NCBI GenBank assembly: GCA_002179805.1
Contig: NAVB01000231.1
Span: 1 to 64,000 of the forward strand
Length of the DNA: 64,000 nucleotides
DNA from: Acanthamoeba lenticulata
Taxonomy: Eukaryota; Discosea; Longamoebia; Acanthamoebidae
Direction of reading: 5' to 3'
Shown: positions 1-64,000 of the stretch, in pieces
Position numbering within the stretch: position 1 is the first letter of the stretch
Layout of the letters: the number at the start of each line of letters is the position of its first letter
Program-made: the position numbers and the translations under genes
The notes under the pieces: generated by a model
What the model saw: only the letters and a program-made list of their open reading frames with translations
What the model was told of the DNA's origin: nothing
Database searches by the model: none

Positions 1-23
1 ACCCCCAACCAACCCCCTTCGTT

Positions 24-2950
24 ATGGTACGACCCCTTGTCTCTCGCTTCATTCTTTTCCACTTGTCTAAGCGCTACAACCAACAACTTTTGCAGCCGAA
101 CTTCACCCCCGACCAAGTGAGGGCCATCATGGACCGTCAAGACAACATCCGCAACGTTACCGTCATCGCGCACGTCGACCACGGCAAGTCCACGCTGACC
201 GGTGCGTCACCACGTCGTTTTTGAATCAACTCATCGCGGCCCCCAAACACAAGACTCACCTCTTTGTCCTCTTCTTCTACTCCCTCTCCTCAGACTCGCT
301 TGTGCGCCATGCCGGCATCTCGTCCAAGAACAGGTTCACCGATGGTCTTGAAGCTGAGCAGCAACGCGGCATCAGCATCAAGGCCACGGGCCTTTCGCTC
401 TACTTTGAGCTGCCCAACGCCGAGGAGAAGCCTGCCGCCGTCGCCGCCGCCGAGGCCGAGGACAACCGCGAGCCGGCTTCGCTGGAGGGCTTCCTGCTCA
501 ACCTGATCGACTCGCCCGGCCATGTGGACTTCTCCTCGGAGGTGACCGCCGCGCTGCGCGTGACCGACGGCGCGCTGGTGGTGGTCGATTGCGTGGAGGG
601 CGTGTGCGTGCAAACCAACACTGTCCTACGCCAATCCCTCTCCGAGCGCGTCAAACCCGTCCTTGTCATGAACAAGCTCGACCGCGCCATCCTCGAGCAG
701 CAGCTTGTACGTCTTCTACCCTCTTGTTGTTGTTGTTGTAGAAGAAGAGCAGCTGGTCTGACCGTGCGGGCCCTTCTCGTGTAGGAGCCCGAGGAGCTCT
801 ACGCGCGCTTGTGCCGCACGATCGCGGCGGTCAACGACATCATCGGGATCTACAACGACCAGCTCATGGGCGACGTCTTTGTGCGTCCCGAGGACGGCAC
901 CGTGGCCTTTGCCTCGGGCCTCCACGGCTGGGGCTTCTCGCTGACCACCTTTGCCACGATCCTGGGCAAGAAGCTCGGCGTCGCGCCCGAGAAGCTCCAG
1001 AAGCGCCTCTGGGGCGACAACTTCTACGACCCCGACTCGAAGAAGTGGTGCGCACTACTTTTAGACCTGAAAACTGCTGTGTACTCACTTGGGTCTCCAC
1101 AGGACCAAGTCCGACGTCTCACCGACGACGGGCAAGAAGCTTCAGCGCGGCTTCTGCCAGTTCGTGCTGGGCCCGATCTTCAGGATCGTCAAGGGCTGCC
1201 TGGCCGGCCCTGAGAGGCGCGAAGGGCTCGACCGCTACCTCCAGCAGATGGGCGTCGAGCTCAAGCTCGCCGAGAAGGAGCTCCAGGGTAAGGACCTCAT
1301 GAAGTGCGTCATGCCCAAGTTCCTACCGCTCGCCGACGTACGTGATTCGCTTCGTCCTTCCTCCTCATCCCTCCTCGTTGATACTCGCGTCCAATTGGCT
1401 CATCCGCGTCTCAACAGGCTCTTCTGGAGATGATGGTGAGGCACCTGCCCTCGCCCGTGTCGGCCCAGCGGTACCGCGTGGAGAACCTGTACGAAGGCCC
1501 CATGGACGACGAGTGCGCCGACGCCATCCGGCGGTGCGACCCCGAGGGCCCGCTCATGATCTACATCTCCAAGCTGGTGCCCTCGCCCGACCAGGGCAGC
1601 CGCTTCTTCGCCTTTGGCCGCGTCTTCTCGGGCACGGTCCGCAACGGCCTCAAGGTGCGCATCCTCGGCCCAGACTACGTGCCGGGCGAGAAGACGGACC
1701 TCTACGTCAAGAACATCCAGAAGGTGTGCATCGCCATGGGCCGGTCCTTCGAGAACATGGACTCGGTGCCGGCGGGCAACACCGTGTGCCTGGTGGGCAT
1801 CGACCAGTACCTGCTCAAGTCGGGCACCATCACGACAAGCGAGGTGGCGCACAACTTCAAGATGATGAAGTTCTCGGTCTCGCCCGTCGTGCGCGTGGCC
1901 GTGCAGGCCAAGCAGCCGGCCGACGTGCCCAAGCTGGCCGAGGGCCTGCGCAAGCTGGTCAAGACCGACCAGTGCGTCCAGTGCTCCATCGACGACGCCA
2001 CGGGCGAGATGATCGTCGCCGCCGCGGGCGAGCTCCACCTCGAGATCCTGCTCGGCGACTTGGCCGAGCTGGCCAAGGTCGAGTTCACCAAGTCGGCGCC
2101 GGTGACCTCGTTCAGGGAGACCGTGAGCGAGGCCTCGGAGACCTGCCTGGCCAAGTCGACCAACAAGCACAACCGCCTCTACGTCGCGGCCCAGCCCTTC
2201 CCCGAGGGCCTGGCCGAGGCCGTCGACGGCGGCGGTCTCAGCGTGCTGGCCGACCCGCGCGAACTCGGCCGCGAGCTGGCCGATCGCTTCGGCTGGGACT
2301 CGCTCGAGTGCCGCAAGATCTGGTGCTGGGGCCCGGCCACGACGGGCCCCAACGCGCTCTTTGACACCACCAAGGGCGTGCAGTACCTGAACGAGGTCAA
2401 GGACTCGATCACCAACGCCTTCCAGTGGGCCACGGGCGAGGGCGCCCTCTGCGGCGAGCCCATGCGCGGCTGCCGCTTCAACATCGTCGACGTCACGCTC
2501 CACGCCGACTCGGCCCACCGCAACGCGCGCCAGATCATGCCGCCGGCCCGCCGCGTGATCCACGCCGCGCAGCTCTCTGCCCGGCCCAAGCTGCTCGAGC
2601 CCGTCTACCTCGTCGAGATCCAGACCGAGGAGTCGGCCATGGGCGGCGTCTACAGCGTCCTGGCCACGCGCCGCGGACACGTCTTCTCCTCCGAGCAGCG
2701 CGAGGGCACGCCTATCTTCACCCTCAAGGCCTATCTGCCGGTCATGGAGTCCTTCGGCTTCACGTCGGCCCTGCGCGAGGCCACCTCGGGCAACGCCTTC
2801 CCGCAGTGCGTCTTTGACCACTGGCAGGTGATGGCCGGCGACCCGCTCGACGCCACGAGCGCCGTGGGCAAGACTGTGCTCGGCGTGCGCAAGCGCAAGG
2901 GCCTCAAGCTCGAGCTCCCCGTGGCTGCGGCCCTCATCGACAAGCTCTAA
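24..2950 (+). CDS. Elongation factor 2-like translational GTPase (divergent eEF2)
   Basis: Six exons: 24-26, 96-201, 294-706, 785-1047, 1103-1337, 1418-2950; 850 aa. eEF2 drives GTP-dependent ribosomal translocation in the cytosol. The N-terminus ([14 protein letters not shown] after splicing) matches the eEF2 start. G motifs are present: AHVDHGKS (G1), DSPGHVDF (G3), NKLD (G4). Domain II-V motifs follow ([20 protein letters not shown], [38 protein letters not shown]) and the family-typical -DKL end. Two parts are unlike ordinary eEF2: switch I reads [17 protein letters not shown], with the usual DTRKDE stretch altered and a short insert missing, and the diphthamide loop at 2507-2533 reads DSAHRNARQ instead of DAIHRGGGQ. 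The first intron (27-95) is 69 nt with no stop, so its retention would only add an N-terminal extension. Family assignment is firm; whether this is the main eEF2 or a second paralogue is open. Confidence 0.93.
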
Positions 2951-3425
2951 ATGAGTCGATCAGTACAGCTCTGAGGAGACGGGAGGGCGTCCCCCGCCTG
3001 GTTTCTGTGGCGTCGGGCGCTCTCTTGGCCTGTCCCCCTCCTCGAGCTGAGCACGCCGCGTTGCTGCTGTGAGGCAGACTGGGCCAGCTGCCCTGGCTGG
3101 ACCTCTGCTTCATTGGCGGTGCGCGGTGTGTGCTGTACCACCACAACCAGTCCTCCTCCCGGAAGGTCACAACGCCATCGTTGCAGGATGCAGAGGAACG
3201 CGAAAGAGTTTCGCAAGCGCTCTCGTTCTGTGGCGGTGGGTCTTCCACCCAAAATAAAACTTTTCATCAAAACAACTTGTCCCGTCCTGAGATTGTTAGC
3301 CCGTTGTTTCTTTGCCCTGTCCCTGTCCTTGTCCTCTCGCACGCTGGACCACTTGCGCTAATTTTTCTTGTTAAAAATTTAACAAAGAAAAAAGTAGCGA
3401 AGCAAGTCGGATTGGTTGATTTGAG
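2951..3425 (+). other. Spacer: 3' region of the eEF2-like gene and upstream of SNAPC3
   Basis: A 475-nt spacer without a convincing gene. An AATAAA poly(A) signal lies at 3253-3258, about 300 nt after the eEF2-like stop. The stretch at 3360-3410 is markedly A/T-rich next to otherwise GC-rich DNA and is the likely promoter region of the following gene. Short ORFs here lack family features and are treated as chance. Confidence 0.5.
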
Positions 3426-4942
3426 ATGGAAGGCGTTGAGGGCAGTGCGGGTGGCTCCTCAGATCGGTCGTTGCTTGAGCAACCCTGGGCCGTGACAGAC
3501 GCGCGAGGGGAAGCGGCACCGCCCCTCATTGACATTCCGCGCTTTCGTCAAGAATGGATGCGCACGATCACCCCCATGTCGCCACGCATCGACCACCTGC
3601 ATCTGCTGGGAGACCCCTTGTTGGATGGCCAGCATGATATGATCGGGGACGATGCGGAGGAGCACCTTGTTCCTTTGCCCGATCTGTCGTGCGACGACAT
3701 CTTCATCGGCACTGCTCGTCAGCAAATTCAGGCCGCTATTCAAGCCGAAATTGTACGCTACAACACCCAACCCCATGCCCCTCCCTCGTCTCACCACACC
3801 TTCCCACCAAAGGCCAGCGAGGAAAACAAAGAACTCCTCAAGAAGGGCCTGCTCGGTACCAATTCCCATTCTACACGGTGGCACCCAATTACACGACCAA
3901 CCATTCATGTTTCTCTCTGCCCTCAGTGGACTCGGGATCAGCAACGTTGCTGCTGCGGGGCAAGGTGCCCAACGCCGCCAAGCTCGCCGCCGAGAAGGAG
4001 GCCGCCCGCTCTACCCTCCTCTCGCTCAAGGAGAAGCACGAGGCCGAGAAGGACGCGGCGACGCGCAAGCGCAAGGAAGTGAACTACCTCACGCCCAACG
4101 TGCTCGACCTCGACGCGCCCGAGTACGACGCCATCGCGCCGGACGAGGTCATCCTCGCCGTGTGCGTCTACCACCACAAGAAGCAGGTCAAGACGCAGGA
4201 GTTCTTCGTGCTCGGGAGTCAACCCATGCACCTCCTGCGCGACCGCATCATCTGCGTGGCCGACCTCCTGCCCGAGCCCAACAGCAAGTCCGGCTTTTTC
4301 TTCTTTGAAAACGTCTTCTACGACGACATGCGCGATCCGGCCAACATCCGCTACAGCTCGTACGTCACTTGACATATGAGGTTGACAGTAAAGATTATGT
4401 TGCTGACGATGGCGATGATGGTGATGAACAGGACGATCATCGACTGGGCCAACACGCTCAACAGCGGCGAGCGGCCGCCGTCGCGGGACAAGGGCAAGGA
4501 GCGGGACGAGGAGGCGGACGGCGGCACGACCGCGACGCAGCCGGGGGGCGATCCCCTCCTGGGCGGGCCGCGCTACAGCGCGCGCAACATGGAGGATACG
4601 CGATGGGACTCGCTCAAGGTGCGCATCGGCGTGCCCTATCTCTACTGCCACCAGGGCAACTGCGAGCACCGCATCATCATCACCGACATCCGGCTGCCCA
4701 CGCGGGACGACGAGAAGAACAGGCACGCCTACCCGGTGCAGACCTTCCAGAGCAAGATCCGCCGCAAGAAGTGCGTCATCTGCGACATCTACCCGGCCAC
4801 CTACCTGACCTACAACGACGAGTTCAGCCCGCAGAACCCGAGCTTCTTCTGCGAGAAGTGCTACGTCCCGTTCCACTACGCCTACGACTCGCGCGGCACC
4901 CTCCTCCACGACCACGACGTCTTCACCTACCACCACGAGTGA
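3426..4942 (+). CDS. SNAPC3: snRNA-activating protein complex subunit 3 (SNAP50/SNAPC3)
   Basis: Four exons: 3426-3752, 3813-3855, 3927-4359, 4432-4942; 437 aa. SNAPC3 is the DNA-contacting zinc-finger subunit of the complex that binds the proximal sequence element of snRNA promoters in the nucleus. The middle carries the family block with TIIDW at the exon 3/4 junction. The C-terminus carries the hallmark GVPYLYCHQGNCEH, then KCVICDIYPATYLTYND and PSFFCEKCYVPFHY, which supply the conserved Cys/His zinc ligands seen in animal and plant SNAP50. The N-terminal 150 residues are poorly conserved, as usual. An Arg/Glu-rich low-complexity spacer (about residues 265-295) interrupts the conserved half. 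Splice phases agree across all junctions. Confidence 0.93.
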
Positions 4943-5094
4943 AACCATCGTCTTCATCCCCCTCTCCCTTCACCAACCGACTCGAAGTGCTCGAGGAGGT
5001 CCAATGTGTGCGTTTCAGCATCGTCTCATCATCTTTTTCTTGCTGGACAACAAGCGCACATTGCTGTTGATGTCGGTGTTGATGGTGTTGTTGT

Positions 5095-7562
5095 TTACTT
5101 CTTGCCGCCCCGGCCTCGGGTCTTGACGCCGAGAGCGATGACGGTGCCGCTGGCCATGTTGTACGACGCCAGCGACTGGTTGTCCTTGAGGAAGCCCAAC
5201 CCCGCGGACTCCAGCTTCTGCTTGGCGGGCGGCATGCCCCCGAGCTGGTCCCGCACCATGTTCTTCACGTCCATTACCGTTTGCCTGTTGTCGTTGGCAT
5301 CATCGTCAGCAGTTGAACAACAACAACAGAAGAAGATGATGATGAAGAAGGTGAAGACGTACTTGGGGTCGAGCACAAGCTCGAGCGTTTGGCCGTTGAA
5401 GTTCCACTCGGGCTGGGCGCCCTTTTCCGACGACGGCGGGACGGTGACCTTGATCGTCACCGGGCCCGGATGGCTCGCGATGAACTCCTCCTCCGATAGG
5501 AGGTTGGGCCCGGTCTTCTGCTTCTTGAGCGGCGACTCGTCCTCGTCCTCCATCGGCAGCGGACCGCCCGGCATTCCATAGCCAGGCGGCATTCCGTAGG
5601 GCGGCGGCGGCATGCCCGGCGGGGCCATGCCGTGAGGCGGCGGCATGCCCGGAGGCGCCATGCCGTAGTGCATCATCCCGGGCGGGCCCATGCCCGGAGG
5701 CGCCATGCCCGGCGGGGCCATGCCTGGCGGTGGCGTCATTGCTGATGATGACGATGACGATGCATTGATCAGCAAGATGAGCAAGTAAGAGGGGGGGGGG
5801 GGGATAAAAGAGAGGACGTACAGATGGGCGGCACGCCAGGCATTCCAGGTGGTGCCATCATCGGTCGTGGCGGCTGGCCTGGCGGGACCGCGCCGGGCGG
5901 GAGCTGGGTCGGGTTGGGCAGCAGTGGCTGGCCGGGCGTGCCGGGTGCCGCAGGGGCAGGAGCCGGAGCGGCAGCGGGCGCGACGGCCGACGGGCCGATC
6001 TTGGGTCGCTCGGCCTCGGCCCGGGCGATGGCCTTGGCCTTCTCCTCGGGGGTCATGTGGGCCATGATGGCCGAGGCCGTGGCGGCGATGGAGCCCGTGT
6101 GGCCGTCCCAGATGATCTTGGGCTGGCGGCGGCTCTCCTCGGCCTTGCGGGCCTCCTCCTCCTCGTCGAAGATGTCCGGGCGGAGGGCGCTGAGCGAGCG
6201 CAGGTTCTTGCTGATCTCGTCGCCCTCGGCCAGCGAGCTCTCGCGCCGTCGCTTCATCTGCTCGAGCTTCTTCTGCCGGGCGATGGGGTCGAGCAGCTCG
6301 ATACGCATGTGCTCCTCCATCTCCTCTAGCGGAATCTTCTCGCCGCACTTGGGGCAGATCGAGTACTTGAGCGCCTCGGCTGTGGCGCCGCCGACGGCGG
6401 GCTTGGGCACCTCGCCCTTGACGATCCTGATCTCCTGGTCGTCGAGGTCCATCTCCATCTCGACGTCCATGTCCATATCGTCTCCGTCGGGCCGCTCCTG
6501 CTTGACGCCGCGCGCGGTCATCTCGCTGCCGCCGGCCGCCGACGGCGCGGCGCCGGGGCGGGAGGCGAGGGCCGGCTTGAGCTCGTCCTCGTCAAAGAGG
6601 ATAGTCTCCACTACGACAAAGTCGTGCCAGTCGATGAGCGCCCGCTCCATGCGCTCCTTCTCCTCTTCGTTCTCTTCGTCCTTGAGTCGCTGCTGGTGTC
6701 GCTCCCAGTCGACCCGGTCGAGCAGGTTGGCGTAGACCGTGTGTTTGTCTAGCAGCGCGTCGAGCTTGGTGTTGAGATCGTGCGGCGGCATGAGCACCTT
6801 TGTGTAGGCGTCCACCAATGTGTTGAAGAACTTGTGCAGGTAGTGCTGCGGCTTGAGGAAGTCAAACTGCGGATTGCGCTGCTCCCGGTTGAGGAGCCCC
6901 AAGTAGAAGTGCTTGCCATTGCGGGCCACGAACTGAGCCGACAGCTTGATCACCTCCCTGCGTACACGAAAACATGAGAACCCAAGATGAGGTTCCTCTT
7001 CTTTACGCTCACAATGAACAAGCTTGTGGCTGTGCAACTGGCCTTCGAAGGAGGAACGTACAAATCAAGTGCAGAGAGGATGTCAGGAATGTCGATGATC
7101 CACTCCTCAGGCTCGGGTGCTTTCAAAGGCTTGGCCGGTTTGGCCTCCTTTTCAGCGACCGTTTTCTTTGTAGGCAAAGCGGCAAGTGCAGCGACCTTCA
7201 CGACGACGATTGTAGGGCGAAGATGAAGATGAGCGACTTGATGTCGAAAACAAGAAGGTGGGGAAGAGTACCTCTGCAGTGTCTTGCCCCGGCAGAAGCC
7301 CCTTCAATTCTTGAATGCGCCGCTTATAATAAGCGTGGAAGGGATCAGTGGGCAGCAAGAAGCTGAACGTCGCGTTCTGCTTTTCGTTGGCCAAGATTTT
7401 GTGCTCAAATGCTGGCCCATTTCGCGCAACAAAATCTGCAGTCTTGTCGATAACGGCTGGCAAAGGGAACAAAATCAGCATGAATGAGAAATCCAGGTGC
7501 AAGCATTACAAAAAGAACTTACTTCTTTTCTCGGGAGGGATGTTGGCCGCCAGCGTCGCCAT
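5095..7562 (-). CDS. SF3A1: Splicing factor 3A subunit 1 (SF3A1/PRP21)
   Basis: Six exons in transcription order: 7562-7523, 7456-7272, 7195-7062, 6957-5822, 5741-5363, 5284-5095; 687 aa. SF3A1 is part of U2 snRNP and helps form the prespliceosome. Visible in order: SURP1 (VIDKTADFVARNGPAFE) and SURP2 (VIKLSAQFVARNGKHFY), an acidic linker, the PRP21 core with a CPKCGEKIP motif, a Pro/Ala-rich stretch, a Met-Ala-Pro-Pro-Gly repeat region, and a C-terminal ubiquitin-like domain ending in GTVIALGVKTRGRGGKK, very like the human terminus. The length is slightly below the human 793 aa. The gene is divergent from eL32 with about 300 bp between start codons. A run of 13 G (C on the coding strand) at 5791-5803 lies in intron 4. 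Confidence 0.96.
5568..5740 (-). repeat. Coding repeat of APPGM units in SF3A1
   Basis: Exon 5 of SF3A1 begins with repeated units of the form M-A-P-P-G or M-P-P-P-x-G, about ten in a row, encoded by near-identical GCCCCGCCGGGC-type codons. Human SF3A1 also has a Pro-rich linker before its ubiquitin-like domain, so the position is conserved, but the regular unit looks locally expanded. Confidence 0.8.
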
Positions 7563-7858
7563 TGTCCACTTGGAGGCCGCTGATGATCAGACAGTCCGGA
7601 AAGGCCCAAGAATTTCTTTGTCGCAAAGAAAAAGCATGATTTCTTCGTCGTAAACATGGATTTATCCTAGCATTACTAACAAGGGTAAAGCCACTTTTTT
7701 CCAGTTTTCCAGCCCTTCTCTCTTTTTCTCCCTCTCCATCTCGCATCGTCCGTCGTCGTAGCGGGTTCCCTCAGGTGCGGTCCCGCCTCCCCCGATGTCG
7801 CGCGCCTTGATCTGCTGGAGCGTGAGTCTCTTGAGCTAACACGTACGTGTTGTACAGA
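7563..7858. promoter_or_regulatory. Shared divergent promoter region, SF3A1 / eL32
   Basis: Non-coding stretch of 296 nt between two start codons pointing away from each other. A probable 5'-UTR intron of eL32 runs from a GTGAGT near 7822 to the TACAG at 7853-7857, just before the start codon. No clear TATA box was seen. A shared promoter is an inference from the arrangement. Confidence 0.5.
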
Positions 7859-8333
7859 ATGCCTCACCCCCTCATCAAGAAGCGCATCGTCAAGAAGCGC
7901 ACCAAGAAGATCGCCCGCTTCCAGTCCGATCTTTTCCTCCGCGTGAAGGTTTGCATCTCCTTACACACTTCGCTGGTTGTCTTGAGCATCCCCCGCTAAT
8001 CAATCTCTCTTCTCTCTCCAGACCTCATGGAGGAAGCCCCGCGGTATCGACAACAGGGTGAGGAGGAAGTTCAAGGGCTCCCTCATCATGCCCAAGATCG
8101 GTTATGGATCGAACAAGAAGACCAGGCACATGCTCCCTTCGGGTTTCCACCGCTTCCGCGTCTTCAACGTGAACGACCTCGAGCTTCTGCTTATGCACAA
8201 CCGTAAGTACGCTGCTGAGATCGCCCACAGCGTTTCTTCCAAGAAGAGGAAGGAAATCATCGAGAGGGCCGCCCAGCTGAACATTAAGGTTACCAACGCC
8301 AACGCCAGGCTCAGGACTGAGGAGAGCTCGTAA
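7859..8333 (+). CDS. RPL32: 60S ribosomal protein eL32
   Basis: Two exons, 7859-7948 and 8022-8333; 133 aa, the normal length for eL32 (human 135). A structural protein of the large ribosomal subunit. Recognisable segments are IVKKRTKK near the N-terminus, [56 protein letters not shown] and [18 protein letters not shown]. The donor of its intron (GTTTGC) differs from the GTACGT style common in neighbours. The start is fixed by the [14 protein letters not shown]-terminus, preceded directly by an acceptor-like TACAGA. Confidence 0.98.
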
Positions 8334-8418
8334 ACGAAAGGAGCCTTCTTTCTGTCTGTTCTTCAATACAGTTCTTTCCGAAACATTTTGCATTTTTGTT
8401 GATGAATTGAGAGAGCAT

Positions 8419-8613
8419 TTATTTGACAAAAGGCCGGGCGAGATGGGTGGGGCTGTTGGTGACTGCATGCTCTCGCGATCCACGGGGGTTGGTCCTCTCT
8501 TCGTAGTCGGCGAGTGAAGCACCCACAGACAAGACAGACACGACAACAAACAACAAGATGCCCAAGATCCAGAAAACTGGTCCCATTTCCGAGAGAGTGA
8601 GGACGACAATCAT
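8419..8613 (-). CDS. Small putative single-pass membrane protein
   Basis: A single ORF of 64 codons from ATG at 8611-8613 to the stop at 8419. Residues about 10-32 (MGPVFWILGILLFVVVSVLS) form a clear hydrophobic segment, followed by a polar tail rich in Arg, Asn and Pro. It resembles small integral membrane proteins in layout only; no family was recognised. It begins 78 nt after the stop of the next upstream gene on the same strand, so it could also be part of that gene's 3' UTR or an extra exon of it. It is convergent with eL32. Confidence 0.35.
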   Translation of the reverse strand: MIVVLTLSEMGPVFWILGILLFVVVSVLSVGASLADYEERTNPRGSREHAVTNSPTHLARPFVK

Positions 8614-8691
8614 CCTTCAAGCTTACGTGGTCTATGCGCTTAGTTGGTCGCTGTCTCGTCCACCAGCCGCCTACGAGCACGCACGAACTTC

Positions 8692-9491
8692 CTACCTAGA
8701 ACCGCACCGGTACGAGCCACTGGCGGAACGAGGAATTTTAGCTTCTGCTTTGAACGGCCAGAGGGTTGGCGTACCAGGAGGGGGCGGCACAAAAGTGAGC
8801 CTACAAATGGCGTAGATCCAACACAGAGGAAGAAAGGGTAAGCCGAGGAGCATCAGCAGCCACCCAAGCAAGGTCTCGAGCAGTCTGGACAGTGCTGATG
8901 TCGGGCGCTGTCCAAAGTTGAGTTTCTTGCGGCGAGCAGAAACAGGGTAAGGTGACCTGATCGCTGCCAGGTCGAAGAGTGCTGGTGCTGCCTTGGGAGT
9001 GAAGAAAAACGCTTTGGCGTCTGTGGCGCATGGGACCTTTCTCTTGCCTGCGTTGATTCGTAGTCCTTGCGCGCATGACTTAAGGGAGGGGAAGGGCTCA
9101 TCTGCCTCCCAGTTGACGTCTCGTGGATAAGGTCTCGTTTTCCTCTCAACTGGAACAGCAAAGCCTGCAGGCGTATCCTCCTCGGCGCATACGACTCTTG
9201 TTCCTGCAAGCCAAAGAAGGTTTCAAGCCTTCCTTCATGGAGCTTTGATTGGAGGAGATAAGGTGGCGTACCGCTATTGGAAGCCTGGCGAGTGGTAGGC
9301 ACAACCTTTTCGTAAACGATGCCTGGAGTAGCAGGAGGATCATCCTGCTCAAGCAGTCGCCTACTGGGAAAAGCGTCAGCAGCTATTGACGTGCGGTCAG
9401 TCATTTGGGCTTACCGCTTCTCCTCACGTTCCTCACTAAGTGATTGGAACATCGCTGGGGTCAGGGCACGTCTACGTAGTGGCAGTGCCAT
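8692..9491 (-). CDS. Hypothetical protein with C-terminal hydrophobic segment
   Basis: Three exons in transcription order: 9491-9415, 9363-9272, 9203-8692; about 226 aa. Donors GTAAGC and GTACGC, acceptors CCCAG and TGCAG, and the splice phases (2, then 1) keep one frame open to TAG at 8694-8692. The N-terminal half is Arg/Glu-rich (SLSEEREEKRRRLLEQDD) and contains basic patches such as GKRKVP and ARRKKL. The C-terminal third carries a strongly hydrophobic stretch (LLGWLLMLLGLPFLPLCWIY) followed by PPPPGTP. This suggests a nuclear- or cytosol-facing protein anchored in a membrane, but no known family was recognised. The gene lies between the GPR107-like gene and a small membrane ORF, all on the minus strand. 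Confidence 0.6.
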
Positions 9492-9668
9492 GTTCGTCTG
9501 CTTGATGTCTCTACAAGCCAGAATGCTGGCTTGCCGCGACCGAAGCTGAATAAGGAAAGGTGCCTGCACTTCTCTTTGACGCGATTGGACGACGAAACGT
9601 TTGGGGGAAGCTTTATTGGAAAAAGAAAGGGCGTTTTGTTGTGACGACAGCCGCTATCGAGGCTCTCC

Positions 9669-11751
<2,083 letters not shown>

Positions 11752-11859
11752 TTGGGACCCAGGTCGCTGCGGATTCTGTTTCTTCTGTTTCTTTTTGGAG
11801 CTTTTTTGGGCGCCACGCGGCAGCGCTGAGAAACCGATCCTACACAAAACGTGCACACT

Positions 11860-12744
11860 TCATGACCCAAGACGCAGGGGCATGGACGGCCACATGGCCG
11901 GCTGCTTGAGATCGCAGGCGCGGAGGAAGAGCGTGTGCATCATGCCTTCTAGTTCTTCCACCTTGCTCAAACCTTTGGCTCCAAACAGGTGTTCACGTGA
12001 GAGCCGTTCAGCAGACGTGACGGGATCGGTCGGCACCGCTCCACCTGCAACAAAGGAATGCGCACTACCGTGTTAGGGATGCAAAAGGAGACGTGGCCCA
12101 AATTCACTTCGCCTCTACCTATTGTGCTTTGTGTAACGAAGGCTCCGGTCTTGCGGGTGTAGCGTGCCTTTTTGGCTTCTTCACGCGCCTTCGCTTGTTC
12201 CTTACGCCTCTGCCAACCCAACGTAATAGAGCAAGGTTAGACACTCGAGTGGGAATGCACCATGAATCACACGTACCCGGTTCTTCTCCTTACGCCGCCT
12301 GGCGTCGCTGCGTGCGAAAAGAGCAATCGCTTCCTCGGATAGGACGTAGAAGGGTGCGCTCTCACCATCGTCCTCTACCGTTAAGTCCGTTATTCCTTCC
12401 ATTTCCTGCTCTTCTGTACCCTCAGCTTCTCCTTCCATTTCGCCCTCCTCGCTTTCTCCATCGCTATTCTCTTGGTGCTGGTGTCCATGAGCAGGGGTAT
12501 GTGCCGTGGGCGAGTGGGCTGCGAGGTGATGGAAGGGAGGGTAGTAGCCGTAGGGAAGAGAAAAAGGAACACACGCGGGCGAGTAGCATGGCGATACTAA
12601 CACGCCACAGGAACAGGGAACAGCGCCGTAGGCGAGCTGTACACCAGCTGGCGCATTCCAGGAAGGAGCATGCGGTACTATAGGCACGCTATAAAAGGCC
12701 TGCATTGGCGTGAACGGCGCAGGAGGAACCCATGGATGCGCCAT
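11860..12744 (-). CDS. Probable Gemin8 homologue (SMN complex subunit)
   Basis: Three exons in transcription order: 12744-12277, 12209-12119, 12044-11860; 247 aa, similar to human GEMIN8 (242 aa). Gemin8 links SMN to Gemin6/7 in the complex that loads Sm proteins on snRNAs. The N-terminal half is Pro/Tyr/His-rich, then comes an acidic region, a helix with an Arg/Lys/Glu cluster (ALFARSDARRRKEKNRRRKEQ), and a C-terminal block ending CDLKQPAMWPSMPLRL. That ending parallels the animal Gemin8 terminus, which I recall as CDRKQPKYWPVIPLKF, and LFGAKGLSKVEELE fits the LYG-xxA-xxIQxLE helix before it. Using a GTAGAG donor at 12118 and a TGCAG acceptor gives a 74-nt intron and restores this C-terminus; without that splice the protein ends in unrelated sequence. 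Family call is tentative because only the C-terminal third is recognisable. Confidence 0.6.
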
Positions 12745-12979
12745 AATCAAGTTGAACAAGCTCGTCTTTGTTCTCGCCTTTTCCTCTCACGTGCTGCTTT
12801 TCAGTTTCTTTTCTTATTCTGGTCTCGTGGAATTGGCAAGGAAACTCGAATTGCAGTAATGTTGTTGCTTGGCTGAAAGCGGCGACCACGACCAAACAGC
12901 CCACGCCACGCCAGCCCCACAGCGAAGCCGAGAGGAGGAGAGGTGAAGGCCTCTCTCGCTTCTGTAAAACAAGCGAAGG
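12745..12979. promoter_or_regulatory. Divergent promoter region, Gemin8-like / ankyrin gene
   Basis: A 235-nt non-coding stretch between opposed start codons. It contains no obvious TATA box. A TATAAAAG string at 12690-12697 lies inside Gemin8-like exon 1, on the strand of the ankyrin gene and about 290 nt before its start, so its role is uncertain. Confidence 0.4.
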
Positions 12980-15900
12980 ATGGCAGGTCTGTGGGAAGTG
13001 GTGGCGGCTGGGCGCTTTCGCGAGACGGCCGCCCTGCTTCAGCGTAATGAAGAAGAGGCACAGAAAGAGCTTCACCGTATCGACATGAACGGTAACACCC
13101 TTCTCCTCTTAAGCGTCCGTTCCAGCAATCCGGACACCGTTCAGCTCCTACTCGAGCGCGGGAGCCAACCGGACGCGCGCAACCGCAAAACTGGGTGTGG
13201 GCCTCTGCACGAAGCCGTACGACTTGTGGGTGTGGATGCCCTGCGTATCATCGAACTGCTGGTCGAACACGGAGCCTACGTGAACCTTCGTGATAAGGAA
13301 GTATGTGCTCGGTGCATGTGGGCAAACGACATGCTGCTTACCCCACAGTGTATTGCAGGGCCGTACGCCGCTACACATCGCGACCGAGAATGCCTTCGAA
13401 GAGGCCATTGACTACCTGCTCTCCGTTGGTGGCAATCCGACATTCAAAGACAAGAAGGGACGCAAGCCGGGACACATCGCCAAGACTCTCCCTGACCAAC
13501 ACATCTACGAGGCCTTCTTCAATTTTGAACACAAGGCCAAGCAAGAGCGTCAGCAGCCCAACAGAAAGAAGGGCGTACGGAGGAAGAAGGACCCCAATCG
13601 ACGCCTCTTCAACGCGATCCTGCTCAATCGGCTACGCGACCTGGAGGCTCTGTTGAAGGGCGGCGAGAAGGCTGGCGTGCACATTAACAGCACCAGCCAC
13701 AACGGCCACAGCCCTCTCTACCTCGGTAAGTCTCAAGTATCGTCCGACAGTATCGTCGTCTCTCTGACCATGAACATGCAGCAAGCAAGCTTGGCCATTT
13801 GGAGGCGCTGAAGCTGCTCATCAAATATGGCGCCAAGCCACACATCATGAACACAAGCGGGACGACGCCTCTACACGCCGCTGCCGAAGGTGGCCATGAC
13901 GCAGTGGTCGAGGTAGCGTTGTTTCTTCTCCCGCCTGCGCAGTAAGCCAAGCTTCTCACTCAGCGCGGCGTGTACTTGGTCAAGGTGTTGTTGCACCACC
14001 GGGCTCCTATTGATGTGCGAGATAACGACAAGAAGACGCCTCTGGACGTGGCCTTTCAAAAGGGTCGAGGCTCCACCATTCGCCTTCTGTTGAACCTGCT
14101 CCTCGTCAAGGGCCAGACCTTCTCACAGAAGCGGTACCTCAACATGCCTCACCCTCTTCACCTTCTATGACGGCCTTATGACGAGCATACGACAGGTGGG
14201 ACTGGATGTTCCGCAAGGCGACCAAGAACGGCCATGTGGACTTGATGCAGCTTGTGGTACGTCCAAGGCCAAGAGTTATCCTTCGCGGCTTGTTGCTGAT
14301 GAAAGGCCTTTCTTTTTGACTCCCCTTTTCTCGTTACAGCTGAAGTGCTCACCGTCGCTGAACATCAACGTCCAAACGCTCTCGGGTTGGTCGCCACTGC
14401 ACATTGCTGTGCGGCACGGCCAAGTCGACGCCGTAGCGTTCCTTCTTTCGCAACGAGGCATAAAGACCAATCTGGGCACCAACGACAACTGGACGCCCCT
14501 CCACGTGGCTTGCGATTACCCGCACACCGAGCGGAGGATGAAGCTCATGTCTTTGCTGCTCGCCCAAAAGGGGACCAATTCTAACATCCAGAACAGCGCA
14601 GGTTCGCTTCTGCTTATCGTCTCTTTCTTCCTTCTTTGCTTTGGAGGTGTAAAACTGACAATGGCGAACCGTTCTCAGCCTTCACGCCGCTCCACATGTG
14701 TACCAAGAAGCACGACTTGGAGGGCGTGCGGCTTCTGCTCGAGTATGGCGCTCGGCCGGACGTGAAGGATAAGAATGGCTGGACGCCGCTCTCCATCGCC
14801 TACAGCGAGAAGCAAAAGCAGAAGCAGACCGAGCAACCGGAAGACGAGAACAGCGGCTTGTCTTCAGAAGGCGATAGCGAACAGTTGGACGACATGGAGG
14901 AAATCATGCACTGCCTGATCGAGTCCGGCGCTGATCCCAACCAGTTGTCTTTCACGTCGCGCACATCGCCCCTCTACGAGGCCTGTCGCCTCGGCATGGA
15001 GAGGAGAGCCGAGATCTTGATCGGTAGGTTGCCGTCCCTTTAGCCCTCCCGGGAGGTTCATGTGGCTCATGGTGCATTCCAATCCCCCCTTGCTCAGAAC
15101 ACGGAGCCGATGTCAACTTCGTTAAGCCCGCACGAAAGATTCAAGCGGTCGGAGGTGATGCAGGACAGGATGGAGAGGGGAATCAGATGAGCCAAGCTTG
15201 GTCTGTTCTCGCCATCTCCGTCCTCAAGGAGAGATCGCCGCGCATCATCTCCCTTCTCATCGAAAAGGGCGCCCACGTCAACTTCACCAATGCCAAGGGC
15301 TACACGCCACTGCACACGGGTTAGCACTCTTCCTCCTCCGCCTTGCCTACTGCTCTTTGCTGACGTTGGAGCAACAACCACAACAGCGGTGACGCTGGCC
15401 AACTATGAGGTGGTGCGGATGCTGCTCGAAGCCGGCGCAAACCCGAACATCTGCACTGTGGACGGCGCCTCGCCCCTCTTCACGGCCTTGTGTGTGGCCT
15501 TTGGTAGTCATGCCAACCCCGGACGAAGCGAACGCGCTCCACGCTCGACGCACGAATCGGATCGTTCTGAACGCATTAGCCTGATGCCATCGTCAAGCAC
15601 CGGCAGCAAACACAACACGAACCGTAGACAGGCCGAGCTGATCATCGAGGCATTGCTTGCGCACGGCGCGCGCCCCAGCGATGACTCGCTCAAGCTGCTC
15701 AAGACTGCTCTCTACGGAAACAGCCCGTCCATTTTCATCTCGCTCCTCAAGCCTCGACCCAGCGCGGCCGGAGCTCAAGGCAACTCAGCCTCTCGTCATG
15801 AGGGAATGGAGGTCCTTGCGGAGCGCCCATCGGAGCTGCTCAACTACTTGCTCTACATGCGCAAGCGGAGCAACATTCATCTGGAGGACCTCAAGGAGCT

Positions 15901-18900
15901 GCTTTCCCTCTTCATCGACGGCCATTGTCGTTCACATGGAACCGATGATGGAGAGGACGGTGGAGAGACAACGATGGAGATCCCCTGGCGTCTTGACGTG
16001 AACGGAACCGCGGGCAGCCGCACGCCAGTCCACGATTTAGTCCTGTCCTCAGTCTTTGCAGTTGTCAACGCCAGCCGGCAGCACCAACCCCTGACCGAGC
16101 AGGCGCTCGCCACTGAGATTGAGCTCATCGCCTTCCTCGTCTCCAAGGGCGCCGCGCTGAACCAACCCGACCCGCGAACTGGCTTCACGCCTCTCACCAG
16201 TGTGGTGCTGGCGCTCGGCCTGCTCAAGGAGGCCGAAGCTCGTTACCGGGATCGACTCTTGGCCCTTGTGGGCCATCTGCTCTCCCTTGGCGCGACGCCT
16301 TCGCTCACAGCCGTGGACAGGGTTCGTTTTTGCTCGTCGCGTCCCGAAGCTCCCCTTGACACCATCTCACAACCCTTCCTCTTTCTTCTGTGCGTACGCC
16401 ACACGACAGCGCGGGCGCACATGGCTACACCACGCGGCACAGAGCTGCCCATCCGATGCGCTCGAGCGACTCCTGGGTCTGGCGCACATGCATGCTGGTG
16501 CTGCGCAGCTGCGCACGCTGGCCGATACAGGCGACGCCAACCACAGGACGGCACTCCACTTGGCACTCGCCGGAAGCCAGCTGGCGACGGTCTCGCACCT
16601 CCTCAAGGTAAGTCCTCTCCCTTAGAGTCTCACTCTCGGTTAGCCCGACTGATCAAAATCGTTCATAACAGTGCGGGGCCGATGCCAACTTGTGCGACCG
16701 CAACGGCCGATCACCCCTCATGCTCGTCTTTATGATCAAAGACTGCACCGACGCGCAGCTGCGCGAGCTCGCAGACGAGCTCGTGGCTCACGGCGCCGAC
16801 ATCAATTACCTGAACGGCTCCTACAACTTGCTCGACCTGGCCGTGCTCAAGAACAGGTGGGCGGTGGCTGATTATCTCATTGACCTGGGCGCCCAATTCA
16901 CCCAATCCGGCACACTGCGTACTTTCCCTTTTCTCTCATGAGTGCCATCAAAAGGCAGAGATGAACTCACCATGGTGTCCTCCTTTGGCGCACCATGCCG
17001 CCGCGCAGTGAGCCGTAAGAGCAGCGTACTGCGGTGGCCGGTCCTCAACATGGTGGCCTATCGCGGCAACTGCCGGCTGGCCCGGCTCCTCCTCGAAGCC
17101 AAGAGTGTTGACATCAACGACATGGACCGACACATGGTAGCATCCAGTCCCTCTAGCGTTGAACCGTTTGCATGACACAAACCACTTATCGTGTCTTGCC
17201 TTCGTCCTCTGTCTTTCTCTGTCCTCTCTAGTGGACGGCGATTCATGTCGCTGTGCTGCGCGGTGATGTTGAGATGACGCGCCTCCTGCTGGAGCACGGT
17301 GCCGACCCTTCGCAGAACACCAACCACGCGTGGAGTGTCTTGCACACAGCAGCCGCGTTCCGGCGCGCCAAGACGCCCGAGGAGATCGTCAAGCACAAGC
17401 AACGACAGCAAAAGCAGCGGGAGCAGAAGCGCGAAGCCCAGCGCAAGTGGAAGAGGGAGCAAGAGTACCGAGCCGCTGACATCGTCAGGCCGCGCCTCAG
17501 TCGACGTGCTTTTGAAGAGGCCCAGCGCAAGCGGAAGGAAGAGGAGGCCGAGCTCCTCGAGGAGGAGACCAGGTCCGACGCTGCGGCGCAGGGCAACGAG
17601 GACGTCAGCGAGCAGCTCCTTCGCTTGCTGCTGGAGAACGCCGCCGATAAGCTCGCAATCAACGGCAAGGACGAGCGCGGCCGGACGGCGCTCGACGTGG
17701 CCTTCCTCATGGGCAACATCAAGGGCGCCAAGGTGCTGGCCGCGCACGGGGGCCGCAAGCACAAATTCGGGTTCCCCGACAACAAGGGCTGGAACGGTAC
17801 GCCCGCTCCTCCCAAGTCTTGATTTGAACGGCCATGTGATTGACTCGCGCCTTGGTGTGGTCCCACAGATCTGCACCACGCGGTATCTGAGGGTGAGCTC
17901 CACACGGTAAAGGACATCCTCAAGATCCTCTCCGAGCCCGAATTCAAGCACGTAATCGACATCAACGCGGGCGACCATTTGGGCCTGACTCCTCTGGTGC
18001 GTCGACAACGCCCTGTCTCGCGGCTGAGTGTTGATCTTGTCTGACCCCAACACGAGCGCAGATGATCGCTGCGATGAAGCCCAACGCGCGCGTTGTCAAG
18101 GCGCTGCTGGCGCACGGCGCCAATCCGGCTCTGCGCGACCGCAACGGAAAGAATTGCCTCCACTACGCGCTCGCGCGCAAGAGGCGGGGTGCCGTAAAGG
18201 CAATCATGAAGGTTGCCGGCGACGACGTCGTCCTGGCGACCAACAAGGAAGGCTACTCGTGCCTCGATCTCGCCAGCAAGCAGGCCGGATCCAAGAAGAC
18301 GAGCCTCTACGACCTGGTCTCCAAGCGCGGCGCTCATGTCAAAGCGGCCGTCGAGGAGCGGCCCGAGAACAGACCCGAGGGCTGGGCGCGGCGGCCTGCG
18401 CGCGGCCAAGACGCCATGGTGTGGTCCGCGAGCAAGTCCGGCAAGGGCGTTCGGCTCGACGCCGGCGAGGTGGACTGGCGCGAGTGGCAAGAGGACTTTG
18501 TGCGCGAGCAGGAGGAATACGAGGCCGAGCAGGCCGAGTATGATCCCAGCTATGACGACAACGGAGACGATGGTCACGCCCAGGGAGCGTATCATAACAG
18601 CCATTACCTCGACTGGGCCGAGTACATGCCAGCGCCGATGCATGAAACCGTCTCGTTCGAGGCGGACGATCCTGCCTACCTCATCCACGTGCCTGCAGGC
18701 CATGCTGGTGCTGGTGATGACGATGAAGAGCCAGGCCATCCCACGCTCTATCCCATGCCGTTCCTGTCCTCGTCGTCCTTCTACCCGCCGGGCCACTACG
18801 CTGAACCCGCGGTCGGAGAGGCCTGGCCGACGGCTCAACAGGATGGCGATGACAACGACTCGTTGGCGGCGTATGGCGGAGCCGATTGGGACAACGCGGC

Positions 18901-19087
18901 CTGGACTGCCTCCGAAACGAGTCCGTTGGACCCCTGGGCCCCGCAGACCATGACCTACGCAGGCGACCCGATGGAGCAGCAACAACAGCTGCCGGTGGTA
19001 AGCTGCCCCTTCTGTGGGTCGATCTGGCCGGACACAGAGGGTGTGGTCGCCCACGCCCTCGCGGCCCACAACGCCTACCTGGGCTAG
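12980..19087 (+). CDS. Large ankyrin-repeat protein with C-terminal C2H2 zinc finger
   Basis: Fifteen exons: 12980-13300, 13359-13725, 13782-13912, 13964-14133, 14196-14256, 14340-14601, 14679-15023, 15098-15319, 15387-16321, 16410-16607, 16672-16918, 17009-17136, 17232-17796, 17869-17996, 18062-19087; 1701 aa, all phases consistent. Ankyrin repeats run from the N-terminus to about residue 1450, with classic units such as GRTPLHIATENAFEEAIDYL, GWSPLHIAVRHGQ, AFTPLHMCTKKHDLEGVRLL and WTAIHVAVLRGDVEMTRLLL. A Lys/Arg/Glu-rich coiled-coil-like insertion lies at about 17380-17580. After a long acidic, Asp/Tyr/Pro-rich low-complexity tail there is one C2H2 finger (C-x2-C-x12-H-x4-H, from CPFCGS) ending 8 residues before the stop. 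It is probably a scaffold; the partner is unknown. Confidence 0.88.
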
Positions 19088-19239
19088 GGACACGTTTCGA
19101 AGGGGGCGGAGCCTGCTTCTTCCTTCTCCCCTCTTGCTTCTAGTTCCTCCCAGCTCTATCGCCATCATGTACAAGAAGGCGCAATGAATGTGGAGAGGGC
19201 TTGAGTTGGGGTCATGCTGAGAACGACACAGCTGTGCGT

Positions 19240-20097
19240 CTAGTTGGACGGGGAAGAAGGCCCAAAGTAGGCGATGGTGCGCACTTCGATGCTCTCGCGA
19301 GGCACCGGGTTGGGGGGCGACGACGGGTCGCGGAAGGCAGTGTGGGCAACGAAGCGCGAGGTCTGGCCATCGTCGAGCGAGTCGTAGACCTTGAGGAAGA
19401 TCACCTCCCCGCGGTGCATGGAGGGGAAGTAGTAGAAGCGCTGCTCGGGGTGCATGTTGACGTAGTAGATTTCGCCCACCCGGTCGCTGTACACCAAGTC
19501 TGTGGCCACGAAGTGCTCGAGCTTGGTGGTGCGCGCATCGGCCACGGCCAAGGGCAACTCCTCGACGGGCGTCTCGCCGATAGGACGCCAAACGTTGACG
19601 AAGGCGTAGCGATTGCCGAGCCGAGTGGCCAGCTGCTCAGGGTCGGCGGTCAGATCGCGCACGCGTTGCTCGGCCGACTTGGTGGTGTAGTCGTTGTGCA
19701 CGCGGTGGACGGGCTCACGTCTGCCCTTGCTCGGCGGCGCACGGATGGTGTGGTCAAACACCTGAACCTCAGTCGCTCCAGTGGCGGCCATGACCAAGGA
19801 GACGATCTCTGGGTAGTAGAGCTTCTGGACTTGGTCGTCATCATAAAAGTCCTTCACCTCCGACTGATGCTGCTTGAGGGCAAAACCCTCACGTTCGAGC
19901 TTTGGGGCGGCTTCAGAGTCGAGCAGCGGGCGAGCGTTGAAGATGGGCACAGTCTCCCACTTGTAGTCGGCGGTCGAGATAGCGATTGAGCCGTCGGCGG
20001 GAGGGTCCATGTAGAGGACGGGCTTGCTGTCCAAGGGCGCGAGGAAGTTGAGCTGGGCGTTCACAAACGGCAGCGAGGGCTGGTTTTCGATGTTCAT
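19240..20097 (-). CDS. CmcJ/AsaB-family oxygenase-like protein
   Basis: A single uninterrupted ORF of 285 aa starting at ATG 20097. It matches the CmcJ/AsaB family found in fungal and bacterial secondary-metabolite clusters (CmcJ acts in cephamycin 7-alpha hydroxylation/methoxylation). Diagnostic blocks are RREPVHRVHNDYTTKSAEQR, NVWRPIG, PLAVADART, QRFYYFPSMHRGEVIFLKVYDS and VAHTAFRDPSSPPNPVPRES-IEVRTIAYF. The H-x-D in VHND is the likely Fe(II) ligand pair, suggesting a 2-oxoglutarate/Fe(II) oxygenase-type fold. In a window where most genes have many introns, this one has none, which fits later acquisition but does not prove it. It is divergent from the PTTG1IP-like gene. The substrate cannot be told. 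Confidence 0.88.
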   Translation of the reverse strand: MNIENQPSLPFVNAQLNFLAPLDSKPVLYMDPPADGSIAISTADYKWETVPIFNARPLLDSEAAPKLEREGFALKQHQSEVKDFYDDDQVQKLYYPEIVSLVMAATGATEVQVFDHTIRAPPSKGRREPVHRVHNDYTTKSAEQRVRDLTADPEQLATRLGNRYAFVNVWRPIGETPVEELPLAVADARTTKLEHFVATDLVYSDRVGEIYYVNMHPEQRFYYFPSMHRGEVIFLKVYDSLDDGQTSRFVAHTAFRDPSSPPNPVPRESIEVRTIAYFGPSSPSN

Positions 20098-20460
20098 CGT
20101 GTAACTGTTGAGATTGAATGAAAACTGCGTGCTTGGCTGCTCCTTTATGAGAGAGTATCCTCTCGAAGGTGGGCCGCCTAACGCCGATTCGGCGGTTTTA
20201 ACTGTTGTTCCGCCCCTTGGCTCACCTGCCTCACATTCCTCGCTCCGACTGGCGGAAGCTGCGCGTTCGAACTCGCTCTGTCAAGTTCCTGTTCACCTGT
20301 ACGACGTTCACCCGACATAACAGACCCCATCAGTTGAGTTGCGCTTGCGGGCGCACCGCCAAAGCTGATAGCGACTTCCGGCAAAATCCCGGAATGGAGC
20401 AGGGAAAGGTCTTTGGCGTTGTTCAGGTCTTTTCTGTCTTGTCTATCTGCGGGATCCAAG
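20098..20460. promoter_or_regulatory. Divergent promoter region, AsaB-like / PTTG1IP-like
   Basis: A 363-nt stretch between opposed start codons; ORFs here are short and featureless. No TATA box was recognised. The half nearest the AsaB-like gene contains GGCGGTTTTAACTG-type sequence at about 20191. A regulatory role is inferred only from position. Confidence 0.4.
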
Positions 20461-21353
20461 ATGAAGGCCGCTGTTGTGTTGGGCGTGTTGTTCGTGGTGG
20501 CCTCCTGTCTCTTCCTTTCTGCTCGGGCGATTTCATTTGGTACGAGGTGGAGAAAATTGTAAGTTGATGATGAAAAGTGTTGTTAATGTATTTGCTCAGA
20601 TAATGGAAAGATGATTCGTGTTGCTGCCCTTGATGCGGCTGTCAACAAGACCTGCGGTACGCACAAGGACTGCAGCAACTGCACGGACGACAGCTCGTGC
20701 GTGTGGTGCGAGAGCGACAACACGTGCAAGAACGGTACCTGGTATGGGCCTGATGGCGAGATCATTAAGGGCTGCAACGACTGGAGGTGGAAGCAGTGCA
20801 AGGGTACGTGACGTTCTGCCTTGAACTGTTGCTTCGCCGCTCATGGGTCATGTGGCCGTTGGGGAATCGAGCAGTGAACGGCAAGGCTGTGTTCTGGTCG
20901 GCCGTTAGCATCGCCGCGCTCTTCGTGCTGCTCTGCCTCGTGTGCAGCGTGTGCTGCTGCTACTGCTGCTACTGCCGTCGGCGCCGGTCCTACCAGCTCT
21001 ACTACGACGTCGAAGACCTCCATGGTGCGCCCACATCGTCGTTATGCTGCTCTCTTGCCTGCCTATGTTCACGTTTCCACATCCATCCAGCTCAGGAAAG
21101 GGAGGAGAGGAAACGTGAGAGCGAGGCCCGGCGTAGCGCCATGTACAAGAAGTATGGCACCCCAGGTACTGCTCGCCTTCTTCCTCACCACGCCACGTAC
21201 GTGAGATGAGGAGCAACCTCGGACTGACGGGCGCTCGAATCGCGACTGGCAGAGGAGAGGGCGCGTATGCAGCTGGACGAGTACAACAAGAAGTCCTACT
21301 ACTCGCCCGCCACAGCCCAGACCAAGAGGAACTCCATCTTCACCTCCAACTAG
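20461..21353 (+). CDS. PTTG1IP-like PSI-domain membrane protein
   Basis: Five exons: 20461-20539, 20600-20803, 20875-21024, 21091-21165, 21253-21353; 202 aa (human PTTG1IP 180 aa). Order: signal peptide (MKAAVVLGVLFVVASCLFLS), a Cys-rich PSI domain (CGTHKDCSNCTDDSSCVWCE onward), a transmembrane helix followed by a Cys/Tyr cluster (CSVCCCYCCYCRRRRS), and an Arg/Glu-rich juxtamembrane helix (EREERKRESEARRSAMYKKYG) with a Tyr/Asn C-terminus. This is the exact layout of PTTG1IP/PBF, whose C-terminal half also has a KKRREK...KYG helix. All four introns are phase 1. The acceptor for exon 4 is the first of two AGs (CCATCCAG); the second gives a stop. The cellular role in amoebae is unknown. Confidence 0.82.
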
Positions 21354-21740
21354 GCCGCGCCACGGGTGGTTATCACCGGCTTGGCGTTGTGTGTTGTGTG
21401 CTTGGGGCGTCCGTTGGGTTGACCGGCGGTCTTTACGTTGTACACCTGCTACACCATTCCATTTTTTTTTCCATACATTTTTGGCTCAAGCCACAACATC
21501 AACAACTACTTCACCACCAGTAGTTCTTGGGACGTGCTGTAGCCACAACATGGCGTGGTGATGGCCAAATGGATGAAATGTGGGAGGATCAACAGCGCCC
21601 TGTTAAGCGTGACGCTACACGGCCGCCAGCCAATGGACGCAGGTCAAAAGCCAGTGCAAAAGAGAAGGACTCAGAGCAGAGCTGGACACAGTACTTACCT
21701 TCACCAGCCCAACCCTCTACACATCGTCTACCCTCTACAC
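21354..21740. other. Spacer downstream of the PTTG1IP-like gene
   Basis: A 387-nt stretch without a supported gene. It includes the 3' UTR of the PTTG1IP-like gene and a T-rich patch at 21461-21480. Some ORF-like sequence at 21527-21790 has no recognisable content and does not splice cleanly into the small gene that follows. Confidence 0.4.
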
Positions 21741-22150
21741 ATGAGCACGGCAGGTGCGTGTGCTCTGGCGCCTGGCCACTTGCTCAAATCTAACTGGGGG
21801 GCGTGCTCAGCCGAACCGGTAGAAGTGGAGTCGGTGCCTGAGAACTCTCAAGACGGCAACGAACAGGTAAGAAGAAAGCCTTAGCTAAGGCTTGCAGGCC
21901 TAAGTTGTCCTTGAACCTGCCTTTAACCGCATGTTTGCCTTAGGTGAAGGAGGAAGTAGCTCAAGATAACGAAGAGCAAGATCAAGAGCAGCAGAAGAAC
22001 ATGCCTGCTGGAGATGTTGCTTCTTTGCAAGTAACAGGGCTGTCTGTACAAGCAACCGAAACGCCTGAGGAGCAGCAGAACAACTTGGCGGAAGCTGTTG
22101 CTCGCGAGACCCTGGCCCCTCGCCTCGGGATGGCGTGCCGCTGCTTCTGA
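21741..22150 (+). CDS. Small Glu/Gln-rich hypothetical protein
   Basis: Proposed three exons, 21741-21753, 21811-21866, 21944-22150, giving 91 aa. Donors GTGCGT and GTAAGA and acceptors CTCAG and CTTAG keep phase (1, then 0). The protein starts MSTAAEPVEVESVPEN, is highly acidic and Gln-rich in the middle (EEVAQDNEEQDQEQQKN), and ends with a short Cys-containing tail (LGMACRCF). No domain was recognised; it is probably disordered. The first exon has only 13 coding nucleotides, so an alternative start or additional upstream exon is possible. Confidence 0.45.
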
Positions 22151-22923
22151 AGATAGATGTAAGGTTACACGACCAGACAGAGCGAACATCTGAGAGGCGA
22201 CTGCTGAAGATCAAGCAATTTAAACTCACCAAAAAGTTGTCTTCAGTCTCGTTTGTTCTTTTCTTTTATTCATCCAAGGATGACTTAGCCAGCAAGTTGC
22301 TTGGTCAAGGGTGTCCTCAAGCAAGACGTCAATTAGCCTCTATTGCCTTGTCTCAGTTGGTCCCCGAATAGACAACCTACAATTGTTCCGTTTAGGCCAC
22401 TTGGTCAAGGGGAGGTTAATTCCGATTTACCCCGAAGACAGAAGAGAGAAACTGCAATAAACGGGCCAATCGAAGAGGCTTCTTAACTCCGTACGCTTGC
22501 CCGTCACGGCCGACGTCTGGGAATCTGTTCCCTCGTCATGGACAGATGCCTACATGTTCCAGCGACCCACGAACTCAGGGGCACAGTTGGGTGTATATCT
22601 CCGAGTGGAGTCTTTGATTAGAAAGGACATGTGAAGCATGTTCGCAACCACACGCCCGTTACTTCATGAAGGAGGACGCCATCGCAACGCGACTCCCCAG
22701 CTGCTTATCAGCCGGCTCTTTCACTGATGCTGACACCTGTTTGGCCGACATCGGAGGGTAGGCAGTCCTCGTCACATGTGACAATCACACGCTCTCCTGG
22801 TCCTGGTGGTGAAGGACGTTCAGCCAACGCCTCTGGTCGCTGGGACAACACCCTCCCATAAAAGAGGGCTCTCCCAACTCTGCCATACTCACCAACCACC
22901 AACTACTCAACAATAACCACCAA
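22151..22923. other. Spacer before the secreted glycoprotein gene
   Basis: A 773-nt non-coding stretch, one of the longest in the window. The first half looks like 3' UTR. The last 70 nt hold a TATA-like ATAAAAG at 22858-22864, about 60 nt upstream of the start codon of the next gene. No RNA gene or repeat was recognised in between. Confidence 0.45.
22858..22864 (+). promoter_or_regulatory. TATA-like element before the secreted glycoprotein gene
   Basis: ATAAAAG preceded by CCC, about 60 nt before ATG 22924. With an initiation site about 30 nt downstream this would give a short leader rich in CAAC/ACCA, as seen at 22890-22923. Position and sequence both fit a core promoter; function is inferred. 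Confidence 0.5.
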
Positions 22924-23694
22924 ATGCAACGCTTGAGCTTCCTCTTTGCCTTGTTCGCGGCCGCCGTCTGCCTGATGTGCTTCATCTCGGCCGCCGACGC
23001 CTACACCATCGGCCTTGGCGCTGACTCTCGTGTGGTAGACACCGCACAGAACACTGACGGCGAGGTCTACAATCTTGAGGGCCTCCTGCTCTCGCTCAAC
23101 CACACCGTGATCAACATCACCCTGTACGACGACGACGACGGATGGACCGATATCATGAACCAAGTCGACGTCATCATCTTCCCCGAGTGCGAGACTGACT
23201 CGCCGCTCGGCTACCTGACTAACGCCACGCGGGACGCTCTCTTCCAGTGGGTGAACAACGACCACGGCGTGGTGGTCATCATGTACGACGAGTACAGCCT
23301 CGCAAACTACCTGACCGGCCTCTCGACCAGCGAAGGCTCCGACGATGGCCCGTGGACCAAGATGGCTGCGGCCAACGAATCGGCGATCTTTGGGTCTGGC
23401 CCGGCCGAGCTCGAAATGCTGGACGCGGCGACGTCGTGGAACGTGACCAACGACGCGGCGATGGTCGAGTGCATGTACGGATCGTCTGACAGTGACTGCG
23501 CCCTGTGGCAGTACGACATGGGCACTGGCCGGTGGTTCGGCGCTGCCCCGGACTTCTACAACGGTGCGCCGCGGGGGCAGCAGGACGGCGGCTGGGTGAA
23601 CGTGCTCACGTCGATCATGTCTGCGGTCCCCGCCGCTGACTCGGCCGCGGGCCGGTCGGCCACCTCTTTCCTGACCATGACCGGTTGGTTCTAA
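22924..23694 (+). CDS. Secreted glycoprotein, possible GATase1/ThuA-like fold
   Basis: A single-exon ORF of 256 aa. A strong signal peptide covers residues 1-26 (MQRLSFLFALFAAAVCLMCF...ADA). The mature part has several N-glycosylation sequons (NHT, NIT, NAT, NES, NVT). A pattern of hydrophobic strands (QVDVIIFPECET, HGVVVIMYDEY) separated by helices resembles class I glutamine-amidotransferase/ThuA-type folds, but no catalytic triad was identified, so this is only a structural suggestion. It has no membrane anchor. It lies directly upstream, same strand, of the beta-helix surface protein gene, with its own TATA-like element. Confidence 0.75.
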   Translation: MQRLSFLFALFAAAVCLMCFISAADAYTIGLGADSRVVDTAQNTDGEVYNLEGLLLSLNHTVINITLYDDDDGWTDIMNQVDVIIFPECETDSPLGYLTNATRDALFQWVNNDHGVVVIMYDEYSLANYLTGLSTSEGSDDGPWTKMAAANESAIFGSGPAELEMLDAATSWNVTNDAAMVECMYGSSDSDCALWQYDMGTGRWFGAAPDFYNGAPRGQQDGGWVNVLTSIMSAVPAADSAAGRSATSFLTMTGWF

Positions 23695-23997
23695 GTCTTT
23701 TGTGTGTATTTTTGTTTCATTCTTCTGTAGCCAAGGGGCGCGTTTAATAGAAATGTTCCAAGCCGGTCTTAACGCGTTCATGGCATTTTGCTTTTGTATG
23801 CCATTAATTGGCAATGTCATGGCTCAACAAAATTGGCGATCATATATAAATGCTGTCCAACGCACGGCTGCCCAATCAACCTCTCCCTCGATTTCACCTC
23901 GATGCCTTCCAGGAATCACTCTGCGCGGAGTGTATTTGTGCACACACGCGCACGCCACAGACCACCAAGAAAACTGAAGGCGTGTGTTGTTGTGGCG
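23695..23997 (+). promoter_or_regulatory. Promoter region of the beta-helix protein gene
   Basis: A 303-nt spacer. A strong TATA box (TATATAAA) lies at 23843-23850, about 150 nt upstream of the start codon at 23998. The sequence between is C/A-rich. The first part is the 3' UTR of the upstream secreted protein gene. Confidence 0.55.
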
Positions 23998-26900
23998 ATG
24001 TTTGTGGCCTCTCTGCCGCGAGCGCTGGGCCTCTTGCTGCTGGTGGTCTGCTGCTCTGCCACCACAAGTACGGCGGAGTCTCGCATGATGCTCATGTTTA
24101 TTCCGACCCTCATTAAATCTTCTTGGGCTGCAGTCACGGTAATTGCGCCTTCCGGGCGTATATCGGCTGCTCTGGCTCTGGCGGTGGAGGGCGATGTGGT
24201 GGTCGTTTACCCTGGCACCTACACCAACGAGTCGTCAAACATCCAGATCAGCTCGAATGTTACTGTCACGTACACTTCGCACCTCAACGCCGGACTGCGG
24301 TTTTTTCATGGGCCGTTGACCGTGGTTTGGCGGTGTGGTGCAGCTTTATGGGAGAAGTTGTCGTAAACACCACTGGAGCGGTGGGTTACTGGCTGGTGGT
24401 TCGTTTGAGCACGCTCACCTTTAACGGGACCGGCGTGCTGAAGCTCCACAACCGTACGCTCTTGGCCCACCCCTGCTATGCGCATTTAAACATTGTTTTA
24501 AATTCTAATTTAATGCTGTGGGAACAGTTGGTATCCAGCTGGCACCTGGATATTCGCCTGTCTTGAAGCAAGTGGCCAACATGGAAATGATCTGCAACAA
24601 CATCAGCGTCCCAGGTGGTGCTTCCCTCTCTTTCTCCCTCTCTTGTTCTTGGTCTTGTCATTGGCCAGAGGTAGAGCCAACGCGCACTCGCTGATTGCTC
24701 CGTTCTTGTGCGTGTCTTATCTGCTCCAGCTGTCGACCTGCGCTCTGGCGGGACTTGGCTGCAAAGAGGCAATCTGTCCATCTCTTACGCTTCCACCAAA
24801 GACAAAAACCGTACGCGCCTCTGTGTTATGTTGATTGGAAGACTAGTGGATTTAATGTGCTCTTCCCGTCTGGGCGTGTACGACACCATCAGAGGCCCTA
24901 ATCTTGCTCCAAAACAACACCAAGTGGGTTCAATCTGGCAACTTGGACATCCGCACGGTGGGCGCTCCCGGTACACACACATACATTCCTCAAGCGAGCT
25001 GGAGAAGAAGAGAGAGAACCAACTGCGCCTGCTCCCTGTGCGTGCGTGGTGTGGCAGGCGTACGCCTGAGTGGCAGGGATGCCGTATGGCAGCAGGAAGG
25101 AAACGTCTCGATCACCGTCGCCTCCACGGGCGTTGATTCCGGGAATGGGGTTGGCGGTACGCATTGGCGCATGCACAACGGAGAACGGAAAGGCAACGTC
25201 TGATCGGGGCCCTGGTGGTGTGATCCCCTCCTCCTCAGGAGTCTACATCTCTGGCCTGTGGCAGAGCTCCAATGGCACCACGGTGACGCTCTCAGTTCAG
25301 AACTTCATGGTTTTCGGTTTGTGCCCATCTGAACCTTCACTAGCACACCAACTCGCTCACCAGGAGGTGCAGACAAAGTTGATCAATTCTCTTCTTTTTC
25401 TGTGGAATTTGCTTGCGTGTGCGGGCGTTGGTCTGTGGAGCACTGTATGCAGGGTTCCTCTTGGCCGGACAAGGCGTCTGGAATCAATACAGCGAGCTCC
25501 ATATCAACATATCGAGAAACTCACCACCTGGTGCGCTTTCCGGCCGAAACATTGCGTTGATCTGATTTTGGTGATGAACTCGTGTTTGACGGACGAGTTT
25601 ATTCGTGTGCGTCCAGGAGTCAAGTTCTTGTCGACGGGAGTGTGGAATCAGTTCGGCAATCTCTACGTGACGAATACAGGTGGTGCGTGTTCGAGCCTTA
25701 GAGCGTGAAGCCGATGAGGGCAAGAGCGAGCGATGAGCGGCTTACACCAGGGTCAATCCACACGATCGTACACACATACAGGTGACTCCAGCATCGTGTT
25801 CAGCCAGGGGGGCGAGTGGAACCAAAACGCCAAGGCCGAGTTCGTGGGTTCCAATGACGGCCACGGTACTACTTTCCCCCGGGACTTGTGTGTGTGTGTG
25901 TTCGGGCTTCACTATACCAGGCGTGAGACCAACTCTGTGTGGGACAATATAACTCTGTGTGACAGCTGTGTTGATGTCCAGTCTGGGCCAATGGCGTCAG
26001 ATGGCCCTCGCCTCCTTCACCCTGATGAACGGGTCCAGCGGTAAAACCCACTCTTGCTGCTTTCCAGCGACCTTTTGGGCAAAGAAAGATCAACAAAACA
26101 CTTTCTCTCTCTCTCTCTCTCGCATGTAACAGGAGTCCAGCTTGGCAACTTGTCGTTATGGGAGCAAGGAGCCGACGTAAACATCGTCGCGTCTCCTACG
26201 ACGAATACGAGCGCCCATGGTTCGGCCTCCACCAGGTCATTTGGGGGGGGGGGCGGTTCGGTACATAGGCTGACGACAAACGTCTCGTCGACCAGGCGTG
26301 GCCGTCAACGGCGGCTTGTGGACCTCCTCAACGCAGAGCGTGACCTGCATCACCGGATCAGACGCGTTCACCGGCATCGTGCTGACCAACGGCACCTACG
26401 CCCAGGGCGGCCTGCTCAATGTCTCCGTCTCCGGCGCGCAGGGTGCGCCTCGAGACCTATCCGTCGGTACGTTCGCGCAACTCAAGACCCAATTACATGA
26501 AGCAAATGCAAGTCACTGACTTTCTTCCATTGCACTTACGCATGAAGCGGTACGCTTCTCCCTTGCGGCGGCGCAGTGGAGGCAGAGCAAACAGGTGCGT
26601 CTGGACGTCTACAACGGCATTGGTTCGTGCACAATCAATATCCAGCCACAGTAGTGAGAGTGTTCTTGTTGAGTGAATCGATGACCGAAAGGACGCTTTT
26701 GTGTGGCTCCACAGGAGTATTCTTCGACACGCCCGACTTGTCTGTCACCTGGCAACAGCTAGACCTCGCTACGATCGTCATCAGCGGGGCTTCCACGGGT
26801 ACGATCATCCCCTTCCCCATCTCGATGTGTTCCTCCTGCTTCCGAAGGTGATGTTCGATCATTGGTGGGGTGCAGGTATCGATCTGGCCACCGGCGGCCA

Positions 26901-28289
26901 ATGGATTCAGAATGCAGCTGTCGACATCCGCACCGGCCGGGACACGTCCCTCTTGGCCACAAGAGGTTCGTGCTTCGCGGGGACGGAAAAGGAGCCTTTC
27001 GCGTCCCACATTCATGCATGCGTCTCTTTTGTCTCAGGGTTTCAATGCCAGGGCAGCAGCTCGTGCTGTGCGAGAATTCAATCGGATGCCAGTTTGCCCC
27101 TCACCTCCTTCTCCACCTCGGGCGGGCCTGCGCGTCGCGGTAGAACCGTCTCTGCTCTCTCATGCGCGTGACCTCGCTCGCTGACATGTGTGTTCACACA
27201 TAGACGACTGCCCGGCATCGACGTCGCCATCTACCCTCTTGATCTTGCCGGTGGTCAACACGACAGCCACCTTCAGCAAAAGCACTCCGTCCGTCTCCGT
27301 CTCTGGCACCGCCACAGGTGCGCTCTAAGAGCCACTTGAGATGCAGCCTTCGCTTATTCATGATTTGTAGCAGAATCGGCTGCGAGCAAGGACGTGGCCG
27401 TACAGCTCAACCTCACCAGCCTGACGGTGGGCAACAACTCGTCCAGCTCGGCGCCCACCGGTACTCGAGCGTCATCACTGACGGTTACGTTCGTATGTCG
27501 CTAACATGCAACCCCAATGTGAATGCAGACTACAACGTGACAAAGGTGGCCACCAACGCAACCACGACCTACGTGTACAGCGCGCAGCTTGATGCTTCGA
27601 CAAACGTGGCGCAGGCCTACACGTTCTTTGATCGTGGGACGACCTGGGCCTTTGCCGGCACCAACTTTAGCGTTCGCGCAGGCGCGCTCAAGTGGTCCAT
27701 CAACCTCACTGTCTCTTCCTACGACGCAACGAAAGGCGCCGGCGGCCTTACATTGCGCTATGCGCTCTCCAACCTTTTGATCAACTCCAGCGACGCAACG
27801 GCGGAGAAGACGATCACAAAGAGGGCCGACACGCCCAAGCTCGAGATGACGACCTACATCGTGCAGCTCGACGAGAGCGCCGTCGTCGAGGTGGAGCTCT
27901 TTGACGTGGCCTACATCGACGGCGAGCTTGCGCGCATCAACCACAGCCTCGTCCTCGTCGAGACGAACGACAGCAACAACACAAGCTTCTTCGCGCTCGA
28001 GCTGCGCTTCCCCGCCTTCAACCGGTCGGTGTACTACGACCCGAGCCTGGGCTTGGGCGTGCTGCTCTCCGGCTCGCCCAAGTCCGGAGGCGACGGAAGC
28101 GACGACAACACGGCGCTGATCGTGGCCACGGCGGTGGCGATCCCCGTGGCCGTCGCGCTCGTGTTGGCGGTGATCGTGGCGGCGCTGCTGCTGGCGTGGC
28201 GACGACACAAGAAGAGAGGGCCAAGCGCGCTCGAGCTCGGCCACGTCTTGGACGAAGAGGGCCAAAACTCGCCCGATAGCGGTCTATGA
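23998..28289 (+). CDS. Beta-helix-type surface protein built from one-repeat exons
   Basis: Model of 21 exons: 23998-24067, 24134-24269, 24344-24453, 24528-24614, 24730-24810, 24893-24970, 25058-25156, 25239-25316, 25453-25530, 25617-25679, 25782-25865, 25966-26040, 26133-26219, 26296-26442, 26548-26622, 26715-26798, 26876-26965, 27038-27139, 27204-27317, 27374-27460, 27529-28289; about 861 aa. It has a signal peptide, then a segment typical of right-handed beta-helix proteins (VVVVYPGTYTNESSN). Exons 5-17 each carry a W-containing unit, usually W-x-Q (WLQRGNLSI, WVQSGNLDI, WQQEGNVSI, WNQFGNLYV, WRQSKQVRL). The last exon has many sequons, one TM helix (about 28105-28195) and a short basic cytoplasmic tail. 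Probably a cell-surface adhesin or receptor; ligand unknown. Exons 10 and 18 have alternative donors nearby. Confidence 0.75.
26104..26121. repeat. (TC)n microsatellite in an intron
   Basis: Nine TC units forming the polypyrimidine tract just upstream of the acceptor of exon 13 of the beta-helix gene. Length variation could affect inclusion of that exon; this is an inference. Confidence 0.85.
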
Positions 28290-28400
28290 GCTGTTTGATC
28301 AAAACAGCAATAAAATGCGCTCGAATTAAAAACAAAACAAAATAAAATAAAAACAAAATAGAAAATGTAAAAAAGCTGGTGGTCTATGCAGCTGTGGCCG

Positions 28401-31400
28401 TTACAAGGAGGACGACGAGGAGCGACGAAGCGCCTGGTGGTACTTCGGCGGCACGTCGGGGAACACTGCCTGGAAGACGTCCGAGTAGTAGTCCACAAAG
28501 TTGACCGTCAGCCCTGTGCACACGCAAGGGTTAACCGAGTGTGAGATGACGTTTTGCCTCAACTGCCTTTTGGCCCCACTCTCTTGGGAAAAAGGCGCAC
28601 CCTCGCGCAAAAAGGGTTCGAGTTCCTCCCAGTCCTTCCGGTTGCCCTCCGGGAAGACCAGCTTCTTGACTCCGGCCCGGCGCGCGGCGATGACCTGCAG
28701 CGGCATAAGTCAATGTTGAAATAAAATTGGATCCAACTAGAGGCGCACCTTCTCCTTGATGCCGCCCACGGGGAGGACCTTGCCGGTGAGGGTGATCTCG
28801 CCGGTCATGGCCACGTCCTGCGGCAAGGCCCGATCGAGCCCCAGGGACAGGAGAGACGAGACCATGCCTGTCGAGTTGCTTCTGTCAGTTCAAGAAGAAG
28901 CAAGGGCAAGTTAGAGAAGAGGGCCAAGGGCGAGCGGACCGATGCCGGCCGAGGGCCCGTCCTTGGGCGTGGCACCCTCGGGCAGGTGCATGTGGAGAGT
29001 GGCGTCCCGGAAGAACGCCTCGTCAAACTCTCCTCCCTCTGGGGCCTCTGCGGTGGCGGCCTTGGCGCGACCCCTCTTGGAGGATGACGATGACGACGAC
29101 GACGATGTGGTCGAAGTTGACGTCGACGTCGACGTCGAGGTGGTGGCCGAGCTCTGCTTGTGGACGCCGGCCAGCTTGTTCCAGAAGATCTTGGCGCACG
29201 TGTAGGCGATGGAGCAGCTCTCCTGCATCACTTCGCCCATCTGGCCCGTCGTGATCAGCCGCCCGCTGCCGCTGCCGGCCGCTTCATCCTCTTGCTCGTC
29301 GTCCTCCGTCGTCGCGCCGACGGCCTTCTCCTTGTCCTCGGCCTGTTGTTGCTTCTGCAGCTTCTCGAGCCGCTCCTTCCCCTTGGCCTCCTGGCGCTTC
29401 CGCTTCTCCTCCCTTCGCGCCTTCAACTGGTGCTTGTCCACCACCGTCTCGATGTACGGCGTCGATCCACCTGTGAGTTAAAACATACGGAAATTAAAAT
29501 ATATATGAAAAATGTTATAATTAGAATTTTTTAAAAAGAAATGAATAGACTAAATAAAGAATTAAATAATCAAAAAATGGCGCACCCATGGAGGTCCAGG
29601 CGAGGCCCATGACGACGCCCGGGGGCGTGGTCTGGTAGATGCGGTCGGTGGAGAACGGCGGCTTGCCGAGGAACTTGCTCAGGCTGGCGGGCTCGATGAC
29701 GATGGCCCCCTCGGCGTCCTTTTTGAGCTCGAGCCCCTCCGACGAGCCCGGCTGCGCGTTCTCGTCGGCCTGCTCCTGCGTTGACTTCTTCCGGCCGCTC
29801 TTTGTCGTGTTCTTCTTCGTTGTCTTCTTCTCGTCCTCACCGCCCTCGCCGGCGGCCTTCTCCTGCTCCACGACGACCTGGTGGGCCACCTTGCGCATGA
29901 TCTTCTCCACCTGCTGCTGCAAGTTGCGCACTCCCTGCAGAACATGATGACAAGGCGACGTGATGTGAGCCCTATCGTCGTCATCGTCGCCATCTTCATC
30001 ATCTTCATCATCATCTTTCTGATGGTAAGTTGGGGCGACGCACCGCCTCTCGGGCGTAAGAGTGGATGAGCTTGTGGAGGGCCTCTCTCTGGAACTTGAC
30101 CTGGATCTGCGCATCATCGCCATCATCGCCATCATCGCCATCATCACCATCGTCAATATTCTCTTCGGCGTCGTCATCACCGCCGGTGTGAAGGAAGCGC
30201 ACCTGCGAGAGGCCTGCCTCGGTGACGGCCTTGGGCACGAGGTACTTCTCTGCGATAGCCACCTTTTCCTGTGACCGGTCCAGATAAAATCACGCACGAA
30301 TGAGCGGCCGCCGAGTCGACATCACTGCAACGATAAAGATGATGTTGACGGTGACGATGGCGAACCTCCTCGACATAGCCGGAGAGGCGGATCACCTCCA
30401 TGCGGTCGAGCAGGGGCCGCGGGATCGTGTGGAGCACGTTGGCCGTGCAGATGAACAGCACTTTAGAGAGGTCGTAGGAGACGTCGAGGTAGTGGTCCAA
30501 GAACTTGGTGTTTTGCGACGGGTCCAACACCTCGAGCAGCGCCGACGACGGGTCGCCCTTGTAGCTCGACGTGCCCACCTTGTCCACCTCTGATGACCAC
30601 AATAAAGCGTCAGCGTCACCAGGGCAGCAGGTGTTTATCGTCATCATCTTCTTCATCAGCGACGCACCGTCGAGCAGGATGACAGGGTTGGAGGTCTTGA
30701 CGCGCTTGAGGGCCTGCAGCAGCTTGCCCGGCATGGCCCCCACGTACGTGCGGCGGTGGCCCTTGATCTCTGCACACGAGCCACGTGTGGTGTTTGAACA
30801 GCTAAGGGAAGGGCAGCCCAGCAGAGAACAGCGCGAGGCGGGACGGGAGAGCGTACCGGCTTCGTCGGTCATGCCGCCCACGGAGAAGCGGAAGAACTCG
30901 CGCTGGAGGGCGTTGGCGATGGACTTGCCGATGGAGGTCTTGCCCACGCCCGGCGGGCCGACGAGGCAGATGATCTTGCCGGTGACCTCGCCCTTGAGGT
31001 TGCCCACGGCGATGTACTCGAGGATGCGCTCCTTGACGTCCTTGAGCCCGTAGTGTTCGTCCTCGAGCACCTCTGATCAGAGTTCATCAGTGTCGTCAGT
31101 CGTCAAAGGCCCTTGAGGGAAGGCAGCAGAGTCGACGTACTCTCGGCGTGGAGCATGTCGAGGTTGTCCGTGGTCAGGGTGTCCCAGGGCAGCGTGGTGA
31201 GCCAGTCGAGGTAGGTACGCACCACGTTGTACTCACTCGAGCTGGGCGACAGGTGCTGGAACTTCTCCTGCGGTCGCGGGAATTGTGTGGTTGTGGTGTT
31301 GTATGTGAGCGCGCCGCGGTCTCGCTGATGCAGACGTCTGCAGGAGGGGCGAGACGAACCATTTCTTCGTCGATGACCTTGATGGCGTGCTCGGGGACCT

Positions 31401-33264
31401 TCTTGTCGGCGATCCGCTCTTTGAACTTGGCCATCAGCGTCTCCGTCTGGGGCTGCTCGAGGCCCAACTCTGCCCAGGTGAAGCAACACGACGATCTTGG
31501 TGTGTTGGTCGAAAAAACACAGACAAAGAAAGGACGTGCGGCTAAAGCGCGTACCGGTGCGGATGGCCTTGAGCTCATCGCGGAGGTTCATCTGCCGGTG
31601 CCGCTCCTCCATCTTGGCCGCGATGTCCCTGTGCGCCAACGCAAGGGTTAGACTCACGATGATGATGATGACGAAGATGAAGACGACTATGACGACGATA
31701 ACGCACTCTTTGATCTTTTGGGTGAGATCCGACAGGTTGAGCTCGCGCTTGGTCATTGACAGCGTCTTCCTGAGGCGCTCCGTCACGTCGAGCTCCTCGA
31801 TCACTTCCTGCACACGTTGAGCGCCGGCGGCGTGGGTGAGCACAAGGCCTGAAGGTGGGAAGAGAGAAAGGGAAAAAGAGAGCTGAATGGCACCTGCTGG
31901 GCCTGCATGGCGGCGTCGTCGAGGGCGATGTGGGTCATGATGCCCGCCACAAAGTCGGCGGATTCGGCCGCGTTGAGCGGGTTGTGGAATGTCCAGAAGT
32001 TGAGCAGCAGCTGCGCCGCGTTGTCTCGCGCAAACACGTCGCCCTGTCCACGCGATCACGTCGTCGTCATCATCACCGTCATCGTTGTCATCATCACCAC
32101 AACAAGACTGTCAGAACGCACCTTGGAACCGATGCGGTGGACGATGGCCTCGAGCTCGGCCTGGAAGGTCCGGATATCGGCGTCTTTGGGGTCATACGGC
32201 TTGTCCTGTAATGCGCACAGTCAGCGAGCCGCTTGGACAGCGCAGCCGAGCAACGGAGGGACGCACGTGAAGCTCGGTGATCTTGGCCACGAGGCGCTTC
32301 GTGCCGGGGACGGCTTCGTCGATCTGGATGCGCTTGTGGACGGAGAGGAACTGGATGACGCCCACGACGCCGTCCTTCTGTTGCGAGACCTTGACTGGCA
32401 CCACGTTGGTGAGCACGCCCAGCACGCCGATCTTGTGGACCTGGTCCAGCGTCGTGATCTGAACGCCTGTTGGCCGCATCACATATACACACACGAAAGC
32501 CACGTCATCAGATAAGAGCCTTGTTTAGATTAGGAACGTCGTCGGTGGGACTCGATCCCCCAAAGAAAAGACGAACCCTTCTTTTGGGCCTCTTCAGCGT
32601 CCTTCACGATGAAGAGGCCGATGTAGGGCGAGGGATACTTTTGGCGCAGTTCCTGCAGCTCCTTCAAGAACTCGGGGTCGCGCACCGTGGCGCGTCCCAT
32701 CGTGCCTGCGTGCCGAGAGAGAGAGAGAGAGTGCACTCTCTAGCGTCAGCTGACGCACCGTTCAGCCTTTAGTGAGGGCGGCAGCCACGCACCGGGCATG
32801 ATGGACGTCTTGATCACCGGCACGATGAGGACCTTCTCGGGCGTCGTCACGGTCTTTACCATGACTTAGGATGAGAAAGCAAGAGAAGAGTTAACAGACA
32901 AGTTGCTCTCTAGATCATAGCGTCATGTTAGGAGAAGGGTACCCTGCAGGGGCATGCTCTTGGAGGCCATTTCGTCTTCGTGTCCAAAGTCGTCGTCATC
33001 GTCGTCGCCTTCATCGTCGCTCTCCTCGCGGAACTCGTCATCCTTGCCGTCATCGCCTGCCGCCGCGGCGGCAGGCGTGGCCGAGCGGAAGTGGCGTCGG
33101 CCGCCGCGGCTGGCCACGGCCCCAGCGTCGCGCCAGGAGCTGCCGCGCCAGGTCGCCACCGAGGTCGAAGACCCAACCGGTGCGCGGTGCTGCGACAGGC
33201 CGCGGGCTCGCGTGAAGGAGTAGGCTGTCGTCCCCAGTCCACCGCGGCGTACCGCAGTCGTCAT
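28401..33264 (-). CDS. LONP1: Lon protease, mitochondrial type
   Basis: Twenty exons in transcription order, from 33264-32943 and 32864-32793 to 28694-28601 and 28513-28401; the ATPase exons are 31072-30857, 30769-30668 and 30589-30366; 1081 aa, phases consistent. ATP-dependent Lon degrades damaged proteins in the mitochondrial matrix. The N-terminus is Arg/Ser-rich without acids (presequence, GGRRHFRS at its end), then a very acidic stretch. The Lon N domain begins [15 protein letters not shown]. Walker A is GPPGVGKTS, then [21 protein letters not shown]; Walker B is PVILLDEVDK. The protease domain has [13 protein letters not shown] (catalytic Ser) and PVGGIKEK (catalytic Lys). Unusual: a long acidic/Lys insert before the PPFSTDRIY block and a Thr/Ser-repeat insert (about 29090-29140) just before the catalytic Ser. 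The gene is convergent with the beta-helix gene and divergent from the NTF2-like gene. Confidence 0.95.
30111..30150. repeat. (ATCATCGCC)n repeat in a Lon intron
   Basis: Four near-perfect nine-base units within the intron between Lon exons 14 and 15 (30107-30202). Many Lon introns contain similar GATGAT/CATCAT-rich runs. Confidence 0.75.
32715..32731. repeat. (GA)n microsatellite in a Lon intron
   Basis: A run of GA dinucleotides that forms the (TC)n polypyrimidine tract before the acceptor of Lon exon 3 on the coding strand. Confidence 0.8.
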
Positions 33265-33602
33265 GCGCCATGGCTCCGCGAGCAGACGAGAAGCACCACT
33301 GCGGGGCTGCAGTCGCACGACCGGTGTGCTCGCGGAAGTTGCTGATGCAAGACCGCAGCAAACAGGTGCACACAAATCGCATCGAATTAGGGATAAAACT
33401 GCAGACAGGCCAAGATGGGCGAAGCTCGCGGAAGATCATTACCTGAGTGTCTCAGCAGAGATCCAGAGCGCAGCATCGTTCTATGGCTTCACTCGAGCTG
33501 CAGATGATTTGCGTGTGTCGGCGAGTGGCGAAATTCCAGGTATTCAGAATGAGAAAGAACAAAAGAAATCATAAGGAAAAAGGTTGCGTCCTTTCGAGTA
33601 AC
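33265..33602. promoter_or_regulatory. Divergent promoter region, Lon / NTF2-like protein
   Basis: A 338-nt stretch between opposed start codons. The side nearest the NTF2-like gene becomes A-rich (33545-33590). No TATA box or other motif was recognised. Confidence 0.4.
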
Positions 33603-34998
33603 ATGTTGTGGACGCCACTGCGTCTGGCCTGCCTACTTCTTGCTCTAGCGCTGAGCACAAGCCACGCTTCCCTTTGGGGATGGACGACGACAACTTCGAA
33701 CGCTGGAACCTCACCAGAACAGACGGATATGATAGAGGCAGTGCGCTTCAAGATCTCCGCCTGCGTTGACGCGTGGAATGGCCGCGAGATAGACTTCCTG
33801 GCCAGCGAGTGCTTCGATGTTGACAAGTTCGTGATGAAAGAACCAGAACCATTGCCTGAGATGAGAGCTGAGGACTACCTGAGCGCACTCGAAGCCCTCG
33901 TGCCTGCCATGCCCAATGCCCGTATCGAGCTGGGTGCAGTGCTGGTCCAACCGCCAGAGGACGAGACGGAAACGTTGGAAGAAGAGGAAGTGGTGGTCGA
34001 GTTTGCATACAGCTGGCGCTTTATGGCCGACTTCGTTGAAGACGTCGAGTGGATGGGATGGGTAGGCCAGGGCCAAGAGGTGGTCTACGACGCCTACAGC
34101 GTCGGCACCGCGTCTTGGCGGAGAGGAGGCACCGAAGACCGTTACGAAGATAAGACTATCGCTGGAGGCATGAAGGTGCGCCTTACCGAAGTGCGGAACT
34201 ACTACTCGCTCACAGAAGTCATGCTCCTCTTTGCCCTGCCCGCGGAGATCAGTCAGCAACGTGCCCACCTTCAACGCGCCGCAGCGGAGCTGAACACGGC
34301 CAGCTCCATGGACCATGCATCTCGCGTAACGGAGCGATGCGAAGAGATTCAAGCGGCATTGAACAACAGCAACATGCTCGTTCTCTACGACTTGCTCTCG
34401 CGCGACGTGGAGTTGCGAAGGCCCTACCCTCTGGCGTCACTCTTGCGCTGTCCTGAGCGCATCCTGCTTGACCTCGAGCTGGAGAGGCGTACCTTCGACT
34501 ACAACGGCGGCTACTTGTTCACAGCAGACACTCACGTAGCTGACTCAGGTGCGACTGTGCCAACACACGGCGGCATCTCCAGGCTCATTCCTGATGGTTG
34601 ACGGCATGCAATCCAGGTCGTTGTGTGGTCGAATACCACAAGAGCGGTGAGGTGAAGAGAGCCCAGAAGCACGAGCTCTGGGGCTTCGAGTTCCACCTCG
34701 ATGAGGACGACCACCAGACCAGCAGTATTGAGTGGCCAGGTATTCCTCTGCTTCCTCTCTTGCTGTTTGCGATCCTCTCATTTGGCTCGTGGTGGACACA
34801 GGCGTATACGAGTTCGTCCTGGACCAAGACGGCCTGGTTGTGTCGATACACGACTACTTCGACCCGCACTCGGTGTCATCTTCGCTCGGCAACTTCCTTG
34901 AGCAGGTGCGAGATGACTGGAATGATGAAGAGAAGACAGCCGACGATGAAGACTACGAAGAAGAGACGGAGGAATATGAAGAGCACGACGAGTTGTAG
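33603..34998 (+). CDS. Secreted protein with two NTF2-like (SnoaL-type) domains
   Basis: Three exons: 33603-34548, 34617-34739, 34802-34998; 421 aa; both introns phase 1. A signal peptide covers about residues 1-23 (MLWTPLRLACLLLALALSTS). Two regions look like NTF2/SnoaL alpha+beta cones: residues about 45-215 (FKISACVDAWNGREIDFLAS, then Phe/Trp-rich strands such as FAYSWRFMADF) and about 240-385 (helix with NNSNMLVLYDLLSRDVEL, strands HELWGFEFHL and GVYEFVLDQDGLVVSIHDYF). The C-terminus is very acidic (EEETEEYEEHDEL). HDEL at the very end is a canonical ER-retention signal, so the protein is probably a soluble ER-lumen resident rather than exported. Function unknown; domain call rests on pattern, not on a close match. 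Confidence 0.72.
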
Positions 34999-36439
34999 TG
35001 AAGGATCATCTGGTCTATGCATAAGCGGTCATTCGTCTCCGGATTATTGGAGATTGACTGAGAAAGAGGAAGACCACACACCATTGGTGGTTGCATTGCG
35101 CACAACTGGGAATGGAAAGAGCTAATATAGTCACGCCTTTATGTAACCAGTGGAGGAGATATGAACAAATCTGTACAAGCCAAGGCCGAGGCACACTAGT
35201 CCCGCCACGTGGCAAACTACAGGGAAGCGCCTTGGTCTCCTTGGCTCGGCATCGCGGGGCAAGAAGAAGAAGGGAGACGGTCAGGCGCGGCCGCTGAAGA
35301 AGAAGGTGATGTCGAGGCGACGGCCAGGCGAGGCGTCGTGAAATAGCTCGAGTCGGGTCGAGGCAGGTCCGAGGGCTCTGAACTCGACGTGTCGTGCTGG
35401 TCAGGCGCGGGCCGAACGTAGAGGCCAGCAGGAGGGTCGGAGTCCAAGTCAAGGCCGTGCTGGGCCTGGGCGCGGGCCCTGCTTGCGCTGTTGAGCACTT
35501 CGAGCCACTCGTGAATGTCCTGGTGCACAACCTCGCGAGGGATGCCCTCGTCCGAAGGGAAGAGCTGCAGCGCAGCTGAAAGAGCACCACCGCGCCGCGG
35601 CCGCTTGAAAGAGGCGACGCGCGGTCCGAGCTTGCCCGCGCTGGCGCCCACTGTCCCCTCGGCGTTGGTCTCGCGCTTCATGGAGGGTGCCCGCGAAGCC
35701 AACAGTGCTGTTGAAGTGCGCGCAGAACCGGCTGTCGAGTCCTCAGGTGTTGCCCAACAGAAGCTGCAAGAAGATGCGACGCGTTGGTTGCTCTGTGCCT
35801 TTGATTTGAAGGCTGACCGATAGAGAAAAAGTGACCAGTTGTGTGGGTCAGAGGAGGCGAGAAGCTGGGTTGGCCAAAGAGACTTGCTTGCACAGACGCG
35901 GCTGTGGTGTAGTGTGGTGGGCGACGCTGTGGTTGTGGTTGAAGTGGCCGACGAGTTTTGGCTGCTCGGTGAAGTGAGATAGGATAGTGACTTGGTCTGT
36001 CTCAAAAGCAAGCTTGTGTAGTGTTGCAGTGATGGTTGGGCGATGAAGAATGAAGAGATATAAACTCACCAGAAGGGCGCACCGGTGGTGGGGTCTAGGA
36101 GATGGCGTTTTGGCGGGACCCTGAGCAGAGACGAGGTGGCAGGCAGCTGCTGTGGGGGCCCTGTTGACTGGCGCCACTTCCAGCTGCTCGCTGAAGCGAC
36201 AACCACGAGTTGTCAAGGGTCCGGAAACGAGGGACATGGAAAACCACCGGAGTCGCGAGGAAAGGAGATGGACAGCAGAGGAAGACAAGCGCCGCCATTG
36301 GGCAGGTTCACTTAAACTCTATCTGAGTCGACATAAAAGGCCAGAGATGGCTCATGACGTGAACATCAAATTTTAACCACAAGACCCGTCACGACGCGCA
36401 CATGTGGCCGGTGCGTACACACGAGACCAAAAAAGTGGC
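34999..36439. other. Low-certainty region between the NTF2-like gene and VPS13
   Basis: Contains one uncertain minus-strand gene model (35217-36237) flanked by about 200 nt of spacer on each side. The centre (about 35780-36080) is repetitive in composition, CA/GT-rich, and is treated as an intron of that model. No RNA gene or mobile element was seen. Confidence 0.4.
35217..36237 (-). CDS. Hypothetical Ser/Pro-rich protein (uncertain model)
   Basis: Tentative two-exon model, 36237-36083 joined to 35763-35217, 233 aa, using a GTGCGC donor and a TTGCAG acceptor that restore frame. The intron (319 nt) is much longer than usual here, so a missed exon is likely. The second exon encodes a Ser/Ala/Pro-rich protein with a short conserved-looking helix (PREVVHQDIHEWLEVLNSAS), otherwise low complexity. 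No domain was recognised. Its open frame and codon use resemble neighbouring genes, which is the main reason to list it. Confidence 0.35.
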
Positions 36440-39400
36440 CTAAGCGTAGGCCATGATTTCGTCCCACTTGTGGTCGCCCAGCACTTCGTCGCTGATGGCC
36501 TGCATGATGCCCTGGTAGACCTCCTCCAGCAGTTGCGGGTCGGCGATGGGCACGTGGCGGATGACGGCGCCGCGGTCGGTCCCGGCCTGTGAGGACGCCG
36601 CCGAGAGGGACGACGTCATGGCCGACGAGACCGCGTAGGCCGTCGCGCCCGCGGTCAGCGCGTAGAGCCGAGCCTTGGGGCTCGGTGACCCGACAAGCCG
36701 CACACCGAGTCCTGGGACACGTTCGACGCCACCCTCGTGGCTCAGGCCTGTAGTGCAGGCATGGCACACAAAGGCGTAGTTTGGTAAATGGCCTGGCGCT
36801 ATTATTATTGCAAGGGTGCAACCAGAAAAATTGAATCTCTCCCGAAGAAAATAACAAGATGAGCAGAATAAAGGCAATGGCCCCTTGTCTCCCTGTGAGC
36901 GCGCTAAAGAGAGTAGAGGGAAGAGGGAAAGAGGAGGGGGGGGGAGGGAAGCGCCGTACGCTCGAGGCGGATGCGCCACTCTTGCTTGTATTTGTTGCAG
37001 TTGCCATCCTCAGCGTTGACCCAAAGCACCGCCCTGCGGAGCAGTCATGGTGGTCGTGCAGTAATAACACAGCCAGAGAATGCGGTGAGCAGATGTGGCC
37101 GGGGTGTGTGCGGGTATCGTCACGTGAGGAAGCAGTCGTGTGTGAAAAGTACACCCGACGTGAAAGGTCACGCTCAACCAGCACTGGGCCCTTGTAAGGG
37201 GGGCATAGCAGTACAACAAGGGCCACAAAGGCCAGCTAGCACTTGGTGTGGTGTGTGCGACAAGACAAAGGGCCAGAATGCAGGACCAAAGCCAAGCCGA
37301 GGGGCTAGGCAAACGCAACAGCCAAAAAGCCATTGGTGCCCTCAGAAAAAGGAAGTCAATTTGGGAACCCCAAACCACGAAAATTTGGTCGCCCACGACC
37401 TCCACAGGTCGGAGGTGCCAGCCAACGGGCCCAAAACACGCGAACAGCGGTTGGGCTCCCCGGGCCGCGTGTGTGCGTGTGCGGCCGGTGCGCGTGTGCA
37501 TGCGTGTTTGGGACGCAGGAGATAGAACGTACTTGTTAGAGACCAGCAAGACGCGGCGCTGGTCGTCGAACCGCTCGTGGAACCGGTACCACTCGGACTG
37601 GTAGGCGCCATTCTTGAGCGTGTAGAGGATGAACTGCCCCGTGGCCTTGAGCTCCGAGTAGGGCTGCGCCAAGGAGGGATGGAGACAAGTCATCAGCCAC
37701 ACGTTCGCTTACACAAACAAGGATGATGAAGATAAGCGGTCTCGTACGAGGATGACTTTGTCCTGCCCGATGTAACGGGGCAGGCGCACGCGCTCGCGCG
37801 AGTGCGCGTGGGACGAGTCGGCCTGGTTTCGCACGCCTTGCGTCGTCTTGGTCAAGGAGTCCAGTACGCCCACCGTCGGCTTCACCACCACTCTTCTCAC
37901 GCCAAGAAGAACCCAGCACGATCGTCATCAGCACAAATGGTTGCCATAGAAACTGACTTTTTGGGCGTCTAGTAGTCCCAAAATGGAGTCGCTTGGAAAA
38001 AGTGCACGTACCCGAGGACACCCGTCGCGAGGCCTTTGGCCAAACCGCCCGGCGAGAAGTGATGGGAACCGTCGGAGGACTTGTTGGTCGCGCCCACGAT
38101 GGGGTCCACCTGCACCGCCAAGCCAAGCAGAGAGAGCAGAGATGGTTATTGTCACAACATCGCTTCCGCGGAAAAGTGGACAGAAGGCGATGCAACGTAC
38201 AAAGACGCCGGCGACACCAGAGGCAAGCCCTTTGCCCAGGCTCTTGGCGCCCTGCAGGAGACCCTGTCCCGCGCTGGTGGGCTGCTCTCGAATGCGTTGG
38301 ACGCGTTCCTCTCTGACGGCGTCGATGATGAAGGTGATGAGGGCGAGGACGATAAGCAATGCCTCAAGACAAGGGCGAGAGGAAGGGGCAGCGTACTGGA
38401 ACTGGTGATTGACGGAGATCTTGGTGATGCCCGTGGCCACCGTGTCGGTCACCTTGCTGAGCGAGTTGGTGACGCCCACCATCGAGTTCTTCACGAGCGA
38501 CGACGCGCCCTTGGCCACGCCGGCGCCGAGGTCCTTCGGGTTCGTGGCAAAGGCCTGGATGGGCTGGAAGAAGAAGTCCTTGACGCCCGTCCCCAAGTTG
38601 CTCACCAGCGACACCGGATTGCCCAAAAAGTCGAACGAGCCCAGCACCTTGTAGGCCTGTTCTCTCGCCGGTGCCCGGCACGCCAGTCAGCAACGAGCCG
38701 GCGGGCAGAAAAAAGGGAGGAAGGAACAGTTCACCTCACGGATGGCCTGGCGCATGTAGTGGGACGAGAGTCGCTGGACGAGCTCTTGCGAGGTGGCGAA
38801 CGGGTGGTGGATGTCGAGGCAGTTGAGCCGGATGGGCGCCCGATCGATGTCGGGAATCTTGATGCCAAAGCCCAGCACGCCAAAGGCCCACCGCACAGGA
38901 TTCTCCCTGTTGTTGTTGTCGTAGTGGTAACGAGAGCAAGGTCAGCCGTCGACGAACCGAGTCGAGACAGGTGAGGGGAACAGGTCAGGCGTACTCGTCC
39001 GAGGGCGTGTTGGGTGTGGTCATGAGGGTCACGTGAAGCGCGATCGGGTTGATGGTGAGCCGCTCAAAGTAGAGCTTCGTGGCCTCGGACGCCGACGTGG
39101 GACGCACCAGATTGCCGATGTTGTTGCTGTTGACATGTGGGCGCCCCAACGGTCTTTTGCGTGAGATCACATGAAGCACCAAGTGAAAGGAGAAAGAGAG
39201 GTGACGTACGTGGTGGTGACTTCTTCTACGGTCTGCTCGGTCTTGCCCCAGTTGGAGATGTTGAGCGAGAAGAATGTAACCAGCTTGAGCAGGAGCTGCT
39301 CCTCGATGGAGATGTCGAGCTCGTTGAGGCTCAGCTCGGCCAGCTTGTAATAATCTGACAGAATCCATCCCAACCCAACATCAGACGTCAGAACTGCGCA

Positions 39401-42400
39401 AACAGCGCCGGCGCGCAGGCTTTTCGTGATGTGGGCTCTGAGTACCGATGGACGAGGCCAGCTGCCTGTTCTTCTCCAACTCGCGGGCGGTCGGGTTGCG
39501 CTTGACGGCGCGCATGCTGATGAAGGGGGCCGCATTGGGCTCCTTGAAGACCACCACCGGGAGCGGTGTCGCGTAGAACATGTTGTCCACCTGGAACTGC
39601 TGGACGCTGAAGGTGGCGTATGACGCGCCGTAGGCCTCCGAGTAGCCGTACTCGACGTGGATATCGCCAAAGGAGACGTAAACGATCTCTTGCGGCGTGG
39701 CGTCGATGAGCGAGATGCCGAGGCCGTGCTTGAGCTGCAGCGTGTACTTGGTCGAGGGCTTGTGGGCCACGCGCTCCTGCAGCGCCTCGGCCTTCTCGTT
39801 GGTCCCCTGCTTGGTCGTCTGCGGGAACTTGCGCGTGTCGACAATTTTCAAGTGGCGCGTCGGCCCGTCCATGAAGACCTCGGCCTGGATGGCGATCTCC
39901 TGCGGCTGCCCGTCGACCGGCACCACGGTCTGGAGCGTGGCGCGCCGCACCTTGTGGAGCTTGATCTGGTCCAAGTTGTAGCTGTGCACAAACGTCGTCG
40001 AGCCCAGCTCCACCATCAACTCGTGTTTCTGTCAACACAGTGATGGTGTGAAACGTAGAGTGAGCGTGAGATCATGAATGACCTTGAGATTGAGTTGGCA
40101 CGGAGGCGTACCCGCGACGGGGCGTCCCAACAGTAGGGCACGGTCTCGAGGGAGGCCAGGTCCTGCGGCACGCCGACCGTCTTCTGGTAGATGGTGAGCG
40201 GGAAGCTGGTCCAGTTGGTGATCTTGTAGGGTGGGAGCTTCTCCTCGCCGTAGAAGATGACGAAGGAGGTCGCCTTCTCGAGCTTGACCTCGGCCCTCAT
40301 GAGCCACACCTCGCTTCCGCGCGTACGGCACTTGATCACCAGCGCGCCGATCCGGTCCACCGAGAACGGGCCCGTCCTGTGCCGTGTGCGCCATTAATAT
40401 CATATACCAACAAATGAAATTAATAAATGGATGTTGCGTACCAGTTCCAGTCCTCGCCGCGCGAGACGAGGATCTCGCGGTTCTCTCGGTTAAGGTCGAG
40501 CCAGTGGAAGGGGAGGCGCGAGTTGGCCGGGAGGATGAACTGGGTCTCGGGACTGGCGCCCTTCTGCTTGTAATAGAGGGGCTCGTCCATGTGGTTCACC
40601 AGCACCAGCCGTGGCGTGAACGTCACCACCTTGGTCCGGCCGTACTGTGTTGGTGTCATGCGTGCGTGAGATCAAATGTTGCAGCAAAGCTTTGAGAGCA
40701 GCAGCGACATAACGTGCCTTGGAGGGCGCAAAGTCAATGTCGACGCCGAGCTCGAACTGGATGCGCTTCTTCTTGGAGGTCCTCTCCTTGTCGAGGATCT
40801 CCACGACACCCGTCGTACCGGCCGTCTCCAGCGAGAAGGGCTTGGACCATTTGGAGTCGGCGATCATGACCGACGCCTTGTTGCCCGCCACGTCGCGCTT
40901 GTGGTACGCGAACATTGTCGGTTGCGCCAGCTGCTTGAAATGCTCGCCCTGTGCGCGCAAAGGCAAGGTGAATAATTTTTAAAATCAAAAGTGAAAATAA
41001 TTAATAGAAAGAATAACATAGAATTGAATAGAGTACCTCGCCAAAGAGCTCGCCGCTCTCGCAGTACCAGTCCTTGGGGTCCATGCTGTCGAGGGCACTG
41101 TACTTGCGGGCGACCTTGATGTCGCCCATGTGCTCCTTGGGATCAGGCGGCACTTGCTTGTAGAACAGGGGCAGGCCCGTGTGGTTGAGCATCCAGAACT
41201 GCGCAAACACAGAGACCTTCCTCGTGCCCTTCGAGTTGACTCTGTACAAGGTGAAGAGCCTCTCGGTCAGTCACCATCACTTCGCACGGCTCCATATACC
41301 CTGCGCCCTGGCCTTGTGTGGCGTGCATGTACCGGTTGTGCAGGTTGACGTAGAGGTGGTGAGCGTTGGTCCGGCTCGGCGGCAGATCGATCTTCTTGGC
41401 CGTGGACGAGCCGGTGATGTTGACCAGTCCGCTCCGCTTGTAGCCCGGAATGGCGATGGTGAGCGTGAGATCGGCCTCGGGGTCGAGCTGGTAGATGGAC
41501 ACCTGTTCGCCCCGCGCCAGGAAGCCCTTTTGCTGCATGCCGGCCTTGGAATCGACCAGCGCGTACTCCATGTCGCACAGCAGCACGTTCTCCAGGATCA
41601 GCGGAGACGAGATCGTGATCACGTGATCGCCCTCGCTCCGGTCCCTGCATGACAAATGAGAGGTCCAGTGAGCACTAGCTTGGCGCCGGACCGAGTTGGG
41701 ACTGACGTACTTGAGGCTGGGCCGCGTCTGGACCTCGAGGTGGACGGCAAAGTAGCAGGGCTGAGCCTCGGCCGAGAGCGCCGGGCACTTGAGGACGCAG
41801 TTCTGCGACGCCAGCTCCTGGCACTTGATGCCGGTCTCCGACCAACTGCACTCGGACTCCTTGGCCGTGAGGAGGTCGCTGAGCGGAGCCTTGCCGGTGA
41901 GGCCCGCCGGGCGGAACCAGACCGAGCTGGCGCGCGTCTTGGAGGGCCAGATGGGCACAGCCTGCGAAGTCATCGGCGCCATCGACTTGAGCTCGTTGTG
42001 CACCGTCTTATTCCATCGCTGCACTTGCACGTCGATGATGAGCGACGTCTCGTTGCGCAGCAGGATGTTGGACCGCAGCGTCAGCATCTTGCTCCCGTCG
42101 ACCAACGCCACCTCATAGATGGCGTAGACCTGCTCCTCGCTCTCCACGGGGAGGAGCGGGATGAGGTACTTGCCCACCTTGTGGAGGGGCAGGTTCCCGA
42201 TCTGCCGGAACTCGTTGATCTTGTACAGCTCGATTGCGATCGTCCTGTCGTCGAATCCCCACAAGCGGCAACAGTTAGACTTGAGTGGTTGACATCGAGC
42301 GCCAAAAGCTGGAGGAGTACCGCTGAGAGTCAGAGCTGGCGTATTTGGAGTTGGTTGTCTTGACGGGGGCGTCGGCCCACTTCTGGAGCTCCTCACGCAG

Positions 42401-45400
42401 CGGGATCACGGCTCCTGCCTTGAGCTTGCGCCGGCTGGGCTCACGCGCCACGGGCTACCCAACCCCCCCCCCCAAGATCATGTAAGTACAGGCACTACTA
42501 CCTGACTGAACCAAGCTTGGATCAATACCGAGGGGAACCACCAGCGGACGGGCTGCTCCGTCATGTTGGACAGGAACAGAGGCGAGAAGCCCTTTCGCTT
42601 TTCAGCCGTCTTCTTGGCCTGCATGAAATGAATGAAATGATGAGACCGAGTAATCTTGTGGGTTGTGGAGTCGTCTGTGGCCTGTCGCGTACCACTTCCA
42701 TGTCTTTGACGGTGGCGTTGCGCATGTCCTCCTTCCAGGTCTCGATGGTGGAGTCCATGGTATCAAAGAAGGCCTTGGTGATGTTGATGTTCAGCACCTC
42801 AAGCCCCCTCAGCGTCACCAGCGACGTCTTTTCCAAGAGGACTTCGCACGCCCAGGGCTCTATGACGGGCTCCCACTTGGCGAACTGCACGTTGTAGTAC
42901 TGAGCCTTCAGCTTGAAATTGAGGGAGCCTTCGATCTGTGCATGATAAAAAAGTTGAAAACGTCAAAAAAAGGTTTCAAATTTCAGAACAAAAGCAAGAG
43001 GCGACATGCCTGCGGGGTCACTTGAGTCAGCTGCGCCGAGAGGGACGAGATGCGCGCATCGATCAGGGGCACGAGCTCGCGGCAATCGTTGATGAAGAAC
43101 AGTCGCAGGTTGCCGATCTCCACATTGATCTGTGCCACGTGTTTGAGCAAAATCAAATCTGATTAGCCAACCCGGACGGGCCGGACGCGTTGATGGTGAA
43201 CAAGAAGAGAGCCGCACCGTCTGCGTGACCAGGGGCACGTCCTGCAGGGTGAGGGCCTTGTGCTCTTCGCCCTGCGGCTTCTCGACCTCGACCGTGAGGG
43301 CCGTCCCGGCGCCGGCAGTGGCCGCGCCGGCGGAGAAGGTGCCGCCCAACACAAGACTCTTCTTCTCGTGCAGGTCGCCGCCACCCGAGCGCTTAAGCGG
43401 AACGGCCGTGAAGGAAGAGGAAAGCGGCATGTTGGTCAGCGAGTTGATCAAGGGATCTGTGTGCGGACTCGGGCTCGACCGGGACGACGAGAGCGACGTC
43501 TCAGCCATGGTTCCTGCCCCCGACCCGTTGTAGGTGTTGACGTCGGCGTCCGGGTTCGAAGGCGGTGCCAGCGCGACGGCCACCTTGCTGAGCAGGAGGT
43601 AGTCCTTGTAGGAGAACGTGAGGTTGATCGGGTCCACATGCGCATAGACATCGAGCTTGGGCCCGACGCGCTCATAGTTAAACGACAGGTCAACCGGCGG
43701 CAGGATCGACTCTCCGCAGTCCTGTGGGAGGAGCCGGGGGGGGGACTCAGATAAAGAGCGAAAACGAAAAAGCCGTTCTGCGTTCAAACGTAGAGAAACG
43801 TACGCCGAACGAGCTCTTGCGTATTTCGAATCGTTCGAGGAGGAGCGACGTGGCGTAGGTGAGGTTGTCGATATGCGAGTCGGTGAGGTAGCGATAGATG
43901 ACGTCCGTCCGCACGAGCACACGCGGCGTATCGAGCCGCTTGGGGTCCTCGAGGAAGTAAAGCTCTGGCTCGCGCACATGGAACCACATCTGCAGACACG
44001 CCTCACCGTTAAACCCACGCCCCTCTTCGCTCACACTGGCCCGTGGAGAGGAAAGACAAACCTGGAATCGCTGCGAAGTCTCTGACTCAGGCTTCTGGGT
44101 GGTGTGCGCCGCGGCAAGCTGTTGCCGCTCGTCGTTAATGTGCGTCAGTTCGTCGATCTTGGGCCAGATAAAGTCCTGCACATCATTAGACGGCACCCCA
44201 TGTGAGTCACATGGCCATACGGTGAAGGGAGCAGAAAGGGAGAACACCAACCTTGATGCTGTACACGGCGTCGGGAATCACCACGCCCTGCGCACATATA
44301 AGCTCAGCCGACATCTTTTGCTCTCCGTCCGGCTTGCGCACGTAGTGGACCAGCAGTTTCCTGTGCCATACACACACACAGGTGTGAGTTAAGTGGCTCA
44401 CGCTGCAGGTGCGTAGTGCTTGGCATACCGCCGCTTATCCGGCTTGTCGCGCACGCTGCCCTTGGACGACTTGGGTGAGCTGAGCCGGAGGCCGCGGCCG
44501 GAGCCTTTAGCGCCCGTCGATGAGCGAAGGCGGCCACTAGCTGGCGAGCCTCCGCCCGCCTCGCTCCCCTCCCGCTCCTTGCCCTTGTCGATCTTGTCGA
44601 TTAGGGAGGCAAGGGTCGGCGCCGCGCTCGAGCTCGACGTTGCTGCAGCTGATGACGCATCTGAGGCGGCCTCACCGCGGTCGCTCCCGGCATCGGTGAG
44701 CCCGTCAGCCTCGCCGTTTTGCTGGGCGGCCAGCTCCTTGATCTTCATCAAGTCCTCGCCGTTGGTCGTAATGATGTGCTGTTTTAGCGAGAAGAGGGAG
44801 AAGCAATACATGAGCATCCCCGCACAAGCACAAGCACACAGGCAGTGGCGGAACGAGAGCAGCACCTGGAACTGGTTGTCTGTGGGACGCGTGTCGAGCA
44901 GATTGAGGTCGCGCGCCGCGAATTCGACCTGTGGCAAGCGAGAGGCAGAACCGGCGTGAGAAAAATCAAAACAAGTAAAATGGAAACGGAGACGAACCAC
45001 AATGGCGTCGTTCGACATGAGCAGTACGAGCAGCTTGAGCTTGCTCATGTCGAACTTGACCATCGATTCTGGGTAAGGCGACAGCGAAGACTCCTTCCGC
45101 GTGTGGCTGCACAACATATACGGGACAAACACGACGCGTATGAGCCTACAACATTGGAACAAAAAAATGTGGGAAGAACGCACAAGCCCGGCAACGGGTC
45201 TTTGGTGAGTTCAAGCGCAAGACGGCCCAGGGTGAGCGAGATCTGCATGTCGATGTAGGGCTCCTGTGGCGGTTTCTTCTTATGCCCATGTACCTTCTTC
45301 TTGTCGTCTTCCTGACCATTCTGGGCCACTAAAGATGATCGACCAACAAGTGAGATGACATGTGGCAGTAAAGCGGGGGAGGTCCTGAGGGAGACGTACG

Positions 45401-48400
45401 CTCGTCATCCAGCGCGTAAGGGCCCTCGATCAGGTTCTCTTTCCAGATGCCGAGCAGCATGGTGAACTGCGAGTCGGTCAGCGACACCTCGATGGACGAG
45501 ATGTTGCCCGAGATCTGGAGGAGAATAAGAACCACTCCGCAAGGTGAGGATGACCTTTTCCAGCCACCGGTGAGTGCACAAGAGCCGACGCACGCACCTT
45601 GAGATCGGGATGGTTGTGGTCCTTGTCGTCCAAGGGCCGCTGGATCTCGAGGATGACGTCGATGTCCTTGATGATCTGGTAATGCGGATTCGACGTGGGC
45701 ACCTTTTCCGTGACGCACATCACGTTCATCGAGCTCATGGAAATGGAGATATTTTCCAGCGACGAGCGGCCCTCGCCGGCCTGCGGGTCCACTTGGTTGA
45801 AGATGGAGATCTGGCCCAAGTCGGCGATGACGTGCTCCGACGAGCCCGAGTTGCGCGGGATGACCAGATGCGGGTTGACCACCACGACCTCGTACTTGAT
45901 CACTGCAGACCGCGCGTCGGTGAGTGTTGAGGACAACAAAATAGCTCTGAGGGAAGAACGTGGCTGGGGTTACCGTTCTTCTTGAGGTTTTCCATGGCTT
46001 CTGAGGCCGCTTCGGCCACCTTGTGCGCTGCCTCGGAGACGAGGCCGTGCATGACCTGCAACTCGGCCATGTAGTTGGCAACCTCGCGCAGGAACTTGCG
46101 CAGCGCAATGAAGTGGATCGAGTTGATACGCGCGCGTAGGTTCGAGTTAAGGGCTTTAGCTCAAGTGATGGGCGTCATGAAATCACGCGCGCGCACACAC
46201 ACACACACATATATACACCCACGAAGAGGGGTGAAAGGGGAAGATGAAGAGGATATGAATCAGCGAGTCATAGCCCGGGAAGTCGTTCTCTTTGCGACTG
46301 AAGGTCTCCAACGTGAACTCGACCAGCTTCTCGCCTCGAATCTCAGCAATGTGGTAGTAGACCGCATTGGGCGTGAGATCGTAGATGTCGACGTTACCCA
46401 GGATCGCCTGAAATGTGGTGCGTCGTGAGCCTTTGACGAGACACAACGAACCAATAGATAATTCCTGTTTCCATTGAGTACTGTACCTTGAGCGCAAAGG
46501 TCTCGTCGTAGTGGTCGTACTGCACAGACGACGTGCCAAACGTGCACAGGGCGATCTTCTTGCCCTCTTTGTTGAGCGTCAGCGAGAACTGCTGCAGCAC
46601 CGCCGTGAGCTGTGTAAATAAGAATGGAAAAAGGTGAGTTTTCTGCGCAGGGGCTGGTGAGTTCAGAAAGCAGAGGAGGGTAAGCAACCTTGAAGATGGT
46701 GGTGCGGAGGTGCCGAGTGCTCATGCGGGACGTGGGTTGCCGCATGGGCGGGGGCTCCGATTCGGGCTTCTGAGGTGGCTTGACCTTCCCCGCGTCGATG
46801 AGCTCCTGTCGGTAGGCCTTGCGCGCTTCGTACATGGGATTGCTGATATCAACGGGCACGAATCAGCTCTCTGAGGATGTCATGTCCTCGACACATCACG
46901 GCGAGAGCAAGGACGTGATCAAAAGACGCACAAATGGCTCATGAACACGTCGAGGGCATTCAGCAGCGACACGACCGTCTCGCGGTTGACGGTGACATGA
47001 ATCGAGTTGGCCACGACATGGAGAAGGTTGTCGACTCGCTCATACTCGGGCGAATGCTGTTGGAACGATGACACCAGCCCCGCGTGAGAATGGCCCACGC
47101 TGAGCATGACCCGGAGGGCTCAGTACCTCTTTGATCATGAAGTAGTAGGCCTTGATAAGGTCGTCCTCGGTGGGCCGGGTCCGGGGTGGCTGCTCCTTCT
47201 GTTCCCGCTGGCGCTCCTTGCCCTTGTCCTCGGGTTCAGGGGCCTGCTGGCCTCGCGACGGGATAGGGAGCACCATGGGCTTGGAGGTCGCCAAGTAGCG
47301 GAACTCGGGGCCCCATTCCTGTTCTCATGTTAGAATCACAAACTTGTGTGGCATGCTTGGAAGGAATGCCAAGAATGTTGAGAGGTCACACACGCACCTG
47401 CAGCATGTCCTTGACGGAGATGTTGTGCAGGCCGACGAAGATGGCCATGTCGAACTTGCGGTACACAAACTGGCCCGCCAGGCCCCGGAGCGAGATCTGG
47501 CATCGATCGGCACCAGTTAGCGCAATAAGAAAACTCGACAAGGCAAGCCGCCATGCATCCGTACTGTCACGATGTCGGCCTCCTTTTCGCCCAGAAGCAC
47601 GTTGCGGAGCACCAGCGCAACCTTGGGCACCGTGAATCGGAGTTCGAATATCTTGTTGCGCAGCTTGTCCTGCGGGCTCTGCTGCCGCTTGGTTTTGATC
47701 TCCGTGATGGCCAGCCTTTGGTGAGGGATTCGACGCAAAAGCGGGATTAGGAACAGGACACAAAAACTCCCACAAAGCGGCAGTACGCACCGCTCCTGCT
47801 CCTCTTCAAAGGTGATGATATCCGGGTGGTCGATGCGGAGCGTTTCATCGATATCGTCAGAGAGTCGAAGCACCATCCCGATCAAATGCGATATCTTGAC
47901 GGGCGACAGGTAGAACTTGAGCGATGGCAGATCGCCGATGACGCTATCATTGTCGTGGTTCGTCAGCAAGGGGGAGCCATCACTAGGGGAGAAGGCAAGA
48001 CGCACAGGACTTTGGCCAAGTCGGGCCCGGAGAGCACTTTGCAAATGCCAAACTTGAGGTTGATGTCGAACTTCTCCACAAAGTGCATGGGGCTGGGAGG
48101 TTGGCCCGGCTTCCGCTTTTTCTAAGGATAAAAATGGGTCAGCGACATCGATGTGCCCCAACACGAGCACACATTGCCATGTGGTGATGTTGTGTACCTT
48201 GAGCACAGGCCGCCAGTTGGAGGTGTACGGGGTCAGGAGGGCCTGCACGGACGAGATCCGAATATTGAACTGGTCGTAGAAGTCGTCTTCATGCACCTGC
48301 ACTCAAGTGATGATCGGTGAGTGAAATTTGATCATCATGATCAAGACGATCGGACGGACGAACCTCCTTCTCGTTGAATGTGCTTTCGTCGTTCTCGCCC

Positions 48401-51400
48401 TGGTTGGTGGTCGAGAAGTTGACCTGGCCCAAGTCGCCGATCAGGGCGAGCGAGTCCGGGTCCTGGAAGTTCTGCGGCCAGATGAGCAGCGGCGCTGTGG
48501 CGTCGACGTCGATCGTGAAGGCCTTGCGGGAGCTGAAGAAGCTCATCAGCTGGGCCTTGGTCGCGCTTCGCAGAGCGCGCAGTCTGCTCTGGGCAGCCGA
48601 ACGCAGGTCCTTGATGTCCGTCACGATCTTGTCCAGGAAGAAGGTGACTATATTGAAGAAAAGCGTTAGTGAAAGGCGCACCATCGACACTGCCAGTGGC
48701 TGACTGGCGAGAAGCGTACCGAGGCGGCAGATGACTCGCGGAGGCACTACGCAGTCCAGCGCGCCTAGAGTGAGGCGGAAGGCAAAGTCCAGGCCAGGCT
48801 GGTCTGGCGGCTTGAGGTCGACGCGGGCGGTGAAGATGGGCGTCGGCTCCTCGTCTGCTTCCTTGCGCTTTTTGTGTTGCTTGCGTCGCGATGGCCGCAC
48901 GAGGCACGGGAAGGCGGTGTTTGTCGTGAAGCGGTCGTAAAGGCCGACACCGCCGAGGCTGGCCACGGCCTATCGACATGAACGAGTCCATGTACAGGCC
49001 TCAGTCAGACCAACGCTGAAAAAACCGAAAGATAAGCGGCAAGAGGGAGCACCATACGGAGAAGGAGCCCTGGCGCACGGACACACAGACGTCGAGTTCG
49101 TCGAACTGGCCGAAGAGGATGTCTTTCCCGTCCATGTCCTTGAACACGCCCTTGCCGTTCGTCAGATGGAAGTTGATCTTGAATTGGACGTACTGCACAA
49201 GACAACGTCGTAGCCTTCAGTTTTCTCTCATGTTCTGACTAGGCTGCCAGGCACCCGACCGTACCTCCTTTGGAATGATGACGACAGACTCTTCATCGTC
49301 GGTCGTGTAGCCGATCGACGCGTAGATATTTCTCTTTTGCTCCAGCGTGACCATGCCCAGAATCGCGTCCCAGTTGTCGGCCGTCTGCAGCACACAATCA
49401 CGCAGCGTTATGGTGAGTGGCTGAACAAGTAGATCCGCCCCTTCCAATCGAGGGCGTACCGTGTTGTGTGTCGGCGACGTTTCGGGCGTCGGCGTAGCGC
49501 CAAAACCAAAGTAACTCAGCCAGCCCGAGTTATCCTGCTTGTGGGGCAGCTTCTCCGGCGCGATGTCGAGTCCCAGCTCGGCCAGCGACCGGAAGCTGGT
49601 GATGTTTAGTTGTGCCGAACGAGCGCATGTTTCAGGTAAGACGTTACAGCCAACATCGACAAGCCCGGATCCAAAGGAGGAGCGTGAGGCGTACTAGAGG
49701 AGGTCCTCGTAGGTGTACTTGCGCTCCAGCTCGGCCAGGCGGGGAGCGGGCTCATAGCCACGCAGCTTGAGCTTGTAGAGCTTGATGTACTCGAGCCGGT
49801 CCCGCCGCCGCTCCGTGAAGTATTCTCCGGTCCATAGCCGCCGCTTTGCCTTGATGTCGGCCAGTGCGCAGTTTGTGGCAAAAGTCCACCACGCCTTGGG
49901 GTTCGTCTTGGGTGGCTCTTGTGGCCGCAGCTTGCGATACTGTGGACAGGCCATCAAGTCAGACATCCTCGGAAGGGCCAGGGCTCGTCCCCTTGGTAGC
50001 GACGTACCTTTCGCCCTTTGGCCTGGAGCTGGAACCAGGTGAGCAGACCGATGATGTCGCGGAACTGCGCTTCTTCGAGGCCCAACGACACGCGCTCCAG
50101 CAAAAAATTGATAGTGGCCTTGGGAATCTCCATGTGGGGCAGCTTTTGCTTGTTGATAATGACCTGCACCAGGTTATGGTGTGAGAATGTAAGATACCGA
50201 ATGAAGAAGAAAAAAAAACAAGAAATTAAAGTTGTACCTTGAGTTCGCTTGTAACGGGACGCACGATGTAATGCGGTGCTTTGGCGGCCTTCTTGGCGTC
50301 CTCATAAGATAGGATCAGCTCGTCAAGTCTCTTGCGCAGTTCAGATGCGGAATGAATGTTCAAAAAAGTGGCGTCGGTGTCCCAGTAGACAGCCAGGTTC
50401 TTGATCTCGACCAGCTGTGTGAGTGTGTATTGTGGCGTGGAATTCCATGATGAGAAGTCCTTCAACTTCACTTGAAGAGCACAACAAGTTGTTTGGTTTA
50501 CCTTGTGCACCAGCTCGTGCTCGGTGGTGAGAAAGGCCGGTTTCCATGCTGCGTCGGTTGAACGAGCCGAGAGTTGGTCCAGCGTCAAACCGCACGCAAA
50601 CGGGTGCTGGCAAGGGTGCGTTGGCCATACGTGCAAGGTGAGACGAGGCTAAGATGGTGCAGAAGAGATTGGTGGGCGGATGGCACGCACCTCAGATCGA
50701 TTGTCTTCATATCGCACATGAATCCTCTCGATGGTGATCTGGATGTTGTCGATGGCCTTCTGTACAAGTCGCGCCACGAACCCCTCCGGCTTCTGCACAA
50801 TGTTGTCCCGGTCCGCGGCTGTGCAGAAACAAACGTGGTAAGACGAGTGACATAGATGGTGGTGCAGACGACTCACTAGTACACACCTTTCTTATCCCGC
50901 TTCTGCTGCTTGAGCAGCTCGGCTTGCGCGAGCTTCTTCTGTTTCTTCTCTTGCTCGTTCTCCTCCTCTTCCACTTCGAACTATTCAAGACCACAAACAG
51001 CAGGACATGAAACCGGAGTTCGCGTGGCCGACATTGGCATTTCGTTATTTGAAATTAATGAAGGGTTTGTTCACTCGAGGCCGACCGAGCCGAGAGAGGG
51101 GAGACGAGAGGCCTCGTACATATTCATTGTTGGAAGCCGCAACGACGAAAATGTTGCGCAGCACAATGACGATGGGCTCGCTTAGCAGTCCTGAGCGAAT
51201 GCTAGACCACGGGATCTTCAAGCGTAGCTCGCCCAGCAAGCCTGCACGGTGGCAGCAAAAGAAGGGCAAGCCGCGGTGTAAGGAAGAGGGGTCGAAGTGA
51301 AACGAAGCGAGGGGCTAGAAGGGAGAACCAGATTTAACGGCGATGGGCAGATTGAAGCTCGCAAGGGCGCTCACTCGAATTTCAAGATCTTTGAGCACGA

Positions 51401-51503
51401 CATCTCCTCCCCAAATGGCGATCTTTAGGTTCTCTTTGTCTAGGCCTTTCACAAACTTGCCTAAGTACTTGGTGAGGATTTCCGAGACGATGGACTCAAA
51501 CAT
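36440..51503 (-). CDS. VPS13: VPS13-family bridge-like lipid transfer protein
   Basis: A giant gene, about 15 kb, with several dozen short introns; not every exon was resolved. The first exon (51503-51375) gives MFESIVSEILTKYLGKFVKG, the chorein N-terminal domain, followed by WGGDVVLKDLEIR and (51269 down) LRLKIPWSSIRSG and IQITIERIHVRYEDN near 50740, all diagnostic of VPS13. The long middle holds the repeating beta-rich groove. Around 42300-40400 lie VAB-type repeats with recurring WMLNHTGLPLFYK and LVLVNHMDEPLYYK. At 39-38 kb is the ATG2-C-like part (GVKDFFFQPIQAFATNPKD, GASSLVKNSMVGVTNSLSKV). Near 37.6 kb is a PH-like segment (WYRFHERFDDQRRVLLVSNK), and the end is DEVLGDHKWDEIMAYA. VPS13 moves lipids in bulk between membranes at contact sites. 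Exact length is not determined. Confidence 0.94.
46185..46216. repeat. Compound (CG)n(CA)n(TA)n microsatellite
   Basis: Alternating purine-pyrimidine run CGCGCG-CACACA-TATATA in a VPS13 intron. Such tracts can adopt Z-DNA; no functional evidence. Confidence 0.85.
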
Positions 51504-51791
51504 CTTGCCTCGTTACCCCTTCACGTGTGTGCACTCGATATGCCTTAAGTCCAGCCGGGGGCGATCAAGAGCAGAGGCCAGATGCACCCGGGGTGGCGTT
51601 GTTGTCTCTTTGTCTCTTGTGTTTACTTTATCGTTCTCCTGCGTTTCTCTTGAGTTTTCCTTTCGAAAGGAATCGTATTTTCCCAAGACAAGGGCACGGG
51701 CGCCACGTAGCGCGTGACCAGAAGCTGCCTGTCCCATCTTGGTGCCCTTGGGAAGGCAAAAGACCGCAGTCAAGCGGGTTGATGCCAAAGT

Positions 51792-52812
51792 TTATTGTGG
51801 TCGTTTTGGTGGGGTGAAGTGTTGGGGCTGGGCTGAAGAGGCGTCGGAGGAGGAGGTTGTCGTTGTGGAGTCTGGCGGTTGCTGCTTTTTGAAGTTGTTG
51901 AGGGCCTTGTTGACAGTGCGTAGAAAGGCACTGTAAAGGTCCTTGTCCTGGGCGAAGTGAATCCAGTCTCTCTGTTCGATACGTCCACGACAGTCTTCGA
52001 GGTAGTCAATGAGAAGAGGATGAGGCCGCGCTACGTTAAAGGGCCCGATGAAGAGGTCGATGTCGTCCTTGACATTCGTCTCCATTCCTCGCTCCACAGC
52101 CAGAACAGAGTAGTATCGATCATACTCCTTGACGATCGCTTCGTCAACAATGCGCCATTGCTTGGTGAAGTAGAGGTGTGGCCGCAGGACGCCCGTGCTG
52201 ATGGCCGGGCAGAACACCAGCCGGTGGCATGCCAGCGCTTGAGCCTGATCTCGCTGCAAGATATCTACGATCTGGTTCTCACCAATGCCAGCCATCACCG
52301 CTTGCTGGACCTGGGGGGTGGGCAAGCGTGTCAGTGGTGGGGCAGTGTGCAAAAACAAAAAGAACGAGATTAGAAAACGAAGGGAGATGACGACAAAGGA
52401 GGGAACGCACTTCACCAGGCGGGAAAGAACTGAGCCCATTGCCTGTGATCCACCTTGGCCAGCTCTTCCACTTCCGGCCAGACCGGTACATGACCCTCTC
52501 GGCAACTATCGGGTTCTTGTCCACACCAATAAGGTTCTTGCAGCCAAGGTGATCCAGCTCGGCTAGAAGGTAGCCGTTCTCGTGGCCAATATCTGCAATG
52601 GCACCTGGATGCTGGAGGTCAATCATGCTGACGGCCGTAGCAAGGCGCGTGCCCAGTCTCAGATGGAAAGACCGCCGGAAGGAGTCGACCCCAGTCGTCT
52701 CCCTCAGGGAAGAGAATGGAGAAAAGAGGGGGGTGGCCAAGATTGAAGAGAATCGGGCGCCTAACGAAGAGCGAGAGGCCAATCGGGAAGGTGCTGCGAT
52801 GCTGTGTCTCAT
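51792..52812 (-). CDS. TrmK-like tRNA adenine methyltransferase, probably mitochondrial
   Basis: Two exons in transcription order, 52812-52411 and 52310-51792; 306 aa. TrmK-family enzymes (COG2384, DUF633) make m1A22 in bacterial tRNAs using SAM. Visible: SAM motif I AIADIGHENGYLLAELDHLG, motif II acidic end IGVDKNPIVAERV, then ITGNGLSSFPPGEV, motif IV-like VMAGIGENQIVDIL (bacterial AGMGG), and the C-terminal family block LVFCPAISTGVLRPHLY, WRIVDEAIVKEYDRYYSVLA. The first 60 residues are rich in Arg, Ser, Ala and lack acidic residues (MRHSIAAPSRLASRSSLGAR), a typical mitochondrial presequence. A 100-residue C-terminal extension ends in a Ser/Thr/Pro tail. It is divergent from the RhoGEF gene. 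The family is chiefly bacterial, so transfer or organelle ancestry is plausible. Confidence 0.85.
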
Positions 52813-52914
52813 CTTTCGCACGTCTGGAAAATGGGCGGGGAAACGGTTTTTCTCAGCATTTTGTCGACAATATCCTCGTGGTTGAGGTTGCGTATTGCGG
52901 TGACAGTCCTGACG
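52813..52914. promoter_or_regulatory. Very short bidirectional promoter, TrmK-like / RhoGEF
   Basis: Only 102 nt separate the two start codons. Core promoters of both genes must overlap here or extend into the opposite gene's first exon. An upstream in-frame ATG for the RhoGEF exists at about 52831, which would shrink the gap further. Confidence 0.6.
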
Positions 52915-55900
52915 ATGGAGGACGAGCGTGAGGACCAGCCGGTCTCACAGGAGGAAAGCGTTCTCTGCAAGGAGGAGAAAAAAACGAACGAGGAGCGACC
53001 TTCAGATTTAGATGCTGGTTCAGTTGTGGAAGATGGAGGAAAGAACGAACGCGACAACCAACAAAAGAACGAAGACGAAGAAGTTGAGGGTGGCCAACCA
53101 GACTCCGACGAAGGCGACGACAAACAAGGCGGACCCAACACTCAAGTTTTTCAGGAACAGGCGAAGGGTGAGCGGGTTGACGAGGAGGGCAAAGTCACCG
53201 ACGAACACGGAGGTCCGGAGGACGCGGACAAAGAAGGATGCCCAGGGGCAGAACAACACGCTTCACCACAAGTATGTGAGTCACTCCACGAGGTGGAGAC
53301 GTCTGGCGGAAACGAAGCATCTCCAGGAGACGATACCACACATACCCTGGAGCACACCTCGGGTGAAGCAAAGCCAGACGACCAGGAGGGTGCCACCGGC
53401 CCAAACCTCGAAGAAGACACTGCCAATGAAACTGGCGCCCTCGAGGAGGCTACCGAAACGACAGAACCCGAAGTCCAGCAGAAGGAACGGCCGGAAAAAG
53501 TAGAGCAAGCTGATGAAGAGGGTGCCGTCGGTCCCAAACCCGAGGAAGACACTGGCAGTGAGGCTGGCAGGAGCGAGGAGTCAACGGACACGACCACCCC
53601 CGACGCCCCGCCGAAGGACGAGCAGCATCCAAATGAGCAAGAACAACAACACTCTGTTGCACCAGCGAAGAGCGGCGAAGACGAAGACCAAGGTGAAAGG
53701 CGAGGCCCAGAACAAGTCTACGTGGCGCAGCACTCGCTCGAGGAGACGATCCCTGCAGACGAGCCGAATGAAATAGCGGCCCCAACAACGAAGCCCGAAG
53801 CGCCGAGCGCAGAGATGGACTGTGCCAAGCCGCCGGCCGCGCGGAAGAAGGAAGAACTCGTGGAGTCGCTACTGCAGGTGATGGAAGGCATCGTTATCGC
53901 CCGCTCGCGAGACTCGGTCAAGGCTGGCACTCGCTCGCGCCGTGCCCACCACCAGCATCCCACGACGCCACTGCCTCCGCTCCCGGGGGAGGTCCCCTCG
54001 GGCGCGCTGTCCTCGTCTTCATCGTCCGAATCGAAGCTGTCGAGCAGCAACAGCAACAGCAAGCCAGCCGAGTCCCCGGCTCACACGCCCAGGTCCGATG
54101 CTAAGGACGATCACGCGGCCGAGGAAGAGGCTTCCCTGCCGCCCTCCGGAGAGTCCACGCCCTCGACGGCCACTTCGCCGCGCGCAAGCAGCAGTGAATC
54201 TGTAAGTCCCCGGGGCGACGGTGAGGCCGCGATGACGCCCGGTCGGCGTGCGGGGCTCATGGCGATTTCGCGCGATCGGCCACGCGCTCCTCTCCCGCCG
54301 CTCCCCATGGGCGGGCCGCTGTCTCCTCACGCCGAGACCACGACACCGTCGCCGCAACAGCCATCCGCGGACAAGCCCTCCGAGGACTCGAGCTTGGCCT
54401 CGGCCTCCAGTGGCGGAGCCGCCGAAGCTCTACCGAGGTACGGCCCGCCCGGCCTGTCCTGTGTGGGTGAAGCGCTTGAATTTCAACTAATCTCGTTGGT
54501 TGGTGGTGAACAGGAACTATAACGAGGACGGGAGTGTGCGCACCTTTGACGACATAGTGAAGGACAAGTCGCTGCTGGCGTCCATCTCAGAACGGGAGCA
54601 CAAGAGACAGAATGTGATCCTGGAGCTCATCACCACCGAGAGGCAGTATGTGGCCGATCTGCGCACCGTGATCGAGGTACGTCGGCTATGCAAGCCAGGC
54701 GCCTGGGCGTTGCTGGATGCTGACGGCCCAGCTTGCGCGCAGGTGTACATCAACCCGCTTCAAGAGAAGAAGTTGCTGAACAGGGACCAGATGAAGGCCA
54801 TCTTCGGCGGCGTGGACACCATTTACGAGATCAACCGCGATCTTCTCAAGGTGCGTGGGGCTTCCCTTCAACCGGCTCATGAGTTGTGCTCAAACCTCCT
54901 TGTTCATGCCACATGCGTGCAGGCGCTAGAGCAGAGGCAGGCTAGCGAGCCTGTGATCACCCGCGTCGGTGACATTCTTGTTTCCCACGTTCGTCGCTTC
55001 GTTCTTTGAGCCCCCCCCCCAAAATGTTGCCTTCGTTTGGTTATTGACGGTAAACTCCGTACAGGCCGCAAAATTCACAATCTATGCGTCCTACTGCAGC
55101 TCGCAGGACTTGCGCGCCAAGAAGGTCAACAAATACAAGCAACGGTACAGCGCCGCAACTTGTTGCCATTCTTTTCTATTTGTTGTTATTTCACCTTTTT
55201 TTAATTATGTTTTTTTGTATTTTTTTAAAAAACAGATATCCAGAATTCAAGGCCTTCTGCGAGCATGCCTTCATGCTGCCGCGATGTCGCCTGCAAGAGT
55301 TGGACTCGTTCCTCTTCTCCATCCTGCAGCGCCTGTGCAAGTACCCCCTCCTGCTCAAGGAGACGCTCAAGAACACGCCCGAGGACCACGAGGACTACAA
55401 CGACCTCAAGCTCGCCATGGCCAAGTTCAGCGAGGTGGTCGACCGCATCAACGAGCGCACCCGGGTGGTCAAGTACGTCATGGACCTCAAGGCCATCCAG
55501 AAGAGGCTCGTCATCACACAGGCATGCGCCCTCGTCCTCTTCCCCTTTGGCCCTGGTCATCGCTGACTCGGGCCCGGGCGGGTGCGCAGGGCCAGCCAGA
55601 GAGCCTGGTTGAGCTGGGCCGGTACCCGGTGCGCGAGGGCGCCGTGCAGGCCCTCCGGTGCCAGTCCAAGGGCAAGGAGAAGGACTACAAGGGCGCCGCC
55701 TACTACGCGTATCTGTTCAACGACCTGTTCCTCCTCTGCCAGCCGACCAAGGAGTCCTCCCGGCGGGAGAAGGACCGCGAGCACGGCCACGGCCACGGCG
55801 GCAGCGGCGTGCTGGCGCAGCCGACGCCGTCCTACGTGGTCAAGGAGTGGCTCGAGCTGGGCAAGGTGGCGATCCGCCGCGTGCACCAAAACGACGACGG

Positions 55901-57035
55901 CTCGCCCCTCGCGTCGCCTTCGACCTCGCACCGCCGGCAGGCCAAGGAGAAGCTCCGCGATCTCTCGCCGGCATCGCTGACGGCGCTCTTCACCTCGAGC
56001 TCGGGCGCGGCTGCGGCCGCTGCCGCGTCGGCCAACGTGTTCGACGGCCTGTCGCCGCCGGTGTCGCCGCATACGGTGCCCAACCAGTTTGAGGTGATCC
56101 TCAGCACCAGCAACCACCACATGAAGGTCTGGCGCTTCCAGACGGCAAGCAAGGCCGAGACCGACGGGTGGGTGCGCGACTTTGAGCGCATGCGCGCCGA
56201 GCACGCCCTCGCGCAGGAGCGCCAGCGCCAGCAGGAGCAGAACGATCTCGACGCCCTGTCTGCCTCCTCCTCGCCGCGTTACAGCCTGCCCAGCAACACC
56301 ACCCTGGTGCGCCCAGTCGCACCGATCGGCTCGCCCCTCGCCCGCACGGCGTCGTCCGGCGTGGTGCCGACCCGCCCTCGCTCCGACGCCATTCCCGAGT
56401 TTGTCAACGACGAACACATCTGGGAGAGCGGCGCCACGCCCCGAAGCCCCCTGGCGTCCTCCTCGTCGGGGGCGCGCGTCTCGTCGGCGCCGCAGTTGGC
56501 CTCGTCCTCGTCCTACTCAGAGGACAAGTCGGGATCGCCGCCCATGCCGCCACCACCACCGCCGCCCAAGCCCACCGGCACGCCGCGCTCCTTCTTCCAG
56601 AAGCACCGCCGAAGACGATCCAACGCCAACGACGCCTTCTCGCCGCCGGCCTCGCCGCCGCCATCGCCCTCGCCTCTCATGGCGGCGGCCGAGGCCTCGT
56701 CAGGGACCACGGTCTTGCCGTCGTCGCCGAAATTCGTGTCGGCACAGGAGTCGTCCGAGGTGAAGGAGCTCAAGCTCAAGCTACAGGAAGCCGAGCGCAA
56801 GTTGCGCATCGCCGAGCTTCGCATCGCCGATCTGTCGCACGACAACAACGAGCTCAAGAAGCGTCTCGCGGTCTACGAAAAGAGCACCAGCAGCGGCAGT
56901 TTCCCCGTCTCACCGCGGGAAGTCAACGGCGCCAGCTCGGCGGGCAACAGCTCTGGCGGCAGCGGAGGCAAAAGCGCCAAGGCGGCAGGCGCGGTGAAGC
57001 GCTTCATCCCTGGGCGTCGTGCTGGAGGACACTAG
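52915..57035 (+). CDS. Rho guanine nucleotide exchange factor (DH-PH)
   Basis: Seven exons: 52915-54437, 54514-54676, 54743-54850, 54923-54988, 55065-55144, 55236-55521, 55590-57035; 1223 aa. Activates Rho-type GTPases by exchanging GDP for GTP, acting on actin. About 500 N-terminal residues are acidic, Glu/Thr/Gln-rich and probably disordered. The DH domain (about 530-780) starts RQNVILELITTERQYVADLR and includes the conserved helix LPRCRLQELDSFLFSILQRLCKYPLLLKE. The PH domain follows (YYAYLFNDLFLLCQP ... FEVILSTSNHHMKVWRF) and is split by low-complexity Ser/Ala inserts. After Ser/Pro-rich sequence with PPPPPPPKP there is a C-terminal coiled coil (VKELKLKLQEAERKLRIAEL). Intron 6 has a GC donor. 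A doubled AATAAA lies at 57095. Confidence 0.93.
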
Positions 57036-57453
57036 TGGCCCCCGAGGTGGTTCTTCACAACAATAACTGGGATGAGTGTACAAGTAAAGGAGAAAATAAA
57101 TAAACATGAGGCAACACTGATTGCAACGACGCACAAACAGCGAAAAGAAGAACCCACAGACGACCGCAATTGTCGGGGGCAGTCATGGTGGATTCTAATG
57201 ATCATATCAAACACCTGCGCTGTACCCAATCAGATGGTCTGCCTGTAAAACGTGTAAAACGTTCCAATGCAATAGTGGTCATTCCACAGCAACGACAATG
57301 GGCTTGACTCCTGATAGAAATTTCAGGGTATGTGCAGAAGTGAAGAATCTGATGAAGGCCTGGAGACACACGACACAAAGGAGACCCCCAAACCAGTTGT
57401 TGCTTCAAACACAGCTAGTGGCGAGCAGAACACAACAGAAACAACTAGTGAAA
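57036..57453 (+). other. Spacer between RhoGEF and FKBP genes
   Basis: A 418-nt stretch. AATAAA at 57095-57100, overlapped by a second AATAAA, is the poly(A) signal of the RhoGEF. The rest is presumed promoter of the FKBP gene; no TATA box was recognised. An in-frame ORF upstream of the FKBP start has no family sequence. Confidence 0.5.
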
Positions 57454-59038
57454 ATGGAAGTGGACCCGCAGACGACACAGCCGACTGAGGTAGACCCTGC
57501 GCAGCCGAAGCAGGAGGACTTGTCGGGAGACGGAGGTGTGCTCAAGACCATTCTCGCTGAGGGCAAGGGCACCGAGACGCCCTCTTCGGGCTCTGACGTC
57601 AAGGGTATGTCCGCTCATTTCGCGATTTCGATTTCAAATCACACTCACAGTGCTGGTGCACGACGCGGCATGCAGTCCACTATACGGGCACCCTTCTTGA
57701 TGGGACGAAGTTCGATTCCAGCCGCGACCGTAATGAGCCTTTCAAGTTTAAGCTTGGTGCTGGCCAAGTGATCAAGGGTTGGGACCTCACGGTCGCCACC
57801 ATGAAGCGCGAAGAGCGCTGCCGTGTGGTGCTGCGTTCTGACTACGCCTACGGCAAGAGCGGCTCGCCTCCCTCCATCCCGCCCGATGCCACTCTCGGTA
57901 AGTCACTCTTCCTGTCCCACTTCGCAAGATTTGGCGCTGCATCCTTCACGGGTTTGATGGGTGTCGCTAATCCATGTGCGCGTGCAGTGTTTGATATTGA
58001 GCTGATCAGCTGGCAAGACGAGGAGGACCTCACGCACGACGGCGGTGTGCTCAAGAAGATCCTGGTCGCCCCTCCGAAGGAGAACTGGGAGCGTCCCAAG
58101 GACGACGAAGAGGTCAAGATCAGCTACACCCTCCGCACGGCCGACGGCGAGGTCATCGAGACGAAGAACGACTACTCTGTGGTGCTGGGCACCGAGTCCC
58201 TCCCCTCTGGCCTGGAGAAGGCACGCATAGGCCTCCACCTACGCGCACACTGTTCTGACCCACTGGGGCATGATTGACTAAGACTGATAACGTCATCGTC
58301 AACAGGGCATTGAGAGCATGAGGAAGGGCGAGAAGGCGCTGTTCAAGCTGACCGGCGAGTACCACAAGGGAAGCCCAGCGCAGGCGCCTGCCGATGCCGT
58401 GCTGCACTACGAAGTGGAGCTGCACGACTACACCAAGCAGAAGGCCTCGTGGGAGATGACCAATGATGAGAAGATCACCGCCGCACAGAAGAGCAAGGAC
58501 GAGGGCAACGACCTCTTCAAGGCCGGCAAGTACCAGGGCGCCATCAAGAAGTACAAGAAGTCGCTGTCGTTTGTGGAGAGCGACTACTCGTTCACCGACG
58601 AGGAGAAGACACAGGCCAAGCCGCTCAGGGTCACCGCCCACCTCAACACGGCGGCCTGCAACCTGAAGCTCAAGGCTTACAAGCCGTGCATCGAGGCCTG
58701 CGACAAGGCCCTTAAGCTCGACGCCAACAACATCAAGGCCCTCTTCCGAAAGGGCCAGGCCCTCAACGCCCTGGACGAGTGGCAGAGCGCCGAGGCCTCG
58801 CTCGACCGGGCCCTGGAGATCGAGCCCGAGAACAAGGAGGTCCAGCGCGAGCGCATGCTCCTCAAGCGCAAGGTGCGCCCATACCTCTTTGCTCTCTTGA
58901 ATTGACTAGCGCGATTCGACTCACAGACTCGCCGCCTGGTGTCATGCACAGATTGCTGAGCAGGAGAAGAAGGACAAGAAGCGATACGCCAACATGTTCG
59001 CCCGCCTCCGCGAGGAGGAGCCAAGCTCGAGCTCATGA
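57454..59038 (+). CDS. FKBP52-type peptidyl-prolyl isomerase with TPR domain
   Basis: Five exons: 57454-57604, 57676-57897, 57988-58220, 58306-58872, 58952-59038; 419 aa. High-molecular-weight immunophilins isomerise prolyl bonds and bind the Hsp90 C-terminus. FKBP domain 1 is well kept: VHYTGTLLDGTKFDSSRDR, GAGQVIKGWDLTVATMK, SDYAYGKSGSPPSIPPDATL and FDIELISW. FKBP domain 2 (about 130-250) is degenerate. Three TPR helices pairs follow from KITAAQKSKDEGNDLFKAGK through ALFRKGQALNALDEWQSAEA, containing the Asn/Lys residues of the Hsp90 carboxylate clamp. It ends KKRYANMFARLREEE. Intron 3 uses a GC donor (GCACGC) at 58221. Only two, not three, FKBP units precede the TPR, as in animal FKBP4/5. 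Confidence 0.95.
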
Positions 59039-59214
59039 GCTCATTTCCAAGTTTTTTCCCGGATCATTTTTTTCAGTTCTTTTCAGTTCTTGTTTCAAGA
59101 GCTCATGAAGAGAAGAGAGAACATAGCCCACCACTTCAAGAAGAAAGTCCAACCCTTTTGCCTTGGGAGAGTTTCTTGTGGTAAGAAAAGAGTGCCAGCT
59201 CGCTGTGAGCCAAC

Positions 59215-62200
59215 ATGGAGCTGGCACGAGGTGGTCGTGGGGTTGAGGTGCCTCGCGTAAGCCCAACTTCAAGTCGAAGTTGGGCCAAGCGCGATTTCTT
59301 GGTTGCTATTGAAAAGGAGATGAACCAGCGATGGCAAGAGCTCATGCTGTGGGATGCTGACGCGCCGCCCGAGGAGAGCGAGCAGGGCGCGCTCGACAAG
59401 TTCCTGATCAGCGTGCCCTGCCCCTACGCGCATGGCCGCCTCAAGTTGAGCGACGTCGCCACAATCGCCAAGGCCGAGTTCGCCGCCACCTACCAGAGAC
59501 TCAAAGGCAAGCGCGTCCTCTTCACGCTGGGCTTCCACGGCACCGGCCGGGGCATCCAGGCCCGTGCAGAGCTGCTGCAACGCGAGCTCCAACCACAGCC
59601 TGAGCCAGAGGAGACTGCACCTTTGCCACGGAGCAGGTACAAAGCCAAGTTCAAGCACCATCAATGGAGCCAGCGAGAAGCCTTGCTGGCGATGGGCGTG
59701 CCAGAGAGCGAGCTGGCCAAGTTCGTCGACGCCCGGCACTGGATCACCTACTTTGCCTCATGCGCCATAGCGGACCTCAAGGACATGGGCGTCTGCGTCG
59801 ACTGGCGCCGCACGTTCATCACCCCCGAGGTAAACCCCTTCTACGACTCTTTCGTCCGCTGGCAGTTCGAGAACCTCAAGGCCCAGGGCAAGGTCCTACA
59901 CGCCACCGGCTACGTGATTTGCACGCCGCGAGACGGCCAGTCCTGCCACGACCAGGACCGCGCCAGGGGCGAGGGCGTGCTGCCGCAAGCGTACACGCTG
60001 GTTAAGCAGGAGGTGCTGGGCCCGCTGCCCGAGAAGATGAAGTTACTCGAGGGCAAGAAGGTCTACCTCGTGCCGGCCACCCTGCGACCGGAGACCATGT
60101 ACGGGCAGACCAACTGCTTCGTGCTCCCGACGGGCGCCTACGGCGCCTATGAGATCAACGACACCGACGTCTTCCTCTGCAGCGAGCAGGCCGCCACGAG
60201 TACGCATCATGACGCCCTCGTCCGCTTGAATGAACATGCGCAGGGCTGACGGACGGGAAGCGATGTGGGATTATGGGCAGACCTGAGCTTCCAGGGTCAC
60301 TCGAAGCAGTTTGGCAAGCACGTGTGCCTTGTGGAGCTCACCGGGCAGGACCTCATCGGGCTCAAGCTGCGTGCGCCGCTGGCCAGCTACGAGGCCATCT
60401 ACGTGCTGCCCATGCTCACGGTCTCGCTCGAGAAGGGCACCGGCGTGGTCGCCAGCGTGCCCAGCGACACGCCGGGCGACTACGCGGCCCTGATGGACCT
60501 CAAGACCAGGCCGGCCCTCCGGGCCAAGTACAACGTGAGCGACGAGATGGTGCTGCCCTTCGAGGTGGTGCCCATCATCGACATCCCCGAGTACGGCGAC
60601 ACAGCCGCGGTCAAGCTCTACCACGAGCTCAAGATTGCCAGCCAGAACGACAAGACCAAGCTCGCCATCGCCAAGGACCGCGTCTGCCTGGAGGGATTCC
60701 ACAGAGGCGTCATGAAGGTCGGCGCCCACGCTGGCATGTACGGAATGCGTCCTACATATTATTTTTTCTTTATTTTTTGTTATTTATTTCTTTCTCAACC
60801 GTTGAGAGCAGGAAGGTGCAGGACGCCAGGCCGCTGGTCAGGAAGGAGCTGATCGACGCCGGGCAGGCCATCGTCTACAGCGAGCCCGCCGAGACGGTGA
60901 TCGCGCGCTCGGGCGACAAGTGCGTGTGCGCGCTCACCGACCAGTGGTACATCGCCTACGGCGAGCCCGAGTGGCGCGCCCAGGCGGAGGCCGTCCTGCG
61001 CGACCTGGACACCTACGGCTCGGCCAAGACCCGCCACCAGCTCGAGTGGGTCCTCGACTGGCTGCACGAGTGGGCCTGCGTGGCGGGGCGCCACGGCCTC
61101 GGGACCAAGCTGCCGTGGGACGCGCAGTTCCGCATCGCGCCCTCGTCCGACACGACCCTCCACACGGCCTTTAGCACGGTGGCCCACCTCCTGCAGCCCT
61201 GTGGGCACGACGCGAGCTCGGCGGGCATCAAGGCCGAGCAGTTGACCAACGGCGCGTGGGACTTTATCTTGGGGCGCGCCGACGACGTCCCGGCCGACGC
61301 GGCCATCGCGGCCGACGCGCTCAAAGCCCTGCGCCGCGAGTTCGAGTCCTGGTGCGTCCATGATTCGAGCTTCGAGGCGTCATCATCGTTGTTGGCTCAT
61401 CGTCGTCGTCAATACAGGTACCCGCTGGACTGCTACGTGGCGAGCAAGTCGATGGTGCCGAACCACCTCGCCTTCATGCTCTACCACCACGCGGCCCTGT
61501 TCCCCAAGGAGCGCTGCCCGGGCGGCGTCCTGGCCTGTGGCAAGTTGATCAAGAACAGCGAGAAGATGGTCATAGCCACGGGGAACGTCCTCACACTGCG
61601 GGAGGCGATGGCCAAGTACTCGGTCGACGGCATGCGCTTCGCGCTGGCCGACTCGGGCGACACCACCGAGGACGCCAACTTCCTCGAGGACACCGCCAAC
61701 GCGGGCGTGCTGAGGCTCTACGCGCAGATCGACTGGATCAAGGAAATGCGGACGGCCATCGCGGCGGGCAACCTGCGCGAGGGCGCGCCGTCGAGCTTCT
61801 TTGACCACGTGTTCGAGAGCGAGATCAACCGGGCCATCGCGCTCACGGAGACCAACTACGAGCGCATGAAGTTCCGCGAGGCCCTCCTCACCGGCTTCTG
61901 GAACCTGCAGTCGGCGCGCGACAACTACCGCCTGGCCGAGAAGCAGCACATGAACAAGCAGCTGGTGGAGCGGTTCATCGAGGTGCAGACCATCCTGCTG
62001 GCGCCGATCTGCCCGCACTACTGCGACTACATCTGGACCAGCCGCGACCTGCTCGGCCGCAAGGGCTCTGTGCGACAGACGTCGTGGCCGACGGCGGGCG
62101 CCGTGGACGAGGCCCTGCTGGCGCAGAACGAGTTCCTGCAGGAGGTGCTGCACACGTTCCGCCTGCGGGTGCAGAACACGCGCGAGCAGTTTGTGGAGAC

Positions 62201-62645
62201 GGCGCACGGGTTCGTCTACGTGAGCGACGAGTTCCCGCTGTGGCACCAGAAGGCCATCAAGGCGCTCGTGCCCCTGTTCAACACGGCCACGGGCGAGTTC
62301 GAGCCGGACTTCAAGAAGCAGGTGGCCGACGCGCTCAAGGGCGACGCAAGCCTCAAGGCCGACAGCAAGAAGATCATGAACCTGGTGGCCGACATGCCCA
62401 ACCGGATCAAGGCCGACGGCCCAGCGGCGTTCAACCTCGTGGCGCCATTCGACCAGCTGGCGCTGCTCGAGGCCCACCGGGCGTTCCTGCAGGAGCAGCT
62501 GGGCCTGGAGAGCCTCACCATCTACTCGGCCTCGGCTGCCGATGCGCCGGACCACGACAACAAGAAGGGCGCTGCCGTGCCGCTCAAGCCCGTCTTCACC
62601 TTTGGCGGCGAGAAGAAGAAGGTCGAGAAGAAGAAGCGCAGATAG
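59215..62645 (+). CDS. Leucyl-tRNA synthetase paralogue lacking HIGH and KMSKS motifs
   Basis: Four exons: 59215-60199, 60281-60737, 60812-61351, 61418-62645; 1069 aa, the length of eukaryotic cytosolic LeuRS. The whole fold aligns: DFLVAIEKEMNQRW, PYAHGRL, EFAATYQRLKGKRVLF, DWRRTFITPEVNPFYDSFVR, the CP1 editing domain, DQWYIAYGEPEW, PNHLAFMLYHHAALFP, DGMRFALADSGDTTEDANF and FIEVQTILLAPICPHYC. Both ATP-site signatures are lost: the HIGH box (usually HLGH) reads KLSD at 59443-59454, residues 77-80, and KMSKS reads KMVIA at 61563-61577, residues 710-714. The editing motifs TLRPETMYGQTN (60079-60114) and VPSDTPGDYAAL (60448-60483) are preserved, including the conserved Asp. The frame is intact with normal splice sites, so it is not an obvious pseudogene. 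It probably cannot activate leucine; hydrolytic editing may remain. Confidence 0.9.
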
Positions 62646-62703
62646 AACTTTAGTGCCTATTACTCAATATTTTTTAACTCTTAGCACCCTGGTGGAGGAT
62701 ACT

Positions 62704-64000
62704 TCACTCCTCGCCGAGGAGGTACTTCTCGACGAACATGGCCTCTCGCGCGAGGTAGAAGTCGATGTTGCCCTTCTTCTTGAACCCGTGCCCTGTGCGT
62801 ACCACGTATGATGCACAGCGTCAGATAAAACCTGGACTGAAGGTGGCGGCAAGGTGGTGGCGGTGGTAGTCACCTTCGTCCTTGGCCAGGATGTACCAGA
62901 CGGGCATCCCGGACTGGCGAATCTTCTTCACGACCTGCTCCGACTCGGACGCGGGCACGCGCGGGTCGTTGGCGCCTTGTTGTGTGCATCAAACAAACGC
63001 GCAAACACGCAAACGGGTGAGCGCCACACCAATGCCTGGATCCAGGGCCATCGCTGGCACACGCACACCACCAGGGCGGATGGGCGCACCCTGAGAGATG
63101 AGCATGGGCTTGTTGATTTCGTGGGCTCGCGCGGTGGGCGAGATGGCCTGGAGGAACGCGCGCATCTCTGGATTGCGCTCGTCGCCGTATTCCTCACGCC
63201 TCTGTCATCATCAGCATACATCATCAGCATCATCGTCATCATCATTAGCATTGGCAAGGGCGAGCTCGAAGCGAGACGCACGTTGTCGCGACGGTAGGAC
63301 GACGTGTTCTCGAGAAAGGTCACAAAGTTGCTGATGCCCACGCGCTCCATGCCGCAGCGAAGCTCGCGGCCAAAATGGATCATGGAGGCCAGCACCATGA
63401 AGCCGCCATACGACCCGCCGTCGACCATCACGCGGTCGGGATCGAGCTCCGGCTGGCGCTTGACCCACTCGATGAGCTTCCCGATGTCGCGCACAGCGTC
63501 CTCGCGCCGGAAGCCGTTGTCGAGCAGCAGGTAGGACTTGCCGTAGCCCGACGACCCGCGCACGTTGGGCGCCAGCACGGCCACGCCCAGCTCGCAGCAG
63601 TAATACTGCACCCGCGGGATGAACTGCGGACGCCACTGGCTCTCTGCGCGTGTGTCCGCGTGTGTGCGCCGCAAATTAATTGGCGCAGACGCCGGCCAGG
63701 CTGAGCTCGGTGTTCATACCAGGTCCTCCGTGGATGGTGATCATCACGGGCAGGCGCTTGTCTCCCGGCGCAGTCGAGCGCCGAGGCCGATAGTAGAAGG
63801 CGGGGATCGTGCGGCGGCGGCCCTCGTCGTCCTCGTCAAAGGTGTCGAAGCGGACCAGGCTGGGCACGACGAACGTGTCCGTGTCGAGGCCGCCCACCTC
63901 GCTGAAGGTCCAGCGCTCGGGCGCCGACGTCGACGCAGAAGCCTCGTCACCGGCGCCTGTGAGCATGGCGTCAGCCGATCGCAATCAGGTTTGTGAGAAT
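62704..64000 (-). CDS. Prolyl-oligopeptidase-family (S9) peptidase, C-terminal part
   Basis: The gene runs off the window end, so only the C-terminal part is seen. Resolved exons in transcription order include about 63643-63282, 63201-63090, 62975-62874 and 62792-62704, with further exons upstream. Diagnostic sequence: PVMITIHGGPGMNT, then VAVLAPNVRGSSGYGKSY, the nucleophile motif DGGSYGGFMVLASM (catalytic Ser), ISQGANDPRVPASE (catalytic Asp) and KDEGHGFKKKGN (catalytic His), the standard alpha/beta-hydrolase triad of S9 peptidases. This suggests an acylaminoacyl peptidase or dipeptidyl peptidase-like enzyme. The N-terminal beta-propeller must lie outside the window. It is convergent with the LeuRS paralogue, only 58 nt between stop codons. 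Confidence 0.92.

Follow-up and report, generated by a model that had tools for sequence, protein, structure and literature searches.

Dead aminoacyl-tRNA synthetase paralogues are known, and the LeuRS paralogues in the literature examined come from archaea and can still synthesise the adenylate or charge to some degree. Small free-standing proteins such as DTD serve as trans-editing factors. LeuRS-I of the Sulfolobaceae (Weitzel 2020, via PMC9437257), a duplicate, is described in passages of that source as binding tRNA-Leu without aminoacylating it and as being needed for optimal growth. A gene for a dead LeuRS paralogue in Acanthamoeba or another eukaryote was found nowhere in the literature searched, which covered titles and the starts of abstracts, with subscription papers mostly outside it, and the paralogue passages of the Leishmania survey PMC3532385 concern other synthetases. 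Here we describe psl (pseudo-LeuRS gene), which encodes a LeuRS paralogue of 1069 residues on contig NAVB01000231.1 of Acanthamoeba lenticulata, within a window of 64 kb, the whole stretch of DNA that was analysed (Table 1).

Table 1. Features of psl, with positions in the window and residue numbers of human LeuRS where given
Feature	Position	Strand	Remark
psl (pseudo-LeuRS gene)	59215..62645	+	1069 codons + stop, four exons; TIGR00395 734.9 bits
Exon 1: N-terminus, HIGH half of catalytic domain, CP1 start	59215..60199	+	
KLSD for HIGH motif (HLGH)	59443..59454	+	alignment columns
Linker region, net loss of 26 residues	59584..59670	+	
Gln for invariant His, human H251 (leucine pocket)	59953..59955	+	alignment
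T-rich editing motif TLRPETMYGQTN	60079..60114	+	12/12 identical (human T293-N304)
Intron 1	60200..60280	+	same position as intron 4 of intact gene
GTG loop of editing site	60451..60480	+	T390 to Ala, D398 to Gly, catalytic D399 kept
Intron 2	60738..60811	+	same position as intron 5 of intact gene
Leucine pocket, L594 to Ser, S597 to Thr	61143..61154	+	alignment
Intron 3	61352..61417	+	no counterpart in intact gene
SKS for GKD of RVSGKDL motif	61443..61451	+	alignment
KMVIA for KMSKS	61563..61577	+	S718V, K719I, S720A
Anticodon-binding + C-terminal domains, putative conversion tract	61701..62642	+	DNA match to intact gene ends at 62633

The initial annotation of this locus described a full-length LeuRS frame open across three introns, and this description holds, as no internal stop occurs in the frame and the introns are GT-AG. 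Homology of psl to LeuRS is certain from the sequence. The score against TIGR00395 lies above its cut-off of 648.5 bits and that against NF008957 (600.4 bits) below 677; a family-model score is no sign of activity, and psl is an annotation trap, since it passes the NCBIfam leucine--tRNA ligase cut-off and would be labelled as an active enzyme. The second LeuRS with intact motifs, for which a search of the genome had been proposed, is present on the same contig: an intact cytosolic LeuRS of 1117 aa, located about 30 kb downstream of psl in inverted orientation and outside the window. A simple retrocopy of this intact gene is ruled out by two introns in common and one that is specific to psl, and introns 1 and 2 of the intact gene, both absent from psl, sit at the shortened linker. 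Intron 3 of psl is possibly ancestral: the fragments P0241 and P0242 start here, where the Neff protein is also two residues shorter, but P0002, P0006 and P0297 continue through it; no second copy of the intron sequence was found in the genome. It is hardly credible that psl is an assembly artefact, whether from a chimeric join between an allele and the intact gene or from base errors. A bacterial-type LeuRS does occur on both C781 and C1373 with near-equal scores, so that part of the assembly is possibly duplicated; however, psl and the intact gene lie 30 kb apart and inverted on one contig with different introns, and errors do not yield an open frame of 1069 codons in which about 200 residues are replaced, on average conservatively.

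An alignment of 47 eukaryotic LeuRS confirmed that KLSD and KMVIA occupy the columns of HIGH and KMSKS, as the initial annotation had read them, and that the TGN after the KMSKS loop is kept. H60, G62, H63 and K719 are present in 47/47 of these sequences, L61 in 46/47 and S718 in 45/47; in psl H60, G62 and H63 are replaced, and both the HIGH motif and the KMSKS of the active cytosolic enzyme (EC 6.1.1.4) are absent. The destruction of the synthetic site reaches the GKD motif as well as the leucine pocket: of 14 residues that are named for this site in human LARS1, 10 are replaced, among them four of the five that form the pocket (Y52, Y54, H251, L594, S597; for H251 in this role see passages of PMC7229842). 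Invariant residues were lost at 33/105 positions in the catalytic halves and at 5/55 in CP1 (one of them H251), compared with 0/11 in the anticodon-binding and C-terminal domains and 0/171 in the intact gene. Divergence has been fast in either half of the catalytic domain, which is split, and the losses centre on synthesis. This weakens the suggestion of an amino-acid sensor, by which psl would sense leucine for TOR through its old pocket. Human LARS senses leucine separately from charging, but sensing and catalysis use one leucine site (both from passages of PMC8941210), and this is the site of which psl has lost most; in addition, the human RagD-binding peptide is only 4/21 identical even in the intact amoeba enzyme. 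We consider a leucine sensor that uses this pocket extremely improbable.

A dead synthetic site may also belong to a duplicate drifting to a pseudogene, whose frame is open by luck or through selection that lasted until recently and whose 3' part was refreshed by conversion; on balance we find this unlikely. Decay was simulated from the intact gene to the observed number of replacements, in 300 runs under each of four mutation models. Over residues 21-1056 the simulated genes carried on average 5.1-9.5 stops versus none observed, with stop-free runs at 0/300 per model, and over the catalytic blocks combined 3.8-7.5 stops were expected versus none (stop-free runs 0, 0, 0 and 2.3%); for single blocks alone, zero stops is compatible with chance (P 0.03-0.45). 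The replacements in the catalytic blocks are conservative, with a mean BLOSUM62 of -0.18 versus -0.61 to -0.65 in the simulations (0/300 as high per model), the value at 153-243 being ordinary (P 0.24-0.33). Columns that turned from hydrophobic to polar in these blocks number 11 versus 22-27 simulated (P at most 0.003), the count for the KMSKS half alone being not clearly unusual (P 0.05-0.19). GC3 in the catalytic blocks is 0.917 versus 0.79-0.87 simulated, and the GC of introns and flanks is 0.31-0.59. These blocks are the least converted, so conversion can hardly have refreshed the frame there. In a DNA alignment made blind to the frame, each of the nine indels in codons 24-1065 has a length divisible by 3, and two settings gave the same nine; this count excludes the barely alignable first 23 codons and tail, in which some gap lengths are not divisible by 3. 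Stops, frameshifts and neutral composition, by which a pseudogene is recognised, are all absent from psl, and free decay is disfavoured.

Several observations do point towards drift. Invariant sites were replaced about as often as others in each of four diverged blocks (11/24 vs 34/75, 6/22 vs 23/69, CP1 5/55 vs 24/212, and 16/59 vs 52/181 in the remaining one), indicating that LeuRS-type constraint is gone, CP1 included; in the 5' block the psl branch stands at 0.99 vs 0.03; the C-terminal tail is lost together with the linker residues; and the kept features could be a legacy of a long period of function that came to an end only recently. The comparison of dN and dS, which had been proposed as a check, gave a divided answer: codon-model omega was below 1 in 7/8 single blocks, but by NG86 dN is about equal to dS at 545-755. 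The KMSKS half has 13 synonymous changes, not above the neutral expectation of 14-22, and we do not claim positive selection on it because the estimate of dS changes greatly with the model of codon bias (about 0.19-0.31 by NG86, about 0.5-0.7 with F3x4). Taken as a whole, the apparent preservation of the frame, of the protein pattern and of the main residues for proofreading suggests that psl probably still yields a live protein whose task has changed, and we consider it probable that it is a selected and translated pseudoenzyme of some kind.

The two genes differ very unevenly along their length. Between psl and the intact gene 5/30 aligned residues differ at 756-785, 0/124 at 786-910 and 2/146 at 911-1056, with one inserted residue in psl near 836 and a shortened C-terminal tail. 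A near-identical C-terminal part joined to a far-diverged 5' part is the pattern expected from gene conversion, which would be recent. The C-terminal identity may come from conversion alone, and it is thus not proof of constraint. The initial annotation had passed over this mosaic and the shorter tail, as well as H251Q and most pocket losses, T390A, D398G and the intact paralogue.

The claim that the T-rich and Asp-containing editing motifs are kept proved correct, and T293, T298, D399 and K464 are all retained in psl. T390A and D398G affect two positions that are invariant in 47/47 aligned LeuRS. The CP1 domain has fewer changes than the KMSKS half: replacements relative to synonymous changes are 29:18 in CP1 vs 68:13 in the KMSKS half (ratio test, P 0.006), with residues replaced at 29/267 vs 68/243 and a similar synonymous difference (18/238 vs 13/175). 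For the two blocks on the HIGH side this ratio is not significantly different from that of CP1 (P 0.42 and 0.36). All of the CP1 differences (29/29) are derived in psl and none in the intact gene. A special protection of the editing site relative to the rest of CP1 was tested for and not found, changes being 3/29 at the site vs 26/238 elsewhere in the domain (P 1.0). The CP1 domain of "GlLeuRS" (apparently Giardia) is reported in passages of PMC3532385 to be fully functional by itself. For the proposed trans-editing factor, the retained catalytic residues and the fewer changes in CP1 than in the KMSKS half are in favour; however, trans-editing by psl is unproven, as conservation at the editing site does not exceed that elsewhere in CP1, the HIGH-side blocks resemble CP1 in ratio and the C-terminal identity may reflect recent conversion. 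We regard it as doubtful that editing is the main job of psl.

We therefore lean, by a modest degree, towards a translated pseudo-synthetase that binds tRNA-Leu with or without editing. The gene is a duplicate of cytosolic LeuRS, placed in inverted orientation some 30 kb from the intact one, and its synthetic site is lost. Its product would be unable to make leucyl-adenylate but would still fold as LeuRS and bind tRNA-Leu via the near-identical anticodon-binding and C-terminal domains. It may further, with less support, hydrolyse wrongly charged tRNA-Leu in trans through CP1, and could then assist the intact enzyme by binding tRNA-Leu and possibly deacylating it. An AlphaFold model of exon 1 has a moderate mean pLDDT of 68, with the T-rich loop below 50, and its best Foldseek match is human LeuRS 6lr6 (E 5.7e-17, TMq 0.48, rmsd 17 A); because homologues were in its input alignment, this model is no demonstration that psl folds. 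The same fast catalytic domain and kept tRNA-binding part are also found in SLIMP (passages of PMC10570016), and psl could be a scaffold or regulator without a part in tRNA-Leu error handling: it would join or compete with the intact LeuRS or a multi-synthetase complex, in the way that SLIMP serves insect mitochondrial SerRS. The loss of two editing-loop invariants would fit this, as would the human splice form LSV3, which shows LARS signalling without charging (passages of PMC8941210). However, a SLIMP-like heteromer would imply complementary loss in the active partner, and the intact LeuRS shows none, unlike SerRS2-alpha, which lacks the coiled coil (passages of PMC10570016); RBD_LARS1 scores 21.7 bits in psl, below the cut-off of 27, and the RagD-binding peptide is poorly conserved in psl and the intact gene alike. 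We judge such a role improbable.

A second LeuRS without its motif may exist, and the tRNA-Leu-binding pseudo-synthetase may not stand alone. The metagenomic Acanthamoeba-like fragment P0242 has KVTRA for KMSKS and changes the same sites as psl beyond expectation (10 vs 4.75, P 0.003), compared with no excess in any of nine ordinary LeuRS put to the same test against psl (P 0.30-0.98). This fragment suggests that the loss seen in psl was not a single accident, but P0242 also overlaps ordinary LeuRS variation in 3/9 controls (P 0.01-0.03) and is a candidate only. P0155 was rejected as a further dead copy and kept as a lead, as it overlaps ordinary variation in 10/10 controls and its overlap with psl is nonspecific. 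By motif pattern no psl orthologue was recognised among 320 proteins, in which HIGH could be placed in 225 and KMSKS in 157; these came from three lists, the best 120 of 3243, the top 120 of 477 and 81/81, the candidates scored being the 7999 sharing most words for the list of 3243 and 8000 for that of 81, and subsets were also aligned. A scan of IMG/VR gave no relatives of the Neff protein. We speculate, as a rather unlikely extension, that Acanthamoeba-type amoebae possess a class of editing-only LeuRS pseudoenzymes, in which the split catalytic domain was free to evolve and the editing, anticodon-binding and C-terminal modules were refreshed by conversion from the active gene. If true, the cell would have a dedicated full-length factor for trans-editing or tRNA-Leu handling. 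The locus also illustrates how patchy gene conversion may maintain part of a paralogue and let its catalytic domain diverge.

Compared with the described systems, psl is like LeuRS-I a duplicated LeuRS, but LeuRS-I makes the adenylate, has a disrupted CP1 and a divergent C-terminus, and is archaeal (passages of PMC9437257). By sequence psl is the reverse, for it has lost synthesis but retains the C-terminus and most of the editing residues; if this is true of the protein, a eukaryotic cytosolic LeuRS has gone the opposite way to the archaeal cases. LeuRS2 of Halobacteria is likewise an additional LeuRS, in which charging is strongly reduced and affinity for tRNA retained; it differs in some low charging left and in being prokaryotic (passages of PMC9437257). 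SLIMP, a dead paralogue of SerRS in the mitochondria of invertebrates, resembles psl in being eukaryotic with an ablated active site and a fast catalytic domain and in keeping its tRNA-binding part, which in SLIMP is a coiled coil; unlike psl it is class II and mitochondrial, and in the fly an obligate heterodimer whose partner lost a domain, and the source passages mention no editing domain (PMC10570016). The human LSV3 is also a charging-dead cytosolic LeuRS and keeps the RagD-binding C-terminal site, but arises by exon skipping (71 residues), keeps the pocket and senses leucine (passages of PMC8941210), whereas psl is a separate gene that has lost most of the pocket. If it edits, psl would clear mischarged tRNA in trans, as do free-standing factors of the DTD type (PMC5802732); unlike DTD it is a whole LeuRS whose activity is putative, and it would then be a natural test for a whole LeuRS as a trans-editing factor.

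Judging from its sequence, the pseudo-LeuRS gene psl is a real, well-preserved LeuRS paralogue with a dead synthetase site, standing beside an intact LeuRS. The open frame across three introns reported in the initial annotation was borne out (1069 codons in four exons, without a stop), and the protein is LeuRS along its whole length (TIGR00395, 734.9 bits against a cut-off of 648.5); among the best 120 of 3243 protein-database matches, the closest is the LeuRS of Acanthamoeba castellanii Neff (71%). Because it scores above the equivalog cut-off of the NCBIfam leucine--tRNA ligase model, this motif-less protein would be labelled an active enzyme by automatic annotation. The second LeuRS that the same annotation had suggested looking for was found by genome search on the contig of psl, with HLGH and KMSKS present (1117 aa, six exons), so psl is not the only cytosolic LeuRS of this genome, and the lack of another one, named at the outset as a ground for refutation, does not apply. 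Depending on the block, 5-18% of the residues of the intact gene differ from Neff, which points to an Acanthamoeba, or something close to it, other than strain Neff. A whole-genome DNA search with psl returned these two genes and no third locus, and a search with human LARS1 added one weak match on contig C69. Two bacterial-type LeuRS copies with near-equal scores, presumably mitochondrial, are perhaps two haplotypes kept separate in the assembly.

Coordinates of psl, its neighbours and the other LeuRS loci
Feature	Position	Strand	Remark
Upstream neighbour	window ~57597-59038	+	FKBP-TPR protein, we assume (recognised by eye)
psl, whole frame	window 59215-62645	+	GT-AG introns
psl exon 1	59215-60199	+	
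psl exon 2	60281-60737	+	
psl exon 3	60812-61351	+	
psl third intron	61352-61417	+	
psl exon 4	61418-62645	+	
Downstream neighbour	window 62664-64000	-	prolyl-oligopeptidase-type peptidase, we assume (recognised by eye)
Intact LeuRS	C209 (contig of psl) 96347-92552	-	
Intact-gene intron	G000:C209:95304-95426		123 bases
Bacterial-type LeuRS	C781:17349-19749		
Bacterial-type LeuRS	C1373:12783-15166		

Among the 14 synthetic-site residues named from a human LeuRS structure paper (PMC7229842; human numbering), 10 are replaced in psl (Y52C, H60K, G62S, H63D, H251Q, L594S, S597T, S718V, K719I, S720A) and Y54, L61, K716 and M717 are retained. At least 10 replacements would arise with P 0.004 under a random model in which 144/435 catalytic-block residues are replaced, although two of these motifs were the reason for which the gene was selected; for the leucine pocket by itself (4/5 replaced) the same model gives P 0.04. 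The RVSGKDL motif is broken as well. With residues invariant in 46 LeuRS, picked by length and dissimilarity from the best 120 of 3243 matches, psl has lost 33/105 in the catalytic halves, 5/55 in CP1 and 0/11 beyond, linker 124-152 (one more loss) being excluded, and the intact gene has lost 0/171.

Synonymous differences between the two genes, counted only in codons with an identical residue, amount to 20/54 at residues 21-123, 11/62 at 153-243, 18/238 at 244-510 (CP1), 13/175 at 511-755 (KMSKS half), 1/25 at 756-785, 5/124 at 786-910 and 2/144 at 911-1056. Compared with CP1, divergence is much higher at the 5' end (P 2e-7) and lower at the C-terminus (P 0.008), and the DNA match stops at 62633, shortly before the psl stop codon. 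Such a block pattern is what gene conversion acting in patches between both copies would be expected to leave. In trees of four blocks psl always sits beside the intact gene; block by block, the branches of psl and of the intact gene measure 0.99 and 0.030, 0.13 and about 0, 0.49 and 0.003, and 0.011 and about 0. Quartet sites support this pairing by 8:0:3 in CP1, 10:1:1 in the KMSKS half and 21:0:0 at the C-terminus, without a clear preference in the 5' part (4:3:1), so the original duplication may lie before or after the split from Neff. The intron structures differ: psl and the proteins P0126 and P0155 read straight through the tabulated intact-gene intron, and the third psl intron is absent from the intact gene. 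P0241 and P0242 begin at the latter point, P0002, P0006 and P0297 run through it, and Neff lacks two residues there. Intron gain and intron loss in the intact gene are possible; the proteins compared may come either from genomic or from transcript contigs.

The proposal that post-transfer editing could persist stands in part. The T-rich motif and the catalytic Asp are kept as claimed (the entire motif, T293, T298, D399 and K464), but T390 and D398, each invariant in 47/47 LeuRS, are lost. Synonymous difference is equal in CP1 and the KMSKS half, whereas replacements number 29/267 and 68/243 (replacement:synonymous ratios differ, P 0.006); both HIGH-side blocks show no significant ratio difference from CP1 (P 0.42, 0.36). 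All 29 CP1 differences between the two genes are derived in psl, and special protection of the editing site was looked for and not found. According to PMC3532385, the isolated CP1 of GlLeuRS (Giardia, as we read it) edits on its own. These results permit editing by psl as a possible activity.

Could psl simply be decaying? LeuRS-type constraint is lost, replacements being equally frequent at invariant and other sites, and dN is about dS at 545-755 (NG86). Against decay stand a simulation of neutral change in psl (intact gene as ancestor, every change placed on psl), in which zero stops in single blocks (P 0.03-0.45) are weaker evidence than in the whole gene, and the indels, 9/9 of which are in frame (codons 24-1065). 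For dN/dS, the check recommended initially, a codon model that allows for third-position bias puts omega at 0.07-0.31 in seven of the eight single blocks and at 1.07 in the 29-codon linker. We give omega little weight because dS is model-dependent in GC3-rich genes. The protein seems to be under selection for frame and fold, not for LeuRS catalysis.

Among 320 retrieved proteins, H[LIVM]GH occurs in 225/225 placeable by pattern and KM(S/A)K in 154/157, the exceptions being P0019, P0254 (KISKS) and P0316. P0242, which the motif pattern missed and which was spotted by eye in the alignment, is an Acanthamoeba-like LeuRS fragment from a JGI metagenome (409 aa, 68% identical to psl exon 4) in which KVTRA stands at the KMSKS position and HVSSKDL at that of RVSGKDL, and is probably a second dead LeuRS. 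Of 84 sites where canonical Acanthamoeba-type sequences (five, where present) agree, 10 are altered in P0242 as well as in psl (4.75 expected, P 0.003), four of the ten to the same residue, and nine ordinary LeuRS give P 0.30-0.98 against psl; however, P0242 also overlaps 3/9 of these controls (P 0.01-0.03). It falls beside psl in the KMSKS-block tree (weak support, 56) and near Neff-like sequences at the C-terminus (weak support, 53), which is compatible either with an old paralogue converted in each lineage or with independent cases. P0155, a 221-aa LeuRS fragment, has Ala for the invariant leucine-pocket His H251 with the T-rich motif intact, and is otherwise like ordinary LeuRS (2/44 invariants lost; overlap with 10/10 controls). 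P0245 (298 aa), a fast-evolving C-terminal LeuRS fragment, carries a two-residue insertion (SRDLLGR) common to psl and the intact gene, and is perhaps the unconverted paralogue of a close relative.

Most likely, psl encodes a translated pseudoenzyme handling tRNA-Leu, and its most attractive candidate job would be trans-editing. LeuRS duplications named in a review (PMC9437257) include LeuRS-I, which makes the adenylate without charging and has a disrupted CP1, and LeuRS2, which charges weakly; psl would be the reverse of LeuRS-I. Among the systems compared, SLIMP (PMC10570016) is its nearest eukaryotic analogue in mode of evolution. LSV3, a charging-dead form of human LARS, illustrates that such a protein can serve a purpose, but it retains the leucine pocket (PMC8941210), most of which psl has lost.
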